Shown here in pieces: positions 1 through 64,000 of a stretch of 64,000 bases of DNA. Where the stretch lies: positions 2,418,001-2,482,000 of the forward strand of contig NZ_CP030048.1 in the NCBI RefSeq assembly GCF_015291665.1, given 5' to 3'. Within the stretch, counting starts at the first letter, position 1. Every line of letters begins with the position of its first letter. Origin of the DNA: Bradyrhizobium sp. CCBAU 53338. GTDB lineage: Bacteria > Pseudomonadota > Alphaproteobacteria > Rhizobiales > Xanthobacteraceae. The translations under genes were made by a program, and so were the position numbers. A model generated the notes under the pieces. It made no database searches and had not been told where the DNA came from. It saw nothing but the letters and a program-made list of their open reading frames with translations.

Positions 1-782
1 GTGAGTGCGCTGCTGGCGCTGTCGCGCAGGAAGTGGTCAAGCGTCGCCTGGATACTCTCCTTGACCGAATCGGGCCCGCGATCGCTCATGTCGGTGTGCT
101 GCGCGCCGGTATTGACGATGTCGATACCGCGCGCCTTGGCCTCTTCCGGCGTCGGCAGCACGCCGGGATCGGTCAGGAAATGCGGATCCTTGGAACGGAA
201 CGACAGGATCTTCATGCGGTCGTTCAGGACGAAGGGCACCCTGAGATTATCAAGCGTGATGACCTTCGACACGAGCTCGGGGTGCTGCTGGGCCACATAC
301 ATGGAGACGTCGCCACCGTTGGAGTGACCGACCAGCGTGATGTGGTCGTAATCGGCATTTTGCTGCCGGCTCTTCAACGTGTTCAGCACGTAGAGGATGT
401 TGGCTTCGCAGCGCATATAGACCTCGCGCCGGCCGACATATTGCTGCCCGACGTGGGTCATCAGGGGCGGATCGCTCGGCAGGTCCTGCTGGATACTGGC
501 AACGAGATAGCCGCGCGCCGCGAGCACGTTGGCGAGGAAAGAATACTCGGTGGCCTTGACAGTGTTGCCATTGCTGATGATGGCGACCGGAAGCTTCCAG
601 AGGCCGAGATTGGCCTTGGTCTCGTAGTCGCGCCGCACCGCAATCTCGACCGAGATCGGCCGCTGACGCGAGGCGTCGAACAAGGACAGCATCTCGTGGC
701 GGATCGCGAATTTACTGACGATGACATACTGGCCCGCCGCAAGGACGCAGAGAAAGGCCAGAATTCCGAACACCTTCTTCAT
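1..782 (-). CDS. Alpha/beta hydrolase, exported, C-terminus cut by window edge
   Basis: Translation of the minus strand from the ATG at 782 gives an open frame that runs off the left edge without a stop. It begins with a signal-like segment (MKKVFGILAFLCVLAAGQYV), so the protein is probably exported or membrane-anchored. About 140 residues in, the nucleophile elbow GHSNGG identifies the alpha/beta-hydrolase fold, with Ser as the likely nucleophile. A later D-P-H/GAQHTDM stretch may supply the catalytic His. The substrate cannot be read from the sequence; esterase or lipase-like activity is the general expectation. The long plus-strand ORFs over this stretch are antisense shadows. Confidence 0.75.
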   Translation of the reverse strand, partial: MKKVFGILAFLCVLAAGQYVIVSKFAIRHEMLSLFDASRQRPISVEIAVRRDYETKANLGLWKLPVAIISNGNTVKATEYSFLANVLAARGYLVASIQQDLPSDPPLMTHVGQQYVGRREVYMRCEANILYVLNTLKSRQQNADYDHITLVGHSNGGDVSMYVAQQHPELVSKVITLDNLRVPFVLNDRMKILSFRSKDPHFLTDPGVLPTPEEAKARGIDIVNTGAQHTDMSDRGPDSVKESIQATLDHFLRDSASSAL

Positions 783-1019
783 AGTTCCGTCTCAATCACT
801 TTTGACTGAACATGGCTATAGAAAACCCCCGGATCGAGTGATCGTGAGCATGCTACGGGATTAAATTTAGGCAAGTCTGTGAGGGCGGCCCCGAAAGGGC
901 CGTCTCGAGGCACCTCAGCCGGCTAGACTAGAGGCAGCCGCCTCTGCCGCGTTCGGGGCAGAGCCGCAAGGCGCTCGACAGGGCGAAGAGGAAGCGCGGG
1001 CTGCGCCGCTCGTTGTGGG

Positions 1020-1301
1020 CTCAAGATCGACCGTTCATTCGTGCTCGATCTGCTCGCCGATTCCGACGATGCCGCGATCGTCGGCTCGACCATCGGGCTC
1101 AGCAAGCAGCTTGGCTTGGCTGTTGTGGCCGTAGGAATCGAAAACCGCGCGGCGGCCGACTTCCTGATCAGCATGGGATGCGAGGCGGGGCAGGGCTAGT
1201 TCTTCGGCCGTCCGATGCCTGCCGACGCGTTCGATACGCAATTTTTGTCAGTTGGGCTCGAAGCTGTCAGTGCCGCCCGAACCTGTTTGCGCTGGTCCTA
1301 G
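1020..1301 (+). pseudogene. Relic of an EAL-domain (c-di-GMP phosphodiesterase) gene
   Basis: Reading from 1020 gives LKIDRSFV, then IVGSTIGLSKQLGLAVVAVG, then IENRAAADFL and GCEAGQG, followed by a TAG at 1197-1199 and FFGRPMPADAF. This is the C-terminal third of an EAL domain (family pattern LKIDRSFV..., LGL.VVAEGVE, GC...QGY.F..P). The invariant AEGVE is changed to AVGIE, and the Tyr codon after QG has become a stop. There is no N-terminal EAL half, GGDEF domain or start codon upstream. It is therefore a decayed fragment, not a working enzyme. Confidence 0.75.
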
Positions 1302-1552
1302 CGTCGACGCGCGACAGCTACGCCAAAGAGGAACGCAACGAACAGGCTTGCCAACGGAGCCTCGCGCGTGATCGCCGCGACCGTAGAGAGCGGCCGGCCC
1401 GGCTTTCGTGCTTCACTGATCGCGTAAGTGAGGCGATCGACGGCGGCGCGCAACCCTCCGGCAACCTCGCCGATGGTGTGGGACACGTCTGTGGCCGCAT
1501 CGATGGCGCGCTCGGTCATGCCGGGCTGAGGGTTGGGCTGCGGTATGTCCAT
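1298..1552 (-). CDS. Small DUF883/ElaB-like membrane-anchored protein
   Basis: This 84-residue product starts MDIPQPNPQPGM and has an amphipathic helix in the middle (IDAATDVSHTIGEVAGGLRA). Its C-terminus is one membrane helix with a basic end (REAPLASLFVAFLFGVAVAR). That layout is typical of DUF883/ElaB-like proteins, which anchor to the inner membrane and in some species bind ribosomes under stress; here the role is unknown. An in-frame ATG at 1600 would add 16 residues, but it lies in a 48-bp tandem duplication, so the inner start is preferred. The stop overlaps the end of the EAL relic on the other strand. Confidence 0.6.
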   Translation of the reverse strand: MDIPQPNPQPGMTERAIDAATDVSHTIGEVAGGLRAAVDRLTYAISEARKPGRPLSTVAAITREAPLASLFVAFLFGVAVARRR

Positions 1553-1598
1553 GCTCAAGCTCGCGTCCTTCAGACCGAACGAAGAAACCGAGGCCGGC

Positions 1599-1688
1599 AC
1601 CTTTGGCTATCCGCGCGTGCGCTCGTTTTGAACAGCGGGTCAGATGACCTTTGGCTATCCGCGACAGGCGCCGTTTTGAACGGCGGGT
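1599..1688. repeat. Imperfect tandem duplication, 48-bp period
   Basis: Two copies of a unit occur 48 bp apart. Each begins ACCTTTGGCTATCCGCG (1599-1615 and 1647-1663) and ends GTTTTGAACRGCGGGT (1625-1640 and 1673-1688), with a diverged middle. The pair sits between the divergent small membrane gene and arginase, about 115 bp before the arginase start. It may carry a duplicated regulatory site or may be a recent slippage product. Confidence 0.7.
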
Positions 1689-1801
1689 GCCGGCCTTGCT
1701 GGGAAAATGCGGCGCGCAGGAATTTGTTCCGGTTTCCCGTGAAACGACGGGTGCGAATCTCTGTTACGCTGGTGCAGCCTTGCTGACCTCGGGAGATTGC
1801 C

Positions 1802-2779
1802 GTGACCGATCAAACCATCGCGGATCGAGCCCGGCGCATCGCGTTGCTGGGCGCGCCGATCGACATGGGCGCTTCACAGCGCGGCACCCTGATGGGCCCT
1901 GCGGCGCTGCGGACGGCCGGCCTTGCAACACTGCTCGAAAGCCTGGATTTCGAAGTCGTCGATTACGGCGATCTTTCCGTGGCCGAGGTCAGGGATCTCG
2001 CTGATACGCCGCCGGAGAAGGCCAATCATTACCGCGAAATCCAGCGCTGGACGCGCGTGCTCAGCCGTCGCGGCTATGAGATCGCGCAAACCGGTGCCCT
2101 GCCGATCTTCCTCGGCGGCGACCACACGTTGTCCATGGGGTCGGTCAATGCGATGGCGCGCCACTGGCGTCAGCGCGGACGCGAGCTGTTCGTGCTCTGG
2201 CTGGATGCCCATGCCGACTACAACACGCCGGAGACGACCATCACCGCCAACATGCACGGCATGTCCGCGGCGTTCCTTTGCGGTGAACCTGGGCTCGACG
2301 GCCTCCTGGGCGATGATCCGCGGGCTTCCGTCAATCCCGATAAACTCGATCTGTTTGGTGCACGTTCGATCGACAAACTCGAAAAAGAGCTGATGCGCGC
2401 GCGCCGGATCAGGGTTGTCGACATGCGTCAGATCGACGAGTTCGGCGTTGCCGTGTTGATCCGGCGCGTCGTCGAGCGGGTCAAGGCGAGCAACGGCGTG
2501 CTGCATGTCAGCTTCGACGTCGATTTTCTCGATCCTTGCGTGGCGCCCGGCGTCGGCACCACGGTGCCGGGCGGTGCGACCTATCGTGAAGCGCATCTGA
2601 TCATGGAATTGCTGCACGATTCCGGCGTAGTGGGATCGGTCGACATCGTCGAGCTCAACCCGTTCCTGGACGAGCGCGGCCGCACCGCGCGCACCGCGGT
2701 CGAGCTGATCGGCAGCCTGTTCGGCCAGCAGGTCACCGACCGGCCGACGCCCAGCAATGCGATCGCGCCGGGCGAATGA
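1802..2779 (+). CDS. rocF: Arginase family protein
   Basis: This 325-residue ureohydrolase probably hydrolyses L-arginine to ornithine and urea in the cytoplasm. The binuclear manganese ligands are present: H108 in GGDHTLSMG, D135/H137/D139 in WLDAHADYN, and D239/D241 in SFDVDFLDP. HGMSAAFLCG follows the second motif, as in arginases. Length is normal (about 300-330). The start is GTG, with a GGGAGATT ribosome site just upstream. It stands alone, without ornithine-catabolic neighbours. Agmatinase or another ureohydrolase cannot be fully excluded, although PGVGTTVPGGATYREAH and the C-terminal ELNPFLDERGRTA favour arginase. Confidence 0.88.
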   Translation: MTDQTIADRARRIALLGAPIDMGASQRGTLMGPAALRTAGLATLLESLDFEVVDYGDLSVAEVRDLADTPPEKANHYREIQRWTRVLSRRGYEIAQTGALPIFLGGDHTLSMGSVNAMARHWRQRGRELFVLWLDAHADYNTPETTITANMHGMSAAFLCGEPGLDGLLGDDPRASVNPDKLDLFGARSIDKLEKELMRARRIRVVDMRQIDEFGVAVLIRRVVERVKASNGVLHVSFDVDFLDPCVAPGVGTTVPGGATYREAHLIMELLHDSGVVGSVDIVELNPFLDERGRTARTAVELIGSLFGQQVTDRPTPSNAIAPGE

Positions 2780-3116
2780 CGGTCGGCAGCTTTTCTGCCT
2801 TATGCGGCAACCTTGTCCGACTTCATCCGTCGCGCCATGCCGCAGAATGCGCCAAGTCGCTGAGCACGAAGACGTCAACCCTGTGTCGGCCTATATCTAC
2901 TAGAACCTGAATGGGCTTGTGGGAGCGGATACGACACGCGATGCCAATCGCTCGCGGCAATCAAGATGCCGGACCGCGACAAGTTCGTCCGCGATGCGAG
3001 ACCCGACGTAAAGTGAACGATGCAGGATGGGCAAGTTCCAGGCATTGGCTCGGAACTTGCTAGTTCAGGCGCGGAACTCGCGGGCCGCATTTGAATTGAC
3101 CTGCGAGAGGAAAACG
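2780..3116. other. Intergenic stretch, no supported gene
   Basis: I see no coding sequence I would defend in this 337-base gap. A short GGCAG-TTTT-CTGCC inverted repeat at about 2785-2802 just after arginase could be a weak terminator. The long minus-strand ORF crossing here has no recognisable domain and lies antisense to the following small gene. Confidence 0.5.
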
Positions 3117-3413
3117 ATGGGTTCTTCGATGACAACTGACCGCTTCGCAAACTCCATGTCGTCAGCGCTTCGCCATCCCGGCGTAATCGCGCTGATCGTG
3201 GCCGGCGTGACCATCTCCGCGATGTTGATCGTTGATCATGGGCCCTGGAGCCGCGCCAAGACCCAGCCGGCTCATGTCGCGATGTATGCGACCACGGGCG
3301 AGGCCGCCCACGCGGCAGGTGCCAAGGTGCTTCCGACCGAACCAAAATCCGCACTCGAGCCGGAGCGGCCGGGGCCAAAGACGTCCCCGACCATCAATCC
3401 GGTGCAGCCGTAA
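3117..3413 (+). CDS. Small single-pass membrane protein, hypothetical
   Basis: This 98-residue protein starts at an ATG preceded by GAGAGGAAAAC. One hydrophobic helix lies at about residues 21-42 (GVIALIVAGVTISAMLIVDH). A soluble, proline- and charge-rich tail follows, ending PGPKTSPTINPVQP. The topology suggests a short cytoplasmic N-terminus and a periplasmic tail. I do not recognise the family. The 5' neighbour is arginase and the 3' neighbour is the oppositely oriented metal transporter. Confidence 0.6.
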   Translation: MGSSMTTDRFANSMSSALRHPGVIALIVAGVTISAMLIVDHGPWSRAKTQPAHVAMYATTGEAAHAAGAKVLPTEPKSALEPERPGPKTSPTINPVQP

Positions 3414-3520
3414 ACGTCAGCTCTTGCGGCCGTAGCTCAGCAGTCCGCCGGTCGCCTTCGGCGGGTGGGCGCGAAGGGCTTCAGCTTGCCCGCCGTGTTC
3501 GCGGCCTTCGTGTCGCCGCT

Positions 3521-4771
3521 CTAGCCAATCACCGATGAGCCCAGCAAGGCGAGGACGGCCAGCGCCATCAGCGCGGTGCCGAGCCAGCCGAGCGCGACCA
3601 GCCATGACCGGGCCTTGAAGCGCCCCATGATTGTCCCGTTCGAGACGATCACCATCATCATCGCCATGATCGGGACCGCGACGATGCCGTTGAGCACGGC
3701 GCTCCAGACCAACATGTGGATGGAGTCGATTCCCGTAAAGCCAAGGCCGAAGCCGATCACGGTCGCGGCGGCGATGATGGTGTAGAAGCCGACCGCCTTC
3801 TCCGGCTTTGCCTCCAGCGTGGCGCGCCAGCCGAAAATTTCGGCAACGCCATAAGCCGCCGAACCCGCCAGCACCGGGATCGCCAAAAGCCCAGTGCCGA
3901 TGATGCCGAGTGCGAACAGTGCAAAGGTGAAGTTGCCGGCGAGCGGGCGCAGCGCGTCGGCCGCTTGTGTCGCCGAACTGATGTTGGTGACGCCGTTGGC
4001 GTTCAGCACCGAGGCCGTGGTGAGGATGATGAAGAAGGCGATGCCGTTCGACAGCAGCATGCCGACCGCGGTATCGGCCCTGATGCGCGCGATTTCAGGG
4101 TCGCCGCCGCTCGGCAGGTCGCGCAGCGGCCTGTCGCGCTTGCCCTGGTTCATCTCCTCGACCTCTTGCGATGCCTGCCAGAAGAACAGGTAGGGGCTGA
4201 TGGTCGTACCGAGGACCGCGACGACCATCATGAAATAATCGGCGTTGACGGTTGCCTTCGGCCACACCGTAGCAAGCAGCGCCGTGCCCCATGGGATCTT
4301 GACGGTGAAGGCGGTGGCGACGTAGGCGAACAGCGTCAGCGTCAGGAATTTCAGCACCGGCGAGTAGCGGCGATAAGGCACGAACACCTGGAGCAGGGTC
4401 GAGCCGGCTGCGAAGATCAGCGCGTGCTCGTGATTGAGCCCGCCGATGACCAGCGAGAGTGCCTCCGCCATCGCGGCAATGTCGGCGGCGATGTTGAAGG
4501 TGTTGGCGACGACGAGCAGCGTCACGAGCCCCATCACCAACCAGCGCGGTGCGAGCTGCAGGACGTTGGCAGCTAACCCCTTGCCGGTGACCCGGCCGAT
4601 CTGCGCGCTGACGAGCTGGATGGCGATCATGAACGGCAGGGTCAGAAAGATCGTCCAGAGCAATCCGTAGCCGAATTGCGCGCCCGCCTGCGAATAAGTC
4701 GCGATTCCCGACGGATCATCGTCGGCGGCGCCGGTGATCAGACCAGGCCCCAGCCGCCGCAACAGCAGCAA
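3521..4771 (-). CDS. NRAMP-related divalent cation transporter
   Basis: This polytopic inner-membrane protein of 416 residues has about eleven hydrophobic segments and an NRAMP-like N-terminus (GPGLITGAADDDPSG at about 8-22). The canonical metal motif of TM1, DPGN, is DPSG here. The TM6 motif MPH is replaced by a segment reading GTTISPYLFFWQASQEVEE (188 onward). Classic Mn/Fe transporters depend on the Met, so this belongs to a divergent NRAMP-related clade, whose characterised members include Mg2+ carriers; substrate assignment is inference. The best start is TTG at 4771: upstream there is a stop and no in-frame ATG or GTG. A true start slightly further upstream at a rare codon is possible. 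Confidence 0.82.
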   Translation of the reverse strand: MLLLRRLGPGLITGAADDDPSGIATYSQAGAQFGYGLLWTIFLTLPFMIAIQLVSAQIGRVTGKGLAANVLQLAPRWLVMGLVTLLVVANTFNIAADIAAMAEALSLVIGGLNHEHALIFAAGSTLLQVFVPYRRYSPVLKFLTLTLFAYVATAFTVKIPWGTALLATVWPKATVNADYFMMVVAVLGTTISPYLFFWQASQEVEEMNQGKRDRPLRDLPSGGDPEIARIRADTAVGMLLSNGIAFFIILTTASVLNANGVTNISSATQAADALRPLAGNFTFALFALGIIGTGLLAIPVLAGSAAYGVAEIFGWRATLEAKPEKAVGFYTIIAAATVIGFGLGFTGIDSIHMLVWSAVLNGIVAVPIMAMMMVIVSNGTIMGRFKARSWLVALGWLGTALMALAVLALLGSSVIG

Positions 4772-4918
4772 CGGAGCGGACTTCGCCGGCGCGTCCGAGC
4801 GCTCGTGGCCGGCGGGGCGATAATGCGATCGGTTCGACAGGGCTCACCCTCCGGAAATTACGAATTCAAGGCTTAAGCGCGAACATGGCCGGAAGGTTCC
4901 ATACCCGGCCGGCAATGC

Positions 4919-4949
4919 GCCACGCACGCGGCGTCACCGCGTGCGTGGC
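4919..4949. other. Perfect 13-bp stem-loop in intergenic DNA
   Basis: GCCACGCACGCGG (4919-4931) pairs exactly with CCGCGTGCGTGGC (4937-4949) around a five-base loop. Only TTT follows, so it is a poor intrinsic terminator. It lies upstream of both flanking genes (the transporter on minus, the PhyH relic on plus). That placement argues for a regulatory or leftover element rather than a transcription stop. Confidence 0.6.
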
Positions 4950-5054
4950 CTTTCCGTTGCGCGGTCTAGCTCCACTTCAAGACAAGCCTGCGACCCGCTT
5001 GCGGGGACGCGCGACACACTTGCACGCGGCACGTTTAGATTGTAGGGAGCCATC

Positions 5055-5666
5055 ATGAGCCATCGCCTGATGCCGACGAAGACCATTCCGCTCGTTACCG
5101 ATCGGGCGGACGCGCTCATGCGCGACGGCTACCTTCTGCTCCGCGGTGCGGTCCCCGAAGGCTGGCGCGATGCGCTGCGGGGCGCCTTCGATGCCGGTGT
5201 GTGCAGCGGCGAGCGATGGGCGGCGCCCCGTGGCGCCGGCTGGCGCCATGCCCTGGTCGATCTCGATCCGATCGTGCAGCGAACCTGTCGTCTGCCGCCG
5301 CTGCTGGCGGCGGCGGCCATCAACCCTTGCACCGCGATGGTGTGGGCACCAAGACGGTCGCAGCCCTGGTCTTCCTCGACGATTACGGGTACGACGCGCC
5401 TCGTTCCGCGTCCTCTCGACTGTGGCGAGCCGGACGAAGCCTCGTCGCTGATCACCGTGGGAGAGGCGGGGGACGTCCTGGTGTTCGATGCCGACTTGCC
5501 GCACGGCGCGACCCGCAATCGCTCCGGCGCGCGGCGACGTTCATTGCTGCTGAGCTTCATGCCGGAGCGCATGTGCGAGGCACAGGAATCCAGCCGGGCT
5601 CTGCGCAACGTGCGCATGGACACGAGCGAAATGTTCCTCCCTGGGGAGCGCAGTCGGCCGGTCTAG
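5055..5666 (+). pseudogene. Phytanoyl-CoA dioxygenase (PhyH) family, frameshifted
   Basis: The open frame from the ATG at 5055 (ribosome site GTAGGGAG) codes a PhyH-like start (MRDGYLLLRGAVPEGWRDAL) and end (GEAGDVLVFDADLPHGATRN). The central iron-binding part is missing from that frame. It lies in the next frame instead: GGGHQPLHRDG (5309-5341, with the H-R-D ligands at 5330-5338), then VAALVFLDDYG. A third frame reads FRVLST before the original frame resumes. At least two compensating shifts, and probably a deletion in a GGC-rich run near 5305, have scrambled the Fe(II)/2-oxoglutarate site. The gene is therefore likely non-functional, unless the shifts are sequencing errors. Confidence 0.75.
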
Positions 5667-6382
5667 GACAGCGGCGACAAATGCAGATAGCGGCCGTCGA
5701 ACTGGGCGAGCTCCTGGAGCTTGTGCTCGTTGAGAATCCTTACCGTGCCGCGCTGAAGCTCCAGGACGCCGTCGACCCGCAGTTCGCGGAGGATGCGATT
5801 GGTGTGAACGCTGGTCACGCCCATGGCCTCGCCGAATTGCTCCTGGGTCAGCGGGACTGCGAAGGTATTGTCGATCACGCGGCCGATCAGGCGCAGCCGC
5901 TCGCGCAATTCGACGATCAGATGCGCGAGCCGGTTGTAGGTCGAGCGCTGGCCGACATTGACGATCCACTCCCGGGACACGGCGGCATCCACCAGCGTAT
6001 CGCGCCAGAACATGTCGCCGACACCGGGGCGCTGGCCGATGAGATCGTTCAAGGCCTTGGGGGCGACGAAGGCCAGCGTGCAGTCGGACAGCGCAATCAG
6101 GTCGTGGTCGACGGTCGGGAAATGGAGGTTTTGCAAGTTAGGCAGGTCGCCGGGAATGTGGATCGACAGGATCTGGCGCCGGCCATCCGCGATCGTCTTG
6201 GAGCGGACGCAGAAGCCGTCGGCGATCAGGCAGCATTCGCTCGGTTGTTCGCCGTCGCGCAGCACGGCCTGGTTTTCGCGAAAGTTGCGGAGTGTGAACG
6301 GCAGCGCCGCGAGGGCTAGCAGATCCCGGTCATCCGCGCCGGTCGTCGTTTTCAGGCGCTGAAATAGCGGCGCCCAGATCAT
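5663..6382 (-). CDS. Crp/Fnr family transcriptional regulator
   Basis: This regulator of about 239 residues has an N-terminal cyclic-nucleotide-binding-like beta barrel (ENQAVLRDGEQPSECCLIADG, then GRRQILSIHIPGDL). Its C-terminal winged helix carries the recognition segment LTQEQFGEAMGVTSVHTNRI. It has no FNR-type cysteine set and lacks the ExxSR of FNR, so its ligand and target differ from the FNR protein near 54 kb. The start is taken at MIWAPLFQRL; a GTG nine bases upstream after GGGGGATCGAGC is an alternative. The frame continues to 6466 but without a better ribosome site. Its stop overlaps the end of the PhyH relic. Confidence 0.85.
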   Translation of the reverse strand: MIWAPLFQRLKTTTGADDRDLLALAALPFTLRNFRENQAVLRDGEQPSECCLIADGFCVRSKTIADGRRQILSIHIPGDLPNLQNLHFPTVDHDLIALSDCTLAFVAPKALNDLIGQRPGVGDMFWRDTLVDAAVSREWIVNVGQRSTYNRLAHLIVELRERLRLIGRVIDNTFAVPLTQEQFGEAMGVTSVHTNRILRELRVDGVLELQRGTVRILNEHKLQELAQFDGRYLHLSPLS

Positions 6383-6627
6383 GTCGCTCGTCACGTCGCT
6401 CGATCCCCCACGCGCCTGAGCACGTGAAAGCCAGAAAGCACAGACCCGGCTTGTTGCGGATAACAAAGGTTAAGTGACGTGGGCCCGGTTTCTCAACATT
6501 GTGGACGACGGGTTAGTGAGAGACGAAAACACAACAAATGTTAAGTGTCGCAGGCGAGCCCCACGGCGCAGGTTCGTTTCGGAACGGCCGGTGCATCGCG
6601 ACGTTCTCAGGTTAGGAGGACGCCGCG

Positions 6628-6801
6628 ATGGACCATCTGACGAAGCGCGAACAGCCGGATCGGAGCAAGATCAACATGCACGAGGCCTGGGAGGTCAAGT
6701 ACTGGACCCATGCGCTCGGCATCTCCAGGGAGGAGCTGCAGCAGGCCGTCGACAAGGTCGGTAATTCGGCAGCCGCCGTCCGCAAGGAGCTCGCGCTCTA
6801 A
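6628..6801 (+). CDS. DUF3606 domain protein
   Basis: This 57-residue protein has a strong AGGAGG site before the ATG. The sequence DRSKINMHEAWEVKYWTHAL, followed by GISREELQQAVDKVGNSAAAVRKEL, is the DUF3606 pattern. That small helical domain is widespread in Rhizobiales and Proteobacteria and has no known biochemical function. The whole gene is essentially the domain. Confidence 0.85.
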   Translation: MDHLTKREQPDRSKINMHEAWEVKYWTHALGISREELQQAVDKVGNSAAAVRKELAL

Positions 6802-6842
6802 CTCGCGACGTTCGACCCGGGACCCGATGGTCGCAGGTTTGC

Positions 6843-7028
6843 TTACTTGATGCTGACGAACATGCCCCAGGCCGCGGCGAGCGCCGCGCCGGTGAAGACG
6901 ATCACCGGGCTATCGCAGAAGGTGCCGCCATAGCTGCACACGTCATGTCCGAACGAGCCGAGTTCGTGACGGCCCGCCGAATAGAACAATCCCGAAAGCC
7001 CGAGCAGTCCAGCGGCGACGTAGTACAT
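6843..7028 (-). CDS. Small two-helix membrane protein, hypothetical
   Basis: This 61-residue product has hydrophobic segments at about 2-16 (YYVAAGLLGLSGLFY) and 42-58 (VIVFTGAALAAAWGMFV). They are separated by a loop containing two cysteines (DVCSYGGTFCDSP) that could form a disulphide outside the cytoplasm. GAGGGAGCC precedes the ATG. The family is not recognised. Confidence 0.65.
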   Translation of the reverse strand: MYYVAAGLLGLSGLFYSAGRHELGSFGHDVCSYGGTFCDSPVIVFTGAALAAAWGMFVSIK

Positions 7029-7211
7029 GGCTCCCTCATGCGAGAACGGACATGTGCCAACATGGCGCGAACAGATTTCATTCCACCGAATACGGTTCGT
7101 CGCATTCGATTAAAGTTTGATCATTCGGCTGAACCCGCATCCGCTCCGGCGACACAAAGACAAGCAGGGCTGTTGCCTTGGCCGCACTCGCGCCGGAGAA
7201 CGTATGTTTGC

Positions 7212-7472
7212 ATGAACCCCGCTCTTGATCTCCTTTATCGCCTCGTTGCGATCGGGGTCGGTATCTATTGTGTCCGCAAGGCCTGGCATGGCTATGTCGA
7301 GAGAAAGATCCTGTTCGTCAGTGACGACTGGTGGGATTGGTCGAGATGGTCGCGGCAGGAGTTTTGCCGCGACACCATGCCGATCCGGTACTGGATACAG
7401 ATGATCGGCACGGCCGGCGGCGCGCTGCTCTGCCTCGTCGGCGCGATCGTCGGGTGGCAGCCGAGCAGCTGA
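7212..7472 (+). CDS. Small two-helix membrane protein, hypothetical
   Basis: This 86-residue product starts MNPALDLLYRLVAIGVGIYC. One membrane segment lies at the N-terminus and a second near the C-terminus (IQMIGTAGGALLCLVGAIVG). A tryptophan-rich loop between them reads DDWWDWSRWSRQEF. No family is recognised and the ribosome site is weak. It is oriented away from the preceding small membrane gene, with a 183-base gap that shows nothing further. Confidence 0.6.
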   Translation: MNPALDLLYRLVAIGVGIYCVRKAWHGYVERKILFVSDDWWDWSRWSRQEFCRDTMPIRYWIQMIGTAGGALLCLVGAIVGWQPSS

Positions 7473-7595
7473 GCGTCATGGTCCCGGGCGATGCGGCCTG
7501 CACTGACGACGAAACAATTGAAACATGCCTGAAACCAGATCGTCCTGAACTCCCTCGCAGCCGGACCCGACCAACCGAGCGAAAAGGAGAAAGCC

Positions 7596-7700
7596 ATGAT
7601 CCAGGTCGGTTCGAAGGAAGAAGTCGCGTTGCTGCTGGCGCTGTTTGGGACGCATACCCAGCCCGTCAGGATACCGAAGCCAAAATCACCGCGCAGCTAA
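7596..7700 (+). CDS. 34-residue ORF with strong ribosome site
   Basis: The ATG is preceded by AAAAGGAGAAAGCC, one of the best ribosome sites in this region. The product begins MIQVGSKEEVALLLALFGTH and ends PVRIPKPKSPRS. It has no known domain. It ends ten bases before the next small gene and could be a translated leader peptide or a microprotein. It might also be the start of a longer gene truncated by a frameshift. Confidence 0.4.
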   Translation: MIQVGSKEEVALLLALFGTHTQPVRIPKPKSPRS

Positions 7701-7709
7701 GGCGTACCC

Positions 7710-7958
7710 ATGGCTGGCCTGGCCGATTGCCTGAGCTTTCTGCGCTTGCTGATCGCGAGGGGAGATCCAAAAGGTATCCCGCTGGCGACAGGCGCCATCG
7801 ACGACTACCTGGCGATGGCGCCTGTTAGCGCACGCAGGCGCGGCCTGCGCGTGCTGCAGCAGGACGCGCTCGAACTGCACGTCAGCTCGGTCGGCGTGCA
7901 GCGCTCCTTCGCCGAGACGGTCGACGCCTATATCGAGCGCAAGCTGACGGAAGAGTAG
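7710..7958 (+). CDS. Small hypothetical protein
   Basis: This 82-residue acidic/basic helical protein starts MAGLADCLSFLRLLIARGDP and ends SFAETVDAYIERKLTEE. No domain is recognised. AAGGCG lies before the ATG. Its distance from the 34-codon ORF suggests a two-gene unit. Confidence 0.5.
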   Translation: MAGLADCLSFLRLLIARGDPKGIPLATGAIDDYLAMAPVSARRRGLRVLQQDALELHVSSVGVQRSFAETVDAYIERKLTEE

Positions 7959-8071
7959 GTGCGCTCGGGGCCCCGGCTCTGCGTGTCCAAGAAAGGGTTG
8001 GCATCGCTCTTGCTCCACGACGTCTCGAACCCGGCCCGGCCCATCGGGCCGTTTCAGAATGAGGCGATCAC

Positions 8072-8329
8072 ATGCAGTCAACGTCCCGTTTCGAAGCGAC
8101 CGCGTCCTTGCAACTCCACGCCCTGATCTCCGATCTGCACTGGCGGATCCAGATGCTCGAGAGCGACATTGCCGAGGAGGAGCGCAACGCCGGCAATGCC
8201 GATCCCGGCAGCCCGACCTATTCCATGCTGGCGCAGGCGTTGCGTGCGCGCCGGGACAATCTGCGGACCTCGATTGCCCTGCTGGAAGCGCGGGTCGAGC
8301 GGGCGGCGCAAATGTCGCGCGCGGCTTAG
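8072..8329 (+). CDS. Small coiled-coil protein, hypothetical
   Basis: This 85-residue protein is almost wholly helical. Heptad-like stretches occur at LQLHALISDLHWRIQMLESD and LRARRDNLRTSIALLEARVE, separated by a short glycine/proline hinge. It is likely a dimerising or helical-hairpin cytosolic protein. The function is unknown. Neighbouring genes are all of similar size with their own ribosome sites. Confidence 0.6.
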   Translation: MQSTSRFEATASLQLHALISDLHWRIQMLESDIAEEERNAGNADPGSPTYSMLAQALRARRDNLRTSIALLEARVERAAQMSRAA

Positions 8330-8486
8330 ACTAAGCGGCCGCTCGGTCTTCCGAACGCGCATTTTGGCCAACATAGGTCGGTTTTGCCTGCGGCTCGAAG
8401 CCGCTGGGGACGACATTCTTCGACCCGGTTCGGAACAAGTGTGCACTTTGGCACTTAGGAACTCCGCTACCTCGGAGTTTCAGGTC

Positions 8487-8660
8487 GTGACCGACAAGAC
8501 GGAAGTGGAGGACTACAGGCCCGGCCGCGCGCAGCCGAGGCCCTCCTGTCCGACATGCAAGACGCCGTCGCGCTACATCACGTCGATGCTGGACGTGCGG
8601 CGCGACCGGTCTATCCTGATCTATCGATGTGACACCTGCCGCGAAGAAATCTGGCAATGA
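8487..8660 (+). CDS. Small zinc-ribbon protein
   Basis: This 57-residue product starts at a GTG with GGAG ten bases upstream. Two cysteine pairs, CPTC and CDTC, flank a beta-strand core (SRYITSMLDVRRDRSILIYR), the classic four-cysteine zinc-ribbon spacing. It probably binds one Zn2+ and may contact nucleic acid or protein. The same frame is open further upstream to 8169, but that portion lacks protein-like character and overlaps the coiled-coil gene. Confidence 0.6.
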   Translation: MTDKTEVEDYRPGRAQPRPSCPTCKTPSRYITSMLDVRRDRSILIYRCDTCREEIWQ

Positions 8661-8679
8661 TGTCGAGGGAGACGATGTC

Positions 8680-8865
8680 ATGAAGGATTACCAGACGCAG
8701 CTCGAGAAGCTGCGCAAGGATGCCGCCGAATGCGCCTTGATCCGCGATCTTGCTACCGACAAATCCAAGCGTGAGCTGTTCGAAAGGCTCGCAAGCCATC
8801 TGACGGTGCTGGCGGACCAGGTCGAACTGGCGATACGAGATCACACGTCCGGCTCCGCAGCTTGA
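8680..8865 (+). CDS. Small helical hypothetical protein
   Basis: This 61-residue protein starts MKDYQTQLEKLRKDAAECAL and continues through KSKRELFERLASHLTVLADQ. It is predicted to be a helical hairpin. GAGGGAGAC lies before the ATG. Similar short proteins are common in Bradyrhizobium, but I know of no assigned function. An upstream in-frame ATG at 8629 would overlap the zinc-ribbon gene and is less likely. Confidence 0.6.
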   Translation: MKDYQTQLEKLRKDAAECALIRDLATDKSKRELFERLASHLTVLADQVELAIRDHTSGSAA

Positions 8866-8954
8866 GCGATCCCGAAATACGACGGACCGCACGCGCAAAA
8901 TTCTTCGATCTGGTTCACCTTCGAGTTGAAGGCTTCAGACCTGAGATCTCAGCT

Positions 8955-9146
8955 TCAGGCCTCTGGCGGCCACGTGCCCTTCAGCAAGCCGATCTTCCGG
9001 CCAAGCTGCCAGACCTCGACATCGCCGCGGCGCGCGAGCCGCTGTGCGTAGGCGAGCGCAGTCGTGTCGCTGGGAGCCTCGAAGGCCTCGGCGGAGCGGA
9101 AGACGCCGTCTTCGCCGACGAGATAGGCTCGGTATTGCTGGGTCAT
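8955..9146 (-). CDS. Small hypothetical protein, second gene of a pair
   Basis: This 63-residue protein starts MTQQYRAYLVGEDGVFRSAE and continues with a segment reading ALAYAQRLARRGDVEVWQLG. It has the alternating pattern of a small alpha/beta domain found in many short rhizobial proteins. Its ATG overlaps the stop of the upstream gene in an ATGA junction, so the two are translationally coupled. Confidence 0.6.
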   Translation of the reverse strand: MTQQYRAYLVGEDGVFRSAEAFEAPSDTTALAYAQRLARRGDVEVWQLGRKIGLLKGTWPPEA

Positions 9147-9343
9147 GTCGGCGCCCTCAGGCCGCGCGAATGCAGCCAGGCGTCGATCTGCATGGCCATC
9201 TCGTCCTGCCGCGCGCGGAGCAGCAGCATCTCGCGGTGGCGTCCCGGCGCAAGCGCGCGTGCTTGCTCGCGCAATTGCGCGGCTTCGTCTGCGAGCCTCT
9301 GATGAAGTGTCCTGGTCTGCTTGAAACGACGTCGCTTCAACAT
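9143..9343 (-). CDS. Small basic helical protein, first gene of a pair
   Basis: This 66-residue protein starts MLKRRRFKQTRTLHQRLADE. AGAGGAAG precedes the ATG at 9343. It is highly basic at the N-terminus, then helical (LREQARALAPGRHREMLLLR), ending WLHSRGLRAPT. A nucleic-acid-contacting role is possible but unproven. The frame extends upstream to 9430 without a better start. It is coupled to the next gene by an ATGA overlap. Confidence 0.55.
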   Translation of the reverse strand: MLKRRRFKQTRTLHQRLADEAAQLREQARALAPGRHREMLLLRARQDEMAMQIDAWLHSRGLRAPT

Positions 9344-9633
9344 GGCGCTGCTTCCTCTTTCGAGTGGGGCGGGAGCGCGACGGGCGTTCTCATCACCGAT
9401 ATCTGCCACGGGCCTTGCGGTGATGTTCAACTGTACGACTTGCCTCGCAGAGAGTCTGCATCATTTGATAGGTTCGCGAAGAAACTTCTTCGCCGTTTTC
9501 AATGCGTTGATTGCGCACTTTGAGCCGCTTACGCATTTTGTGCGAAGACCGAATTTAGAGTTCACTTTTGAACAAAGCAGCGAGCCCTGGCAACGCCGCG
9601 GGCTTGCCGATTCCGGCGGTGCGCACGACGGTC

Positions 9634-11163
9634 TTACACTGGGCCGAACCATGTCGTCAGCGTCTCCAGAAGTCCGTCTCCGATCTCATCTCCGACCCAC
9701 GCCACGTGCCCATCGGGCCTCACCAGCACGGCTTTCGGCGCGGCGACCAATCCGATTGCCGGAAGCTCCCATGTGCCGTCGTAGACGGCATCGACGCGCG
9801 TGACGCGATCGGCCCAGGGCGAGATGTCGAGCCGATGAGAGTGGGCGAAATGGAACAGCACGCCGCGCGGATCGTGCAGCAGCGTGAACAGCCGCAATGC
9901 GCGGCCCTCGATGTGCAAGGGGAGATCGGGCATGCGGCGGCCGAGCAGGGGATGCCCGCCGCCGAGGTCATAGCGGATGTCGAGCCCACTCATCATCGCG
10001 CCAAAGCGCTTGCGTGGCTCGTCCATCGCGAGCAGCTCGGAGACGATTTCGCGCGCGGCGTTGCGGCCCTCGTCGTTGCGGCGGAGAAGGGCGATCTGCG
10101 CCCTGGTGTTGCGCAGCACGCGTGCGGCCACGCCATGGCGTTCGACATGGTAGGTGTCGAGCAGGCTGTCGGGCGATTTGCCGTTCACCACCTGCGCCAA
10201 CTTCCAGCCGAGATTGACCGCATCCTGCAAGCCTGTGTTGAGGCCCTGTCCACCGACGGAGTGATGGATATGCGCGGCGTCGCCGGCGAGCAGCACGCGC
10301 CCCCTGCGATAGGAGACGGCCTGCCGTGCCGCATCGGTGAAGCGCGAGATCCAGGCCGGGCTGTGAGCGCCGAAATCGGTGCCGTACACGGCGACCAGCG
10401 CATCGCTGAGATCGCGCAAGCTTGCTTCGCCGCTGCGTGCGAGCGTTGCTTCCGTCATGACCACCAGCACGCGTCCGTTTTCCGTCCTACTGAGGCCGTG
10501 AAAGCCGATTGCATCGTGACGCAGACCCCATGCCGGCGTCTCGCGCATCTCGACTTCGGCCATGAGGTTGCTGAGCGTCGGCTCGGAGCCGGCAAAATCG
10601 ATGCCGGTCAGCTTGCGCACCAGGCTACGACCGCCGTCGCAGCCGATCAGATAGTCCGCGCGCAAGATTTCGCCGCTCGCAAGCCTCACGTCGATGCCGG
10701 TGTCGTCTTGCGTGAAGCCCGCCACCTCGCGATTGCGATAGACGGGGACGCCGAGCTCCGCGACCCAATCGGCCAGGATGCGTTCGATATGGCCCTGCCG
10801 CAGCGCGAGTCCGTAGGGGTGCCGGGTAGGCAGATCGCCGATGTCGAGCCGCTCCCAGGCAAATCCCGCGAGCTGGATGATGGTCCCTTCGCGCAGGAAG
10901 CGATCGGCAACGCCGCGCTGATCGAGGATCTCGATGCTGCGCGCGTGTAAGCCTCCGGATCGCGTGCCGGTGAGGTCCTGGCTGGCGCGGCGCTCGACGA
11001 TGGCGACATCGGCCTTCGCGAGCGCCAGCTCCGCCGCCAGCATCAATCCGGTCGGCCCGCCACCGGCGATCACGACGGCATGGTCGGCCGGCGCTGCCTT
11101 CTCGTTGCGAGTTGGCAACGCGCGGGCGGTGCGCCGGCGGGACGTCGGAAGCAGGACAGGCAT
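9634..11163 (-). CDS. FAD-dependent aromatic ring monooxygenase
   Basis: This 509-residue class A flavoprotein hydroxylase uses FAD and NAD(P)H to insert one oxygen atom into an aromatic substrate. It shows the dinucleotide motif VVIAGGGPTGLMLAAELALA near the N-terminus and YLIGCDGGRSLVRK in the middle. The second FAD motif is VLLAGDAAHIHHSVGGQGLN. A C-terminal thioredoxin-like region ends in VRPDGHVAWVGDE, as in PheA/MhpA-type phenol hydroxylases. The start is chosen at MPVLLPTSRR with GAGAGGGG upstream. The substrate is not evident. The nearest neighbour is the divergent VOC protein, with a small-RNA unit between them. Confidence 0.85.
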   Translation of the reverse strand: MPVLLPTSRRRTARALPTRNEKAAPADHAVVIAGGGPTGLMLAAELALAKADVAIVERRASQDLTGTRSGGLHARSIEILDQRGVADRFLREGTIIQLAGFAWERLDIGDLPTRHPYGLALRQGHIERILADWVAELGVPVYRNREVAGFTQDDTGIDVRLASGEILRADYLIGCDGGRSLVRKLTGIDFAGSEPTLSNLMAEVEMRETPAWGLRHDAIGFHGLSRTENGRVLVVMTEATLARSGEASLRDLSDALVAVYGTDFGAHSPAWISRFTDAARQAVSYRRGRVLLAGDAAHIHHSVGGQGLNTGLQDAVNLGWKLAQVVNGKSPDSLLDTYHVERHGVAARVLRNTRAQIALLRRNDEGRNAAREIVSELLAMDEPRKRFGAMMSGLDIRYDLGGGHPLLGRRMPDLPLHIEGRALRLFTLLHDPRGVLFHFAHSHRLDISPWADRVTRVDAVYDGTWELPAIGLVAAPKAVLVRPDGHVAWVGDEIGDGLLETLTTWFGPV

Positions 11164-11286
11164 GTGGTGACCCCTCTCGGTGCTGTGAGGCGCGGGGTGT
11201 ACACCGACGTCGGGAGCTTGAAGCAAGTCCCTTGCGCACCACATATCAAGCTGGGAGGAAGGGCGCGGGCTCGCCAGATCGTTGGT

Positions 11287-11316
11287 TTGACACATCGGGC
11301 AAAACACTGGCACAAT
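11287..11316 (+). promoter_or_regulatory. Sigma70-like promoter of short RNA unit, copy 1
   Basis: A consensus -35 TTGACA (11287-11292) is followed by an 18-base spacer and a -10 CACAAT (11311-11316). The same -35, spacer length and spacer sequence (CRTCGGGCAAAACACYGG) recur in the copies at 11842 and 12002. Confidence 0.75.
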
Positions 11317-11322
11317 GGCATC

Positions 11323-11372
11323 ATCGAAATTTTGGTTCAGCCCGCGCGGAACAATCCGCCGCGGGCATTTTT
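11323..11372 (+). ncRNA. Short terminator-ended RNA, copy 1 of 3
   Basis: From the expected start (about 11322) the transcript would begin in the conserved ATCATCGAAA. It would pass TTTGGTTCAG and end in a GC-rich hairpin (GCCCGCGCGGA paired with TCCGCCGCGGGC, one bulge, loop ACAA) with TTTTT at 11368-11372. Length is about 50 nt. The unit ends 29 bases before the VOC gene start, so it could be a free small RNA or an attenuating leader of that gene. The exact 5' end is inferred from the promoter. Confidence 0.6.
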
Positions 11373-11401
11373 AATGCCGCCGTCCTGATCGGAGTGCACG
11401 C

Positions 11402-11797
11402 ATGAGCCCGTCCGGTTCCCTCGTCGCGATCCTGCCCTGCAATGACCTCGATGCGTCGGAGCGGTTCTACAACCGCTTGGGCTTTTCGCGCCCGGACTGC
11501 GATCGGCCAGCTGCCGGAGAGGCGGACACCTATCGCATATTGTCGAACCGGCAGGGCGGATATCTGCATCTGACCGATGCAGTCGAGGGATGGTTGAGCC
11601 CGGGCCGAAACCCTCTCGGGCTTTATCTCTATCTCGAGGATGTCGACGCTGCCGCGCGCGAATTTCAGCAATCAGCGGAAGACAAGCCGTGGGGGATGTA
11701 CGAGTTTGCGCTGTCCGATCCGGATGAGACGTTGGTGCGGATTGGATGGCCGAGCCGGCTGCGCGGTGGAGGCAATCGTTCGTCTGCAACTGGCTGA
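11402..11797 (+). CDS. VOC-superfamily (glyoxalase/bleomycin-resistance-like) protein
   Basis: This 131-residue single-domain protein has a typical VOC start (SLVAILPCNDLDASERFYNR, then LGF). The paired beta-alpha-beta half follows (LGLYLYLEDVDAAAREFQQS), ending in WGMYEFALSDPDETLVRIGW. The terminal E-F-A-L-x-D-P-D-x-x-L-V-x-I pattern carries the usual metal-side Glu. Members include resistance proteins that bind bleomycin-like drugs, and dioxygenases; the ligand here is unknown. GGAG lies before the ATG. Upstream is short RNA copy 1. Confidence 0.75.
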   Translation: MSPSGSLVAILPCNDLDASERFYNRLGFSRPDCDRPAAGEADTYRILSNRQGGYLHLTDAVEGWLSPGRNPLGLYLYLEDVDAAAREFQQSAEDKPWGMYEFALSDPDETLVRIGWPSRLRGGGNRSSATG

Positions 11798-11841
11798 GGC
11801 CGGCCTCTATACGGTCCGCCGAGCCCACCAAGCTTGCTCGT

Positions 11842-11871
11842 TTGACACGTCGGGCAAAACACTGGCATTAT
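11842..11871 (+). promoter_or_regulatory. Sigma70-like promoter of short RNA unit, copy 2
   Basis: TTGACA (11842-11847), an 18-base spacer and CATTAT (11866-11871). The spacer differs from copy 1 at one position. Confidence 0.75.
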
Positions 11872-11877
11872 CGCATC

Positions 11878-11928
11878 ATCGAAAAAGTTTGGCTCAGCCC
11901 GCCGGAGTGATCCGTGGCGGGTTTTTTT
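11878..11928 (+). ncRNA. Short terminator-ended RNA, copy 2 of 3
   Basis: The transcript would start near ATCATCGAAAAAG and continue GTTTGGCTCAG. It ends in the hairpin CCCGCCGGA-GTGA-TCC-GT-GGCGGG (11898-11921, two-base bulge) and seven T residues. Length is about 51 nt. Like copy 1 it is followed by AATGCCG. It lies 80 bases after the VOC gene stop, but its own promoter makes it more than that gene's terminator. Confidence 0.6.
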
Positions 11929-12001
11929 AATGCCGTCTCGCTTGTCGTGAGATCGCAGCGTCGCCATCGCGACGGGCCGCGATCCAATTGCAACTCGAGG
12001 T

Positions 12002-12031
12002 TTGACACGTCGGGCAAAACACCGGCATAAT
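12002..12031 (+). promoter_or_regulatory. Sigma70-like promoter of short RNA unit, copy 3
   Basis: TTGACA (12002-12007), an 18-base spacer and CATAAT (12026-12031), the closest of the three to consensus. Confidence 0.78.
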
Positions 12032-12037
12032 GGCATC

Positions 12038-12088
12038 ATCGAAACGAGTTTGTCAGGCCCGCGCGGGAGCATCCGCTGCGGGCTTTTT
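12038..12088 (+). ncRNA. Short terminator-ended RNA, copy 3 of 3
   Basis: The transcript would start at ATCATCGAAACGAG and continue TTTGTCAG. It ends in a hairpin (GCCCGC-GCGG paired with CCGC-T-GCGGGC, 12057-12083) and TTTTT (12084-12088). Length is about 51 nt. No gene lies immediately upstream, so this copy in particular looks like a free-standing RNA gene. Confidence 0.62.
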
Positions 12089-12223
12089 CGTTTCGATCTC
12101 AGGAATCGGACGGCGTCCGGCGCATCGCGGCCTCGCCCTCGTTGAAAGGCCTTCGTGGAACGCCGATCAGCGCGCCGCCGTCCGAACCACTTTGTTGGCC
12201 GTGCACGCGCGAACGTGCCGGCC

Positions 12224-12251
12224 GGCGGCGCGAGCCTTTGCTTGCGCCGCC
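12224..12251. other. Strong 12-bp hairpin in intergenic DNA
   Basis: GGCGGCGCGAGC (12224-12235) pairs with GCTTGCGCCGCC (12240-12251) across a CTTT loop, with a single G-T wobble. No T run follows. It sits about 85 bases before the small phage-like genes. The stretch 12089-12336 holds no other feature I can support. Confidence 0.6.
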
Positions 12252-12336
12252 GCGGTCCCCGGAGGGGATAAGTTCGCGCCGAAACGATCGCGCTTCGTCT
12301 CGCGATCTGCCGCACTGTTATTTTCTTGGAGAAGCG

Positions 12337-12408
12337 ATGACGCTCTATCTGATATCGCTCGCGCTGGCGGGCCTGATCGCAATTGTTGTGTGGGAGAGTT
12401 TCGCTTGA
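12337..12408 (+). CDS. 23-residue hydrophobic peptide
   Basis: The ORF encodes MTLYLISLALAGLIAIVVWE plus SFA, a single membrane helix. TTGGAGAAGCG precedes the ATG. It overlaps the next gene by four bases (TTGA). Its position ahead of two further small membrane genes resembles a phage lysis or holin-type cassette. The function is inferred only. Confidence 0.45.
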   Translation: MTLYLISLALAGLIAIVVWESFA

Positions 12409-12614
12409 GTGACGGTCTATGGCATGAGCCAGACAAGCTGATCGGCTACTGCGTGACGATCTATTTCGCGAAGCTCCTTGTCTGGGACAAGGTTCTGGGC
12501 CTCGGATCGACGCATCCTCTGACGGGGTTTGCGGCAATCACCGCAAATCTCGTCGTTTCGTTCTACTTCGCCAAGCGCGGCTTTGAGAATGTTGCAAGGA
12601 TCATCAAGCGGTGA
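12405..12614 (+). CDS. Small phage-like membrane protein (holin-like)
   Basis: This 69-residue product starts at TTG with GGGAGAG nine bases upstream. Two hydrophobic segments flank a short loop (LIGYCVTIYFAKLLVWDKVL and LTGFAAITANLVVSFYFAKR). This two-helix size and placement before a DUF6127-like gene suggests a phage holin or phage-derived membrane protein. The frame is open upstream to 12030 but has no protein character there. Confidence 0.5.
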   Translation: MSDGLWHEPDKLIGYCVTIYFAKLLVWDKVLGLGSTHPLTGFAAITANLVVSFYFAKRGFENVARIIKR

Positions 12615-12910
12615 AGATGCCAGACGACGAGATCAGGGCAATCGTGGCCGAGACATTGGCCGAACAACAAAAGCACCAGCAGGAGAGTATCGATGCGATC
12701 GTGTTGAAAGCGGTGGCGTCAGTGTTGGCGTCCTTTGGCATCGAAGACGATGACCGAAAGGAGATGAGGGCGGACTTTCAGCACCTGCGGCGGTGGCGAA
12801 GGAGCGTGGAGCAGGCACAGAGCTATACGTGTAAGGCGGTCATTACGGTGATTGCGGCCGGCCTAATGGGGGCTGTCTGGTTCGGAGTGAAGGTCGTGCT
12901 GAGCAAGTAA
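12611..12910 (+). CDS. Phage-type small membrane protein (DUF6127-like)
   Basis: This 99-residue product starts at a GTG overlapping the previous stop. It has a helical N-terminus (IRAIVAETLAEQQKHQQESI), then the characteristic MRADFQHLRRWRRSVEQAQS. A C-terminal membrane helix follows (AVITVIAAGLMGAVWFGVKV). I recognise this as the layout of small prophage proteins grouped as DUF6127; the exact family name needs a profile search. It closes a three-gene overlapping cassette. Confidence 0.55.
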   Translation: MKMPDDEIRAIVAETLAEQQKHQQESIDAIVLKAVASVLASFGIEDDDRKEMRADFQHLRRWRRSVEQAQSYTCKAVITVIAAGLMGAVWFGVKVVLSK

Positions 12911-12960
12911 ATTTCTGGTCGTGGCGCCGCCGTCGCACTGCCAATCCAATTCGATAAGTC

Positions 12961-13395
12961 ATGCCCTGTACAGAATCCCGTATGGTCGATGCTTCAGATG
13001 ATGACGTTGCCGATGCCTTGACTGATCTGCATCGACTGACGTTCTTCGATGCCGCGGCCATGCCGGATTTCGAACTCGGGGCGTGGTGGCTTGCCCACCA
13101 ATGTGATAATGCAGTCGCCTTCGCAGGCGTCGTGCCGTCCACCTATGCACGAAATTGCGGCTCTTTTTCCAGAGTCGGAGTCTTGCAGCGGCATCGGGGC
13201 TGGGGACTTCAACTTCGTTTGATGCGGGCGGTAGAAGCGCGGGGCCGGCGCATGCGATGGAACGGCATCGTTTCAGACACGACGGATAACAGCTTCTCCG
13301 CAAATAATTTCATTCGGGCGGGCTATCGGCTCTATGAGCCCGAGGCGCCGTGGGCCCGGCCGCATACGCTTTATTGGCGAAGGTCGCTTCGTTGA
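12961..13395 (+). CDS. GNAT family acetyltransferase-like protein
   Basis: This 144-residue protein is probably an acyl-CoA-dependent N-acetyltransferase. The acetyl-CoA loop reads RVGVLQRHRGWGLQLRLMRA (Q/R-x-x-G-x-G/A pattern), and a C-terminal NNFIRAGYRLYEPEAPW matches the GNAT 'N...F.k.GF' strand. WWLAHQCDNAVAFAGVVPST gives the preceding beta hairpin. An inner ATG at 12982 is an alternative start. It follows the phage-like cassette, and GNAT genes of this kind often ride with rhizobial prophages. The substrate is unknown. Confidence 0.7.
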   Translation: MPCTESRMVDASDDDVADALTDLHRLTFFDAAAMPDFELGAWWLAHQCDNAVAFAGVVPSTYARNCGSFSRVGVLQRHRGWGLQLRLMRAVEARGRRMRWNGIVSDTTDNSFSANNFIRAGYRLYEPEAPWARPHTLYWRRSLR

Positions 13396-13482
13396 GCAGG
13401 TTTCCCGTGACGCGGAAGGCGGCTCGAAACGTAAATGGAGTGCGGCGCCGAAGTAGGCGCTGCCTTGCCGCCTGGAATGCAT

Positions 13483-13518
13483 AAGGACCCGGCAGCTTGA
13501 CCGCTGCCGGGTCCTTTT
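13483..13518 (+). terminator. Intrinsic terminator, perfect 14-bp stem
   Basis: AAGGACCCGGCAGC (13483-13496) pairs perfectly with GCTGCCGGGTCCTT (13503-13516) around TTGACC, followed by TT. The A-rich 5' arm and T-rich 3' arm let it work on both strands. It ends transcription between the GNAT gene and the CoA-transferase. Confidence 0.85.
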
Positions 13519-13627
13519 GCGTTTCGAAGTGTTGCTGCCGAGGTACTTGCGAAGTCCGGCCTCCCGGGCTTTAAGTTCACTTGCAGCAAATTCGGCGAGC
13601 ACAAGCCGATGTAGGGGAGCGCCCGGG

Positions 13628-14884
13628 ATGTCCACCAAGCCTCAATTACCTGAGCGCCCGCTTCGGGCGGCGGGAAGGCCAACCGCGCTTGATGGTCTGC
13701 TAGTCGTGGATTTCACGCGCGTGGTCGCGGGGCCCGCCTGCACACAGACGCTCGCCGATTTCGGTGCACGAGTCGTCAAGATCGAGAACCCCGATGGCGG
13801 CGACGACACGCGCGCCTACGAGCATGCCGAAATCGGCGGCGAGAGTGCGGCCTTTCTCAGCCTGAACCGCAACAAAACCGGCATCGCGCTCGATCTCGTC
13901 GTGCCGGAGGCGCGCGAGATTGCGCTCGATCTGATCCGCAAGGCGGACGTGGTCGTCGAGAATTTTTCCAGCGGCGTCATGAAGAAGTTCGGCCTCGACT
14001 ACGAGGCGGTCGCGCCGCTCAACCCGCGCCTGGTCTATTGCTCGATTTCCGCTTACGGACGCACCGGACCCTTCGCCTCGCGTCCGGGCTTTGACCCTAT
14101 CACCCAAGCAGAGAGCGGCTTCATGTCGCTCAATGGATTTGCCGATGGTCCAGCGGTTCGCACCGGCCCGCCCATTGTCGACATGGCGACGGGGATGTCG
14201 GCCTGCAATGCGATCCTGCTGGCGCTCCTGGCGCGGGATCGGCTCGGCCGAGGTCAGCATGTCGAAGTCGCGCTGTTCGATGTCGCGATGGGCATGACTG
14301 GATTCTACGGGATGGCCTATCTGATCAACGGAGAGAATCCCGGACGGTTCGGCAATTCGCCGAACGGGTCGCCCACTGTCGGTGTCTACGAGGCATCCGA
14401 TGGTCCGCTCTACATGGCTTGCGCCAATGATCGGTTGTATCGACGGCTGGTCGTCGAGGTAATGAACCGTCCGGATCTCATCAATGAGCCTCAGTTCGCC
14501 ACGCGCAAGGCGAGGTCCGAGAACAAGGAACTGCTGCGTGCGGCCATCGCGGAGGTGTTCGCCGGCGACACGCTCGAGAACTGGATGGCGAAGATGAAAC
14601 TAGCCAACATTCCGGTCGGCTATCTCAGAACCGTCGAGGAAGGTTTCAACGCGCCCGAGGCACGCGAACGCGCGCGCTTGAGCCGAATCCCGCATCGCAC
14701 GGCGGAGTGGGTTCCGAACATCGAGCCGCCGATCAGCATGAGTGTGACGGCGGCAATCGATCCAGTGGCTGCGCCGCTGCTGGGCGAGCATACGGAAGGC
14801 GTCATGCGCGAGACGCTTGGTTACGATGAGAAGCGGATTGCGATCTTGACCGAAAAAGGGGTGTTCGGACGGCGCAGGCCGTGA
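13628..14884 (+). CDS. Family III CoA-transferase (CaiB/BaiF type)
   Basis: This 418-residue enzyme moves CoA between carboxylic acids. It shows the family N-terminus (LDGLLVVDFTRVVAGPACTQ) and RNKTGIALDL. The catalytic aspartate region is RPGFDPITQAESG (D156 from this start). The glycine-rich C-terminal half includes PLLGEHTEGVMRETLGY. The start at MSTKPQLPERPLRAAGRP has AGGGGAG upstream. It heads the catabolic cluster that continues with a flavin monooxygenase pair, so it probably activates or recycles an aromatic or heterocyclic acid. The precise acid is unknown. Confidence 0.87.
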   Translation: MSTKPQLPERPLRAAGRPTALDGLLVVDFTRVVAGPACTQTLADFGARVVKIENPDGGDDTRAYEHAEIGGESAAFLSLNRNKTGIALDLVVPEAREIALDLIRKADVVVENFSSGVMKKFGLDYEAVAPLNPRLVYCSISAYGRTGPFASRPGFDPITQAESGFMSLNGFADGPAVRTGPPIVDMATGMSACNAILLALLARDRLGRGQHVEVALFDVAMGMTGFYGMAYLINGENPGRFGNSPNGSPTVGVYEASDGPLYMACANDRLYRRLVVEVMNRPDLINEPQFATRKARSENKELLRAAIAEVFAGDTLENWMAKMKLANIPVGYLRTVEEGFNAPEARERARLSRIPHRTAEWVPNIEPPISMSVTAAIDPVAAPLLGEHTEGVMRETLGYDEKRIAILTEKGVFGRRRP

Positions 14885-14959
14885 CCTCGGACTGAGCGCG
14901 GCAACTGCTTGATTTGGCCAGGTTCCCGCCGCATAAATATATGAGAGCGAGGGACACGA

Positions 14960-16189
14960 ATGGCGCCTGGTCAAGAGCCGAGGATGGGGCAGTCGGTAGC
15001 GACGGTCTCCGGCGAACGAGCCTATGCGACGATGATTGCCAAGGCCCGGTCGCTCGTGCCGCAATTGCGGGAACGCGCGGCTCGCACGGAGGAGCTGCGG
15101 CATCTGCCGCCGGAGACCGAGCGGGACCTGCACGATGCCGGCCTGTTCCGGATGCTTCAGCCGAAGCGCGTCGGCGGTGCCGAACTCGATTACGTCGCCC
15201 TGATCGACTGCGCCGAGCTGCTGGGACGGGCCGACGCATCGGTGGCGTGGAATTTGGCCAATCTGGCGAGCCACCACTGGATGCTCGGCATGTTCGAGCA
15301 GCGTGCGCAGGAATTGGCTTGGGGGAAAGACCCCGACGTCCTGATTGCGTCGTCGTTCATCTTCCCCGCCGGCCGCGCCCGGAAGGTCGAGGGCGGATAC
15401 CGGCTGCACGGAAGCTGGCCTTTCTCATCCGGCGTCGGCTCATGCGCGTGGAACATGCTCGCGAGCGTCGTGTCATCCGACGATGAGGCCGACGGTATAG
15501 AATACCGCATCTTTCTGCTGCCGAAGGCCGACTACAAGATTCTCGACACCTGGAATGTCGCGGGATTGCGCGGCACCGGGTCGTCGGATGTCGAAGTCAG
15601 GGATGCCTTTGTACCAGAGCATATGACGGTCGCCGTGGGCGATCTTGCAGGAGGAGCAACGCCCGGCAGCAAGGTGAACCCGAATCCGCTGTACGCGCTG
15701 CCGGTGTTCTCGCTGTTTCCCTATGTTCTCTCTGGCGTCGCGCTCGGGAATGCGCAGGCCTGCCTGGACGACTATACGGAAGTCGCGCGTCATCGCATCT
15801 CGACGTACAACCGCGCCAAGCTGAGCGACTTCCAAAGCACGCAGATCAAGATCGCCGAAGCCTCCGCCAAGATCGATGCCGCGCGCCTGATCATGCGCTC
15901 GGCCTGTATCGAGGCGATGGAGCATGCGCGGCGCGACCATCCGCCCGACATGGCGACCAAAACCAGATATCGGCGAGATGGGGCTTTCTCGGTCAATCTG
16001 TGCACGGATGCCGTCTCGATGCTGTTTGCGGCGAGCGGGGCGCGGGGATTGTTCACAACTGGCGTGCTGCAGCGCCAGTTCCGCGATGCGCATGCGATCA
16101 ATTCTCACCTGGCGTTCAATTTCGATGCGGCCGGAACCAATTATGGACGCGTGGCACTCGGCCTGCCGTCCGAGAATCTTACGCTGTGA
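14960..16189 (+). CDS. Acyl-CoA-dehydrogenase-fold flavin monooxygenase (oxygenase component)
   Basis: This 409-residue protein of the acyl-CoA dehydrogenase superfamily resembles group D two-component monooxygenases (HsaA/HpaB-type). These use reduced flavin from a partner to hydroxylate aromatic substrates. Features: LRHLPPETERDLHDAGLFRM at the N-terminus, HGSWPFSSGVGSCAWNML in the beta domain, and a C-terminal QRQFRDAHAINSHLAFNFDA. The last matches the 'R.D..A...H...' pattern of this group rather than the catalytic Glu of beta-oxidation dehydrogenases. The flavin reductase gene follows nine bases downstream, which supports the assignment. The substrate is unknown. Confidence 0.82.
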   Translation: MAPGQEPRMGQSVATVSGERAYATMIAKARSLVPQLRERAARTEELRHLPPETERDLHDAGLFRMLQPKRVGGAELDYVALIDCAELLGRADASVAWNLANLASHHWMLGMFEQRAQELAWGKDPDVLIASSFIFPAGRARKVEGGYRLHGSWPFSSGVGSCAWNMLASVVSSDDEADGIEYRIFLLPKADYKILDTWNVAGLRGTGSSDVEVRDAFVPEHMTVAVGDLAGGATPGSKVNPNPLYALPVFSLFPYVLSGVALGNAQACLDDYTEVARHRISTYNRAKLSDFQSTQIKIAEASAKIDAARLIMRSACIEAMEHARRDHPPDMATKTRYRRDGAFSVNLCTDAVSMLFAASGARGLFTTGVLQRQFRDAHAINSHLAFNFDAAGTNYGRVALGLPSENLTL

Positions 16190-16198
16190 GGCCGGCCG

Positions 16199-16759
16199 AT
16201 GAATGATCTGCCTAAGCAGCCGGCCATTCCCGACCCGGCCAACGAACTCGCGAGCGACAGTTCGTCGATCGATCCTCGCGATTTTCGCAACGCCCTCGGT
16301 ACCTACGGAACGGGTGTCACGATCATCACGGCAACGGCCGCCGACGGAAAGCCGTATGGCATCACCTGCAACTCGTTTGCGTCGGTCTCCTTGAATCCTC
16401 CCTTGGTCCTTTGGAGCCTTGGAGTTTATTCATCAAGCCTGACCGTGTTTCAGAACGCCAGCCATTTCACCGTTCATGTGCTGGGCACCTCGCAGCAGGC
16501 GCTTGCAGACAAATTCGCAAAGTCGTCGGAAGACAAGTTCGCCGGCGTGGAGTGGATACCGGGCCTTGGTAACGCTCCGGTGCTTGCCGAGAGCGTGGCG
16601 AATTTTCAGTGCCGATCCGTCAATCGTTATTATGGCGGTGATCACGTGATCTTTCTCGGCGCGGTCGAGGCCTACGCCTACCACGCCAAAGAGCCGCTGC
16701 TGTTTGCGCGGGGGACGTATGGCCGGTTTCTGGCTGACGACGAGCGCAAGAAGCCGTAA
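16199..16759 (+). CDS. Flavin reductase (HpaC-like) of a two-component monooxygenase
   Basis: This 186-residue flavin reductase-like split-barrel protein supplies FADH2 or FMNH2 to the oxygenase encoded just upstream. Diagnostic stretches are DFRNALGTYGTGVTIITATA, then YGITCNSFASVSLNPPLVLW, and the terminal HVIFLGAVEAYAYHAKEPLL. Length is usual for the family. The gene is co-transcribed with the oxygenase component. Confidence 0.88.
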   Translation: MNDLPKQPAIPDPANELASDSSSIDPRDFRNALGTYGTGVTIITATAADGKPYGITCNSFASVSLNPPLVLWSLGVYSSSLTVFQNASHFTVHVLGTSQQALADKFAKSSEDKFAGVEWIPGLGNAPVLAESVANFQCRSVNRYYGGDHVIFLGAVEAYAYHAKEPLLFARGTYGRFLADDERKKP

Positions 16760-16765
16760 GGCGAT

Positions 16766-17674
16766 TCAGTGGTCTGTTGCCGAGAGCTTGTAGATTTCCA
16801 AGGCGTCCGCGTCTGCGCCGCGCGCAGCTTTGGCGAGCCTGAACATCTGTCCTGCCAGGGTGGCCATCGGCACCGGCGTTGATGTTGCCTGGGCGACGTC
16901 GGCGACCGTGTCGAGATCCTTCAGCATCGTCGCAATGTGACCGAGCGGTGGCGAGTGGATGCCCTGGACCATGCGCGGCACGAAGAGCTGAAGCGGGATC
17001 GAATCCGCAAAGCCGCCGGCAAGCGCTTCGGGCAGCCGGCTTGCGTCAATTCCCGCATTGGAGGCAAGGCGCGTCGCCTCCGCAAGCACGGCCATCGCGC
17101 ATCCCACGATCACCTGGTTGCAGAGTTTTGTGGTTTGGCCGGCGCCGGTCGGACCCATGTGGGTGAAACGGCGCGCCATGGCCAGCACATAAGGCCTCGC
17201 CCTCTCGATATCAGCTGCTTCTCCGCCCGCCATGATGGCCAGTGTCCCTTCCTCAGCACCCTTGGTGCCGCCGGACACTGGCGCATCGATCCAGCTCGCG
17301 CCGTTCGCACCTTTCAATCGTGCCGCGAGATCGCGCGCGGCGTCAGGGTGAATCGACGAGAAGTCGACCACGAGCTTGCAAGCGCCGGGAGCCGTTGCAA
17401 GACCCACGGGCCCGAAAATCACCTCTTCGACGGCGGCGGCATCGGTTACGCACATGAAGACGATATCGCAATTCGCCAAGAGGTCACGAGGTGTGTCAGC
17501 GCGCTTAGCGCCTGCCTCGATGAGCGGAGCTGCCTTGCCTTCCGAACGGTTCCAGACGTTGACGTGATAACCGGCCTTGAGCAGCCGAAGGGTCATCGGC
17601 GTCCCCATCAATCCAAGGCCGAGATAGCCGAGCCTCTCGACGCCCTGCGGGTTTACCTTGCTCGCATCAGCCAT
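16766..17674 (-). CDS. NAD(P)-dependent beta-hydroxyacid dehydrogenase (HIBADH family)
   Basis: This 302-residue enzyme has the Rossmann motif GYLGLGLMGTPMTLRLLKAG and the substrate motif WIDAPVSGGTKGAEEGTLAI. The catalytic lysine helix is GAGQTTKLCNQVIVGCAMAV, with K in the usual place. It probably oxidises a beta-hydroxyacid (3-hydroxyisobutyrate, tartronate semialdehyde or similar). AGAGGCAACCT precedes the ATG at 17674. It is transcribed towards the flavin reductase and divergently from the ABC importer operon, with which it may share regulation. Confidence 0.87.
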   Translation of the reverse strand: MADASKVNPQGVERLGYLGLGLMGTPMTLRLLKAGYHVNVWNRSEGKAAPLIEAGAKRADTPRDLLANCDIVFMCVTDAAAVEEVIFGPVGLATAPGACKLVVDFSSIHPDAARDLAARLKGANGASWIDAPVSGGTKGAEEGTLAIMAGGEAADIERARPYVLAMARRFTHMGPTGAGQTTKLCNQVIVGCAMAVLAEATRLASNAGIDASRLPEALAGGFADSIPLQLFVPRMVQGIHSPPLGHIATMLKDLDTVADVAQATSTPVPMATLAGQMFRLAKAARGADADALEIYKLSATDH

Positions 17675-17775
17675 AGGTTGCCTCTTTCTGTCGCGGCGCA
17701 ACGCCACCCGACCGCTGCGCACCATACATAACGTGTCTCGCAGCGAAACCGACCGGCTTGCATGGCTTGCCTGAT

Positions 17776-17793
17776 TGTTTGAACCATGAAACA
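17776..17793. promoter_or_regulatory. Candidate operator, inverted repeat TGTTT-N8-AAACA
   Basis: TGTTTGAACCATGAAACA sits in the divergent promoter region between the HIBADH-family gene and the ABC importer operon. The outer five bases are perfectly inverted and the centre partly so. The regulator is unknown. Confidence 0.35.
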
Positions 17794-17850
17794 TTTAGGT
17801 TGGTCGGGTTGGGTGGCGTCGGTGGGCGCCGGAGCAACGGAGTGGGCACG

Positions 17851-18834
17851 ATGCGGGCAGTTTCGAGGTGGATGCTGGCAATGGGGGCTGTGGCGGTCAT
17901 GATAGCCGGCGCGAGCCCCACAAGGGCCCAGCAGACGATCCGAGTGGGCTGGACCATCCCGGCGGAGGAATCCAAATACTGGATGATGCGCAGGCCGGCC
18001 GAATTTCCCGATATCGGCAAGACCTACAATATCGAATGGACCCAGTTTCAGGGCACTGCGCCCATGACGCAGGCCTTGGCGGCCGGCGCACTGGATTGCG
18101 CAACACAAGCGCCGCTCTCGCTCGCCAACGGCGTGGTCGGCGGCAATCTTAAGGCCTACATCGTCGCCCAGCATGTCTTCGAGAAGCCCGGTGGCTTCTC
18201 GGTCTATTGGGCGGTCATGGATGATTCCCCGATCAAGACCATCGCAGATCTCAAGGGCAAGACGGTCGGCATTTCCGTGATCGGCGGCGGCACGCAAGGC
18301 CCGTTCAACCTGCTTCTGAAGCAGAACGGCGTCGATCCGGCCAAGGACATCAAACTGGTCGAGGTCGGCTTTGCCGTCTCCGAAGATGCCCTGCGCCAGG
18401 GCCGCGTCGACGCGGTCAACATGAACCAGCCTTTTGCGGCGCGGGCGGAGGCCAAGGGCGGCATCCGCAAGCTGTTCTCGTTGTCGCAGGCCATGCCGAA
18501 CATCGTGCACATCCTGGAAGCCTGTCGTGCCGATTTCGTCGACAAGAACCCCGAACTGGTGAAAGCCTATGTCCGCGACATCACGTTGGGCATGAAGAAG
18601 GCGCTCGCGAACCGCGAAGAGACCTTGAAGGTCGTCAACGAAGTCCTGAAGGCGCCGATTCCGGTGCTCGAAACCTATCTGCTCAAGGATAACGATTTCG
18701 GCCGTGATCCCGGTGCGGCGCCGAATTTTCCCGCGATTCAGAAGATGCTCGACATCTATGCGGATACGGGAATGTTGCCGAAGCTGGATGTGGCGCAGTT
18801 CAAGCACCCGACGATCGTCGCGCCGCTGCAATAG
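17851..18834 (+). CDS. ABC transporter substrate-binding protein (taurine/nitrate/NMT1 type)
   Basis: This 327-residue periplasmic binding protein has a signal peptide (MRAVSRWMLAMGAVAVMIAG, cleaved near TRAQ). The mature start is QTIRVGWTIPAEESKYWMM. Family marks include GALDCATQAPLSLANG, then IKTIADLKGKTVGISVIGGG and RVDAVNMNQPFAARAE, as in SsuA/TauA-like proteins. It captures a small organic acid or nitrogen/sulphur compound for the permeases encoded downstream. A GTG at 17842 is an alternative start. It is separated from its ATPase by the IlvD-like gene. Confidence 0.87.
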   Translation: MRAVSRWMLAMGAVAVMIAGASPTRAQQTIRVGWTIPAEESKYWMMRRPAEFPDIGKTYNIEWTQFQGTAPMTQALAAGALDCATQAPLSLANGVVGGNLKAYIVAQHVFEKPGGFSVYWAVMDDSPIKTIADLKGKTVGISVIGGGTQGPFNLLLKQNGVDPAKDIKLVEVGFAVSEDALRQGRVDAVNMNQPFAARAEAKGGIRKLFSLSQAMPNIVHILEACRADFVDKNPELVKAYVRDITLGMKKALANREETLKVVNEVLKAPIPVLETYLLKDNDFGRDPGAAPNFPAIQKMLDIYADTGMLPKLDVAQFKHPTIVAPLQ

Positions 18835-18912
18835 GCGATTGGGTCGTCCGTCGGATCAATGAGGTGGCAATGTCCCTCCCCGTGCGGGACGTTGCATGAA
18901 GATGATGCAGGC

Positions 18913-20607
18913 ATGAAGAAGCTGCGGTCACGGACAACGACTGACGGGCTCGACCGGGCTCCGCATCGCGCCTTTATGCGCGCGATGGGTCTGGATGATG
19001 CGGCCATTGCCAAGCCGATGGTGGGCATTGTGAGCATGAAGGGCGAGCAGACGCCCTGCAATATGACACACGACTTCCAGGTGGCGGCGGCCAAGACCGG
19101 GATCGAGGAAGCCGGCGGCACGCCGCGCGAGTTCTCGACAATCTCGGTATCCGACGGCATCAGCATGAATCACGAGGGGATGAAGTTCTCTCTGTTCTCG
19201 CGTGAACTGATCGCCGACTCCATCGAAGCCGTCGTCCACGGCCTCGCCTACGATGCGCTGATCGGGTATGGCGGATGCGACAAGACGCTTCCGGGCGTGA
19301 TGATGGGCATGGTTCGCTGCAACGTTCCTTCCATCTTCATTTATGGTGGCAGCTCGCTGCCGGGGCGCGTGGACGGGCGGACGCTGACGGTGCTAGACTC
19401 CTACGAGGCTGTCGGCAGCTATATGACCGGCGATATCGACGCTGCGACGCTCGAGCGGATCGAGCGTGCCTGCCTGCCGACCATCGGCGCCTGTGCCGGT
19501 CAGTTTACCGCGAACACGATGGGGATGGTGTCGGAGGCGATGGGCCTGACCATTCCCAACGTGTCGATGGTGCCAGGAGTCTATGTCGAGCGCGCCCAGA
19601 TCTCGCGGCGTGCCGGACGACTGATCATGGAGATGCTCGAACGGGGTGGTCCGCTGCCGCGCGACATCGTAACGCGCAAATCCCTGGAAAACGGCGCGGC
19701 CATCGTTGCCGCGACAGGCGGCTCCACCAATGCCGCGCTGCATTTGCCGGCAATCGCGAATGAGGCCGGCGTCGCGTTCACGATCGATGACGTCGGCGAG
19801 GTGTTTGCCAGGACGCCGTTGATCGGAAACTTGCGGCCAGGAGGCAAGTACACGGCGAAGGACGTCTATGATATCGGCGGCGCGGCCGTCGTGATCCGCG
19901 AATTGATTCGGAGTGGACATGTCGATGGCAGCTGTCTGACCATCACCGGCCGTACACTCGCGGAGGAATATGGTGCGGCCAACGCGCCCGATGGCGAGGT
20001 CGTCTATGCGGCCCGCGCGCCGATGATGCCCGATGGCGGTGTTGCGGTGCTGAAGGGCAATCTCTGCCCTGATGGCGCAGTTATCAAGGTTGCGGGTTTG
20101 AAGAGCCAGTTCTTCGAGGGCGTCGCGCGGGTCTTCGAGGATGAAGAGGCCTGTGTCGCGGCGGTACGAGATCGCAGCTACAAGGTTGGCGAGGTTCTGG
20201 TGATCCGCAATGAGGGGCCGGTGGGCGGTCCCGGCATGCGCGAGATGCTTGGGGTCACTGCGCTGATATACGGGCAGGGTATGGGCGAGAAGGTCGCCCT
20301 GATCACGGATGGGCGGTTCTCCGGTGCCACGCGAGGCATGTGTATCGGCTATGTATCCCCGGAAGCGTATGTCGGTGGGCCGCTGGCGCTTGTGTGCAAT
20401 GGCGACAAAATCCGGATTGATGCCGCCGGCCGCCGCATGGATTTGCTGGTTGATGCGCAGGAACTCGCTGCACGTCGACGTGATTGGAGGCAACGCCCGC
20501 CGCGTCATCGCGCGGGTGCGCTCGCAAAATATGCGCGTCTGGTTGGTCAGGCCCCCGGCGGAGCAGTCACGCATGAGGGACCGGCGGAGTGGCCTTGGTT
20601 CGATTGA
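18913..20607 (+). CDS. IlvD/Edd family dehydratase
   Basis: This 564-residue iron-sulphur dehydratase removes water from a 2,3-dihydroxy (or sugar) acid. Cluster cysteines are in place: C49 (GEQTPCN), C122 (GGCDKTLPG) and C194 ([12 protein letters not shown]). [18 protein letters not shown] and [19 protein letters not shown] complete the active site. The start follows the family N-terminus [20 protein letters not shown]. It looks intact, including [15 protein letters not shown] at the end. Its place inside an ABC importer operon suggests a catabolic substrate rather than branched-chain amino-acid synthesis, but classical dihydroxy-acid dehydratase activity is also possible. Confidence 0.85.
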
Positions 20608-20694
20608 CGTATTGCGCGCGTGAGTGGCGGCCGGTTTGGCAGGTTTCTTGCTAGTCTCGTGTGACGTTCGCGCGTGAGTGAAGCGAGAGGCGGG

Positions 20695-21540
20695 ATGAAG
20701 GTAGTGCCTTCGAGATCGAGTGAATGGGTGAGATCGGTGACGTCGCAAAAGCCGGCTTCTGCGATCATCGAGATCGATCGCGTCTCGCAGGTCTTCCAGA
20801 CTTCGGCGCGCAAGGATCATTTGGCACTATCGGACATATCCTTGACGATTGAGGAGGGCGCATTCGTCTCCATCCTTGGTCCGTCCGGCTGTGGCAAGTC
20901 GACGCTGCTTTACATCGTCGGTGGCTTCGTCAGCCCGACCAGCGGTGCAGCGCGGATAAAAGGTCAGACGATCAACGGTCCAGGGCCGGATCGCGGACCG
21001 GTGTTCCAGGAATTTGCGCTGTTTCCATGGAAGACCGTGCTGGGAAATGTGATGTATGGGCCGCGCCAGCAAGGTGTACGAGCCGCCGAAGCCGAAGCGC
21101 AGAGTCGGGCGCTGATCGAGATGGTCGGCCTGAAAGGTTATGAGAACTTCTACCCGAAGGAACTGTCGGGTGGCATGAAGCAGCGCGTCGCGCTGGCCCG
21201 AACGCTTGCCTACCATCCCGAAGTCCTGTTGATGGACGAGCCGTTCGGCGCGCTCGACGCTCATACAAGGACGCGCCTCCAGAACGATCTCCTGAACATA
21301 TGGGAACGCGACCGCAAGACGGTACTGTTCGTCACCCATTCGGTCGATGAAGCCGTCTTTCTCTCGGACAAGGTTGTCATGATGACGAAGTCTCCTGGTC
21401 GTATCAGGGAAGTCATCGATATCGACCTGCCGCGACCGCGACGCCGCAACGAGTTGTTGCTCGATCCGCGCTACCAGAAATACGTCGTCGACATCGAGCG
21501 CATGTTCGACGAAAGCGATGAAGCCGGTTCGCCTTCATGA
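20695..21540 (+). CDS. ABC transporter ATPase (SsuB/TauB type)
   Basis: This 281-residue ATPase has Walker A (GPSGCGKSTLLYIV), the Q-loop (VFQEFALFPWKTVLGNVMYG), signature LSGGMKQRVALARTLAY, Walker B (LLMDEPFGALD) and the switch His (VTHSVDEAVFLSD). It energises the importer with the two permeases that follow. The start at the second Met (MKVVPSRSSE) has GAGAGGCGGG upstream; a GTG at 20674 is possible. Its end overlaps the first permease by four bases. Confidence 0.9.
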   Translation: MKVVPSRSSEWVRSVTSQKPASAIIEIDRVSQVFQTSARKDHLALSDISLTIEEGAFVSILGPSGCGKSTLLYIVGGFVSPTSGAARIKGQTINGPGPDRGPVFQEFALFPWKTVLGNVMYGPRQQGVRAAEAEAQSRALIEMVGLKGYENFYPKELSGGMKQRVALARTLAYHPEVLLMDEPFGALDAHTRTRLQNDLLNIWERDRKTVLFVTHSVDEAVFLSDKVVMMTKSPGRIREVIDIDLPRPRRRNELLLDPRYQKYVVDIERMFDESDEAGSPS

Positions 21541-22322
21541 CACCGTCGGGGGGCATCGCGAAACGTGCAGCGCCGGTGTTGGCTTGCATCGGATTGCTGG
21601 CGGTTTGGCAGGTGGCGTCGCTCGCGATGAAGAGCGACAGCTTTCCCACGGCGTTTGAGGCGATCCGCGCAATTCCGGATATCCTCGGGGACAAGGAATC
21701 CCTGATCAACATCCTGGCCTCGCTCCGCCGTATGGCGATCGGATTTGGCATCGCCGTGCTGGTTTCGATTCCGCTAGGTCTGTTTATGGGCCGCAGCCGG
21801 GCCGTCGCAGCCTTCTTCAATCCACTGTTGATGGTGATCTATCCGGTGCCGAAGGCAGCGTTGATGCCGATCATCATGCTTTGGCTTGGCGTTGGTGACA
21901 TCACCAAAACGCTGGTGATCTTCCTCGGTGTCAGCCTGCCGGTGATCTATCACGGTTTTGAGGGCGCCAAGGCCGTCGAGGAGAAGATGCTGTGGTCAGG
22001 CGCGGCAATGGGGCTTTCGCCCTTGCAGCGCCTGGTCCGGATCGTGTTGCCGGCCGCGCTCCCGGAGATCCTGACGGGGTGCCGCACCGGCCTCGTGCTG
22101 GCGCTGATCACCATGATCACCAGCGAGATGATCGCGCGCCAGTCGGGCGCCGGTAACATTCTGTTCAATGCGCTCGACATGGGGCAATACGATACAGTTT
22201 ACGCGATGATCATCATCGTCGGCGCGATGGGCATCTGCCTCGATGCGATCTTCGAGCGCGTCCGCGCAAGGCTCGTGCGCTGGTCGGAACCTCAGTTTGA
22301 CATGCCGCTGAGCTTCTCATGA
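21537..22322 (+). CDS. ABC transporter permease (SsuC/TauC type), first
   Basis: This 261-residue inner-membrane protein has about six helices. The EAA-type cytoplasmic loop is GAAMGLSPLQRLVRIVLPAA, followed by LPEILTGCRTGLVLALITMI. It is translationally coupled to the ATPase upstream and the second permease downstream through ATGA overlaps. It forms one half of the membrane channel. Confidence 0.9.
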   Translation: MTPSGGIAKRAAPVLACIGLLAVWQVASLAMKSDSFPTAFEAIRAIPDILGDKESLINILASLRRMAIGFGIAVLVSIPLGLFMGRSRAVAAFFNPLLMVIYPVPKAALMPIIMLWLGVGDITKTLVIFLGVSLPVIYHGFEGAKAVEEKMLWSGAAMGLSPLQRLVRIVLPAALPEILTGCRTGLVLALITMITSEMIARQSGAGNILFNALDMGQYDTVYAMIIIVGAMGICLDAIFERVRARLVRWSEPQFDMPLSFS

Positions 22323-23086
22323 TGTCACGTAGTCTGTCAGCAAGCGTCATCTTTGGGCTCGCGCCGATCGTGCTGGTCATCGCGCTCTGGCAGGCGCTTG
22401 TTTCGTTCGGCTTCGCGCCTGCGGTTTTGTTGCCGCCGCCGGGCTTGGTTTTCAACCGGTTGCTCCAGCAACTCGTGACATGGACATTTCAGCAGGAAAT
22501 CGCGGCAACCCTTGTCCGGCTCTTTGCCGGCTTCGCGATCGCGGTCGTCTTCGGCGTCAGCATCGGCATTGCGGCCGCCGCGAATCCTGCGATCAATGCC
22601 GTCGTTCGGCCGATCGTGCGCGTGTTGGCGCCATTGCCGAAAGTCGCGCTCTACCCGGCGCTGCTGTTGTTGCTGGGCTTCGGCCATGGATCGAAGATCA
22701 CGTTGGTGGCGGCGGATGCACTCTTTCCGATATTGCTGTCGACCTACTATGGCGCATCGACAGTCGAACAGAAGCTGATCTGGTCGGCCATGGCGGCGGG
22801 AACGCCACGCTACGAAATCCTGTTCAAGGTCGTCTTGCCGGCGGCGATGCCGTCGATCCTTACTGGATGCCGGATCGGCCTTGTCATTTCCTGCATCGTG
22901 GTGTTCCTGGCCGAGATGATCACGTCGACGGACGGGCTGGGCCACGCCCTCGTGACAGCGGCTCGCACCTTCCAGGCGGTCGATATGTTCGTGCCGCTGA
23001 TCACGATCTCGCTTCTGGGGTTGATTCTCAACGCGTTGTTGGGTGCGGTGCGATCGTTTCTCTTGCGGGGCTTTCCCGAAGCGTGA
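22319..23086 (+). CDS. ABC transporter permease (SsuC/TauC type), second
   Basis: This 255-residue paralogue of the preceding permease has the EAA loop SAMAAGTPRYEILFKVVLPA, followed by AMPSILTGCRIGLVISC. Two distinct permeases rather than a homodimer make this a heterodimeric channel. The ATG overlaps the previous stop (ATGATG). Confidence 0.9.
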   Translation: MMSRSLSASVIFGLAPIVLVIALWQALVSFGFAPAVLLPPPGLVFNRLLQQLVTWTFQQEIAATLVRLFAGFAIAVVFGVSIGIAAAANPAINAVVRPIVRVLAPLPKVALYPALLLLLGFGHGSKITLVAADALFPILLSTYYGASTVEQKLIWSAMAAGTPRYEILFKVVLPAAMPSILTGCRIGLVISCIVVFLAEMITSTDGLGHALVTAARTFQAVDMFVPLITISLLGLILNALLGAVRSFLLRGFPEA

Positions 23087-23121
23087 CTTGGCGAACAAGA
23101 ACAGAGGACCGGGAGTGAATC

Positions 23122-24168
23122 ATGCTGGCGGATCGCATTGAGGCAAAATGGATCGACGCGTTTTGCGAGATCTTTGAGCGTTGCGCCGTCAAGGCCGGCG
23201 ATACCGCGGCGATCCTCTCGGAAACCCAATCTCGCGCTTTGAATGTGCACCTCGCGGAGCTGGCCCTCCTGCGAATGGGTGCGAAGCCGTTTCACGTGGT
23301 CATGCCGACTCCGCGCAACAAGAATATCGTTCCTGTCCGCTCGACGGGCGCCAGCGAGGCGATCCAGAAGGTTGGTCCGGTCATCACTGCACTTCAGCAG
23401 GCAGGCTTCGTGGTGGATTGCACGATCGAGGGCCTTATGCATGCGGTGGAGACGCCCGAGATTCTCAAGGCCGGCGCGCGCATCCTGGTGATCTCCAATG
23501 AACATCCCGAGGCGCTGGAGCGGATGGTGCCGGATCCGGCACTGGAGAAGCGCGTTCGCGCGGCGGCCAAGATGTTGCGCGGGGCCAAGCGGATGCGGGT
23601 CACCTCGAAGGCCGGGACGGCGCTCGACGTCGACATGATCGGAGCGTCGACGGTTGGCGTCTGGGGCTGGACGGACAAACCCGGTACGCTGGCGCATTGG
23701 CCGGGTGGCATCGTCGTCAGCTTTCCCAAGAGCGGAACGATCAATGGAACGCTGGTGATGGCGCCCGGGGATATCAACCTCACGTTCAAGCGCTACCTGA
23801 CGTCGCCGGTGAAGATGACCCTGAAGGACGACTACGTCGTCGACCTGGATGGCGAGGGTGCCGATGCCGCGATGATGCGCGCCTACCTCGCCGCCTGGGG
23901 CGATCGGGAGGCCTATGCTGTCTCGCATGTCGGTTTCGGTATGAACCCGGGAGCGCGCTATGAGGCGCTGTCGATGTACGATCAGCGCGACACCAACGGC
24001 ACGGAGATTCGTGCCGTCTCCGGCAACTTCCTGTTCTCGACCGGCGCCAACGAGTTTGCTGGTCGCTACACCGCGGGCCATTTCGACTTGCCGATGATGG
24101 GGACGACCATCCAGCTCGATGGGGTCGCGGTGGTCCGGGAAGGTGTCCTCCAGGACGTATTCGGCTAG
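23122..24168 (+). CDS. NicX-like (2,5-dihydroxypyridine 5,6-dioxygenase family) protein
   Basis: This 348-residue protein matches the size and ends of NicX, the non-haem iron extradiol enzyme that opens 2,5-dihydroxypyridine to N-formylmaleamate. Candidate iron ligands are H269 (VSHVGFG), H320 and D322 (TAGHFDLP). They correspond in spacing to the H265/H318/D320 set described for Pseudomonas NicX. The family shares its fold with M29 aminopeptidases, so a peptidase or other ring-cleaving activity is an alternative. It closes the ABC importer operon, suggesting that the imported compound, or a product, is a hydroxylated N-heterocycle. Its stop overlaps the stop of the convergent gene by four bases. 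Confidence 0.7.
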   Translation: MLADRIEAKWIDAFCEIFERCAVKAGDTAAILSETQSRALNVHLAELALLRMGAKPFHVVMPTPRNKNIVPVRSTGASEAIQKVGPVITALQQAGFVVDCTIEGLMHAVETPEILKAGARILVISNEHPEALERMVPDPALEKRVRAAAKMLRGAKRMRVTSKAGTALDVDMIGASTVGVWGWTDKPGTLAHWPGGIVVSFPKSGTINGTLVMAPGDINLTFKRYLTSPVKMTLKDDYVVDLDGEGADAAMMRAYLAAWGDREAYAVSHVGFGMNPGARYEALSMYDQRDTNGTEIRAVSGNFLFSTGANEFAGRYTAGHFDLPMMGTTIQLDGVAVVREGVLQDVFG

Positions 24169-25157
24169 TTGCGGTCGCGCACGGGCGGTCGAGCCAGGTC
24201 GAAGTGCCTGAGCAAGTCGACCATGGCCTGGAGCCGCTTCACGCGGTAAGCATCAACGTCCATGCCTGAGTAGTCGAGGAACCCGGCGCCTGTGCGCAGG
24301 CCGATCCGGCCTTCATGCATGTTGCGCGAAATGACCTCTGGCGCCCGATAGCGGTCGCTTCCCAGTGCGCCCTCCAGATACCGGCTGGCGTAATACAGAA
24401 TGTCGCCGCCGCCCCAGTCGATGAATTCCAGCAGTCCGAGCACGGCATAGCGGAAGCCGAAACCGTAGCGGATCGCCTTGTCGATCTCCTCGGCGCTGGC
24501 GACGCCTTCTTCGACCATGCGCGCGGCCTCGTTCATCGCCAGCGCCTGGATGCGCGGGACAATGAAGCCGGGAGTCGCCGCGCAGACCACGGGGACCTTG
24601 CCGATGCCTTCGAGCAACGCCTTGACCTCGTCGATGATGGTGGGGTCGGTGGCTTTGCCGGGCGACACCTCTACCAGCGGGATCAGATATGCCGGGTTGA
24701 GCCAGTGCACGTTGAGGAAGCGCCGCGGATTTTCGATTGCTCCGGAGAGATCGTCGACGAGGATAGTCGACGTGGTCGATGCGATGATCGTATCTGGGGC
24801 GACCTGCCTTGAAGCTGCCCCCAGCACCTCGCGCTTAAGCTCGACGACCTCGGGTACGCCTTCGAAAACCATTCCGGCTTTGGACAGCGCGGCGCCGCTT
24901 TGGCTCGCCTGCACCACCGAAACCCGCGCGATCAGCGGATCGACGTCTGTCTCGGTCAGCAACCCCAGCTTCGCGAGGCTGGCAAAGGTCTTCCTGACCT
25001 CGCTGAGTGCATCCGCTCCGAGCTGGGCGAAATCCTCCGCTGAACGCGCCTTGATGTCGATCATCGTGACCGTGTGTCCCGCATAGGCGAACGCGACCGC
25101 GATCCCCCGGCCCATGCGACCGGCCCCGAGGCAGGCAATGTTGGCGCGACTGCTCAT
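24165..25157 (-). CDS. 3-hydroxyacyl-CoA dehydrogenase
   Basis: This 330-residue NAD-dependent enzyme oxidises 3-hydroxyacyl-CoA to 3-oxoacyl-CoA. The N-terminal Rossmann motif is ACLGAGRMGRGIAVAFAYAG. The family active-site region reads NVHWLNPAYLIPLVEVSPG, where the usual H-F-x-N-P is H-W-L-N-P. C-terminal domain helices follow (EEIDKAIRYGFGFRYAVLGL). It is the last gene of a five-gene minus-strand operon beginning at 29890. In this context it should act on the ring-opened thioester of the aromatic pathway. Confidence 0.87.
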   Translation of the reverse strand: MSSRANIACLGAGRMGRGIAVAFAYAGHTVTMIDIKARSAEDFAQLGADALSEVRKTFASLAKLGLLTETDVDPLIARVSVVQASQSGAALSKAGMVFEGVPEVVELKREVLGAASRQVAPDTIIASTTSTILVDDLSGAIENPRRFLNVHWLNPAYLIPLVEVSPGKATDPTIIDEVKALLEGIGKVPVVCAATPGFIVPRIQALAMNEAARMVEEGVASAEEIDKAIRYGFGFRYAVLGLLEFIDWGGGDILYYASRYLEGALGSDRYRAPEVISRNMHEGRIGLRTGAGFLDYSGMDVDAYRVKRLQAMVDLLRHFDLARPPVRDRN

Positions 25158-25160
25158 CAG

Positions 25161-26249
25161 TCAAAACCCTTCGCGAAGCAGTGTCTGCAATTCGGCCTTG
25201 TGAAGCTTGCCAAGCCCCAGCGTCTCCAACGTCCGGCCGCCTTGCGTAAAATCCTCGCCGCAGATTGCGCCGCCGATGGCGAGGAATGCCTTGGCGAGCG
25301 GCGTAGCGACGCCAGCCAGTTCAGCCGCAGATACCAGCAGCGACAACCCGAGCCGCAGATCCTCACGCATGTAGCGGTGCTCGGTCAGCACGATCCGTTC
25401 GCGCCAGTCGCCGGAATCCGTCAGGCGGTCATGCGAACCGCGGCCATACATCCAAATCTCGCCTTCCTTCGCGTAATGGTGCGCAAGTGGAAAGTGCGGC
25501 GCGCCATAGCCTAGCGCCTCGCGTACGGCGATCCGCTCGGCATCGAGGGCGTCGGTCACGCGCCGGATAGCGGCCTGCGTTCCTTCCTTGTGAATGTCCC
25601 ATCGCTCGAAATGCTCGATCGGGCCCGCGTTCATCACGATCAGCGGCGGATGAATGATGCAGCCCGCATTCATCAGCGCGCCAGACAGCGCGTCACCGCA
25701 GGGCTCGATCACATCAGGAAAGGCGCGTCCAATCACCTCGAGCGCGTGTGGCGCCTGGTTGAGCGGGAACACGCCGACCGGCAGCCGCTTGGCGCGGATG
25801 GTGATGGCGACCTCGAACGGTCCGTGCTTGCGGGTGAGCCAGGGCAGCGTGCCAGTCTCGGCAAAGCTTGCTTTGGCACGGTTCCCGGCGCCTCTCGCGG
25901 CCTGCGCGAAGATCATTGAGCCGAATGTCGCAGGTGGCAGGAAGACCACCTGGCCATCACGCAGATGCGGGGCAAGTAAACGTGCGATGTCCTCCTGCGC
26001 GAAAGCGGGAGCAGGGCAGAGGATCAGCTCAACCTCGCTGACCGCCTCGGCGATATCGGTCGTTACCAGCGCCAGCTTTACGTCGTGACGGCCATTGTGG
26101 TCCTTCAGCAGGATGCGCGAGCCGGCGGCACGATGTGCGTCGACCTGTTCCGCGTCCCGGCGCCACAGTCGAACCTCGTGCCGCGACAGCGCAAAATCGC
26201 CCGCGGCCGCGAAAGAGCCGTTTCCCCCGCCCAGAACCGCAATCTTCAA
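25161..26249 (-). CDS. NAD/NADP octopine/nopaline dehydrogenase family protein
   Basis: This 362-residue protein has the dinucleotide motif MKIAVLGGGNGSFAAAGDFA. The opine-dehydrogenase C-terminal domain includes NAGCIIHPPLIVMNAGPIEH, whose His is conserved in the family, and YGAPHFPLAHHYAK. Classical members reduce the imine of an amino acid and a keto acid. Here it lies between a CoA ligase and a 3-hydroxyacyl-CoA dehydrogenase, so a role on an imino or keto intermediate of the aromatic pathway is plausible but unproven. The ATG overlaps the ligase stop. Confidence 0.8.
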   Translation of the reverse strand: MKIAVLGGGNGSFAAAGDFALSRHEVRLWRRDAEQVDAHRAAGSRILLKDHNGRHDVKLALVTTDIAEAVSEVELILCPAPAFAQEDIARLLAPHLRDGQVVFLPPATFGSMIFAQAARGAGNRAKASFAETGTLPWLTRKHGPFEVAITIRAKRLPVGVFPLNQAPHALEVIGRAFPDVIEPCGDALSGALMNAGCIIHPPLIVMNAGPIEHFERWDIHKEGTQAAIRRVTDALDAERIAVREALGYGAPHFPLAHHYAKEGEIWMYGRGSHDRLTDSGDWRERIVLTEHRYMREDLRLGLSLLVSAAELAGVATPLAKAFLAIGGAICGEDFTQGGRTLETLGLGKLHKAELQTLLREGF

Positions 26250-27772
26250 GATGCTTCTCCTTGCGTGCGCGACTGCGCATCAAGCTGCTTCAGCAGGAAA
26301 TGCTGAACCTTGCCAAGCGCTGTGCGCGGCATGTCGGCGACGAAGACGATGTCGCGTGGAACCTTGTAACGGGCAAGCTGGGCTTGAACGTGCGCTCTCA
26401 GTTCGTCCGCTTCGAGACGGCGGCCGGATCGCCGGATGACGTAGGCGATGGGCACCTCGTCCCAGCGCGGGTCCGGCCTTCCGATCACGGCGCATTCGCT
26501 GACATCGGGATGCTCGAGCAGCACCCGTTCGACTTCGGCGGGATAGACGTTCTCGCCGCCGGAAATGATCATGTTCTTCTTGCGGTCGCGGACCCAGAAA
26601 TAGCCATCGGCGTCGCACAGGCCGATATCGCCGGTACGATACCAGCCGTCGTGCAGCGCATCGCGCGTGGCGTCCGCATTGCCCCAATATTCGAAGAACA
26701 CGTTGGGCCCGCGCACCGCAATCTCGCCGGGTGTGCCCGCGGGCACCTCGTTGCCGGCCTGATCGATCACCTTCGCTTCGCAGCACAAGCCTGCCAGTCC
26801 GGTCGATCCCGCTCGCGACAGGTCCCCGCCGAGGCGGGTATAGACCGCGATGGGGCAGGTTTCCGTCGAGCCATAGACCTGGAGCACCGGCACACCGCGC
26901 GCGACGAAGCGATCGATCAGGTGCGCTGGCACGATGGTCGAGCCGGTGGCGACGGCTTTCAGCGAGGAGAGATCCGTTGTCGCCCAAGCCGGGTGCTCGC
27001 TGACGGCCTGAATGATTGCGGGCACCATGACCGTCAAGGTCGGCTGTTCTCGTTCGATCGCGGCGAGCGCGGTGTCCGGGGTGAAGCGGGCGTGGATTGT
27101 GACGGTCGCACCAAGCTGGAGCGCCGCGGTCGTCTGAATATTGAGACCGCCAACATGGAAGAACGGTAGCACCGTGAGGATATGATCGTCCGACGTCATG
27201 TTGTGCATGTGCTGGCTCATCACGCCGTTCCAGAACAGCGCCTCCTGCCGCAGCACCGCGCCCTTCGGCCGTCCGGTTGTCCCTGACGTGTAGACGATCA
27301 GAAGCGGGCAGGAGAGATCGGTGTGCGGGTTGCGCCCGCTACTTCCCCTTCGTGCCAGCAGGCTTTCGAGGGTCGTGCCGCGCGGTGGCGAGAAATCGAG
27401 GCCAATGACCGCAGTCCCCGGCGCGAGTTCGGAGAGAACGCCCTCAAACGCCTGCTCGAGCACCAGCACCTTGGCGCCGGCATCGGTGAGGATGAAGAGC
27501 TGCTCGGCGATCGCCAGCCGCCAGTTCAGGGGTACCAGCATCGCGCCGAGCCGCGCACATGCGTAGAGCAGAACCAGATAGTCGGGCCGGTTCAGGCTCA
27601 AGATCGCGACGCGGTCGCCGCGTCCGACACCGCACTCATGCTTCAGGGCTGTCGCAGTCCGTTCGATGCGATCGGCAAACGCCGCGTAACTCAGCCGTCC
27701 GCCTTCAAAGGCAATGGCTGTCTTCTCTGGCGCAAACGCCGCGTTGCGATCGATCAGACTACAGAGATCCAC
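26246..27772 (-). CDS. AMP-dependent acyl/aryl-CoA ligase
   Basis: This 508-residue ANL-superfamily enzyme forms an acyl-adenylate, then a CoA thioester. Motifs: VYTSGTTGRPKGAVLR (P-loop), YGSTETCPIAVY, GWYRTGDIGLCDADGYFWV, DRKKNMIISGGENVYPAEVE, and the catalytic lysine in PRTALGKVQHFLLKQL. The start is GTG at 27772, two bases after the preceding stop. It differs from the 2-aminobenzoate-type ligase at 38070, so it may activate a downstream or alternative acid. Confidence 0.87.
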   Translation of the reverse strand: MDLCSLIDRNAAFAPEKTAIAFEGGRLSYAAFADRIERTATALKHECGVGRGDRVAILSLNRPDYLVLLYACARLGAMLVPLNWRLAIAEQLFILTDAGAKVLVLEQAFEGVLSELAPGTAVIGLDFSPPRGTTLESLLARRGSSGRNPHTDLSCPLLIVYTSGTTGRPKGAVLRQEALFWNGVMSQHMHNMTSDDHILTVLPFFHVGGLNIQTTAALQLGATVTIHARFTPDTALAAIEREQPTLTVMVPAIIQAVSEHPAWATTDLSSLKAVATGSTIVPAHLIDRFVARGVPVLQVYGSTETCPIAVYTRLGGDLSRAGSTGLAGLCCEAKVIDQAGNEVPAGTPGEIAVRGPNVFFEYWGNADATRDALHDGWYRTGDIGLCDADGYFWVRDRKKNMIISGGENVYPAEVERVLLEHPDVSECAVIGRPDPRWDEVPIAYVIRRSGRRLEADELRAHVQAQLARYKVPRDIVFVADMPRTALGKVQHFLLKQLDAQSRTQGEAS

Positions 27773-27774
27773 CG

Positions 27775-29064
27775 TCAGTCGTCCGTTTCGCCGGCCTCGT
27801 AAAGCGCTTCGCGGCCGATTCGGTCGAGGCAGAGCTCGGCCGTCCAGGGCAGCATCAGCGAGCCGCAGCGGCTGTCGCGATAGATGCGCTCCAGCGGAAG
27901 TGACCGCAGCATGGCCTGACCGCCGCAGGTACGGATCGCGAGTGCCGCGAGCTCGTTGGCACCTTCCATTACCGAATATTGTGCGGCGTAGGCGCGCAGC
28001 ACTTGCTCCTTGCTCGGATTGGCACGGGCTTCTGTAACGGCCTGGAACCAGATCCCCTTGATCTGCTCCAGCTTGACCTGCATTTGCGCGACCGCGATCT
28101 GCTTGGTCGGATACATCCGGCGCTTGACCGGCGGCATGCCTGGGACCTCGCCACGCAGATAACGCACTGTGAAATCATAAGCGGCTTGCGCAAGGCCCAT
28201 ATAGGTCGGAGACAGCGTCAGGAACATGTGCGGCCAGCGCATCGCGGCCTGGAAATAGACACCGCGCGGCATCAGCGCGGAATCGTCTGGCACGAACACA
28301 TCCTTGAACAGCAGCGTTCTCGAGACGGTGCCGCGCATGCCAAGTGGATCCCAGTCGCCGACGACGGAAACGCCCTGCGATTTCGCTGATATCGCCAGGT
28401 AGAGCGTATTGCGGCGCGAGGCTTTCTCTCCTTCCTCGATCTCGGTGCAGAGTACGCCGTAATAGTCGGCATGGCCGGAGAGCGACGCAAAGATCTTCTT
28501 GCCGTTGACGATCCAGCCGCCTTCGACCGGCTTGGCTTCCGTGCCGAAGGCAACACCGCCCGCGGCTGCGGCGCCGCCCTCGGAGAAGGGTTGCGAGTAG
28601 ATCGCGCCGTCTTCGACGATGCGCTTGTAGTGGACGGCCCGCCGCTTTTCGTGTTCGGCGCGGGTCTGCGCATCCATGTCGAGGTCATCGGCCAGAGGCC
28701 CCGACCACAGCGTCGAGCAGACATGCATGTTCCAGGTGAGCGCCGTTGCTCCGCAATAGCGGCCGATCTCCGCAGCTGCCAGTGCGTAGGTCTGGTAGTT
28801 GGCACCTAGCCCGCCGTGCTTCTTGGGTACGGCGATGCCGAGCAGGCCGACGCGGTGCAGGTCGCGATAATTCTCGGTCGGGAAGATCGCCTCGCGATCG
28901 TATTTCGCGGCGCGGCCAGCGAATACGCTCTGGCCGATCTCGCGTGCCCGCGCGATGATCTCGGCCTGTTCGTCGTTCAGGCGGAACGCCACTGGATCGA
29001 AGATCGGCGCATCCAGCGCGACCCTGTCGCTCGTGCCGATCGTCTTGCTGACTTGCATGGTCAT
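27775..29064 (-). CDS. Acyl-CoA dehydrogenase
   Basis: This FAD enzyme of about 429 residues shows the usual order. An N-terminal helical domain (IFPTENYRDLHRVGLLGIAV) leads to a beta domain with YSQPFSEGGAAAAGGVAFGT and VNGKKIFASLSGHADYYGVL. The C-terminal helical bundle ends in IRTCGGQAMLRSLPLERIYR. A typical C-terminal R-x-x-x-R-x-x-G-S-L-M-L-P-W occurs. It likely dehydrogenates a ring-derived acyl-CoA, or acts as a related flavin enzyme. The start is ATG at 29064 (MTMQVSK), eight bases after the previous stop; ATG 29058 is equally possible. Confidence 0.85.
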   Translation of the reverse strand: MTMQVSKTIGTSDRVALDAPIFDPVAFRLNDEQAEIIARAREIGQSVFAGRAAKYDREAIFPTENYRDLHRVGLLGIAVPKKHGGLGANYQTYALAAAEIGRYCGATALTWNMHVCSTLWSGPLADDLDMDAQTRAEHEKRRAVHYKRIVEDGAIYSQPFSEGGAAAAGGVAFGTEAKPVEGGWIVNGKKIFASLSGHADYYGVLCTEIEEGEKASRRNTLYLAISAKSQGVSVVGDWDPLGMRGTVSRTLLFKDVFVPDDSALMPRGVYFQAAMRWPHMFLTLSPTYMGLAQAAYDFTVRYLRGEVPGMPPVKRRMYPTKQIAVAQMQVKLEQIKGIWFQAVTEARANPSKEQVLRAYAAQYSVMEGANELAALAIRTCGGQAMLRSLPLERIYRDSRCGSLMLPWTAELCLDRIGREALYEAGETDD

Positions 29065-29071
29065 TGCGCAG

Positions 29072-29890
29072 TCACCCGTGTTTTGCGGCAATAGAATCGA
29101 CGAAGCTGCCGAGGGCCTTGTCGAAGGCGTCAGGCCGTTCGAGGTTGGCGAGATGGCCGACGCCGGAGAGTTCGACATATTTGGCCGCAGGAATGTAGGT
29201 CGCGGTCTTTGCCATCATCGGCGCAGGGGCATTGTTGTCCTTGGAACCGGACACCAGCAGCGTCGGGACCGATATGTCCTTGAGCGTGCTGCGCTGATCG
29301 AAGCCGATCAATGCCAGCATCATGGCGCGATAGGTTGCTTCAGGCACGCTTGCCATGCACTCGCGCGCCAGCTCAATTCCCTTGGGATCGGGATCGTCGC
29401 CAACGAGCTCATTCACCAGAGACGGTGCCAGAGACTTCATGGTCTCTCCACGGTCGAGCGGACCCAGCCGCGCGGCGATGAACGATTTCTGCCAGTCGCC
29501 GTCGGCCTTTCCGAAGGCGGGGCTGGTCTGTGCCAGAACGACCGCACGTGCCAGTTTCTGCGATTGCACCAGCCATTTCTGGACGATCATGCCGCCGATC
29601 GAATGGCCGACCAGAATGGGATTTGTCGCGCCAATCTGCTGGATGAATTGCTGGAGGGCATCGGCCAGGGCAGCGATGCTGACGTCGGCGAGCGGCGCCG
29701 ATCCGCCGTAGCCCGGCATGTCCCATGCGATCGCGCGAAAACGATTGCCGAATGTAGCAAGCTGCTGTCGCCAGGCCCGCGCCGCGCCGCCGATGCCGTG
29801 CAGGAAAATCAGAGGTATCGCGTCTGGATCGCCCGCGGCTTCGTAGGCGAAGCGTCCATCCCTCGTTGTCATTGGTGCAGGCTGCGACAC
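29072..29890 (-). CDS. Alpha/beta hydrolase (thioesterase or ring-fission hydrolase candidate)
   Basis: This 272-residue soluble hydrolase has the oxyanion motif FLHGIGGAARAW and the nucleophile elbow VGHSIGGMIVQKW. The acid is in LLVSGSKDNNAPAP and the His in LSGVGHLANLERPDAF. This set resembles MhpC/PcaD-like hydrolases. It is the first gene of the minus-strand operon, with a MarR-operator-like site about 60 bases upstream. Together these suggest hydrolysis of a ring-cleavage or enol-lactone intermediate. Confidence 0.85.
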   Translation of the reverse strand: MSQPAPMTTRDGRFAYEAAGDPDAIPLIFLHGIGGAARAWRQQLATFGNRFRAIAWDMPGYGGSAPLADVSIAALADALQQFIQQIGATNPILVGHSIGGMIVQKWLVQSQKLARAVVLAQTSPAFGKADGDWQKSFIAARLGPLDRGETMKSLAPSLVNELVGDDPDPKGIELARECMASVPEATYRAMMLALIGFDQRSTLKDISVPTLLVSGSKDNNAPAPMMAKTATYIPAAKYVELSGVGHLANLERPDAFDKALGSFVDSIAAKHG

Positions 29891-29949
29891 GCGGCATCCT
29901 CTTTCTTGCCCGGCGATGCTAACAGGCTTGTGTGGGATGGGAAGAGATA

Positions 29950-29965
29950 ATTTTATACTTAAAGC
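29950..29965. promoter_or_regulatory. MarR-type operator candidate, site 1
   Basis: ATTTTATACTTAAAGC fits the shared palindrome of this region. It lies in the divergent promoter region, 60 bases upstream of the alpha/beta hydrolase start. Confidence 0.6.
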
Positions 29966-30028
29966 AATTTTCGGGCCGGTCTCCCGCGGAATTCGTTCGC
30001 GGCGTGGATCCGCGCTTTCGTTGCAAAA

Positions 30029-30044
30029 ATTTGAAGGTTAAAAT
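30029..30044. promoter_or_regulatory. MarR-type operator candidate, site 2
   Basis: ATTTGAAGGTTAAAAT, a near-perfect palindrome, ends 40 bases before the SDR start codon. It sits at the head of the plus-strand pathway operon. Confidence 0.72.
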
Positions 30045-30083
30045 ATATCGGGAGAACGATCATCGAGCACAGGGAGCAAACGC

Positions 30084-30845
30084 ATGTCCGGATTGCCGCA
30101 TTCGCCGCACGCGCTGGTAACAGGTGGCGGCCGCGGCATCGGCCGTGCGATTGCGGCGGCTCTTGTCGGTGCTGGTGCCGCCGTGACAGTGCTCGGCCGG
30201 AATGCGGCTACCCTCGAAGAAGCGATCAAAGCGGGTGCCGCGCACCATGCCGCCGTTGCCGACGTCTCGGACGAAGCTGCCCTGAGGGCAGCCATCGCCG
30301 CAGCGCATGCGCGAAAGCCGATCGATATCCTGATCGCCAACGCCGGCGGCGCCGAATCCGCGCCGTTTGGGAAATCGGACAGTGCCCTGTTTACGCGCAT
30401 GATGGACGTCAATTTCATGGGCGTTGTCCATGCCATCAGCGCCGTGTTGCCGGGGATGAAGGACCGCCCTTACGGGCGCATCGTCGCGATTGCATCCACA
30501 GCCGCGCTCAAGGGCTATGCCTATGTCAGTGCGTACACGGCGGCCAAGCACGCCGTGGTCGGTCTCGTGCGCTCGCTCGCGCTTGAATTGGCAAGCAGCA
30601 ACGTCACGGTGAATGCGGTGTGTCCCGGCTTCACCGACACGGATCTGGTCGCCGGCAGCATCGACAACATCATGAGGAAGACCGGGCGCACCCGCGAGCA
30701 GGCGATCGCCGAACTTGCCAGGCACAATCCGCAGGGCCGCCTGATCACGCCACAGGAAGTGGCGAATGCCGTGCTTTGGCTGTGCAGCACGGATGCGAGC
30801 GCAATCACGGGGCAGGCGATTGCCGTCGCCGGCGGCGAGATCTAG
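30084..30845 (+). CDS. Short-chain dehydrogenase/reductase
   Basis: This 253-residue NAD(P) oxidoreductase has the cofactor motif VTGGGRGIGRAIAAALVGAG, then NAG in LIANAGGAES. The catalytic Ser is in IAIASTAALKGY and the Tyr/Lys pair in VSAYTAAKHAVVGL. The C-terminus VAGGEI is typical. It heads the operon that continues with enoyl-CoA hydratase and the monooxygenase/reductase fusion. AGGGAGC precedes the ATG. It probably oxidises or reduces a hydroxy or oxo intermediate of the CoA pathway. Confidence 0.9.
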   Translation: MSGLPHSPHALVTGGGRGIGRAIAAALVGAGAAVTVLGRNAATLEEAIKAGAAHHAAVADVSDEAALRAAIAAAHARKPIDILIANAGGAESAPFGKSDSALFTRMMDVNFMGVVHAISAVLPGMKDRPYGRIVAIASTAALKGYAYVSAYTAAKHAVVGLVRSLALELASSNVTVNAVCPGFTDTDLVAGSIDNIMRKTGRTREQAIAELARHNPQGRLITPQEVANAVLWLCSTDASAITGQAIAVAGGEI

Positions 30846-30887
30846 CGTGCGTGAGCGGGCGCGGAACAAGAAAGCGAAGGAGATCGC

Positions 30888-31724
30888 ATGAGCAGACCAG
30901 CCAATCCCGTCACCTTGCCGCTCTCGGACTATTCGCCGCAGCACTTCTTGCTGGCCGTGGTCGACGGCGTCGCCACCGTGACGCTCAACCGTCCGGAACG
31001 GAAGAATCCGCTGACGTTCGAGAGCTATCGGGAACTAACCGACTTCTTTCGCGCCTGCGCGTTCGACGATGCGGTCAAGTCGATCGTCGTCACCGGTGCC
31101 GGCGGTAATTTCTCCTCTGGCGGAGACGTATTCGAGATCATCGGCCCGCTGGTAAAAATGGACACCAAGGGGCTGACCGCATTCACCCGGATGACCGGTG
31201 ATCTCGTCAAGGCGATGCGGGCCTGCCCGCAGCCGATCGTGGCGGCGGTCGAGGGCATCTGCGCCGGTGCCGGTGCGATCATCGCCATGGCGTCCGACAT
31301 GCGGCTTGCCGCAAGCGGCGCCAAGGTGGCGTTCCTGTTCAACAAGGTGGGGCTTGCCGGTTGCGACATGGGCGCCTGCGCGATCCTGCCGCGGATCATC
31401 GGCCAGTCCCGCGCTTCCGAGCTTCTTTACACGGGCCGATTCATGACCGCGGAAGAGGGCGAGCGCTGGGGCTTTTTCAGCCGTATCGTCACGCCGGAGC
31501 AGGTGCTGGCCCAGGCGCAACTGCTGGCCAAGCAGGTCGCGGAAGGGCCGACCTTCGGCAACACCATGACCAAGCGGATGCTGGCGATGGAATGGGCGAT
31601 GTCGGTGGAGGAAGCGATCGAAGCGGAGGCCGTTGCCCAGGCCCTGTGCATGACGACGGCCGATTTCGAGCGCGCCTACGAGGCTTTTGCCAACAAGGTC
31701 AAGCCCGTCTTCAGGGGCGATTGA
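30888..31724 (+). CDS. Enoyl-CoA hydratase/isomerase family protein
   Basis: This 278-residue crotonase-fold enzyme has the oxyanion-hole motifs [17 protein letters not shown] and [20 protein letters not shown]. The region [20 protein letters not shown] has Gly-Cys-Asp where hydratases often carry catalytic Glu, so the chemistry may be hydrolysis or isomerisation rather than simple hydration. GAAGGAGATCGC precedes the ATG. It is in the same operon as the SDR, with a 42-base gap. Confidence 0.87.
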
Positions 31725-31771
31725 GCGGCCTTTCCCGTTGGGAGGCCCGGGACGGGGACTTGCGCAAAATT

Positions 31772-31787
31772 ATTTTAGGCTTAAAAT
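31772..31787. promoter_or_regulatory. MarR-type operator candidate, site 3
   Basis: ATTTTAGGCTTAAAAT lies 34 bases upstream of the monooxygenase/reductase start, in a 97-base gap inside the gene series. This gene therefore probably has its own regulated promoter. Confidence 0.75.
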
Positions 31788-31821
31788 AGTTTTCATGGCC
31801 GGGTGAATTGGCGAGGCTCCC

Positions 31822-34173
31822 ATGAAAGTCGCGATCATCGGTGGTGGACCTGCGGGTCTCTACGCAGCGATCCTGCTCAAGAAGCAGCGCCCGAGCGCCG
31901 ATATCACCGTGTACGAGCGCAATCGCGCCGACGACACCTTTGGCTTCGGCGTTGTGTTCTCGGATGCCACGCTCGACAATTTCGAAAAGCACGATCTTCC
32001 GAGCTACCGCCGCATCACCCGGGAGTTTGCCTATTGGGATGATATCGCCGTGCATTTTCGCGGCACGGTGCACAGGGTCGGCGGCAACGGCTTTTGCGGC
32101 TGCTCGCGGCAGAAGCTGCTTCTGATCCTCCAAGAGCGGGCGCGCGAGCTCGGTGTTGTCCTGCAATTCGAAGTGGATATCGACGACGAGTCTCGCTTTG
32201 CCGATGCCGACCTCATCCTGCTCGCCGACGGCGTCAACAGCCGTTTTCGCGAGAAATACGCTGAGCACTTCCAACCGGAAGTCGACCTCCGCGCCAACAA
32301 GTTCGCGTGGATGGGATCGACCAGGCCGCTCGATGCTTTCACCTTCATCTTCCAGGAAACGGAGTGGGGACCCTTCATCGCCCATGCCTACCAATATGAG
32401 GCGGGCCACTCGACCTGGATCTTCGAGACCGATCCGGAGACGTTCGAGCGGGCCGGGCTGACGGGACTGAACGAGACCCAGTCCGCCGCGCGGATGGCCG
32501 AGATCTTCGGCTGGTTCCTCGATGGGCACAAGCTGCTCACCAACCGCTCGATGTGGCGCAATTTCCCGATGATCCGCAGCAAGCGCTGGGTGAAGGGCAA
32601 CATGGTGTTGCTCGGCGATGCCAAGGCGAGCGCGCACTTCTCGATCGGCTCCGGCACCAAGCTTGCGATGGAGGACGCGATCGCGCTGGCCGAGGCGATG
32701 GCGAAGGCACCCGACATCAAGGCCGCGCTGGATGTCTACGAGCACGGCCGCCGCGAGGAGGTCGAGAAGACCCAGCACGCCGCCGACGTCTCGCTGGTCT
32801 GGTTCGAGCACGTCGACCGCTTCTGGGATTTCGATCCCGTGCAATTTGCCTTCGGCGTGATGACGCGCTCGAAGGCGATCACCTATGACAATCTGAAGCT
32901 TCGTGCGCCCGATTTCGTCGCCGAGGTCGAGAAATCATTCGCGAGGCAAGTGCGCAGCAACGGCTTCGACGTCAGCACCGACGAGCCGATTGTGCCGCTA
33001 TTCCAGCCATTCCGGCTTCGCGAGATGGAGGTCCCGAACCGTGCCGTGATGTCGCCGATGTGCATGTACTCGGCGAAAGAGGGCGTTCCTGGTGATTTCC
33101 ACCTCGTGCACTACGGCTCGCGCGCGATCGGCGGCGCCGGCCTGATCTTTACCGAGATGACCTGCGTCAGCCGCGAGGCCCGGATCACGCCCGGCTGCGC
33201 CGGCCTGTGGAATGACGAGCAGGAAACTGCCTGGCGCCGCATCGTTGATTTCGTCCACGGCAACTCGGCTGCAAGGATCTGCCTGCAACTCGGGCATGCC
33301 GGCCGCAAGGGCGCGACCAAGCTGATGTGGGATGGAATCGATCGTCCGCTGGACGAAGGCGGCTGGGATGTGGTCTCGGCGTCGCCGCTGCCCTATTTCC
33401 CCGACAGCCAAGTGCCGCGCGAGCTCGATCGCGCCGGCATGAATACGGTGAGAGATTCGTTCGTCGCGGCAGCCGAGCGCGGCGAGCGCTGCGGCTTCGA
33501 CATGCTCGAGCTGCACTGCGCCCACGGCTATCTGCTCGCCAGCTTCATTTCGCCGCTGACGAACACGCGTACCGACGAATATGGCGGCTCGCTCGAAAAC
33601 CGGCTGCGCTTTCCGATCGAGATTTTCGAGGCGCTGCGGGCGGTGTGGCCGAAGCACAAGCCGATGTCGGTGCGCATTTCCGCGACCGACTGGGCTGACG
33701 GTGGCGTCACCGGTGACGATGCGGTTGCCATCGCGCGCGCCTTTGCCGAGGCTGGCGTCGATCTCGTCGACGTCTCGACCGGGCAGACGGTCCGCGATGG
33801 GCAGCCGGTCTATGGCCGCATGTTCCAGACGCCATTTTCCGACCAGGTCCGCAACGAGGCGCGGGTGGCGACCATGTGCGTCGGCAATATCACGACCGCG
33901 GACCAGGCCAACACCATTTTGGCCGCGGGCCGGGCCGACCTCGTCGCACTCGGACGGCCGCATCTGGTCGACCCTTTCTTCACCATGAAGGCGGCGGCCT
34001 GGTACGGAGCGGACGACGCATTCTGCCCACCCCAATATTTGCCGGGAAAGGACCAGATCTTCCGCAACAGCGCGCGTGATCGGCAGGATCTCGAAGAGCT
34101 GAGAATTAAGGCTAAGCCCAAGACCCGGGCCGAGCTCAAGGCGGAGGCGACAAAGCCGCTTGCGGCCGAGTGA
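31822..34173 (+). CDS. 2-aminobenzoyl-CoA monooxygenase/reductase-type fusion
   Basis: This 783-residue fusion has two parts. Residues 1 to about 380 form a class A FAD hydroxylase ([58 protein letters not shown]). Residues from about 392 onward form an Old Yellow Enzyme barrel ([73 protein letters not shown]). This architecture is that of ACMR, which hydroxylates and then reduces the ring of 2-aminobenzoyl-CoA. The related annotation is salicylyl-CoA 5-hydroxylase/oxidoreductase. The neighbouring aminobenzoate-type ligase and RidA favour the anthranilate role. Confidence 0.88.
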
Positions 34174-34229
34174 CCGCCCGTGCGACGCTAACCCCGTTGC
34201 CTGGCGTGTTTTGAGTGGAGTTGAGGGCG

Positions 34230-35480
34230 ATGAAGGCGATTATCGTCGGCGGCGGTATCGGTGGTCTCACCACCGCCTTGATGCTGCGGGCCCGCGGCAT
34301 CGGCTGTGAGATCTTCGAGCAGTCCGATACGATCCGCGAACTCGGCGTCGGTATCAACACGCTGCCGCACGCCATGCGCGAGCTCGCCAGCCTTGGCCTG
34401 CTGCAAAAGCTCGACGACGTCGCAATCCGCACTGACCAGCTCTACTACCTCAACCGCCATGGCCAGGAGGTCTGGCGCGAAGCGCGCGGCGTGGACGCAG
34501 GCCATGATGTCCCGCAATTCTCGATCCATCGTGGCCGCCTCCAGGGTGTTATCCATCGCGCCGTCGAGGAGCGGCTTGGAATGGAGGCGATCCATACCGG
34601 CTGCCGGCTTGGCGCATTCACGCAGGACGAGGGTGGCGTCACCGCTTACTTCTTCGATCGCGCCGGGGCGCACATCCACACGGCGCGCGGCGATATCCTG
34701 ATCGGGGCCGACGGCATCCACTCGCGCGTCCGTGACACGCTGTTCCCGAACGAAGGGCCGCCGTGCTGGAACGGCTTGATGCTGTGGCGCGGTGCGCGCG
34801 ACTGGCCGCTGTTTCTCACGGGTAAGTCGATGATCGTCGCCGGTGGCCTCAACGCCAAGGTGGTGATCTATCCGATCGCGGAGGGATCGAGCCAGGCGAG
34901 CCGTCTCACCAATTGGGCGGTGCTGGTGAAGGTGGGCGAGGGCAATGCGCCGCCGCCGCGGAAGGAAGACTGGTCGCGGCCGGGCCGGCGCGAGGAACTG
35001 ATGCCGCATGTCGCGCGCTTCTCGGTGCCCTATGTCGATGTGAGGAGCCTCATCTCGGCGACGCCCGAGTTCTACGAATACCCGACCTGCGACCGCGATC
35101 CCTTGCCCTATTGGTCGTCGGGACGCGTCACCCTGCTCGGCGATGCCGCCCATCCCATGTATCCGGTCGGCTCGAACGGTGCCTCGCAGGCGATCCTCGA
35201 TGCGCGCTGCCTCGCCGACGCGCTGGTGCGCGCCGAGCATCCGCGGCAGGCCTTGATGGAATACGAGAAGAAGCGCTTGCCGATGACCGCGGACATTGTC
35301 CGCTCCAACAGGCGAGGTGGCCCCGAGGGCGTCATCGACGCCGTCGAGCAGCTCGCGCCCGACGGCTTCGACAATATCGAGAATGTGCTGAGCTATTCCC
35401 AGCGGGAGGCGATCGTACGCGGCTACGCTACCAAGGCCGGCTTCGCCGCGGTCCCGGGACTTGCGGCAGTGCGCGCGTAA
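34230..35480 (+). CDS. FAD-dependent monooxygenase (salicylate/3-hydroxybenzoate hydroxylase-like)
   Basis: This 416-residue class A flavoprotein hydroxylase has MKAIIVGGGIGGLTTALMLR, ILIGADGIHSRVRDTLFPNE and VTLLGDAAHPMYPVGSNGAS. The GVGINTLPHAMRELASLGL region is typical of salicylate/hydroxybenzoate hydroxylases. The start is at the second Met with TGAGGGCG adjacent. It follows the CoA-level hydroxylase fusion by 56 bases. It may hydroxylate a free acid feeding the pathway; the substrate is inferred only. Confidence 0.86.
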   Translation: MKAIIVGGGIGGLTTALMLRARGIGCEIFEQSDTIRELGVGINTLPHAMRELASLGLLQKLDDVAIRTDQLYYLNRHGQEVWREARGVDAGHDVPQFSIHRGRLQGVIHRAVEERLGMEAIHTGCRLGAFTQDEGGVTAYFFDRAGAHIHTARGDILIGADGIHSRVRDTLFPNEGPPCWNGLMLWRGARDWPLFLTGKSMIVAGGLNAKVVIYPIAEGSSQASRLTNWAVLVKVGEGNAPPPRKEDWSRPGRREELMPHVARFSVPYVDVRSLISATPEFYEYPTCDRDPLPYWSSGRVTLLGDAAHPMYPVGSNGASQAILDARCLADALVRAEHPRQALMEYEKKRLPMTADIVRSNRRGGPEGVIDAVEQLAPDGFDNIENVLSYSQREAIVRGYATKAGFAAVPGLAAVRA

Positions 35481-35488
35481 AGCGGCCG

Positions 35489-35947
35489 CTAACCGGCGCC
35501 GGGCGGCGGCGGCAGGAAGTGGATGTTGAACTCGGCGGCCATCGCCACGACGTCCTCCGGCTTCTGCTCCTTCATGTTGTGAAGGCCCCAGAACAGGTCG
35601 AACAGTTTTTTGGTCGGTGACACCCAGAACAGCACCTTTGCGGTCTGGTCCGATTTGTTGAAGATGCCGTGCGGCACACCCATGCCGAGCCGGATCAGAT
35701 CGCCGGGCGTCGCCTGCGCTTCCGAATTGCCGAGCACGAAGTCGAGCTTGCCCTCCAGCATGTAGAGATATTCGTCCTGGTCGGGATGGATATGCGGCGG
35801 CACGAACGTGCCCGGAGGCAGCGTGGCGTGCCAGGAGAAACTGTTCTCGGTGTTGCTCTTCGGCACATAAGTCTGGCCGAGGATGTTCCAGGAAATGCCC
35901 TGGATGCCTTCGTTAGCCCGCGTGATGCCGGTGATTTCGCTCTTCAT
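35489..35947 (-). CDS. Cupin domain protein
   Basis: This 152-residue single-cupin protein has metal motif 1 PHIHPDQDEYLYMLEGKLDF (H-x-H-x5-E-x6-G pattern). Motif 2 is GDLIRLGMGVPHGIFNKS, with the His. Members of this type (quercetinase-like) bind one divalent metal and act as dioxygenases, isomerases or ligand sensors. It is convergent with the FAD monooxygenase and precedes nothing on its own strand, while the binding-protein gene lies just upstream and is probably co-transcribed. Confidence 0.85.
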   Translation of the reverse strand: MKSEITGITRANEGIQGISWNILGQTYVPKSNTENSFSWHATLPPGTFVPPHIHPDQDEYLYMLEGKLDFVLGNSEAQATPGDLIRLGMGVPHGIFNKSDQTAKVLFWVSPTKKLFDLFWGLHNMKEQKPEDVVAMAAEFNIHFLPPPPGAG

Positions 35948-35977
35948 TGCAGTCCTCCCATAACGCGACGCGCAGTG

Positions 35978-37150
35978 TTAGTTCGCCTTGCATTCCTTGG
36001 CATAGCGGTCGCCGTAGTTCTCGAAAACTTTTTGAACGATCTCGGTCTGGAATTTGCCATCCGGGCGCTTTGCGACCTTGGTCAGATAGAAGTCCTGGAT
36101 CGGATAGCCATTGATGTTGAACTTGAACGAACCACGGAGCGACGTGAAGTCCGCTTTCTTCAGGGCCGCCGAAACAGCGTCCTTGTTGGAGAGATCGCCC
36201 TTCACGCCCTTGACGGCGCTGTCGATCAGCATCGCGGCGTCATACGCCTGCATCGCATAGGTCCCGGGCACGCCGTTATAGGCGGCCTCATAGGCGGCAA
36301 CAAATTTCTTGCTCTGGGGATTGTCCAGATTGGGCGCCCAGTTCGCGCCGCCGAACATGCCAACGGCCGCGTCCTGCTGCGCCGGCAGGGTTGATTCATC
36401 GACCGTGAAAGCCGAGAGCACCGGAATGCTGTCGGCGAGACCAGCCTGCTTGTACTGCTTGACCAGGTTGACGCCGAGGCCGCCCGGCATGAACGTGAAG
36501 AGGGCATCGGGCTTCTGCGACGCAATCTTGGATAGCTCCGGCTGGAAGTCCAGCGTGTTGAGCGGCATGTAGGACTCTTCGACGATCTCGCCCTTGTAGT
36601 CGAGCTTGAAGCCGGCGACCGAGTCCTTGCCGGCCTGATAGTTCGGCACCATGAGATACATCCGCTTGTAGCCGCGATCCTGCGCGACCTTGCCGAGGAT
36701 CTCGTGCACCTGATCGTTCTGATAGGACGTCACATAGAAGAACGGACTGCAATCCTTGCCGGCAAACGTCGAAGGCCCGGCATTCGGGCTGATCAGGAAT
36801 ACCTTGGCCTCCGTGACCGGCCGGTGGATCGCCTGAAGGACGTTGGAGAAGATCGGACCGACCACGAAGTCGACCTTGTCGCGCTCGAGCAGGCTCTTGA
36901 CCTTTGTCACCGCCGCGTCGGGCTTCAATTCGTCGTCGACCACGACGACCTCGACATCGCGCCCACCCATCTTGCTGCCGAGATCTTTCACCGCGAGGGC
37001 AAAGCCGTCGCGAACCTGCTGGCCGAGTGCGGCCGCTGGTCCTGACAGAGTCACGATCAGGCCAAGCTTGAGCTTCTCCTGCGCGAGGGCAGGGCTCATC
37101 GCGGTGCCGAGAAGAAGTGTGGCTGCGGCCAAGGTCAGTTGCGTCTTCAT
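35978..37150 (-). CDS. ABC substrate-binding protein, branched-chain amino-acid/aromatic acid type, orphan
   Basis: This 390-residue periplasmic protein has signal peptide MKTQLTLAAATLLLGTAMSP (cleaved near ALAQ). Its LivJ-type Venus-flytrap fold shows KLKLGLIVTLSGPAAALGQQ and later FVVGPIFSNVLQAIHRPVTE. The start at 37150 has GGGGGGATC upstream. Similar proteins deliver aromatic acids in Rhodopseudomonas/Bradyrhizobium. No permease or ATPase genes lie nearby, so it must use a transporter encoded elsewhere or act as a sensor-like binder. Operator-like site 4 lies about 145 bases upstream. Confidence 0.88.
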   Translation of the reverse strand: MKTQLTLAAATLLLGTAMSPALAQEKLKLGLIVTLSGPAAALGQQVRDGFALAVKDLGSKMGGRDVEVVVVDDELKPDAAVTKVKSLLERDKVDFVVGPIFSNVLQAIHRPVTEAKVFLISPNAGPSTFAGKDCSPFFYVTSYQNDQVHEILGKVAQDRGYKRMYLMVPNYQAGKDSVAGFKLDYKGEIVEESYMPLNTLDFQPELSKIASQKPDALFTFMPGGLGVNLVKQYKQAGLADSIPVLSAFTVDESTLPAQQDAAVGMFGGANWAPNLDNPQSKKFVAAYEAAYNGVPGTYAMQAYDAAMLIDSAVKGVKGDLSNKDAVSAALKKADFTSLRGSFKFNINGYPIQDFYLTKVAKRPDGKFQTEIVQKVFENYGDRYAKECKAN

Positions 37151-37294
37151 GATTGATCCCCCCGTGACATCAGGGCTCGCATTGCAGGCCCCGTACTCCA
37201 ATCCAAGCTTATGCCGATGACGGCGCTCGCGGCAAGCCAAGCTCAGGCCGCCGCCATCTTGCAGGCAGCGGCGCATGCAAGCGGCGCGCCAATT

Positions 37295-37310
37295 ATTTGA
37301 AGCCTAAAGA
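37295..37310. promoter_or_regulatory. MarR-type operator candidate, site 4
   Basis: ATTTGAAGCCTAAAGA lies in the divergent region between the binding-protein gene and the MarR gene. Confidence 0.68.
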
Positions 37311-37363
37311 AACTGCCGTGCGGTCGATTGTTGCAGCTTTGGGCTTGCGGCCGGCGTCGATTT

Positions 37364-37379
37364 ATTTGAAGCTCAAAAC
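37364..37379. promoter_or_regulatory. MarR-type operator candidate, site 5
   Basis: ATTTGAAGCTCAAAAC ends 24 bases before the MarR start codon, a position expected for autorepression. Confidence 0.68.
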
Positions 37380-37403
37380 GTTGGGGAATCCGAGCCGGCG
37401 CCA

Positions 37404-37922
37404 ATGCCGGCCGTGAGTGACTGCATCGAGATGCTCGATTCCGAGACCAAGGCCGTCGAAACGCCGGAGGACCACGCCGATGAGCTTCGGCTGTGGTTGC
37501 GCCTGCTCACCTGCACGACCCTGATCGAGGGCGAGGTCCGCGGCCGACTGCGGGAGCGCTTCGATGTCACGCTGCCACGTTTCGACCTGATGGCGCAGCT
37601 CGACAAGGCGCCCGACGGCATGACGCTGTCCGATGTCTCCAAGCGCATGATGGTGTCCAACGGCAACGTCACCGGCCTCGTCGAGCGCCTCGTGGAATCC
37701 GGCCATCTCGACCGCCGCACCTCGGAGACCGATCGCCGTGTCCAGGTGATCCGTCTCACGAAACTCGGTCGTGCCGAGTTTCGCAGGATGGCCGCGGAAC
37801 ACGAGACCTGGATTGCCGATCTCTTCGCCGATCTGACGCCCAAGGATGTGCGCGAACTGATGCGATTGCTGGCCAAGACCAAGGCGTCGGCGCAGAAATC
37901 GGCCGCGCGTCGCCGGCCCTAA
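37404..37922 (+). CDS. MarR family transcriptional regulator of the aromatic pathway
   Basis: This 172-residue winged-helix protein has a helical dimer region, then the recognition module LPRFDLMAQLDKAPDGMTLS and DVSKRMMVSNGNVTGLVERL. The wing is ESGHLDRRTSETDRRVQVIR. Such proteins usually repress divergent catabolic genes until an aromatic acid or its CoA thioester binds. Five other palindromic sites of the same sequence stand before pathway genes, plus one at its own promoter, which makes it the likely repressor for all of them. The ligand (2-aminobenzoyl-CoA or similar) is inference. Confidence 0.88.
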   Translation: MPAVSDCIEMLDSETKAVETPEDHADELRLWLRLLTCTTLIEGEVRGRLRERFDVTLPRFDLMAQLDKAPDGMTLSDVSKRMMVSNGNVTGLVERLVESGHLDRRTSETDRRVQVIRLTKLGRAEFRRMAAEHETWIADLFADLTPKDVRELMRLLAKTKASAQKSAARRRP

Positions 37923-38003
37923 GCCCATCGGCGGGCCAGCCGCCAAGCCCCTTTTGCCGCAGGAAAATGCTTGGATTGCCAAAATCGACTATTGCGCCAA
38001 ATT

Positions 38004-38019
38004 GTTTTAAGCCTAAAAT
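38004..38019. promoter_or_regulatory. MarR-type operator candidate, site 6
   Basis: GTTTTAAGCCTAAAAT ends 50 bases before the ligase start codon. Its centre is the exact reverse complement of site 3. Confidence 0.75.
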
Positions 38020-38069
38020 GTTTTCCAGTGAGTGCTGCCGGGTGCTTTCCATGCGCAAAGGAGCGTGCG

Positions 38070-39761
38070 ATGGCCAACGCCGCCAAGGTTCAAGTCTCGG
38101 GCTCGCATGACGCAAACGCTGCGACCGCCCATGTCGATACGTTCGGGCGGCAGCATCTGCCGCCGCCGGATCTGTGGCCGGAGTTCATTTTCACGCGGCC
38201 GGAGCTGCGCTATCCGGCGCGACTGAATTGCGTCAGCTATTTCCTCGACCGGTGGGTCGAGCAGGGGCACGGCGATGCGCCTTGCGTCATCAGTCCTGCC
38301 GTCAGCTATTCCTATCGCGAACTGCAAGCGCTGGTGAACCGCATCGCCAATGTGTTGGTGAGCAAGCTCGGACTTGTGACCGGCGGCCGCGTGATGCTGC
38401 GTTCGGCCAACAGCCCGATGATGGTCGCGACCTATCTCGCGGTGATCAAGGCCGGCGGCATCTGCGTGGCGACGATGCCGTTGCTGCGCGCCAAGGAACT
38501 GTCCTATCCGATCCAGAAAGCGGAAATTGGGCTCGCGCTCTGCGACGGCAAACTCTCCGACGAGATGGAGAAGGCAAGGCTCGCCGCCCCCGGTCTCGAG
38601 CACGTGGTCTATTGGGGCAATGGGACGCCCGACTCGCTCGAGGCGCTGATTGCGGACGCGAGCCCCGAGTTTACGGCAGTCGATACCGCCTCCGACGACA
38701 TCTGCTTGATTGCCTTCACCTCGGGCACAACAGGCGATCCGAAGGGCACCATGCATTTCCATCGGGACATGCTGGCGGTTTGCGACGGCTATGCGCGCAA
38801 CATCCTGCGGGCCGAGCAGAAAGATCGCTTCGTCGGTTCGGCGCCGCTCGCCTTCACCTTCGGCTTCGGCGGCGTTCTGTTCCCGATGCACATCGGCGCT
38901 TCCTTCGTCGTCCTGGAGAAGACGACGCCCGACGACATCCTGACGGCGATCGAGCGGTACAAGACCACGGTTTGCTTCACGGCGCCGACGGCGTACCGCG
39001 CCATGATCGGCAAGCTGCCCGGTCGTGACATATCCTCACTGCGAAAGTGCGTCTCCGCGGGCGAGACGCTGCCCAAGCCGACGTTCGATGCCTGGCTGAA
39101 GGCCACCGGCATCAAGCTCATGGACGGGATCGGTTCGACCGAGTTGCTGCACATTTTCATCAGTGCGACCGAAGACGAGATTCGCCCTGGTGCGACGGGC
39201 AAGCCCGTTCCCGGCTATGAGGCTAAAATCGTCGATGACGACGGCAACGACGTGCCGGCAGGCACGATGGGAAAGCTCGCGGTGCGCGGGCCGACCGGTT
39301 GCCGCTATCTCGCCGACGAGCGTCAGCGAAAATACGTCCAGAACGGCTGGAATATCACCGGCGACACCTATCTGATGGATAGCGACGGTTACTTCTGGTA
39401 CCAGTCGCGCTCCGACGACATGATCGTGTCATCCGGGTACAATATCGCGGGCACGGACGTGGAAACAGCGTTGCTCACGCACCCTGCGGTCGCCGAGTGC
39501 GGCGTCGTCGGTGCGCCGGACGAGGCGCGCGGGATGATCGTGAAAGCCTATGTCGTTGCCGCGCCCGGCGTGACGCCGGATGCCAGGCTCGCGGCCGAAT
39601 TGCAGGAGCATGTCAAACGCGAGATCGCGCCCTACAAATATCCGCGCGCGATCGAGTTCGTGACGCAGTTGCCGAAGACCGAGACCGGAAAATTGAAGCG
39701 CTTTGCCTTGCGGCAATTGGCGCAGGCGGCTGCGACGTCCTCGGGCGTCGCGGCCGAATGA
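38070..39761 (+). CDS. 2-aminobenzoate-CoA ligase-type enzyme (benzoate-CoA ligase family)
   Basis: This 563-residue ANL enzyme activates an aromatic acid with ATP and CoA. Motifs: IAFTSGTTGDPKGTMHFHRD, FGFGGVLFPMHIGASFVVLE, GIGSTELLHIFISATEDEIR (the benzoate-ligase signature), YFWYQSRSDDMIVSSGYNIA and PKTETGKLKRFALRQL with the catalytic Lys. AAAGGAG precedes the ATG. It should catalyse the entry step of the CoA-dependent pathway; the monooxygenase fusion and RidA nearby favour 2-aminobenzoate over plain benzoate. Confidence 0.87.
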   Translation: MANAAKVQVSGSHDANAATAHVDTFGRQHLPPPDLWPEFIFTRPELRYPARLNCVSYFLDRWVEQGHGDAPCVISPAVSYSYRELQALVNRIANVLVSKLGLVTGGRVMLRSANSPMMVATYLAVIKAGGICVATMPLLRAKELSYPIQKAEIGLALCDGKLSDEMEKARLAAPGLEHVVYWGNGTPDSLEALIADASPEFTAVDTASDDICLIAFTSGTTGDPKGTMHFHRDMLAVCDGYARNILRAEQKDRFVGSAPLAFTFGFGGVLFPMHIGASFVVLEKTTPDDILTAIERYKTTVCFTAPTAYRAMIGKLPGRDISSLRKCVSAGETLPKPTFDAWLKATGIKLMDGIGSTELLHIFISATEDEIRPGATGKPVPGYEAKIVDDDGNDVPAGTMGKLAVRGPTGCRYLADERQRKYVQNGWNITGDTYLMDSDGYFWYQSRSDDMIVSSGYNIAGTDVETALLTHPAVAECGVVGAPDEARGMIVKAYVVAAPGVTPDARLAAELQEHVKREIAPYKYPRAIEFVTQLPKTETGKLKRFALRQLAQAAATSSGVAAE

Positions 39762-39776
39762 GATGAGGATCGAGAA

Positions 39777-40241
39777 TTGTCCGTGACAACGCCGAAAGGC
39801 CCCCAGCTTGCTGTGCTACCCACCGCCGCCGAGGACGACGCCGGTCCCAGGGCGCAGGTGCTTCAGCCATCCGGCTGGCCGGTGCCGAAGGGCTATGCCA
39901 ACGGCATGGCCGCCGAGGGGCGCATCGTCGTCACGGGCGGTGTGATCGGCTGGGATGCCCAGGAGCGTCTCGCCGACGGCTTCGTCGCGCAGGTGCGCCA
40001 GACCCTGAGCAACATTGCCGAGATTTTGGCAGAGGCCGGCGCGCGGCCCGAGCATCTGGTTCGTCTGACCTGGTACGTCGTCGACATGGAGGAGTATCTG
40101 ACGAATCTGAAGGAGCTCGGCAAGATCTACCGCGCCACCTTCGGCGCACATTATCCGGCGATGGCGCTGGTCCAGGTCGTGCGCCTCGTGGAGAAGGCGG
40201 CACGCGTCGAGATCGAGGCCACCGCCGTCATTCCTCGTTGA
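39777..40241 (+). CDS. RidA/YjgF family enamine/imine deaminase
   Basis: This 154-residue RidA-like protein has QPSGWPVPKGYANGMAAEGR, VTGGVIGWDAQ and the C-terminal MALVQVVRLVEKAARVEIEA with the substrate-binding Arg. RidA proteins hydrolyse reactive enamines and imines to ketones and ammonia. In an aminobenzoyl-CoA pathway it would help remove the amino group after ring reduction. It follows the ligase by 15 bases; the start is TTG at 39777 or GTG six bases later. Confidence 0.87.
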   Translation: MSVTTPKGPQLAVLPTAAEDDAGPRAQVLQPSGWPVPKGYANGMAAEGRIVVTGGVIGWDAQERLADGFVAQVRQTLSNIAEILAEAGARPEHLVRLTWYVVDMEEYLTNLKELGKIYRATFGAHYPAMALVQVVRLVEKAARVEIEATAVIPR

Positions 40242-40256
40242 GTCGCGATTCCCGTC

Positions 40257-40985
40257 TCAGCTCGCCTTGGCGAGATCATCGTCCTCGGGCGAGTTCAGAT
40301 AGACGCCTGACATGGTGTCGACCCAGCACAGATGGTCGTGCACCTTCTTGACACCTTCAACGTTTTCCGCCGCAACGATCGCCGCTTGCCGGGAGCGTTC
40401 CTCGGTGATGACGCCGCTCAAGTGAACGATGCCGTCGCGCACGATGACGTTCAGCCCGAACGGGCACCAGTCGTATTTCTCCATGGCATCGATGATGCGG
40501 CCGCGGATGTGATCGTCGTCGGCCGTCGGATCCGGCACTTCGCGGGCAAGGCCCGCCACCGCCTGCAGAAGATTGGCGCGCGACACGATGCCGACGACCT
40601 TGTCGCCGCGAACAACCGGCAGGCGCTTCACGTTGTTCCGCTCCATGAGGTCGACGATCTCCGCGAGCGCGGTATCCTCGGTGATGGTGACGGGTGAGGT
40701 GGTCATGACCTCCGCGACCTTGCGGCCATGCTCGTGGACGAAATCGCCGGCCGATTTGCCGGCGCCGAGGATGAACCGCAGCCAGCGGCCGCGCTTGCGG
40801 CCAGTGCCGATTTCGCTGCGGCGGATGAAGTCGCCTTCCGAGACCACCCCGACCAGCTTGCCGCCGTCGTCGACGACGGTGAGGCCGCTGACGTGACGCT
40901 TCAACATGATGTTCGCGGCTTCGACGATGCTGGTGTCGGGGGTAACCGAGATGACCGACCGGGTCATGATTTGGTGGGCGCGCAT
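40257..40985 (-). CDS. CBS-pair and BON domain protein
   Basis: This 242-residue protein has two CBS motifs forming an adenylate-sensing pair (MRAHQIMTRSVISVTPDTSI through LVGVVSEGDFIRRSE, and AEVMTTSPVTITEDTALAEI through VVGIVSRANLLQAVAG). A C-terminal BON domain follows (WCPFGLNVIVRDGIVHLSGV). CBS-BON proteins are often induced under low oxygen or stress and may sense AMP/ATP near membranes. An FNR/FixK box lies about 65 bases upstream, shared with the divergent PHA synthase gene. Confidence 0.88.
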   Translation of the reverse strand: MRAHQIMTRSVISVTPDTSIVEAANIMLKRHVSGLTVVDDGGKLVGVVSEGDFIRRSEIGTGRKRGRWLRFILGAGKSAGDFVHEHGRKVAEVMTTSPVTITEDTALAEIVDLMERNNVKRLPVVRGDKVVGIVSRANLLQAVAGLAREVPDPTADDDHIRGRIIDAMEKYDWCPFGLNVIVRDGIVHLSGVITEERSRQAAIVAAENVEGVKKVHDHLCWVDTMSGVYLNSPEDDDLAKAS

Positions 40986-41049
40986 GGACTGCTCCGCTGG
41001 CTTGTCGAACTTCGTTGGGGAATTTCTAGATCAGGCGCTGGGGTGCGGT

Positions 41050-41063
41050 TTGACGTAGGTCAA
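41050..41063. promoter_or_regulatory. FNR/FixK box 1
   Basis: TTGAC-GTAG-GTCAA lies between the divergent CBS-BON and PHA synthase genes and fits TTGA-N6-TCAA. If it activates rightward at the usual -41.5 position, the transcript starts near 41098, supporting the ATG at 41191 for the synthase. Confidence 0.72.
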
Positions 41064-41190
41064 GCCGAGGAGGTCGGTCCCTCCCAGTGAAGCGATCGTG
41101 ATCAATCCTGCGGAATTGATGCAGCTCAACGTTTTTGCAGCGGCTGGTCATATCGTCTCGCAGACCAGATGCGAGCGAGATTTTTTGGCC

Positions 41191-43035
41191 ATGAGCGTCG
41201 TGCAGATCCTTCCTCGGACCGAAGAGCCGGTGCTGCCGGCACCTCCCGTCGAACCGGTCGCAGGCGTGGTTCCTGTTGCGACGCGTAACGAACCGGCTGC
41301 CGAGAAGCCGGCGGCCACGCCGATGTCGGAACCTTACCCTGTGGATCGCGCGTTCCATGCGATGCTGGCGCGGTTTACGGGCGGGATTTCGCCGGCGGCC
41401 TTGCTGCTCGCCTGGTTCGATTGGAGCCTTCACCTCGCCGCGGCGCCGCAGCGCCGGATGGAGATTACCAACGATATCCTTCGTGACACGGGCCGACTGC
41501 TGGAAGTTGCCGCGCACGCGATGTCATCGGGCCAGAAGCCCTGGTCGGTGATCCGGCCGGAGGGGCGGGACCGCCGCTTCAAGGAGCCGCAATGGGAGGC
41601 GGCGCCGTTCAATGTTTTTGCGCAGGCGTTTCTGCTCGCAGAGCGCTGGTGGCACGATGCTACGACCGGGGTGCGTGGCGTCTCGCGCGCGAATGACGCC
41701 ATCGTCGAATTCTCGGTGCGCCAGATGCTGGACATGCTGGCGCCGTCGAACTTTGCGATGACCAACCCGGAGGTGCTGGAGAAGGCCTTTCAGAGCGGCG
41801 GCGAGAATTTCGTTTTCGGCTGGCAGAACTGGTACGGCGACCTGGTACGAATGCTGTCGGCCGCGAAGCCCGCCGGCAATGAACAGTTTGTCGTCGGCAG
41901 GACGGTCGCGGCGTCGCCCGGCAAAATCGTCTACCGCAATGAGCTGATCGAGCTGATCCAGTACCGTCCGACGACCGTACACGTGCGGCCCGAGCCGATC
42001 CTGATCGTGCCGGCCTGGATCATGAAATACTACATTCTCGATCTGTCGCCGCAGAACTCGCTGGTCAAATATCTCACCGATCAGGGCTTTACCGTCTTCG
42101 CAATCTCCTGGCGCAACCCGGATGCGAGGGATCGGAACGTCGCGTTCGACGATTATCGCAAGCTCGGCGTGATGGCTGCGCTGGATGCGATCGAACGAAT
42201 TGTGCCGGGTCGGAAGACCCACGCGCTCGGCTATTGTCTGGGTGGCACGTTGTTGTCGATCGCCGCCGCCAAGATGGCGCGCGACGGCGATGATCGTCTC
42301 GGCACCATCACGCTGCTTGCCGCGCAGACGGACTTCACCGAGGCCGGCGAACTGACGCTGTTCGTGAACGAAAGCCAGGTCGCTTTCCTCGAAGACATCA
42401 TGTGGCAGCGCGGCTACCTCGATACGGCGCAGATGGCCGGCGCTTTCGCGCTGCTGCGTTCGAACGACCTGATCTGGTCGCGGCTGTCGCATGATTATCT
42501 GATGGGCGAGGCGGCGGCGCCGAGCGACCTGATGGCCTGGAATGCGGATGCGACGCGGCTGCCTTATCGGATGCATTCGGAATATCTGCGCAAGCTGTTC
42601 CTCGACAACGATCTCGCCGAGGGGCGTTATCAGGTGGAGGGCAAGAGCGTCTCGCTGTCCGACATTCATGCTCCGATGTTCGTGGTCGGTACCCTGACCG
42701 ACCACGTGGCGCCATGGCGATCCGTGCACAAGCTCCACTACCAGGTGGATGCCGACCTGACCTTCCTGTTGACGAGCGGCGGCCACAATGCCGGCGTCGT
42801 CGCGCCGCCCGACGAGCCCGGACACAGCTATCAGGTCATGACCAAGGCAGCGGACGCGCCCTATATCGGCCCGGATGAATGGCTGAAGCTGGCGTCGCAT
42901 GTCGAGGGATCATGGTGGCCCGAATGGAGCCGGTGGTTGATCGCGAGATCGGGCAAGCCCTGCGATCCGCCGCCGATCGGGTATGGCGACATCGATGGCT
43001 TGCCCGATGCCCCAGGGGACTACGTTCGGACCTAG
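41191..43035 (+). CDS. phaC: Polyhydroxyalkanoate synthase (PhaC family)
   Basis: This polymerase of about 614 residues makes polyhydroxybutyrate-type polyester from 3-hydroxyacyl-CoA at granule surfaces. The lipase-like box is HALGYCLGGTLL, with nucleophile C349. The Asp region is VVGTLTDHVAPWRSVHKLHY and the His TSGGHNAGVV. PILIVPAWIMKYYILDLSPQ and QNWYGDLVRM match class I enzymes. The frame is open from a GTG at 41098; the ATG at 41191 is preferred because of the FNR box position. A proline-rich N-terminal extension precedes the domain. Its stop overlaps the convergent CHAD gene. Confidence 0.85.
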   Translation: MSVVQILPRTEEPVLPAPPVEPVAGVVPVATRNEPAAEKPAATPMSEPYPVDRAFHAMLARFTGGISPAALLLAWFDWSLHLAAAPQRRMEITNDILRDTGRLLEVAAHAMSSGQKPWSVIRPEGRDRRFKEPQWEAAPFNVFAQAFLLAERWWHDATTGVRGVSRANDAIVEFSVRQMLDMLAPSNFAMTNPEVLEKAFQSGGENFVFGWQNWYGDLVRMLSAAKPAGNEQFVVGRTVAASPGKIVYRNELIELIQYRPTTVHVRPEPILIVPAWIMKYYILDLSPQNSLVKYLTDQGFTVFAISWRNPDARDRNVAFDDYRKLGVMAALDAIERIVPGRKTHALGYCLGGTLLSIAAAKMARDGDDRLGTITLLAAQTDFTEAGELTLFVNESQVAFLEDIMWQRGYLDTAQMAGAFALLRSNDLIWSRLSHDYLMGEAAAPSDLMAWNADATRLPYRMHSEYLRKLFLDNDLAEGRYQVEGKSVSLSDIHAPMFVVGTLTDHVAPWRSVHKLHYQVDADLTFLLTSGGHNAGVVAPPDEPGHSYQVMTKAADAPYIGPDEWLKLASHVEGSWWPEWSRWLIARSGKPCDPPPIGYGDIDGLPDAPGDYVRT

Positions 43036-44003
43036 TCCTCGGGGTCGAGATCGGGCGTCAGGTCGGAGGCGCGGAAAGGCTTGGTCTTTTCGAGTTTGCG
43101 ATACGCCGTCGAAGCGGTGCGCAACAGCTTCTTTTCCCGCTTGCGGTCGAGAAAGCGAATGCCGGCCTCGGGGACGGCCTCGTTCAGCGAGGCGGCCAAC
43201 GTCTGGCCGCGTGCGTCGTCGTTCAACTGTCCGAGGGATTTTTGCGCCCTGCGCAACTGCTTGAGGATGGACTTCTGCTTCGTGAGCGACTTGTCGGCGA
43301 ACAGATCCTCCAGCGACTCGATTGAATAAGTCAGTCGCTTGTTGAGGATCCGCAGCTTGTGCCGTCTTTCGACGTCGAGCTTGCGGAGCTTCCTCGCCTT
43401 CTTGAGCAGCGTCCTTTTCCATTCGATCAGTTGCGCCATTGCGTGGTCGGCGAGCGGGCAGCGACGCAGCCTGATGGCCTCCTTGCTGCGCCGGGTCGAC
43501 CAGGGGCCGCTATCGATCCAGCTCGTGGTCTGTTCGACCAAGCGGCGATATCGCACCGACTGCAGCGCACGGGCCAGCAGGCGGTGGCTCTCGGCGCGTT
43601 TCTCGTCCCAGTGCTGGAGCTCGGCGATCACGGCGAGTTCGTCACCGGCTTCCACTACGACGCGTTCAATCGCGACGTCGAGGTCCCGTACCATGCCGAG
43701 CTGGCTGTTCAGCCATTTCAGCTCGGTCCAGACTTTGGGGCGCAGCGCATCGTCGACCATGGGCGAAAAGAAACGAATCGCGGTCCTCAGATGGGTCAGC
43801 GCGATTCGGATCTGATGCAGCGCCTCCGGATCGCCACGGCAGGTGCCGTCATGCTGGGCCAGGACCGCAGCGAGGTGACGGCGCGCGATGATCCGAAATG
43901 CTGTGTCGCAGGCCATGCCGGCGCTGAGGCGGCCGGGCAACCTACGGCCCGCCGCAGGCCTGGCGCTGCCGAGCATTGTCGAATTCGTACTGGGTCGCGC
44001 CAT
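43032..44003 (-). CDS. CHAD domain protein
   Basis: This protein of about 323 residues is dominated by a CHAD helical domain. It has the two repeated conserved-His modules: ALHQIRIALTHLRTAIRFFS, then ERRHKLRILNKRLTYSIESL, both with flanking Arg/Lys. CHAD domains bind inorganic polyphosphate and can localise to polyphosphate granules. The start is taken at MARPSTNS, immediately after the upstream gene's stop. Its position beside a PHA synthase and stress proteins fits a storage-granule or phosphate-stress role. Confidence 0.85.
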   Translation of the reverse strand: MARPSTNSTMLGSARPAAGRRLPGRLSAGMACDTAFRIIARRHLAAVLAQHDGTCRGDPEALHQIRIALTHLRTAIRFFSPMVDDALRPKVWTELKWLNSQLGMVRDLDVAIERVVVEAGDELAVIAELQHWDEKRAESHRLLARALQSVRYRRLVEQTTSWIDSGPWSTRRSKEAIRLRRCPLADHAMAQLIEWKRTLLKKARKLRKLDVERRHKLRILNKRLTYSIESLEDLFADKSLTKQKSILKQLRRAQKSLGQLNDDARGQTLAASLNEAVPEAGIRFLDRKREKKLLRTASTAYRKLEKTKPFRASDLTPDLDPED

Positions 44004-44004
44004 C

Positions 44005-45567
44005 CTAGCCCGCGCCAATCAGATCGCCTTGCCTGCCGTCAGTGATCGCGTTCCGGCAGCCCTGGAGCGTCTGCGCTTGCGTCCCGGATGCATCGATGAT
44101 CGTCCAGTCGACATGGCCGATATTATAGTGCTCTTGCAACGCGGCAACCTCTTGCGTGGCATCCGACACGTCGTCGCTGCGGCTGCCGATTCGAGCCTGC
44201 CGGGTCGCCAGATCCGCCACCAGAAACAGGCCGGTGAGAGGCACGCCGCTATCCTGGGCCAGCTTGGCGAAGGCGTCTCTTTCGGCATCGCGGGCGAACA
44301 CGCCGTCGACGATCGCCGAATGACCCTGGGCCAACACGCGGCGGACGCGCTCGGTCAAGGTCGCGTAGACCCGCTCGGCAAGCTCGGGCGTATAGGCAGA
44401 TGGCGGCAGCCGTTCCGTGTCGGCGACCCCGAACATCTGCTTGCGAATGACGTCGCTGCGCAACACGACGGCGCCTGGTTGCGGCGCGACGATCGGCGCG
44501 AGCGCGCGCGCCAGAACCGATTTGCCGGTGCCCGACAGTCCCCCTACCGCGATCAGACGGGGAGGGGGAGGCTGGATCAGCGTCCGGGCGAGACCGAAAT
44601 AGCGACGGGCCTCGTCAACAATCTCGGCGTCGTCGGGACGGGCCGGCTTCAGCCGCGCCAGCGTCACCTGGGCGCGGATGGCTGCGCGGATCGACATGAA
44701 CAGCGGCAGCGCGCCGAGCGCGTCGAGATTGTCGAGCGGCGTTGCGGCGAGATACCGGTTCAGAACGACGTTTGCGGCAAGCGGCTGATCGTGGTGCAGC
44801 AGGTCCATCAGCGTGAATGCGAGGTCGTAGAGCACGTCGACCGTCGCCATCTGTGCATCGAACTCGATGGCGTCGAACAGGACAGGCCGTCGCTCGATCA
44901 GCACGATGTTCGCAAGATGCAAATCGCCGTGGCACCGGCGCACGAAGCCCCGGCGGGCGCGCTCTTGAAGCAAGGATCGGACGCGCAGGAATGCGGCGTG
45001 CGAGGCCTGCACAAGCTGCTCGATCTCTGCTGCGGGGAAACGATTGCCGTTCCGCAGGCCATTGCTGTTGCCCTCGATCAAGGCGGGGACCGAGGAAACC
45101 CAAGCCTCGCCGTTGGTGGGCGTCGCGGCTGCATGCGAGGCCGCGATTGCGTCCGCGATGGCCGATGCAAAGTCCGAATCGAACCGTCCGGCCTTCGCCA
45201 GATGATCCAGCGTCTGGTTCTCGTCGAAACGCGCCATGTCGACGGCATATTCGATCGGCCGGCCGCGGCCGCCGATCGTCACCGACCCGTCCGGCTCCTC
45301 CGTGACGGCCGCGATGCCGTGATAGATTTGCGGCGCGTGCGGCCGGTTGATCCTGACCTCCTCCTCGCAGGCAGCCTTGCGTTTCTCGAGTGTCGAATAG
45401 TCGAGGAACGGATACTTGACCGCCCGCTTGACCTTCAGCGCCCGCGCCCCGTCGAGGAAGACCGAAGCCGCGTGCGTATCGATCCGCTTCACGCCGGCAT
45501 GCGCGGTCAGTGCCGCAAAAATCCGTTCCTGGGTCGTCGAATTGACTGTCATCGCTGCCGGCATCAT
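44005..45567 (-). CDS. Aminoglycoside-phosphotransferase-like/P-loop ATPase fusion
   Basis: This 520-residue protein has two modules. The N-terminal kinase-like domain has the catalytic loop RRCHGDLHLANIVLIERRPV and metal-site IEFDAQMATVDVLYDLAF. The C-terminal P-loop domain has IAVGGLSGTGKSVLARALAP. This bifunctional arrangement is common in proteobacteria; antibiotic resistance is not implied and the substrate is unknown. It is coupled to the CHAD gene downstream. An FNR/FixK box lies 70 bases upstream. Confidence 0.85.
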   Translation of the reverse strand: MMPAAMTVNSTTQERIFAALTAHAGVKRIDTHAASVFLDGARALKVKRAVKYPFLDYSTLEKRKAACEEEVRINRPHAPQIYHGIAAVTEEPDGSVTIGGRGRPIEYAVDMARFDENQTLDHLAKAGRFDSDFASAIADAIAASHAAATPTNGEAWVSSVPALIEGNSNGLRNGNRFPAAEIEQLVQASHAAFLRVRSLLQERARRGFVRRCHGDLHLANIVLIERRPVLFDAIEFDAQMATVDVLYDLAFTLMDLLHHDQPLAANVVLNRYLAATPLDNLDALGALPLFMSIRAAIRAQVTLARLKPARPDDAEIVDEARRYFGLARTLIQPPPPRLIAVGGLSGTGKSVLARALAPIVAPQPGAVVLRSDVIRKQMFGVADTERLPPSAYTPELAERVYATLTERVRRVLAQGHSAIVDGVFARDAERDAFAKLAQDSGVPLTGLFLVADLATRQARIGSRSDDVSDATQEVAALQEHYNIGHVDWTIIDASGTQAQTLQGCRNAITDGRQGDLIGAG

Positions 45568-45636
45568 GCGGATGGGGGCGCCAAGCGGTCCGGCCGCAAG
45601 CCGAGGTAACGCTTACTCCGGAGCTGCGACCAGTTC

Positions 45637-45650
45637 TTGACTTCCGTCAA
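45637..45650. promoter_or_regulatory. FNR/FixK box 2
   Basis: TTGAC-TTCC-GTCAA lies in the divergent region, 70 bases upstream of the kinase/ATPase fusion. Confidence 0.7.
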
Positions 45651-45687
45651 GGCCTGTCGTCGGCAGGCGATGCGGAGTATTCCCGGC

Positions 45688-45701
45688 TTGAGGAGGATCA
45701 A
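45688..45701. promoter_or_regulatory. FNR/FixK box 3
   Basis: TTGAG-GAGG-ATCAA ends 46 bases before the universal stress protein start. Together with box 2 it makes a two-site divergent promoter region. Confidence 0.7.
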
Positions 45702-45747
45702 GCGCCCGGACCGAAGGCGGCCTATTCTGGCCGGCAAGGAGAATCCG

Positions 45748-46587
45748 ATGCCCATCAAGGACGTCTTTCTGCCGCTCGTCGGCGAACCCCAGGCTCCCAC
45801 GCTGGCTGCAATCGAGAAGTGCGTCGCCGTTGCCGCGGATCTCGGCGCCAGGATCACGGGGCTCGCGCTCGCGAACGATGCTTTCGTGCGGCCGAATGTG
45901 GTGTTCCCTGACGACCCGGAGGCCGCCGCATTCAGCAATGTGCGCGAGGCGGGCGAGATACAGCAACTGCTGAATGCGTTCACCAACGCGGCCTCGCGAG
46001 CCGGCATTCGTGCCCAAAGCCGATCGGGCAAGGTGCCGGCGGACCAGATCGCGTCGACTTTGGCCGAGCATGCGCGCTTCAGCGACCTCGCGTTGATCCC
46101 GGTGAAGCCGCACCACAGCCGAACCGAAAACCTCGTTGAAACATTCTTGTTCCACTCCGGGCGGCCGTTGCTGCTATGTCCAGAGGAGCAGGTGGAGGCG
46201 CTGCGGCCCGAATTCGAGAACGTCATGATTGCCTGGGACCATTCGGCGCGTGCCGCGCGCGCGGTCGGCGACGCACTACCCATCCTGCAAGCCGCCGCTG
46301 TGGTGCGCGTGATCACCGTGGCTGACGACAAGGACGATACGATCACGCAATCCGGCAACAATCTCGTCCATCACTTGAGGGAACACGGGATCTATGCCTC
46401 GTTCGAGACGGTGAAGGGCAACGGCAGCTCGATTGGCAAGGTGCTGGGAAGCTGGGCACAATCCCACGCCGTCGACGCCATCGTCATGGGCGCTTATCAT
46501 CATTCGCGCCTGAACGAGACCGTCTGGGGCGGCGTGACCAAGACCGTCATCGGCCAGCCACCATGCTGGGTGATGATGTCGCACTAG
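45748..46587 (+). CDS. Universal stress protein (UspA family)
   Basis: This 279-residue protein carries two tandem Usp-like halves. The second ends in the ATP-binding signature (VMGAYHHSRLNETVWGGVTK, then TVIGQPPCWVMMSH; pattern G-x2-G-x9-G-S/T is degenerate). The first half begins MPIKDVFLPLVGEPQAPTLA. The start has CAAGGAGAATCCG upstream. Two FNR/FixK boxes in the divergent promoter suggest induction by oxygen limitation, as for many Usp genes. Confidence 0.85.
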   Translation: MPIKDVFLPLVGEPQAPTLAAIEKCVAVAADLGARITGLALANDAFVRPNVVFPDDPEAAAFSNVREAGEIQQLLNAFTNAASRAGIRAQSRSGKVPADQIASTLAEHARFSDLALIPVKPHHSRTENLVETFLFHSGRPLLLCPEEQVEALRPEFENVMIAWDHSARAARAVGDALPILQAAAVVRVITVADDKDDTITQSGNNLVHHLREHGIYASFETVKGNGSSIGKVLGSWAQSHAVDAIVMGAYHHSRLNETVWGGVTKTVIGQPPCWVMMSH

Positions 46588-46653
46588 GTGCGTTTCAGCC
46601 TCCATCCGGGTTAGCTTCCGTCGGACCCGTTGCCCGATCGAACGATTGTGATC

Positions 46654-49344
46654 ATGTCGACTTATCGCCTGAAAAACCTGTTGTCGCCCCGATCGGTCGC
46701 GCTGGTCGGCGCAAGTGCGCGCCCGGCGTCCGTTGGGCGCGCGGTCCTCGAAAACATCGGCAAGGCGGGGTTCAAAGGGCAGTTCGGCCTGGTAAACCTG
46801 CGCCATGCCGAGATCGGCGGCGTTGCCGCGGTGAGCCGGCTGGAAAAGCTGCCGTTCGTGCCCGAGTTGGTCGTCATCACTGCGCCCGCGCGCGAAGTCC
46901 CTGAAATCATCGACCAGGCCGGCCGGCGGGGCTCGGCCGGCGCCTTGATCGTCTCGGCGGGGCTCGGGCACGGACCGGGATCGCTCGAGGAAGCTGCCAT
47001 CGCCGCTGCCCGCAAATACGGCATGCGGCTGATCGGTCCCAATTGTCTCGGCATCATGATGCCCGGCGCAAGCCTCAATGCGAGCTTCGCCGCGCACATG
47101 CCCGGGGCAGGAAACCTCGCGCTGATCTCGCAATCGGGCGCGATCGCGGCCGGCATGGTGGATTGGGCTGCCCAGCGTGGCGTCGGCTTCTCCGGCATCG
47201 TCTCGATCGGCGATCAGATCGACGTCGACATCGCAGATTTGCTCGACCACTTCGCGATGGACCACAAGACCCGCGCCATCCTGCTCTACATCGAGGCCAT
47301 CAAGGATGCGCGAAAGTTCATGTCGGCGGCGCGCGCTGCCGCCCGTGTAAAGCCTGTCGTCGTGGTGAAGCCCGGTCGCATGGCTCAGGGTGCGAAGGCG
47401 GCCGCTACGCATACGGGCGCACTCGCCGGTGTGGATGCGGTCTATGATGCAGCCTTCCGCCGCGCCGGCGTCCTGCGCGTGTCGGATCTGCGGGAGCTAT
47501 TCGATTGTGCCGAGACGCTCGGTCGGATCGGATCGCCGGCGGGAAAGCGTCTCGCGATTCTGACCAATGGCGGTGGCATCGGCGTCCTGGCTGTCGATCG
47601 GCTCGCGGACCTTGGCGGAATTCCCGCCCCCATGACGCCCGAGACGCGCGAGAAGCTCGATGCGGTGTTGCCGCCGACCTGGTCCGGCGCCAATCCCGTC
47701 GATATCGTCGGCGACGCGGATGCCTCGCGTTATGCGGCGGCGCTGGAGGTGCTGCTCGACGATCCCGGCAACGATGCGGTCCTCGTGCTCAACGTGCAGA
47801 CCGCGATTGCATCGGCCGCCGCGATCGCGACGACCGTGACGGAACTCGTCGTCAAATATCGCCAGAAGCACCGCAGTTGGGCCAAGCCCGTGCTGGCAGC
47901 CTGGGTGGGGGCCGATCAGCAGATCATTGCGACGCTGTCGGCCGCCGGCATTCCGAATTACCCGACCGAAGACGATGCAGTGCGCGGCTTCATGCATCTG
48001 GTGCGGCATCGCGAGGTGGTCGACGAATTGAGCCAGGTGCCGCCGGCGATGCCCGATACGTTCGTGCCGGATGTCGCGACTGCAAGGCAGATCGTCGCGA
48101 CGGCCATGGCCGACGGGCGCAAATGGCTCGAGCCCGTCGAGATCAAGCATCTGCTTGGGTGCTATGACATCGCGATGGTGCCGACCTATGCGGCTGCCGA
48201 TGTCGAGCAGGCGGTCAGCTACGCGGAGGAGGTGTTCGCGCAGGGCGACACCGTCGTGCTCAAGATCCTGTCGCGCGACATCATCCACAAGTCCGACGTC
48301 GGCGGCGTCGTGCTCAATCTGACCACGCCGGCTGCGGTGCGCGGGGCCGCTGCCGGCATACTTGCGCGGGCGCGGAAGTTGCGGCCCGAAGCCCGCGTTG
48401 ACGGTGTCATCGTGCAAACGATGGTCGTCAAGGCCAAGGCGCGCGAACTGATCCTGGGCCTTGCCGACGATCCCACTTTTGGCACGGTCGTCGTGTTCGG
48501 CCGGGGCGGCACGGCAGTGGAGATCATCAACGACAAGGCCTTGGCTTTGCCGCCGCTCGATTTGCAGCTCGCCCGCGACCTGATCGAGCGGACCCGCGTC
48601 TCGCGATTGTTGCAGGCTTATCGGGACGTGCCCGCGGTCAAGCCGGACGCCGTCGCCATGGTGCTGGTGAAGCTGGCGCAGATGGCGGCGGACATCCCCG
48701 AAATTCGCGAGCTCGATATCAACCCGCTGCTCGCGGACGAAACCGGCGTGACGGCCGTCGATGCCCGCGTCGCGGTGGGACCGCCGCAGCCGAAATTTGC
48801 CGGCTCAGGCCCCGCCAATTTCGCCGTTCGCGCCTATCCGTCGCAATGGGAGCGCCGCCTTACGCTCAAGGACGGCTGGCACATCTCGGTTCGTCCCCTG
48901 CGTCCCGAGGACGAGCCGACCATTCACGAGTTCCTGGGTCACGTTACGGCCCATGATCTCCGCCTGCGCTTCTTCGCGCCGATGAAGGAGTTCACCCACG
49001 AGTTCATCGCACGCCTGACCCAGCTCGATTATGCGCGCGCCATGGCGTTCATCGCGTTCGACGAAAAAAATGAGATGGTCGGCGTGGTCCGGCTTCACTC
49101 GGACTCGATCTATGAGAGCGGCGAATACGCGATCCTGCTGCGGTCCGACCTCAAGGGCAGGGGGCTTGGTTGGGCCTTGATGCAACTGATCATCGACTAC
49201 GCCAGGTCGGAAGGGCTCAAGACCATCTCGGGCGACGTGCTCAAGGAGAACGTCGCGATGCTCGAGATGTGCCGGCAGCTCGGTTTCGAGATCAAGCCGG
49301 ATCCCGCCGAGCCCGACATCTGCGACGTCCGGCTCAAGCTCTGA
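46654..49344 (+). CDS. ADP-forming acyl-CoA synthetase fused to GNAT acetyltransferase
   Basis: This protein of about 896 residues combines several modules. They are a CoA-binding domain (SPRSVALVGASARPASVGRA), a succinyl-CoA-ligase-like core (LIGPNCLGIMMPGASLNASF, with ATHTGALAGVDAVYDAAFRR around the phospho-His), an ATP-grasp half (LKILSRDIIHKSDVGGVVLN), and a C-terminal GNAT domain (HISVRPLRPEDEPTIHEFLG, then YAILLRSDLKGRGLGWALMQ). This is the Pat/PatZ architecture of protein lysine acetyltransferases that silence acyl-CoA synthetases; a working ADP-forming acetate ligase is the alternative. The ATG at 46654 is preferred over a TTG at 46630. Confidence 0.88.
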   Translation: MSTYRLKNLLSPRSVALVGASARPASVGRAVLENIGKAGFKGQFGLVNLRHAEIGGVAAVSRLEKLPFVPELVVITAPAREVPEIIDQAGRRGSAGALIVSAGLGHGPGSLEEAAIAAARKYGMRLIGPNCLGIMMPGASLNASFAAHMPGAGNLALISQSGAIAAGMVDWAAQRGVGFSGIVSIGDQIDVDIADLLDHFAMDHKTRAILLYIEAIKDARKFMSAARAAARVKPVVVVKPGRMAQGAKAAATHTGALAGVDAVYDAAFRRAGVLRVSDLRELFDCAETLGRIGSPAGKRLAILTNGGGIGVLAVDRLADLGGIPAPMTPETREKLDAVLPPTWSGANPVDIVGDADASRYAAALEVLLDDPGNDAVLVLNVQTAIASAAAIATTVTELVVKYRQKHRSWAKPVLAAWVGADQQIIATLSAAGIPNYPTEDDAVRGFMHLVRHREVVDELSQVPPAMPDTFVPDVATARQIVATAMADGRKWLEPVEIKHLLGCYDIAMVPTYAAADVEQAVSYAEEVFAQGDTVVLKILSRDIIHKSDVGGVVLNLTTPAAVRGAAAGILARARKLRPEARVDGVIVQTMVVKAKARELILGLADDPTFGTVVVFGRGGTAVEIINDKALALPPLDLQLARDLIERTRVSRLLQAYRDVPAVKPDAVAMVLVKLAQMAADIPEIRELDINPLLADETGVTAVDARVAVGPPQPKFAGSGPANFAVRAYPSQWERRLTLKDGWHISVRPLRPEDEPTIHEFLGHVTAHDLRLRFFAPMKEFTHEFIARLTQLDYARAMAFIAFDEKNEMVGVVRLHSDSIYESGEYAILLRSDLKGRGLGWALMQLIIDYARSEGLKTISGDVLKENVAMLEMCRQLGFEIKPDPAEPDICDVRLKL

Positions 49345-49354
49345 CGCTCGCCGG

Positions 49355-49843
49355 TCAGGAGTGCGCTTCGGGCGCGGTGTCTGCGGCGGATTCCCTGGTC
49401 GTCTTTCGCATGTTCTTGACGATGACGGCAATCAGAGGCACCAGAACCGGCACGATCGTGCTGAGCGGATGATGAACCGCGCCGGTCAATTGGCCCTGAA
49501 ACGCCCGGGCTTCGATCTGGAGGGCCTCGATCGACGTGTCATGGATTTCATTGGCGAGCTCGATGTCGCGGCCTGAAGGCGGGCGTCCGGCCGCGATGAA
49601 CAGAGCCGCCGCGATGGCGAAATTGATCGCTCCGAGGACGGCGGCCGCAGCGATCGCGCTCCAGATCTGGAGTAGCGCGAAATAGGCTGATAGTTCCAGC
49701 ATCAGGAGCCCGAATGCGGCGATCAGCGCCGCGAATGCGCGCAAGCCGAACCCGACCAGCAGATGACGAAGCCTGATATCCGCTATGATCCTGTCCGTGC
49801 GCCACAGTGCGCGCAGATGCTTGATCACATTCTCCGTATTCAC
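49355..49843 (-). CDS. Phage-holin-superfamily-like (DUF1469-type) membrane protein
   Basis: This 162-residue protein has two close membrane helices (LLVGFGLRAFAALIAAFGLL, and WSAIAAAAVLGAINFAIAAA). A soluble helical part and a third hydrophobic segment follow (LSTIVPVLVPLIAVIVKNM). The start is GTG, directly abutting the DUF883-like gene's stop. DUF883/YqjD and YqjE-like proteins are often adjacent in stress operons; the role is unknown. Confidence 0.7.
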   Translation of the reverse strand: MNTENVIKHLRALWRTDRIIADIRLRHLLVGFGLRAFAALIAAFGLLMLELSAYFALLQIWSAIAAAAVLGAINFAIAAALFIAAGRPPSGRDIELANEIHDTSIEALQIEARAFQGQLTGAVHHPLSTIVPVLVPLIAVIVKNMRKTTRESAADTAPEAHS

Positions 49844-50119
49844 CTAGTGCCTCCTCAGCATGAAGCCGACGACCACGCCGAGCGCGAAGGCGGACGCGAG
49901 CGAGGCCACGGGGCGTCCCGCGACGAGATCGTGGAGTTGCTCCTGCTCTTCGCTGACGGTCTCGCCCAGTTCGGCCAGCGCAGCCTTGATCTGATCGGCG
50001 AGGGCCTCTGCATGGTCCTTCGATGTCTCGAACATGTCCTCGCCAGCCGTGCTCAGCAGACGTGTGACGTCGACCTTCAGGGCTCTCAGCTCGTCGCTCA
50101 TTCTGCCGGTGTCGAACAT
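49844..50119 (-). CDS. DUF883/ElaB/YqjD-like protein
   Basis: This 91-residue protein has an amphipathic helical body (LKVDVTRLLSTAGEDMFETS, then HAEALADQIKAALAELGETV). A C-terminal membrane anchor follows (PVASLASAFALGVVVGFMLR). This is the ElaB/YqjD type, which can tether ribosomes to the membrane in stationary phase. GGAGACCGCCC precedes the ATG. FNR/FixK box 4 lies 52 bases upstream. Confidence 0.8.
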   Translation of the reverse strand: MFDTGRMSDELRALKVDVTRLLSTAGEDMFETSKDHAEALADQIKAALAELGETVSEEQEQLHDLVAGRPVASLASAFALGVVVGFMLRRH

Positions 50120-50170
50120 GGGCGGTCTCCATTGAATGGCAGGAGCCTATGCGAGCGAACCCGATAACGA

Positions 50171-50184
50171 TTGATTTGCGTCAA
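50171..50184. promoter_or_regulatory. FNR/FixK box 4
   Basis: TTGAT-TTGC-GTCAA lies 52 bases upstream of the DUF883-like gene start on the minus strand. Confidence 0.75.
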
Positions 50185-50204
50185 TGAGGGGAACAGACCT
50201 ATGT

Positions 50205-50218
50205 TTGAGACAAGTCAA
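50205..50218. promoter_or_regulatory. FNR/FixK box 5
   Basis: TTGAG-ACAA-GTCAA ends 59 bases before the MlaE-type permease start on the plus strand. It is paired with box 4 in one divergent region. Confidence 0.7.
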
Positions 50219-50277
50219 TCGAGCCGCCCTGTGCCGGCCTAGAAGACAGCGATTGGGGCCGGTCGTCCCATGAGGAT

Positions 50278-51420
50278 ATGAGCGTGAATTCGGAACCTCT
50301 GTTGCTGGCCACCCCCTCTGGCGATGCGCTCAAATTGCGACCCGAAGGGCCGTGGATCGCAGCCAACGTGTCTGCGCTCGAGACGCTCTGCAGGACGGTT
50401 GGCGCGGAAGTTGATCGATCGCGAAGCGTAACGCTCGACATGTCGGGCATCGGTGCGCTCGACACGCTCGGCGCCTGGATTCTGGAGAAGCTGTCACGCC
50501 AGGCTGCGTCATCGGGAAGGCCAGCCGAGATCGTCGGCGTGGCGGATCAATTCAGCGGTCTGTTGGCGGAGGTGCGGCAGGTCAATCGACACACGCCTGC
50601 GCCGGCAGCCGCACCCAATCCGGTCCTGCTGAGATTGAACGATCTCGGCAAGGCCACGGTCGGCGCCCGCGAAGACATCGCGGTCTTCCTGCAAATGCTC
50701 GGCGCCCTGTTTATCGCCGTGATCGGTGTCGTGCGGCGGCCCCGCTCGCTGCGGCTGACATCGCTGGTCTATCAACTCAACCGGATCGGGTTCCAGGCGA
50801 TTCCCATCGTCGTGCTGATCACCTTCCTGATCGGCGCCATCATCGCCCAGCAGGGGTTTTTTCATTTCCGCAGGTTCGGCGCGGAGTCCTACACTGTCGA
50901 TATGGTGGGCATCCTCGTCCTGCGCGAACTTGGCGTGCTGATCGTCGCCATCATGGTTGCGGGGCGCTCGGGAAGCGCCTACACGGCCGAGCTCGGTTCG
51001 ATGAAGATGCGCGAGGAGATCGATGCGCTCTCGACCATGGGGCTCGATCCGGTCGACGTCCTGATCCTGCCGCGCGTGGCTGCACTCGTCATCGCGCTGC
51101 CCATTCTAGCCTTCATCGGATCGATTGCCGCGCTGTATGGCGGCGGCCTAGTCGCACAGTTCTACGGCGATATGGGACCGTCGATTTATATCGCGCGGCT
51201 GCATGAGGCCATCTCCGTCACCCATTTCGAGGTCGGTATCCTCAAGGCGCCGTTCATGGCGCTGGTGATCGGGATCGTCGCCTGCAGCGAGGGATTGCGT
51301 GTCAAGGGCAGCGCGGAGTCGCTCGGCCGGCAGACGACCACGTCGGTGGTCAAGTCGATCTTCCTGGTGATCGTGCTGGACGGCCTGTTCGCGGTCTTTT
51401 TCGCCTCGATCGGGATGTGA
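50278..51420 (+). CDS. MlaE-type lipid ABC permease with N-terminal STAS domain
   Basis: This 380-residue protein joins a STAS/MlaB-like domain at about residues 10-100 (SRSVTLDMSGIGALDTLGAW) to an MlaE permease at about 120-380. The permease shows RIGFQAIPIVVLITFLIGAI, VLRELGVLIVAIMVAGRSGS, EIDALSTMGLDPVDVLILPR and LKAPFMALVIGIVACSEGLR. In E. coli MlaB and MlaE are separate; here they are one chain. The system moves phospholipids between the outer and inner membranes. The stop overlaps the ATPase gene start region. Confidence 0.9.
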   Translation: MSVNSEPLLLATPSGDALKLRPEGPWIAANVSALETLCRTVGAEVDRSRSVTLDMSGIGALDTLGAWILEKLSRQAASSGRPAEIVGVADQFSGLLAEVRQVNRHTPAPAAAPNPVLLRLNDLGKATVGAREDIAVFLQMLGALFIAVIGVVRRPRSLRLTSLVYQLNRIGFQAIPIVVLITFLIGAIIAQQGFFHFRRFGAESYTVDMVGILVLRELGVLIVAIMVAGRSGSAYTAELGSMKMREEIDALSTMGLDPVDVLILPRVAALVIALPILAFIGSIAALYGGGLVAQFYGDMGPSIYIARLHEAISVTHFEVGILKAPFMALVIGIVACSEGLRVKGSAESLGRQTTTSVVKSIFLVIVLDGLFAVFFASIGM

Positions 51421-51422
51421 CG

Positions 51423-52193
51423 ATGCCCGAGGCGCAGGCAGAGTTCGCGATCGGCGTCCATGATCTCGTGGTCGGCTTCGGCCGCCAGACCGTGCTCGAT
51501 CATTTGTCGCTCGACGTCCGCCGCGGCGAGATCCTCGGGCTGGTAGGAGCGTCCGGAGGCGGCAAGTCGGTGTTGATGCGGACCATCATCGGCCTTATTC
51601 CGCGTCGTAGTGGCACCATCGAAATCATGGGACGGCCGATCGGTGGCACGCATGACCAAAGCCGGGCGGCAACGTGGGGCATCCTGTTTCAGCAAGGCGC
51701 GCTGTTCTCATCGCTGACGGTCAAGCAGAACGTGCAGTTTCCGCTTCGCGAAAATCTCGCGCTGTCGCAGGAGCTGATGGACGAGATCGCGATCGCCAAG
51801 CTCGAGATGGTCGGGCTGCGGGCGCAGGATGGGGACAAATATCCGTCGGAGCTATCCGGCGGTATGACCAAGCGCGTGGCACTGGCGCGCGCGCTCGCGC
51901 TCGATCCGCCGATCCTCTTCCTCGACGAGCCGACATCCGGCCTCGATCCGATTGCCGCCGGGGATTTCGACTCGCTGATCCGGACGCTGCAAAAGACACT
52001 GGGGTTCACGGTCTTCATGGTCACCCATGACCTTGCGAGCCTCACCACGGTCTGCGACCGCGTCGCGGCGCTCGCCGACGGCAAGATCGTGGCGATAGGG
52101 CCGATGCGAGAATTGCTGCAATCCGAGCACCCGTGGGTGCGCGCCTATTTCCACGGCAAGCGCTCGCAGATGCTGCAACATGAAATGAGATGA
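51423..52193 (+). CDS. MlaF-type lipid ABC ATPase
   Basis: This protein of about 256 residues has Walker A (LVGASGGGKSVLMRTIIGL), the Q-loop (ILFQQGALFSSLTVKQNVQF), signature LSGGMTKRVALARALAL, Walker B (ILFLDEPTSGLDPIA) and the H-loop (VFMVTHDLASLTTVCDR). The long RQDGDKYPSEL-like linker before the signature matches MlaF. A GTG at 51417 overlapping the previous stop could be used instead of the ATG at 51423. It forms a complex with the upstream permease. Confidence 0.9.
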   Translation: MPEAQAEFAIGVHDLVVGFGRQTVLDHLSLDVRRGEILGLVGASGGGKSVLMRTIIGLIPRRSGTIEIMGRPIGGTHDQSRAATWGILFQQGALFSSLTVKQNVQFPLRENLALSQELMDEIAIAKLEMVGLRAQDGDKYPSELSGGMTKRVALARALALDPPILFLDEPTSGLDPIAAGDFDSLIRTLQKTLGFTVFMVTHDLASLTTVCDRVAALADGKIVAIGPMRELLQSEHPWVRAYFHGKRSQMLQHEMR

Positions 52194-52196
52194 GAC

Positions 52197-53300
52197 ATGG
52201 AAACTCGCGCGCCCTATGTGCTGATTGGCGGCTTCGTGCTGGCCGCGATCGTTGCGGTTTTCGGCTTCGTCTATTGGCTGAACAACAGCGGCGGCATCGG
52301 ACCGCGTACGAATTACCACGTGCAATTCCAGGGGCCGGTGCCGGGTCTTCTGGTCGGCGCCGGCGTGCTGTTCAACGGCATTCGCGTCGGCGAGGTGACG
52401 CAGCTCGGTCTTGCGCCCGACAATCCGCGCTTCGTCAGCGCCACGATCTCGGTCGCCGCAACGACGCCGGTGCGCACCGACACCAAGGTCGGGCTCGATT
52501 TCCAGGGGCTGACCGGCGTGCCGGTGGTGACGCTGGAGGGGGGCATGATCGTCGCCAAATCCGACGAGCCATTGACCCTGATCGCCGAGGCCGGCGCGGG
52601 CCAGAGCATGACCCAGGCTGCGCGCGATGCCCTGCGGCGCGTCGACACCGTGCTCGAGGACAATTCCGGCCCGCTCAAGGACACCATCGCCAATCTCAAG
52701 ACGTTTTCCGACGGCCTGGCGCGCAACACCGGCAAGATCGACGGCATTCTGGCTGGCCTCGAGAAGATGACCGGCGGTGGCACGCCTGCGCAAAAGATTA
52801 CCTACGATTTGCTCACGCCGCGGGATCTTGGACCGGTCGGTAAAACGCTCTCGGCGTCGCTATCGATTCCCGAGCCGACCGCCGTCGCGATGCTTCAGAC
52901 TCAGCGCATGCTGTTCTCGTCGGTTGGCGACATCAAGGGCTTCGCCGACTTCCTCTGGGCTGACAGCATTCCCAAGCTGGTGCAGGCGCGGCTGATCGAC
53001 AGTTTCGAGAATTACGATATCGCGCACGCCCCGCTACGGACGACCGATTTGGGGCAGGCGGACTACCAACTCCTGATCGACATCAGGCGTTTCCGCATCG
53101 CCACGGAGGGCGAGACACGGGTCGAGATCGGACTGTCGGCGCGGATCGTCGACAAGAGCGGGAAGGTGATCGCATCGCGTCTGGTGGAGACCAGTGAGAA
53201 GCTCGACAAGATCGAGCCCGCCGCCGCCGTCGCCGCCTTCGACGCAGCCTTCGCCCGCATCGCCAGGGAATTGATCGGCTGGACGGTGCAGATGGTGTGA
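52197..53300 (+). CDS. MlaD-type MCE protein with C-terminal auxiliary-lipoprotein-like domain
   Basis: This 367-residue protein is anchored by one N-terminal helix (YVLIGGFVLAAIVAVFGFVY). An MCE domain follows (GPVPGLLVGAGVLFNGIRVG, then DTKVGLDFQGLTGVPVVTLE), then a helical linker (DNSGPLKDTIANLKTFSDGL). The C-terminal part (LIDSFENYDIAHAPLRTTDL, then EIGLSARIVDKSGKVIASRL) resembles the ABC-transport auxiliary lipoprotein (PqiC/YmbA-like) fold without its own lipobox. Lipid shuttling across the periplasm is the expected role. Confidence 0.87.
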   Translation: METRAPYVLIGGFVLAAIVAVFGFVYWLNNSGGIGPRTNYHVQFQGPVPGLLVGAGVLFNGIRVGEVTQLGLAPDNPRFVSATISVAATTPVRTDTKVGLDFQGLTGVPVVTLEGGMIVAKSDEPLTLIAEAGAGQSMTQAARDALRRVDTVLEDNSGPLKDTIANLKTFSDGLARNTGKIDGILAGLEKMTGGGTPAQKITYDLLTPRDLGPVGKTLSASLSIPEPTAVAMLQTQRMLFSSVGDIKGFADFLWADSIPKLVQARLIDSFENYDIAHAPLRTTDLGQADYQLLIDIRRFRIATEGETRVEIGLSARIVDKSGKVIASRLVETSEKLDKIEPAAAVAAFDAAFARIARELIGWTVQMV

Positions 53301-53309
53301 TGCTCGGAG

Positions 53310-53624
53310 CTATTTGAGCGTCTTGAGATAGGACAGGAGGTCGTGGATCTGGTCCGGCTCGAGCTCGAAGGCGGGCATGTCGGCATGGCCGGTATAGATA
53401 CCTTCGGCGAGCGCTTCTTCCAGGGAATCGATAGGGTAGCGCTGGTCCAGCGTTCTGAACGGTGGAGCGATCTTGAGCGGGCTGGCGGAATGGCGGTCGA
53501 TGGCGTGGCAGCGTGCGCAATTGACCCGCGCATAGGCCTTGCCACGCTGCTCTGCCGTCGGCGCAGCGAGCGCGGGAGTGATCAGCAACAGCCCAATCAA
53601 AGTGAGGGGCAGCACATTTCGCAT
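53310..53624 (-). CDS. Small periplasmic cytochrome c
   Basis: This 104-residue protein has signal peptide MRNVLPLTLIGLLLITPALA and a single haem-attachment motif CARCH (VNCARCHAIDRH). The axial Met is in ADMPAFELEPDQIHDLLSYL. This is a class I cytochrome c that carries electrons in the periplasm, possibly to a terminal oxidase or reductase under low oxygen. An FNR/FixK box lies 58 bases upstream. It is convergent with the MlaD-type gene. Confidence 0.88.
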   Translation of the reverse strand: MRNVLPLTLIGLLLITPALAAPTAEQRGKAYARVNCARCHAIDRHSASPLKIAPPFRTLDQRYPIDSLEEALAEGIYTGHADMPAFELEPDQIHDLLSYLKTLK

Positions 53625-53681
53625 GGAAATTGGTCCGGTCGAACTCTTGACGCAGAATAGGAGCGGGGACGGGCGCCAAAT

Positions 53682-53695
53682 TTGATCTGGGTCAA
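53682..53695. promoter_or_regulatory. FNR/FixK box 6
   Basis: TTGAT-CTGG-GTCAA lies in the divergent region, 58 bases upstream of cytochrome c and 85 bases upstream of the FNR gene. It may couple the two. Confidence 0.75.
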
Positions 53696-53780
53696 CAGGC
53701 TCTGGCGCAATGCAGTAAAAATGCATTCAGCGCGGTGAACTCCTTTGGTTGCGGAGATTCGGGGGCGCTTGGAGCGGTGG

Positions 53781-54494
53781 ATGAAGGCTTCCGTGACGAT
53801 GATTGAGCCGAACAGCCATTTTTGCGACGATTGCGCGGTTCGCGGCTTCGCAGTGTGTGCATCGCTGGACCCGGCCGAGCTCAGGGAGTTCGAGCATCTC
53901 GGACGCCGGGTGCATTTCGCCGCAGGAGAGACCGTGTTCTCCGAGGAGGAGATCACGACCTCGTTCTACAATCTCCTCGAAGGCGTGATGCGGCTCTACA
54001 AGCTGCTGCCCGATGGTCGACGGCAGATCGTTGGCTTTGCGCTGCCTGGCGATTTCCTGGGGATGAATGTATCCGGCCGCCACAATTTCTCGGCCGATGC
54101 GATTGGTGCGGTGACGGTGTGCCAGTTCGCCAAGGCGCCGTTCGGGCGCTTCATCGAGGACCGGCCGCATCTGCTCAAGCGCATCAACGAACTGGCGATC
54201 CGGGAGTTGAGCCAGGCCCGCGACCACATGGTGCTGCTCGGCCGTCGTTCGGCGGATGAAAAGGTCGCGACATTTCTGCTCTGCTGGCGCGAGCGGCTGG
54301 TCTCGCTCAAGGGAGCGTCGAACACGGTCCCCCTTCCGATGAGCCGGCAGGACATCGCAGACTATCTCGGACTGACCATCGAGACCGTCAGCCGCACCTT
54401 CACCAAGCTGGAGCGGCACGGGGCGATCGAGATCGTCCATGGCGGCGTCAGCCTGCGCGATCCCGCGCGAGTCGAGGCGCTGGCTGCGGCCTGA
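53781..54494 (+). CDS. FNR-type oxygen-responsive regulator (FnrN/FixK1-like)
   Basis: This Crp/Fnr protein of about 237 residues has an FNR-like cysteine set: C15, C18, C26 (HFCDDCAVRGFAVC) and C114 (VTVCQFAK). These are the expected ligands of an oxygen-labile [4Fe-4S] cluster. The recognition helix DIADYLGLTIETVSRTFTKL contains E-x-x-S-R, which reads TTGA-N6-TCAA sites. Seven such sites occur between 41.0 and 54.5 kb. Starts at 53745 or 53799 are also possible; the ATG at 53781 keeps all cysteines. It is probably autoregulated through box 6. Confidence 0.88.
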   Translation: MKASVTMIEPNSHFCDDCAVRGFAVCASLDPAELREFEHLGRRVHFAAGETVFSEEEITTSFYNLLEGVMRLYKLLPDGRRQIVGFALPGDFLGMNVSGRHNFSADAIGAVTVCQFAKAPFGRFIEDRPHLLKRINELAIRELSQARDHMVLLGRRSADEKVATFLLCWRERLVSLKGASNTVPLPMSRQDIADYLGLTIETVSRTFTKLERHGAIEIVHGGVSLRDPARVEALAAA

Positions 54495-54525
54495 TTCCCG
54501 GCCGCGCCAGACTACTGGCTCATTT

Positions 54526-54539
54526 TTGATCCCGATCAA
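54526..54539. promoter_or_regulatory. FNR/FixK box 7
   Basis: TTGAT-CCCG-ATCAA, the perfect consensus palindrome, ends 51 bases before the membrane microprotein start. Confidence 0.82.
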
Positions 54540-54590
54540 AGACGCCGGCCACGCGCCGCCGATAATGGCTCAAATCCGTGGGAGGGCTCG

Positions 54591-54716
54591 ATGCCGATTG
54601 ACGCGCTGCTGGTGGCCATTGTGGTCGTAGCCATCTTTGTTGCGTTCGCCGTAGCGCTGGCTTGGGCCGACCGGCAGACCAGCACGGGCCGACTCGATTC
54701 CGATACGAAGCGCTGA
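54591..54716 (+). CDS. 41-residue membrane microprotein under an FNR/FixK box
   Basis: The ORF encodes MPIDALLVAIVVVAIFVAFA, then VALAWADRQTSTGRLDSDTK and R. That is one membrane helix followed by a short polar tail. GGGAGGGCTCG precedes the ATG. The perfect FNR/FixK box about 50 bases upstream implies anaerobic induction. The size and topology resemble small accessory subunits of respiratory oxidases, but no oxidase genes lie in the window. The family is not assigned. Confidence 0.65.
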   Translation: MPIDALLVAIVVVAIFVAFAVALAWADRQTSTGRLDSDTKR

Positions 54717-54995
54717 ATTTCCCGAGATTGCACTTGCTTTTGGCGCGGCAGCCGCGGCTTCCGCGGCTCATTGAGCCTGTTTTGCGGTGCTCAGGCTCTG
54801 CCGCGCGTTGCTGTATCCGCAACTCTGCATCGGCCGAAACGCATCGACGCACCCTGTGGGTGCGCCTTCGTGGGCGCAATCGCGGCATTTTAACAACACT
54901 TGCTTCAAGCTGTGTTCGTGCTTTCCGGTTGAAAAGCCTGAGAACGTTGACTACGCAGGAACTCCAGTGCCTCGCAGTCTTAGGAGCCCCGCGGC

Positions 54996-55724
54996 GTGCC
55001 TCAGGACAAGACCGGCGACCCCCGCCAATCGGCGGGAAACAAACTATCGGTCCTGCGCAAGCACCCGATCTTTGCGGATCTGGAGCCAGAGGCTCTCGAT
55101 CAGCTCTGCCGCTACGCCAAGCACTCCACAGTCAAGCGCGGTGCGACGATCGCTGCCAAGGGAGATCCCGGCAACAATCTGTTCGCGGTGATTTCCGGAA
55201 CAGTGAAGATTTCCTCCTCGTCGCCTGATGGCCGGAATGCCATCCTCAACCTGATCGGTCCGGGCGAGATCTTCGGCGAGATCGCCGTGCTCGATGGTGC
55301 ACCGCGGTCGGCGGATGCCACGGCCAACACCAATTGCGAACTCTACATCATCGACCGCCGCGACTTCCTGCCGTTCGTGAAGAGCCAGCCGGCGCTCGCG
55401 ATGAAATTCATCGAGCTGCTCTGCGCGCGGCTGCGCTGGACCAGCCAGCAGGTCGAGCAGGTGATCTTGCAGAATCTGCCGGGCCGGCTCGCGAGCGCGC
55501 TGCTCGGTCTCACGGAGGAGCGCAAGTTCGACTCCGGCAGCGGCACCCTCGCGATCACCCAGCAGGAGATCAGCGAGATGGTCGGCATGACGCGCGAGAG
55601 CATCAACAAGCAATTGCGTGCCTGGGCCGGCCGTAACTGGGTGCGGCTCGAGCACGGTGCCATCGTCGTGCTCGACACCGATGCGCTGCGCGAACTCGCC
55701 GAGAGCGGCCTCGACGGCGAGTGA
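54996..55724 (+). CDS. Crp-type transcriptional regulator
   Basis: This 242-residue protein starts at GTG with TAGGAGCCCCGCGGC upstream. A cyclic-nucleotide-binding domain fills the N-terminal half (AKGDPGNNLFAVISGTVKIS, then LIGPGEIFGEIAVLDGAPRS, the phosphate-cassette-like segment). The winged helix includes ITQQEISEMVGMTRESINKQ. It lacks the cluster cysteines and the ExxSR of the FNR protein 500 bases upstream, so it has a different effector and site. The 54717-54995 gap shows nothing else clear. Confidence 0.87.
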   Translation: MPQDKTGDPRQSAGNKLSVLRKHPIFADLEPEALDQLCRYAKHSTVKRGATIAAKGDPGNNLFAVISGTVKISSSSPDGRNAILNLIGPGEIFGEIAVLDGAPRSADATANTNCELYIIDRRDFLPFVKSQPALAMKFIELLCARLRWTSQQVEQVILQNLPGRLASALLGLTEERKFDSGSGTLAITQQEISEMVGMTRESINKQLRAWAGRNWVRLEHGAIVVLDTDALRELAESGLDGE

Positions 55725-55779
55725 TCCTGCCGGTCTGGTCCAGGGACGCGCCGACGACGTCAAGCCGGCGCGGCCCGCT

Positions 55780-57069
55780 TCAGTGCAGGATGTGACGCGG
55801 CAGCCAGAGCGAGATCTCAGGCAGGTAGGTCACCAGCATCAGCACGAACAGCATGACGCCGTAGAACGGCCAGATCTTGCGCATGACCTCTTCCAGCGAG
55901 ACCTTGCCGACGGCGCAGCCGACGAACAGGATTGCGCCGACCGGCGGATGGCACAGGCCGATGCCGAGATTGAGCAGCATGATCATGCCGAAGTGGACGG
56001 GATCGACGCCGAAATTCTGCATCACCGGCAGCAGGATCGGCGTCGCGATCAGGATCGACGGTGCCATGTCGAGCAGCGTGCCGAGCAGCAGCAGCAGGAC
56101 GTTGAGCAGCAACAGGATGACGTATTTGTTGCTGGAGATCGACAGGAAGAACGCCGTCATCTTCGCCGGCATCTGCGTCAGCGCCATGATGTAGCCGACC
56201 GCGGATGCGCAGGCGATCAGCGTCATCACCATCGCGACGGTGCGCAAGGTCCGGTGCAGCAACACCGGCAGATCGCGCCATTTGTAGTCGCGGTAGACGA
56301 ACATGGTGACGAAGAACGCCCAGATGCAGGCGACCGCGCCGGCTTCGATCGCGGTGAAGATGCCGCCCAGAATGCCGCCGAGGATGATGACGAGCGTGAT
56401 CAGGCCCCAGGCCGCATCGATCGTGATCTTGATGGCTTCCTTGGCCGGCACGGTGCGGCCCTGCGGGTGACCTTCACGATAGGCAATCACCAGGCACAGC
56501 ATGATCAGCGAGAATCCGATCAGCAGCCCCGGGAAAACGCCTGCCATGAACAGCGCGCTGATCGAGATGGTGCCGCCGGTGGCGAGCGAATAGAGCACGG
56601 CGTTGTGGCTCGGCGGCACCAGCAGCGCCTGTACCGAGGAGGAGATGGTGAGGTTGGTCGCGAACACGCGCGGATAGCCGTTCTTCTCCATCTGCGGGAT
56701 CATCACGGAGCCGATCGCAGAGGTGTCGGCCACCGCCGAGCCGGAGATGCCGCTGAGGAAGGTCGTCGCCAGCACGTTGACGATGGAGAGGCCGCCGCGC
56801 AGGCGCGTCAAGCCGACCAGCACGTCGGCAAAGGCGACCAGCCGCCGCGCCATGCCGCCTTCCGCCATGATCGCGCCGGCGAGCACGAAGAACGGGATCG
56901 TCAGCATCGCAACCTTGCTGACGCCGTCCGAGATCTTCAGCATCAACGCTTCCAGGGGAATGCCGACCGACAGCGCGCCGGCGATGGCCGCCATCGCCAG
57001 CGAATAGGCGATCGGCATCCCGATCAGGAAGCATGCGATCATCGTGCCGAGGAGGATGAAGATGTCCAT
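55780..57069 (-). CDS. TRAP transporter large permease (DctM type)
   Basis: This 429-residue membrane protein has about 12 helices. It starts MDIFILLGTMIACFLIGMPI and continues AEGGMARRLVAFADVLVGLT and GISGSAVADTSAIGSVMIPQ. The C-terminal half includes HFGMIMLLNLGIGLCHPPVG. It imports an organic acid using a Na+ or H+ gradient, with the small permease and binding protein encoded upstream. The gene ends 56 bases before the convergent Crp gene, with short inverted repeats between. Confidence 0.92.
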   Translation of the reverse strand: MDIFILLGTMIACFLIGMPIAYSLAMAAIAGALSVGIPLEALMLKISDGVSKVAMLTIPFFVLAGAIMAEGGMARRLVAFADVLVGLTRLRGGLSIVNVLATTFLSGISGSAVADTSAIGSVMIPQMEKNGYPRVFATNLTISSSVQALLVPPSHNAVLYSLATGGTISISALFMAGVFPGLLIGFSLIMLCLVIAYREGHPQGRTVPAKEAIKITIDAAWGLITLVIILGGILGGIFTAIEAGAVACIWAFFVTMFVYRDYKWRDLPVLLHRTLRTVAMVMTLIACASAVGYIMALTQMPAKMTAFFLSISSNKYVILLLLNVLLLLLGTLLDMAPSILIATPILLPVMQNFGVDPVHFGMIMLLNLGIGLCHPPVGAILFVGCAVGKVSLEEVMRKIWPFYGVMLFVLMLVTYLPEISLWLPRHILH

Positions 57070-57085
57070 GGCGATGACTCCCGGC

Positions 57086-57601
57086 TCACTCGAAGGGGGC
57101 GGTTTCGGAGTGCTTGCCGATCGGGTCGGGTGGCACGCCGAGGAAGATCCGTTCGATCACGAACAGGAGCAGACAGACGCCGCCGATCGGAATCGGCAGG
57201 TAGGTGACGCCGACCGACAGCGAGGGGAAGTCGGCAATGCTGTTGTGCCAGGTCACTTCGACAAGGCGCTCGCCCCAGATCACCATGAACAGCGCGATCA
57301 GCGCCATCAGCAGCTGGACCAGGATGTCGGTTGCCCGCTGCAGCGGCGGCGGAAGCTTCTTGGCGAAATAGGCGACGCTCATGTGCAGGTTGAGCCGGTA
57401 GCCGGCGGCGGCGCCGATGAAGGTCAGCACGATCGTCAGCAACACCGCCATCGGCTCCGGCCAGGAAGCCGCACTGTTGAGCACGTAGCGCGTGAACACC
57501 GCCCACGGGATCACCGCGGAGATCAAGACCAGTGCGGTGCAGCCGACGAGCACGCACAATAGATAGAGGAAGTCCATCGCTCGGCGAAACAGTGCGGCCA
57601 T
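57086..57601 (-). CDS. TRAP transporter small permease (DctQ type)
   Basis: This 171-residue protein has four membrane helices (DFLYLLCVLVGCTALVLISA, AVLLTIVLTFIGAAAGYRLN, ILVQLLMALIALFMVIWGER, ITYLPIPIGGVCLLLFVIER region). It is essential for the DctPM complex. The gap to dctM is 16 bases. An 88-base gap with a strong hairpin separates it from the binding-protein gene. Confidence 0.9.
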   Translation of the reverse strand: MAALFRRAMDFLYLLCVLVGCTALVLISAVIPWAVFTRYVLNSAASWPEPMAVLLTIVLTFIGAAAGYRLNLHMSVAYFAKKLPPPLQRATDILVQLLMALIALFMVIWGERLVEVTWHNSIADFPSLSVGVTYLPIPIGGVCLLLFVIERIFLGVPPDPIGKHSETAPFE

Positions 57602-57639
57602 CCGCGTTTCCTGCCCTGTCAGTGGTTCGGATTGTCGAG

Positions 57640-57673
57640 GCCAAAGCGCGATGAGTGATCGCCGCGCTTTGGC
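57640..57673 (-). other. Intercistronic hairpin in TRAP operon
   Basis: GCCAAAGCGCG (57640-57650) pairs perfectly with CGCGCTTTGGC (57663-57673) over a 12-base loop. It lies between the binding-protein and small-permease genes, with no T run after it on the transcribed strand. It is better read as an mRNA-stabilising or processing element that lifts binding-protein output than as a terminator. Confidence 0.65.
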
Positions 57674-57689
57674 TCTGGTTTGAGCAGGC

Positions 57690-58694
57690 TCAGAGCGCCT
57701 GGATGCGCTGGATCATGGCCTGGTACTTCGGGCCATACTTGTCCCAGACCGGCTTGACCGCATCCTGGAATGGCTTCTTGTCGGCGATCTCGACGATCTG
57801 GCAGCCGGCGGCCTTGGCCTTCTCCATCGCCGTCGTCTCGTACTTCTTCCAGAGCTCGCGCTCCTCGAGCTGGGCTTCGCGGGCGAACTTCTTGATCAGC
57901 GCCTGGTCGTCGGCGGAGAGCGCGGTCCAGGATCGCTTGGAGAAGCAGAGGATCTCCGGAATGATCAGGTGCTCGGTCAGCGAGTAGTATTTCGCGGCGG
58001 TGTAGTGGTTGCTGAACACGTAGCTGGGCGGGTTGTTCTCGGCGCCGTCGATCACGCCGGTCTGCAGCGACGAGAACACCTGGTCATAGCCCATGGCGAT
58101 GCCGTTGCCGCCGAGCGCATTGACCATGTCGATGAAGATCGGATTGCCGATCACGCGAAGCTTCAGGCCATGAACGTCGGCGATCGACTTGATCGGGTGC
58201 TTGGTGTTGTAGAAGCTGCGCGCGCCGGAATCCATCCAGCACAGACCGACGAGATTGGCGTTCGGGCTCGCGGTAATCTTGTCGAGCAGCTCCTGGCCGA
58301 CCTCGCCGTCCATCATCTTCCAGGACTGCGCGATGTTCTTGAACAGGAACGGCATGTTGACGACGTTGATCTCGTCGACAATCGGGCCGACCGCGCCGGC
58401 GCTGACGCGCAGCATCTGGATCGCGCCGATCTGGGTCTGCTCGATCGTTTCCTTCTCGGCGCCGAGTTGCGCGGAGGGGTAGGTCTGGATCGAGAGCCTG
58501 CCCTGAGTTGCCTCGGCGAGCTTCTTGCCCATGCTCTCGACGGCGGCAACCGTCGGATAGCCGACCGGCTGCACGTCGGCGGCCTTGAACACGGCCTTGG
58601 TCTGGGCGCGGGCCGATGAGATCGGAGCGAGTGTGGCAGCTCCAAGTCCTGCGCCAAGTCCGGCGCTCAATTTGATGAAATCACGTCGTAGCAT
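57690..58694 (-). CDS. TRAP transporter substrate-binding protein (DctP type)
   Basis: This 334-residue periplasmic protein has a twin-arginine-like leader (MLRRDFIKLSAGLGAGLGAA, then TLAPISSARAQ). The DctP fold shows LSIQTYPSAQLGAEKETIEQ and YNTKHPIKSIADVHGLKLRV. The conserved carboxylate-binding Arg lies in LKLRVIGNPIFIDMVNALGG. The RR-x-F-x-K pattern suggests Tat export, common in this family. It binds an organic acid; the sugar-acid or aromatic-acid subclass cannot be decided. Confidence 0.9.
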   Translation of the reverse strand: MLRRDFIKLSAGLGAGLGAATLAPISSARAQTKAVFKAADVQPVGYPTVAAVESMGKKLAEATQGRLSIQTYPSAQLGAEKETIEQTQIGAIQMLRVSAGAVGPIVDEINVVNMPFLFKNIAQSWKMMDGEVGQELLDKITASPNANLVGLCWMDSGARSFYNTKHPIKSIADVHGLKLRVIGNPIFIDMVNALGGNGIAMGYDQVFSSLQTGVIDGAENNPPSYVFSNHYTAAKYYSLTEHLIIPEILCFSKRSWTALSADDQALIKKFAREAQLEERELWKKYETTAMEKAKAAGCQIVEIADKKPFQDAVKPVWDKYGPKYQAMIQRIQAL

Positions 58695-58751
58695 GGTCGT
58701 CCTCCCTCATTAACTTCTTTCGGTGTGTGTCGTTGTTGACCGGAGATCCGG

Positions 58752-59492
58752 TCATTCCGTGCTGGCGAAAAACTCCGGGTTGGTATGTTGCGTCTCCGAG
58801 ATGTCGCGGAGCAGGCGGTCGAGATGCCGCTCCATCGCAATCCCTGCACGTTGCGGATCGTGCGCCTCGATCGCCGCGAGGATCGGTTCATGCTCGGCGA
58901 TCACCTGCGTCATGCGCCCGGCGACCGGCAGCGTCAGTTGGCGATAGCGATCGACATGCATCTTCACGTGCAGGATCAGCGTCCAGATTCCGGGATGTCT
59001 GGCGACGTCGGCGATGGTCGCGTGGAACAGCTCGTCGGCCTGGTGAAACGCAGTACGGTCTCCGGCTTCATCCGCTTCGCGCTGACGTTCCACGATCGAG
59101 CGCAATTGCAGGATCTGACTCGTCGTCGCGCGTTCGGCGGCGAGCCGCGCCGTCGTTTCTTCCAGCGCCTTGCGGATGATGATGGCCTCGGGCAGGGCGG
59201 CGAGCGGGATGCGCGACACGAAGATTCCCGATTGCGGAAAAACGTCGAGCAGGCCCTCGTCGGAGAGCTTGAGGATCGCTTCGCGCACCGGCGTGCGGCT
59301 GACGCCGTAGCTGAGCGCGATCTCGGACTCCGAAATCGCTTCGCCGGGCCGGCGTCGCATCGTCACCAACTCGCTGCGTAGCTCGCTATAGATGCGCGAC
59401 GAGGCCGTCGCGCGCTGCGGTGGCTTGCCGCGGCGAGTGCCGGTCATGGCTGAAGCCGCGGCTTCAGTTTTCTTCGTCGAGCGGGCGGTCAT
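58752..59492 (-). CDS. GntR family (FadR subfamily) regulator of the TRAP operon
   Basis: This protein of about 246 residues has an N-terminal winged helix (IYSELRSELVTMRRRPGEAI, then ALSYGVSRTPVREAILKLSD). The C-terminal FCD helical domain carries a metal/ligand site (ADELFHATIADVARHPGIWT, VIAEHEPILAAIEAHDPQRA; D-x3-H...H...H pattern). The start at MTARSTKKTE is preferred; the frame extends to 59546. It is the first gene of the GntR-dctPQM unit and probably represses it until a carboxylate binds. Confidence 0.87.
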   Translation of the reverse strand: MTARSTKKTEAAASAMTGTRRGKPPQRATASSRIYSELRSELVTMRRRPGEAISESEIALSYGVSRTPVREAILKLSDEGLLDVFPQSGIFVSRIPLAALPEAIIIRKALEETTARLAAERATTSQILQLRSIVERQREADEAGDRTAFHQADELFHATIADVARHPGIWTLILHVKMHVDRYRQLTLPVAGRMTQVIAEHEPILAAIEAHDPQRAGIAMERHLDRLLRDISETQHTNPEFFASTE

Positions 59493-59865
59493 GCGTGCTC
59501 TGTGAATTGATATATTAGTATACGGAGCGAGCTGCGAGAAGATCAACTAGGAGATTGGGAGGGGGGTCTCTGCTGCGTTGCAGCAAGAAACGGCCGTTCT
59601 CGAACCGAAAGCCGAGCGCGAGATTTCTCTTGCGACCATGACGGATATGTCCGCGCTCAAGCGCCCCTCCCTTGAATCCATTTCCCCGTCCGCCTTCCTA
59701 AGGGCGCGCGGAGCGCGGAGTCCAAGTTGAAGCGAGCATCGATCGATGCCGTTTTTGGATTGATGCCTCGGCTGCCGGGTGTACGAACGTTGCGCCCGGA
59801 CCTCTCGTGTCCGGTCGTTTGGCGCGCAACGAGCAGCTTGGCTGCAACAAGAAAAGGATGTGACC
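59493..59865. promoter_or_regulatory. Divergent promoter region with AT-rich operator candidate
   Basis: The 373-base gap separates the GntR gene (minus) from the SDR gene (plus). The most AT-rich block, TTGATATATTAGTATAC at 59507-59523, lies just upstream of the GntR start. It contains GTATAC and two TATA steps, so it may hold the promoter or a GntR site. Nothing else is evident. Confidence 0.35.
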
Positions 59866-60672
59866 GTGACCGACTATCGCAAGCTCTTCGATCTCACCGG
59901 CAAGACGGCCGTGGTTCTCGGCGCCGCATCGGGCATCGGCAAATCGTCGGCCGAGGCGCTGGCCGGGCTCGGCGCCCGCGTCGTCTGCGCCGATCGCGCG
60001 CTTGAGGCGGCAGAGGCGACGGCCGCGGGCATCCGCGACGAGGGCGGCTGGGCTGAATCTGCCGCGTGCGATGCTTCGAGCGCTGCGGACGTCAACGCGC
60101 TCGCAAAAATCGTAATGGAGAAATTCTCGCGGCTCGACATTGCGGTGACCACGCCCGGGCTCAACATCCGCAAGACCATCCTCGACTACACCGAGGAGGA
60201 TCTCGACCGCGTCCTGAACCTCAACGTCAAGGGCACGGTCTGGTTCTTCCAGGCGTTCGGCCGCATCATGGTCGGGCAGAAGGGCGGCAGCATCATCGCC
60301 TGCTCTTCGGTGCGTGCGGTGACCATCGAACCGGGCCTTGGCGTCTATGGCTCGACCAAGGCGGCGATCGGTCTCCTGGTGAAGGGCTTTGCCTCCGAGG
60401 TCGGCCATGCCGGGGTGCGCGTTAATGCGATCGCGCCGAGCATCGTGGAGACGGCGCTGACCAGTCCGTTCAAGCAGCGTCCCGATATCTTCAATCTCTA
60501 TGCAGGTCACACCGTGTTCAACCGCTGGAGCAGTGCCGACGAGGTCGCGACGGCGGTCGCCTATCTCGCTTCGGATGCCGCCAGCTATGTCAGCGGCAGC
60601 ACGTTGTTCGTCGATGGCGGCTGGACCGGGGTTGACGGTCCACCAACCGGCCTGACCCAGCTGCACAAGTAA
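59866..60672 (+). CDS. Short-chain dehydrogenase/reductase
   Basis: This protein of about 268 residues has the cofactor motif AVVLGAASGIGKSSAEALAG and DIAVTTPGLNIRKTI in place of the usual NNAG. The catalytic Ser is in IACSSVRAVTIEPG and the Tyr/Lys pair in YGSTKAAIGLLVKG. The C-terminus is LFVDGGWTGVDGPPTG. The start GTG at 59866 has AAGGA eight bases upstream. Its substrate is likely linked to the acid imported by the TRAP system across the shared promoter region. Confidence 0.87.
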   Translation: MTDYRKLFDLTGKTAVVLGAASGIGKSSAEALAGLGARVVCADRALEAAEATAAGIRDEGGWAESAACDASSAADVNALAKIVMEKFSRLDIAVTTPGLNIRKTILDYTEEDLDRVLNLNVKGTVWFFQAFGRIMVGQKGGSIIACSSVRAVTIEPGLGVYGSTKAAIGLLVKGFASEVGHAGVRVNAIAPSIVETALTSPFKQRPDIFNLYAGHTVFNRWSSADEVATAVAYLASDAASYVSGSTLFVDGGWTGVDGPPTGLTQLHK

Positions 60673-60678
60673 GCCCAT

Positions 60679-61377
60679 CTAGCTCGCAAAGCCCATGCGC
60701 TGGCGCAGGTCCCTTTGATCTGCGCCCGTCAGCAGCGCGATCAGCGCCGCCGCTTCCTTCGGATGCGCGGCCTGCGTGGCGACGCCGGCCGTGTACATCG
60801 TCACCAATTCGCATCCCGGCGGCAGCGAACCCGATAGCGCGATGCCGTCGGTCGCGAAGATCTCGGTCGCCTGCGTGCATCCGATCGGCCGCGTCGCGGT
60901 GGATGCCGCCAGTTCGCGCATCGCCGTCGCACCGTTCGGAAAGATTTTCAGGCGCGACGTGACCTCATGGGCGATGCCGAGCTGATCCAGCACTCTTGCG
61001 ACGTGCTGGCCTGCGGTCGAGGCCTCGGTGTCAGGGACGTAGATGGCGTCCGCGGATCGCAGGACTTCGCGCAGATCGGCTTCCGTCTTCACGCTCACCT
61101 CCGGATCGCGGTTGCGGACGGCCAATGCAGTCTCGACCCGGCCGATGTCCACAATCGAGGAGGGGACGACGAGCTTTTCCGCGGCGAGCTTTGCAAGGAG
61201 GGCTTGCGTCAGGATCACGAGATCAGCCGGCGTGCTCGTGCGCAGCTTGTCCGCCATCGCACCGACCGCGCCGAACTCCCCGTCGATACCGAAGCCGGTC
61301 TGCGCCTTGAAGGCCTCGCTGAGACCGCGTACCAATCCTTGCGCCGCGCCGCCGCTCAAGATGTTCACTGCCGTCAC
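60679..61377 (-). CDS. ModA-like substrate-binding protein without signal peptide
   Basis: This 232-residue protein has the ModA fold (VNILSGGAAQGLVRGLSEAF, then LRTSTPADLVILTQALLAKL, and DTEASTAGQHVARVLDQLGI). It starts directly at the first beta strand, with no leader. The GTG start overlaps the stop of the molybdenum-enzyme subunit, so no upstream signal is available and the protein should stay in the cytoplasm. It might bind molybdate for, or otherwise assist, the hydroxylase encoded upstream; that role is inference. Confidence 0.82.
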   Translation of the reverse strand: MTAVNILSGGAAQGLVRGLSEAFKAQTGFGIDGEFGAVGAMADKLRTSTPADLVILTQALLAKLAAEKLVVPSSIVDIGRVETALAVRNRDPEVSVKTEADLREVLRSADAIYVPDTEASTAGQHVARVLDQLGIAHEVTSRLKIFPNGATAMRELAASTATRPIGCTQATEIFATDGIALSGSLPPGCELVTMYTAGVATQAAHPKEAAALIALLTGADQRDLRQRMGFAS

Positions 61378-63503
61378 GATGCAAGCTCCATGGCTGCGAT
61401 GATTTTGTCCCGGGTGATCGGCAAGTCGCGGATTCGCACGCCAAGGCAGTCATGAACCGCATTCGCGATCGCCGCCGTCACCGGGCCGTGCGCGGCTTCG
61501 CCGGCGCCGACCGGCTCGATCTCGGGCCGCCGGATGATCTCGACATCCACAGCCGGCACCTCGCTGAAGGTGAGGATCGGATAGTCCGTCCACGAGGTCG
61601 AGGTGATGTGCGTCCGGTCGAAGCGGACGCGCTCCTTAAGCACCCAGCTCGTCGCCTGGATCGCGCCACCCTCGATCTGGTTGATCACGCCGTCCGGATT
61701 GATGGCTTCGCCGACGTCGACCGCAAGCGTCAGGCGCTTCACACTGATGTCGTCGGCGCCCTCGATCTCGGCGATGGCGGCGCAATAGGCGCCGGTGTTC
61801 TTGTAACGGGCGAATCCGACGCCGTGTCCGATGCCAGATCGTCTCTCAGGCTTCCAGCCCGCGCGTCGTGCCACGGCGCGGATCACGTCCTTCGCTCGCT
61901 CGTCGCGGAGGTTCCGCAAGCGGAACGCTATCGGGTCTTCGCCGCGTAAGGTTGCAATCTCGTCGAGCAGCGATTCGATCGCGAACACGTTGCCTTGCGC
62001 ACCGAGGGTCCGCAGTGCCGAGGTGCGTACCGGCATGGTGAGCAGGCGATGGCTCGTGATGGTCCAGGCCGGGAGATCGTAGAGCGGAACGGAGTTGCGG
62101 TCGCCACCGCCGCCATTGGCGGCCGGCGGATTCGTCGAGATCATGCGGGGGTAGGGATTTGCGATCTCGCTCGCCGCCAGCAGCGCCGGTTGTGCGGCGC
62201 GCCCTGGCCGCGCGGCATGGCCGTTGCTCCAGATCGCATGACGCCAGCCGACAATCTCGTTGTCCGCGTCGAGATCGGCCGCGATTTCGATCGCCATCGC
62301 AGCACCGAACGGCGCGTGAGACATCTCGTCTTGGCGCGACCATTGCACCCGCACCGGCCGCCCACCGGCGGCCTTGGCGAGCAGCACGGCATCGAGCGCG
62401 ACATCATCGGCGGCATTGTGCCCATAGCAACCCGCGCCCTCCATGTGCTCGACGACGATGTCGTCGGCCGGCAGCTTGAGCACGATCGCAAGATCGGCGC
62501 GCAGCAGATAGATGCCCTGGCTGTGCGTCCAGACATGGACACGGTCACCGTCCCATTGCGCCATCGCACAGGACGGCGCGATCGAGGCATGTGCGACATA
62601 GGGGCGGGTGAATTGCCGGCGGAGCGTGCGCGCAGGCTTTGCCGCGGGCGCTGTCCTGGTGTCGATGATCGTCGTCTCGACCGGCTGGCTTCGCAGGAAG
62701 GCGGCCAGATCGTTTTCATCCGGCAGCGGCTCTCCGGCCGACCATGTCGCGCCCTGGCGCAGTGCTTTCAGTGCCGCTTCCGCCGCGGCCTCGGTGGCGG
62801 CAACGACGCCGGCAAAACCAGCGTCGCGGACGATCGCAATCAGCCCCGAGACGGCGCGTGCGGACGCTTCGTCGATCGCAATCAGCCTCGCGCCTGAAAT
62901 CTCCGGCCTCAGCACGCGTCCGTGCAGCAGCTTCGGCAGCGCGCAGTCATGAATGAACCGCTGCCGCGCAAACACCTTGTCGGGAATGTCGATGCGCTGG
63001 GTCGAATGCCCGGCTACGCTGCGCTTGGCGGCGGACTTGGCGACATTGAGCGCCGTCGCATCGTGGTCGAGCGAAACATCGTCCGCCAGTTCCCAATAGC
63101 TGGTCCTGACATTGCCTGGACCTGAGATTGTGCCGTCCTCGACATTGAGCAGTGCCGCATCGACGCCGAGACGCTCCGAGGCCGCTGCGAGGAAGCGCTG
63201 GCGCACCTCCGCACAGACGTGGCGCAGCGCGCGGCCGGATTGCTGGATCGAGAGGCTGCCGGAGGTGACGCCCTCGTTCGGGCTTGCCACGGTCGAGGCG
63301 CGGATCATCTCGATGCGGCCGATCTCGACATCGAGCTCGTCCGCCGCGATCTGCGCCAGCGCCGTGACGATGCCCTGGCCGATCTCGACCTTGCCGGGCG
63401 AGATGGCCAGGCGGCCATCGCCCGTGAATCTCACCCAGGACGACAGTCTTGGATTGGCGGCCAGGCTGACCGGCAGTTTCGGGGCAGGGGACGGTGCACT
63501 CAT
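61374..63503 (-). CDS. Xanthine-dehydrogenase-type molybdopterin-binding large subunit
   Basis: This 709-residue subunit is of the isoquinoline 1-oxidoreductase (IorB)/nicotinate dehydrogenase type. It shows GKVEIGQGIVTALAQIAADE, TVASPNEGVTSGSLSIQQSG and VEHMEGAGCYGHNAADDVAL. The active-site Glu is in EPVGAGEAAHGPVTAAIANA. Such enzymes hydroxylate N-heterocycles or oxidise aldehydes using water. No cytochrome c domain is attached. Its start overlaps the [2Fe-2S] subunit stop by four bases. The substrate is unknown. Confidence 0.9.
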   Translation of the reverse strand: MSAPSPAPKLPVSLAANPRLSSWVRFTGDGRLAISPGKVEIGQGIVTALAQIAADELDVEIGRIEMIRASTVASPNEGVTSGSLSIQQSGRALRHVCAEVRQRFLAAASERLGVDAALLNVEDGTISGPGNVRTSYWELADDVSLDHDATALNVAKSAAKRSVAGHSTQRIDIPDKVFARQRFIHDCALPKLLHGRVLRPEISGARLIAIDEASARAVSGLIAIVRDAGFAGVVAATEAAAEAALKALRQGATWSAGEPLPDENDLAAFLRSQPVETTIIDTRTAPAAKPARTLRRQFTRPYVAHASIAPSCAMAQWDGDRVHVWTHSQGIYLLRADLAIVLKLPADDIVVEHMEGAGCYGHNAADDVALDAVLLAKAAGGRPVRVQWSRQDEMSHAPFGAAMAIEIAADLDADNEIVGWRHAIWSNGHAARPGRAAQPALLAASEIANPYPRMISTNPPAANGGGGDRNSVPLYDLPAWTITSHRLLTMPVRTSALRTLGAQGNVFAIESLLDEIATLRGEDPIAFRLRNLRDERAKDVIRAVARRAGWKPERRSGIGHGVGFARYKNTGAYCAAIAEIEGADDISVKRLTLAVDVGEAINPDGVINQIEGGAIQATSWVLKERVRFDRTHITSTSWTDYPILTFSEVPAVDVEIIRRPEIEPVGAGEAAHGPVTAAIANAVHDCLGVRIRDLPITRDKIIAAMELAS

Positions 63504-63970
63504 CGCGTCGTCATCTCCGATGCCGCCCTGAGCACGGCGCGGACCATGCGGTTATGCGATCCGCAGCGGCAAAGGTTGCGATCGAGTGCCGCTCTGACCT
63601 CCATTTCCGTCGGCGACGGATTGCGCCTGAGCAGCGCTGCAGCGCTGATCAGGATTCCCGAGACGCAATAGCCGCATTGCAGCGCCTGTTCTGAGACGAA
63701 AGCACGTTGCAGCGGATGCGGTTGCTCGGCCGTGCCAAGGCCCTCCAGTGTAACGACATCCTTGTCTGCCACCGACCGCATCGGCATGTCGCACGAGGCC
63801 ATCGCGCGCCCGTCGACCATCACGCGGCAGGCGCCGCACTCGCCGGCGCCGCAGCCGAAATGCGCACCTGTGACACCGAGGCGGCCGCGAAGCACATCGA
63901 GCAGCGTCTGATCCGGATCGGCATCCAGAGAAACCGCCGTGCCGTTGAGTTGGAACTGAACGGTCGGCAT
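63500..63970 (-). CDS. (2Fe-2S)-binding small subunit of molybdenum hydroxylase
   Basis: This 156-residue electron-transfer subunit has two clusters. The plant-ferredoxin-type is HFGCGAGECGACRVMVDG (with the fourth Cys in MASCDMPM). The helical-bundle type is CGYCVSG with DRNLCRCGSHNRM. It passes electrons from the molybdenum site. It is the first gene of the operon in this window; the last 30 bases of the window show no gene I can name. Confidence 0.92.
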   Translation of the reverse strand: MPTVQFQLNGTAVSLDADPDQTLLDVLRGRLGVTGAHFGCGAGECGACRVMVDGRAMASCDMPMRSVADKDVVTLEGLGTAEQPHPLQRAFVSEQALQCGYCVSGILISAAALLRRNPSPTEMEVRAALDRNLCRCGSHNRMVRAVLRAASEMTTR

Positions 63971-64000
63971 GACCGGCGCGGCCTCAGGACTTGCTGAACT

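Follow-up and report, generated by a model that had tools for sequence, protein, structure and literature searches.

A genus-wide family of short promoter-to-terminator units, probably RNA genes, in Bradyrhizobium

Three times within a 64,000-nucleotide stretch of Bradyrhizobium DNA (the window), a promoter-like sequence is followed by a GC hairpin and a T run, which raises the question of what such a repeated arrangement does. It might encode small RNAs, form the leader of neighboring genes, or act as a DNA site. The comparisons presented here indicate that the units are real and conserved and are probably transcribed as short RNAs, and from these comparisons we infer their function. The main uncertainty is how much of their role is played at the DNA level, and such a role is a serious rival because the promoter DNA is the most conserved part of the units.

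The first-pass annotation of this DNA had placed the units on the plus strand at 11287-11372, 11842-11928 and 12002-12088, and the shared block was found again at all three places. Their common layout consists of TTGACA, an 18-nt spacer, a -10-like box, ATCATCGAAA, a GC hairpin and a T run, and the promoter boxes, spacer length and loops given earlier agree with those in Table 1. The linker motif TTTGGYTCAG, described for the three copies alike, is present in copies 1 and 2, the corresponding sequence of copy 3 being TTTGTCAGG. A 43-nt block from TTGACA to CATCATCGAAA starts at 11287, 11842 and 12002 on the plus strand; these are its three matches in the window, against a chance expectation of 0 (mean 0.00 and largest count 0 in 100 window shuffles). 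Promoter scanning of 11200-12500 yielded four sites, where shuffled sequence gave a mean of 0.4 (sd 0.7). Three of them are copies 1-3, which agree with the consensus at 10, 10 and 11 of 12 positions. The fourth, a minus-strand match at 12056-12027 (9/12), overlaps copy 3, and the -10 region is close to a palindrome.

Pairwise identity among the three copies is 27, 27 and 28 of 30 positions in the promoter, 11, 12 and 11 of 12 from the -10 to ATCGAA, 9/13, 5/14 and 8/14 in the linker, and 20, 23 and 19 of 27 in the hairpin. The transcript of copy 1 would span about 11322-11372, and those of copies 2 and 3 would begin near 11878 and 12038. Fold z-scores are -3.21, -1.44 and -2.29 for copies 1, 2 and 3, respectively, and 22 of 200 shuffles of copy 2 fold at least equally well. 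A generic terminator scan found a single site, copy 2, which is below the shuffle mean of 1.5; the proposed explanation for the missed copies 1 and 3 is that the scan rules allow no bulge. Considered as small-RNA genes, the window units have, by their sequence, a sigma-70-type promoter, and also a GC hairpin followed by a T run, recognized by the generic scan in copy 2 only, with compensatory change in the 92-unit alignment described below.

Table 1. Positions of the units and of neighboring features in the window
Feature	Position	Strand	Basis
Copy 1 promoter: TTGACA, 18-nt spacer, CACAAT	11287..11316	+	block match, promoter scan
Copy 1 GC hairpin (loop ACAA, bulged C) and T run	11340..11372	+	fold
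VOC/glyoxalase-fold gene between copies 1 and 2	11402..11797	+	PF00903, 21.1 bits, cutoff 20.6
Copy 2 promoter: TTGACA, 18-nt spacer, CATTAT	11842..11871	+	block match, promoter scan
Copy 2 GC hairpin (loop GTGA) and T run	11897..11928	+	fold, terminator scan
Copy 3 promoter: TTGACA, 18-nt spacer, CATAAT	12002..12031	+	block match, promoter scan
Outer stem, 5' arm AUCGAAACGA, enclosing the terminator hairpin	12038..12047	+	partner 12088-12097
Copy 3 GC hairpin (loop GAGCAT) and T run	12057..12088	+	fold
Outer stem, 3' arm UCGUUUCGAU, at and past the end of the T run	12088..12097	+	predicted folds
Conserved, probably structured leader with several GC hairpins	12105..12336	+	alignment, predicted pairs
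23-codon hydrophobic ORF (MTLYLISLALAGLIAIVVWESFA), stop overlapping the next start	12337..12408	+	leader alignment
Next ORF, 69 aa, variable between genomes	12405..12614	+	no Pfam match at E<=0.01

Conservation of the units was followed in 20 cluster regions from genomes with strong matches, a selected sample, which together with the window gave 100 matches under a 9-mismatch limit (a looser limit adds two, in L107); the mismatch limits used for collection themselves select for the -35/spacer core, TTGACnCGTCGGGCAAAnCA. Eight matches were left out before alignment, seven because reading revealed no clear hairpin and T run (L090:6351, L093:1098, L093:4032, L098:4620, L102:4897, L104:8560 and L108:4312) and one, L089:770, that has both and a divergent core. 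The 92 kept constitute alignment A1, so that a hairpin with a T run occurs in about 92 of the 100 matches collected. Changes in the stems had been said to preserve pairing, and they do: the 11-pair bulged hairpin is paired in 95.7% of 977 cells, with compensatory changes. Both sides have changed in 31 cells at six of the pairs, 17 of them at the outermost pair, and most stem columns are near-invariant. The covariation score of the hairpin was reached by none of 500 shuffles, a result to be read with the caveat that related sequences can beat every shuffle without structure, and sliding the partners by 1-3 columns lowers pairing to 37-51%. These pairing counts, like the covariance model built from A1, rest on genomes with a CAAAACA core. 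The hairpin is polar as well, the 8 nt past it holding a mean of 6.0 T and the 8 nt ahead of it a mean of 1.2 A, with at least four T in 91 of 92 units and at least four A in 6 of 92. For whole units RNAalifold also proposed a helix of five pairs within the promoter, which was left out of the tested structure because it lies upstream of the predicted start.

The promoter spacer hardly varies in A1, whereas the transcribed linker is variable and less conserved, a pattern that points to DNA as much as to RNA. Conservation ends at the T run in one of three orthologous groups. In this group, of eight units, identity in 15-column blocks stays at 0.83-1.00 between the promoter and the T run and is at most 0.53 thereafter; in the group of seven and the copy-3 group (22), conservation extends into the downstream DNA, where an FAD gene and the leader lie, respectively. 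For a singleton unit found in four genomes the upstream DNA is shared (86-91% identical) and the downstream DNA does not align.

A multicopy family with promoter and terminator features is thus real, as had been proposed, and its description as a three-copy family falls short: there are four full units in the genome of the window (G000), the fourth at G000:C1:5087123, and four to eight in each of six genomes scored more fully (4, 6, 6, 8, 5 and 5 places at >=57 bits). The four units of G000 score at least 90.5 bits with the covariance model and the next match 49.4, a gap that is unclean in G054 (60.6, 51.9) and G217 (55.7, 49.2). With copy 3 as a DNA query, G000 has at least 41 places at E<=1, all on contig C1, a count that may be a lower bound since 40 of 72 first-look candidates were scored. 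The core pattern with up to three mismatches occurs at 30 places in G000, and the reversed pattern at none. Across the genus, 75 of 98 genomes, the window's own included, match the copy 3 query at E<=1e-11, and the model finds matches in 253 of 265 genomes at E<=1e-6, with 15 candidates scored per genome under strict filters and at a threshold that lets in some promoter-only copies; the best match is 1e-12 or better in 234 of the 265 (counted by eye). Among 248 genomes of the taxonomic family, 18 match at E<=1e-5, 17 of them from the same genus, and the one match from another genus scores 46.5 bits, the level of promoter-only copies. Phage and plasmid collections searched with copy 3 and part of its leader gave no match.

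The suggestion that the units belong to a catalogued small-RNA family of Bradyrhizobium was not borne out, for they match none of BjsR1-10 by position and no Rfam family at gathering score. Rfam 15 covariance models gave 0 matches at that score in the window, and permissive settings (E<=5) brought up nothing in 11200-12200 beyond Mcr7, at 11.1 bits versus 380. The positional comparison used G114, which we take to be USDA 110. The BjrC small RNAs, also of Bradyrhizobium, were reportedly predicted from conservation with Rhodopseudomonas, and it is by this description that the present family is set apart from them, its single match in another genus being weak. Two BjrC sRNAs are named in the available text of PMC4842269. 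The full units of G114 lie at about 6.7190-6.7222 Mb and 3.4162 Mb, which correspond to no BjsR coordinate in Table 1 of PMC5082802. All are on the minus strand; transcripts at the first place would start near 6,722,241, 6,721,687, 6,719,911, 6,719,781 and 6,718,997, and the unit at the second spans 3,416,223-3,416,317. At the published BjsR coordinates G114 has hairpins with T runs, and the copies of BjsR5, 6 and 7 look alike, which supports the identification of the genome; BjsR5a/b, 6a/b/c, 7a/b, 8 and 10a were compared by reading the sites and BjsR1-4 and 9 by coordinate only. BjsR5, BjsR6 and BjsR7 resemble the window units in genus, in being multicopy (two to four imperfect copies; PMC5082802) and in having a hairpin with a T run, and differ from them in sequence and coordinates.

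The closest likeness in organization is to LhrC1-5 of Listeria, sibling sRNA genes arranged as a cluster plus a separate locus, each with its own promoter dependent on one regulator (available text of PMC4132741). LhrC RNAs are, however, 111-114 nt long, almost identical between copies, and have a tested target and regulator (PMC4132741), whereas the window units would make RNAs of ~50 nt and have variable linkers. The dispersed copies invite comparison with Br-REP1 and Br-REP2, intergenic repeats of Bradyrhizobium in 3' regions, but the published consensus, by eye, differs from the core and from the second motif described below, AACAACCCCATGCACAGTAG (available text of PMC5082802). The GTAG/CGTC-tagged REPs, likewise dispersed intergenic repeats reported in Bradyrhizobium, are similar in that GTAG closes the second motif in genomes of the CAAAACA type; the core, however, is not a tagged palindrome of the form described for them in the available text of PMC3733652 and is set apart by that description, and unlike them the second motif of G043 is without GTAG in 19 of 20 sites. 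In a text search of a library of papers the core sequence was found only in work on Neisseria pili and the second motif nowhere.

The core also occurs without the rest of the unit. G000 has 37 promoter-only places, from which a non-redundant set of 30 copies was examined; the unit's hairpin is absent from them by eye and the model score is at most 49.4 bits, so that in G000 they outnumber the full units 30 (examined) to 4. All 30 have in common TTGACnCGTCGGGCAAAACA..GGCATGATGnCATCATsG, and 15 lie between convergent genes according to approximate gene calls; antisense promoters acting on 3' ends were among the roles considered for them. TTGACA is the -35 in 75 of 92 units versus 8 of 30 promoter-only copies. 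The -10 is CAGAAT, CATAAT or CACAAT in 72 of 92 units, and CATGAT is the commonest (13/30) in promoter-only copies, with little difference in matches to TATAAT (4.04 versus 3.73).

The second motif, AACAACCCCATGCACAGTAG or a near variant, lies within 150 nt upstream of all 30 promoter-only copies and of the singleton unit, and was not found within 150 nt upstream of the three window units. With up to two mismatches it occurs at 79 sites in G000, all on C1 and none on contig 2 (about 0.98 Mb). G114 has 70 sites and none between 1.672 and 2.497 Mb, presumably the position of the symbiosis island. With putative origins set by hand at 0.17 Mb (G000) and 0.72 Mb (G114), the motif points toward the origin at 37 of 44 and 32 of 33 sites in the origin-proximal half and at 17 of 35 and 21 of 37 sites in the far half; the G000 origin is backed by a GC-skew change, whereas in G114 the skew is unclear and the strand switch guided the choice, which makes that count partly circular. 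When the origin is left free, the best polarity is 55 of 79 (G000) and 53 of 70 (G114), values that 0.8% and 0.1% of 1000 strand permutations attain; the grid used for the permutations was coarser than that for the data, which biases the comparison slightly toward polarity. Even spacing of the motif was considered and rejected: gap variation is 0.82 versus 0.98 for random placement in G000, a weak effect with 4% of simulations as low, and 0.90 in G114, with 24% as low. The distance from second motif to core, variable in G000, is 48-52 nt in 19 of 20 G043 sites (L256-L275) and 62 in one.

Core sequences vary largely by genome. Among 60 genus genomes CAAAACA was found in 25, CAAATCA in 37, both in four (12/1, 36/1, 1/35 and 29/1 copies) and neither in two; exceptions are the units of G003 (CAACTCA), G007 (CAAATCG) and G015 (CGCCGGGCAAATCA), and the cluster of G004, whose units mix CAAATCA and CAACTCA. 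Copy-3-type units occur with either core, and the second motif also differs between core types. Across the sites of a genome the core thus changes largely, if not strictly, in concert. Among genomes of the CAAAACA type, 14 of the 20 sites examined in G054 have over 500 nt of upstream flank in common with a site in G000; between types, 1 of 20 G043 sites matched a reference on both flanks (54 references; flanks diverged by more than 20% could escape). Concerted change could reflect a trans-acting factor, gene conversion or lineage-specific re-amplification. That copy-3-type units stay in place favors either of the first two over re-amplification, and variants that mostly follow the genome, with copy-3-type units found under either variant, fit a trans-acting factor.

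Units are co-directional within each of the 21 regions. In most regions they flank an FAD monooxygenase gene and reach a CoA-transferase/acyl-CoA dehydrogenase pair, with variable small genes between (gene calls are from a codon-usage script and approximate); several units face an opposite-strand gene or precede unrelated DNA. The start codon of the VOC gene lies 29 nt past the T run of copy 1, which had been suggested as an attenuator of that gene and may be one. Similar terminase-like proteins are found downstream of the copy-3 leader in L092, L094, L097, L101, L104 and L105; that of L104, the only one of the six scanned, is a phage terminase large subunit (PF04466), and a prophage remnant therefore probably fills part of the place.

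Copy 3 seems to stand at the start of a longer leader. Because the 3' arm of the outer stem lies at and past the end of the T run, this stem can form in read-through RNA only. It is present in the predicted fold of 21 of 21 copy-3 orthologues, imperfectly in several (fragments picked to contain both arms, no shuffle control), and one of its pairs varies, by eye, between A-U, G-U and G-C, which suggests that some RNA may read through copy 3. In an alignment of 22 copy-3-like loci the leader of ~230 nt is kept throughout in 21, L089:770 retaining by eye about its first 150 nt. Of 31 genus genomes, 23 have DNA that matches the leader, 18 of them with one match and five with two. For structure 27 leaders were gathered, two without a recognizable start, and the 25 aligned have 53 predicted pairs, 97.5% canonical and seven with double changes (no shuffle control); CAAATCA-core genomes contribute only three of the 25 (L176 twice, L182), although more leaders were seen in such genomes. 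An ORF of 23-27 codons is present in 21 of the 25 under a loose match rule. Rfam has no match to the leader at gathering score and none near it at permissive thresholds, and the 69-aa and 99-aa ORFs after copy 3 have no Pfam match at E<=0.01.

The best explanation, which taken whole has about an even chance of being right, is that these are co-regulated short transcription units making ~50-nt, intrinsically terminated sRNAs, with copy 3 serving also as an attenuator. A sigma-70-type housekeeping RNA polymerase would read each unit from TTGACA-N18-CANAAT, starting near ATCATCGAAA and ending ~50 nt on at the intrinsic terminator. The copies may be switched jointly if the core doubles as the binding site of one DNA-binding regulator. 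Each unit would yield a small RNA whose 5' part, ~20 nt long, is weakly structured and whose tail is the terminator, and such sibling RNAs, with partly different linkers, would most likely base-pair with targets; since the linkers differ among paralogues, a shared target is not obvious. The copy 3 unit would in addition provide the promoter and attenuator for the conserved leader, the 23-codon ORF and the downstream genes, its read-through RNA being able to re-pair the 5' end with sequence past the T run. The comparison supports how the units are built, that this layout is conserved, that the terminator is polar and that changes in the stem compensate each other; that the units are transcribed, have a regulator and act in trans on targets is what we infer.

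Other readings give different weight to the same observations. The core is conserved above the RNA, stands at 30 examined sites without the unit's hairpin, comes in variants mostly exclusive by genome and lies on C1 at all 41 copy-3-like places of G000, all of which would suit a site first and an RNA second: the core would be the operator of a chromosomal DNA-binding protein, and the ~50-nt transcripts by-products or a means to load or stop RNA polymerase. Compensatory hairpin changes and a one-sided T run are nevertheless not expected for a pure DNA site, and the exclusivity is not absolute, as the mixed G004 cluster attests; this reading, while deserving serious attention, is unlikely. Slightly less likely still is the proposal that each unit is the promoter and terminator of the gene that follows. 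It would account for the place of copy 3 ahead of a conserved leader and ORF, for an outer stem that needs read-through RNA and for the short distance from copy 1 to the VOC start codon, but it sits poorly with the units that face an opposite-strand gene or precede unrelated DNA and with the orthologous group in which downstream sequence is not conserved.

It is doubtful that the dispersed copies are remnants of an old mobile repeat, REP-like or a single-strand-transposing miniature element, of which the units would be expressed relatives. The second motif common to the 30 dispersed copies, the location of half of these between convergent genes, the orientation toward the putative origin in the origin-proximal half and positions that mostly differ between core types would all agree with such a history, but the upstream flanks shared by G054 and G000 argue against recent movement, copy-3-type units keep a conserved place, and the Br-REP1/2 consensus differs. 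Equally doubtful, and offered as speculation, is that TTGACnCGTCGGGCAAAnCA and AACAACCCCATGCACAGTAG together mark addresses on the chromosome, a system specific to the genus and read by a DNA-binding protein that has yet to be described, with the RNA units as its transcribed outputs. Its traits would be the main-chromosome array, the origin-pointing orientation in the proximal half, the absence from contig 2 of G000 and from the gap in USDA 110, and the largely concerted change of sequence.

On the preferred reading of the units as short RNA genes, the family matters because few sRNAs have been characterized in Bradyrhizobium species, which are major nitrogen fixers in soil and nodules. A genus-wide multicopy family running from promoter to terminator could be a missing regulatory layer, and one that is easy to test; a core tied to chromosome-wide, largely concerted sites would make the identity of its regulator directly searchable.
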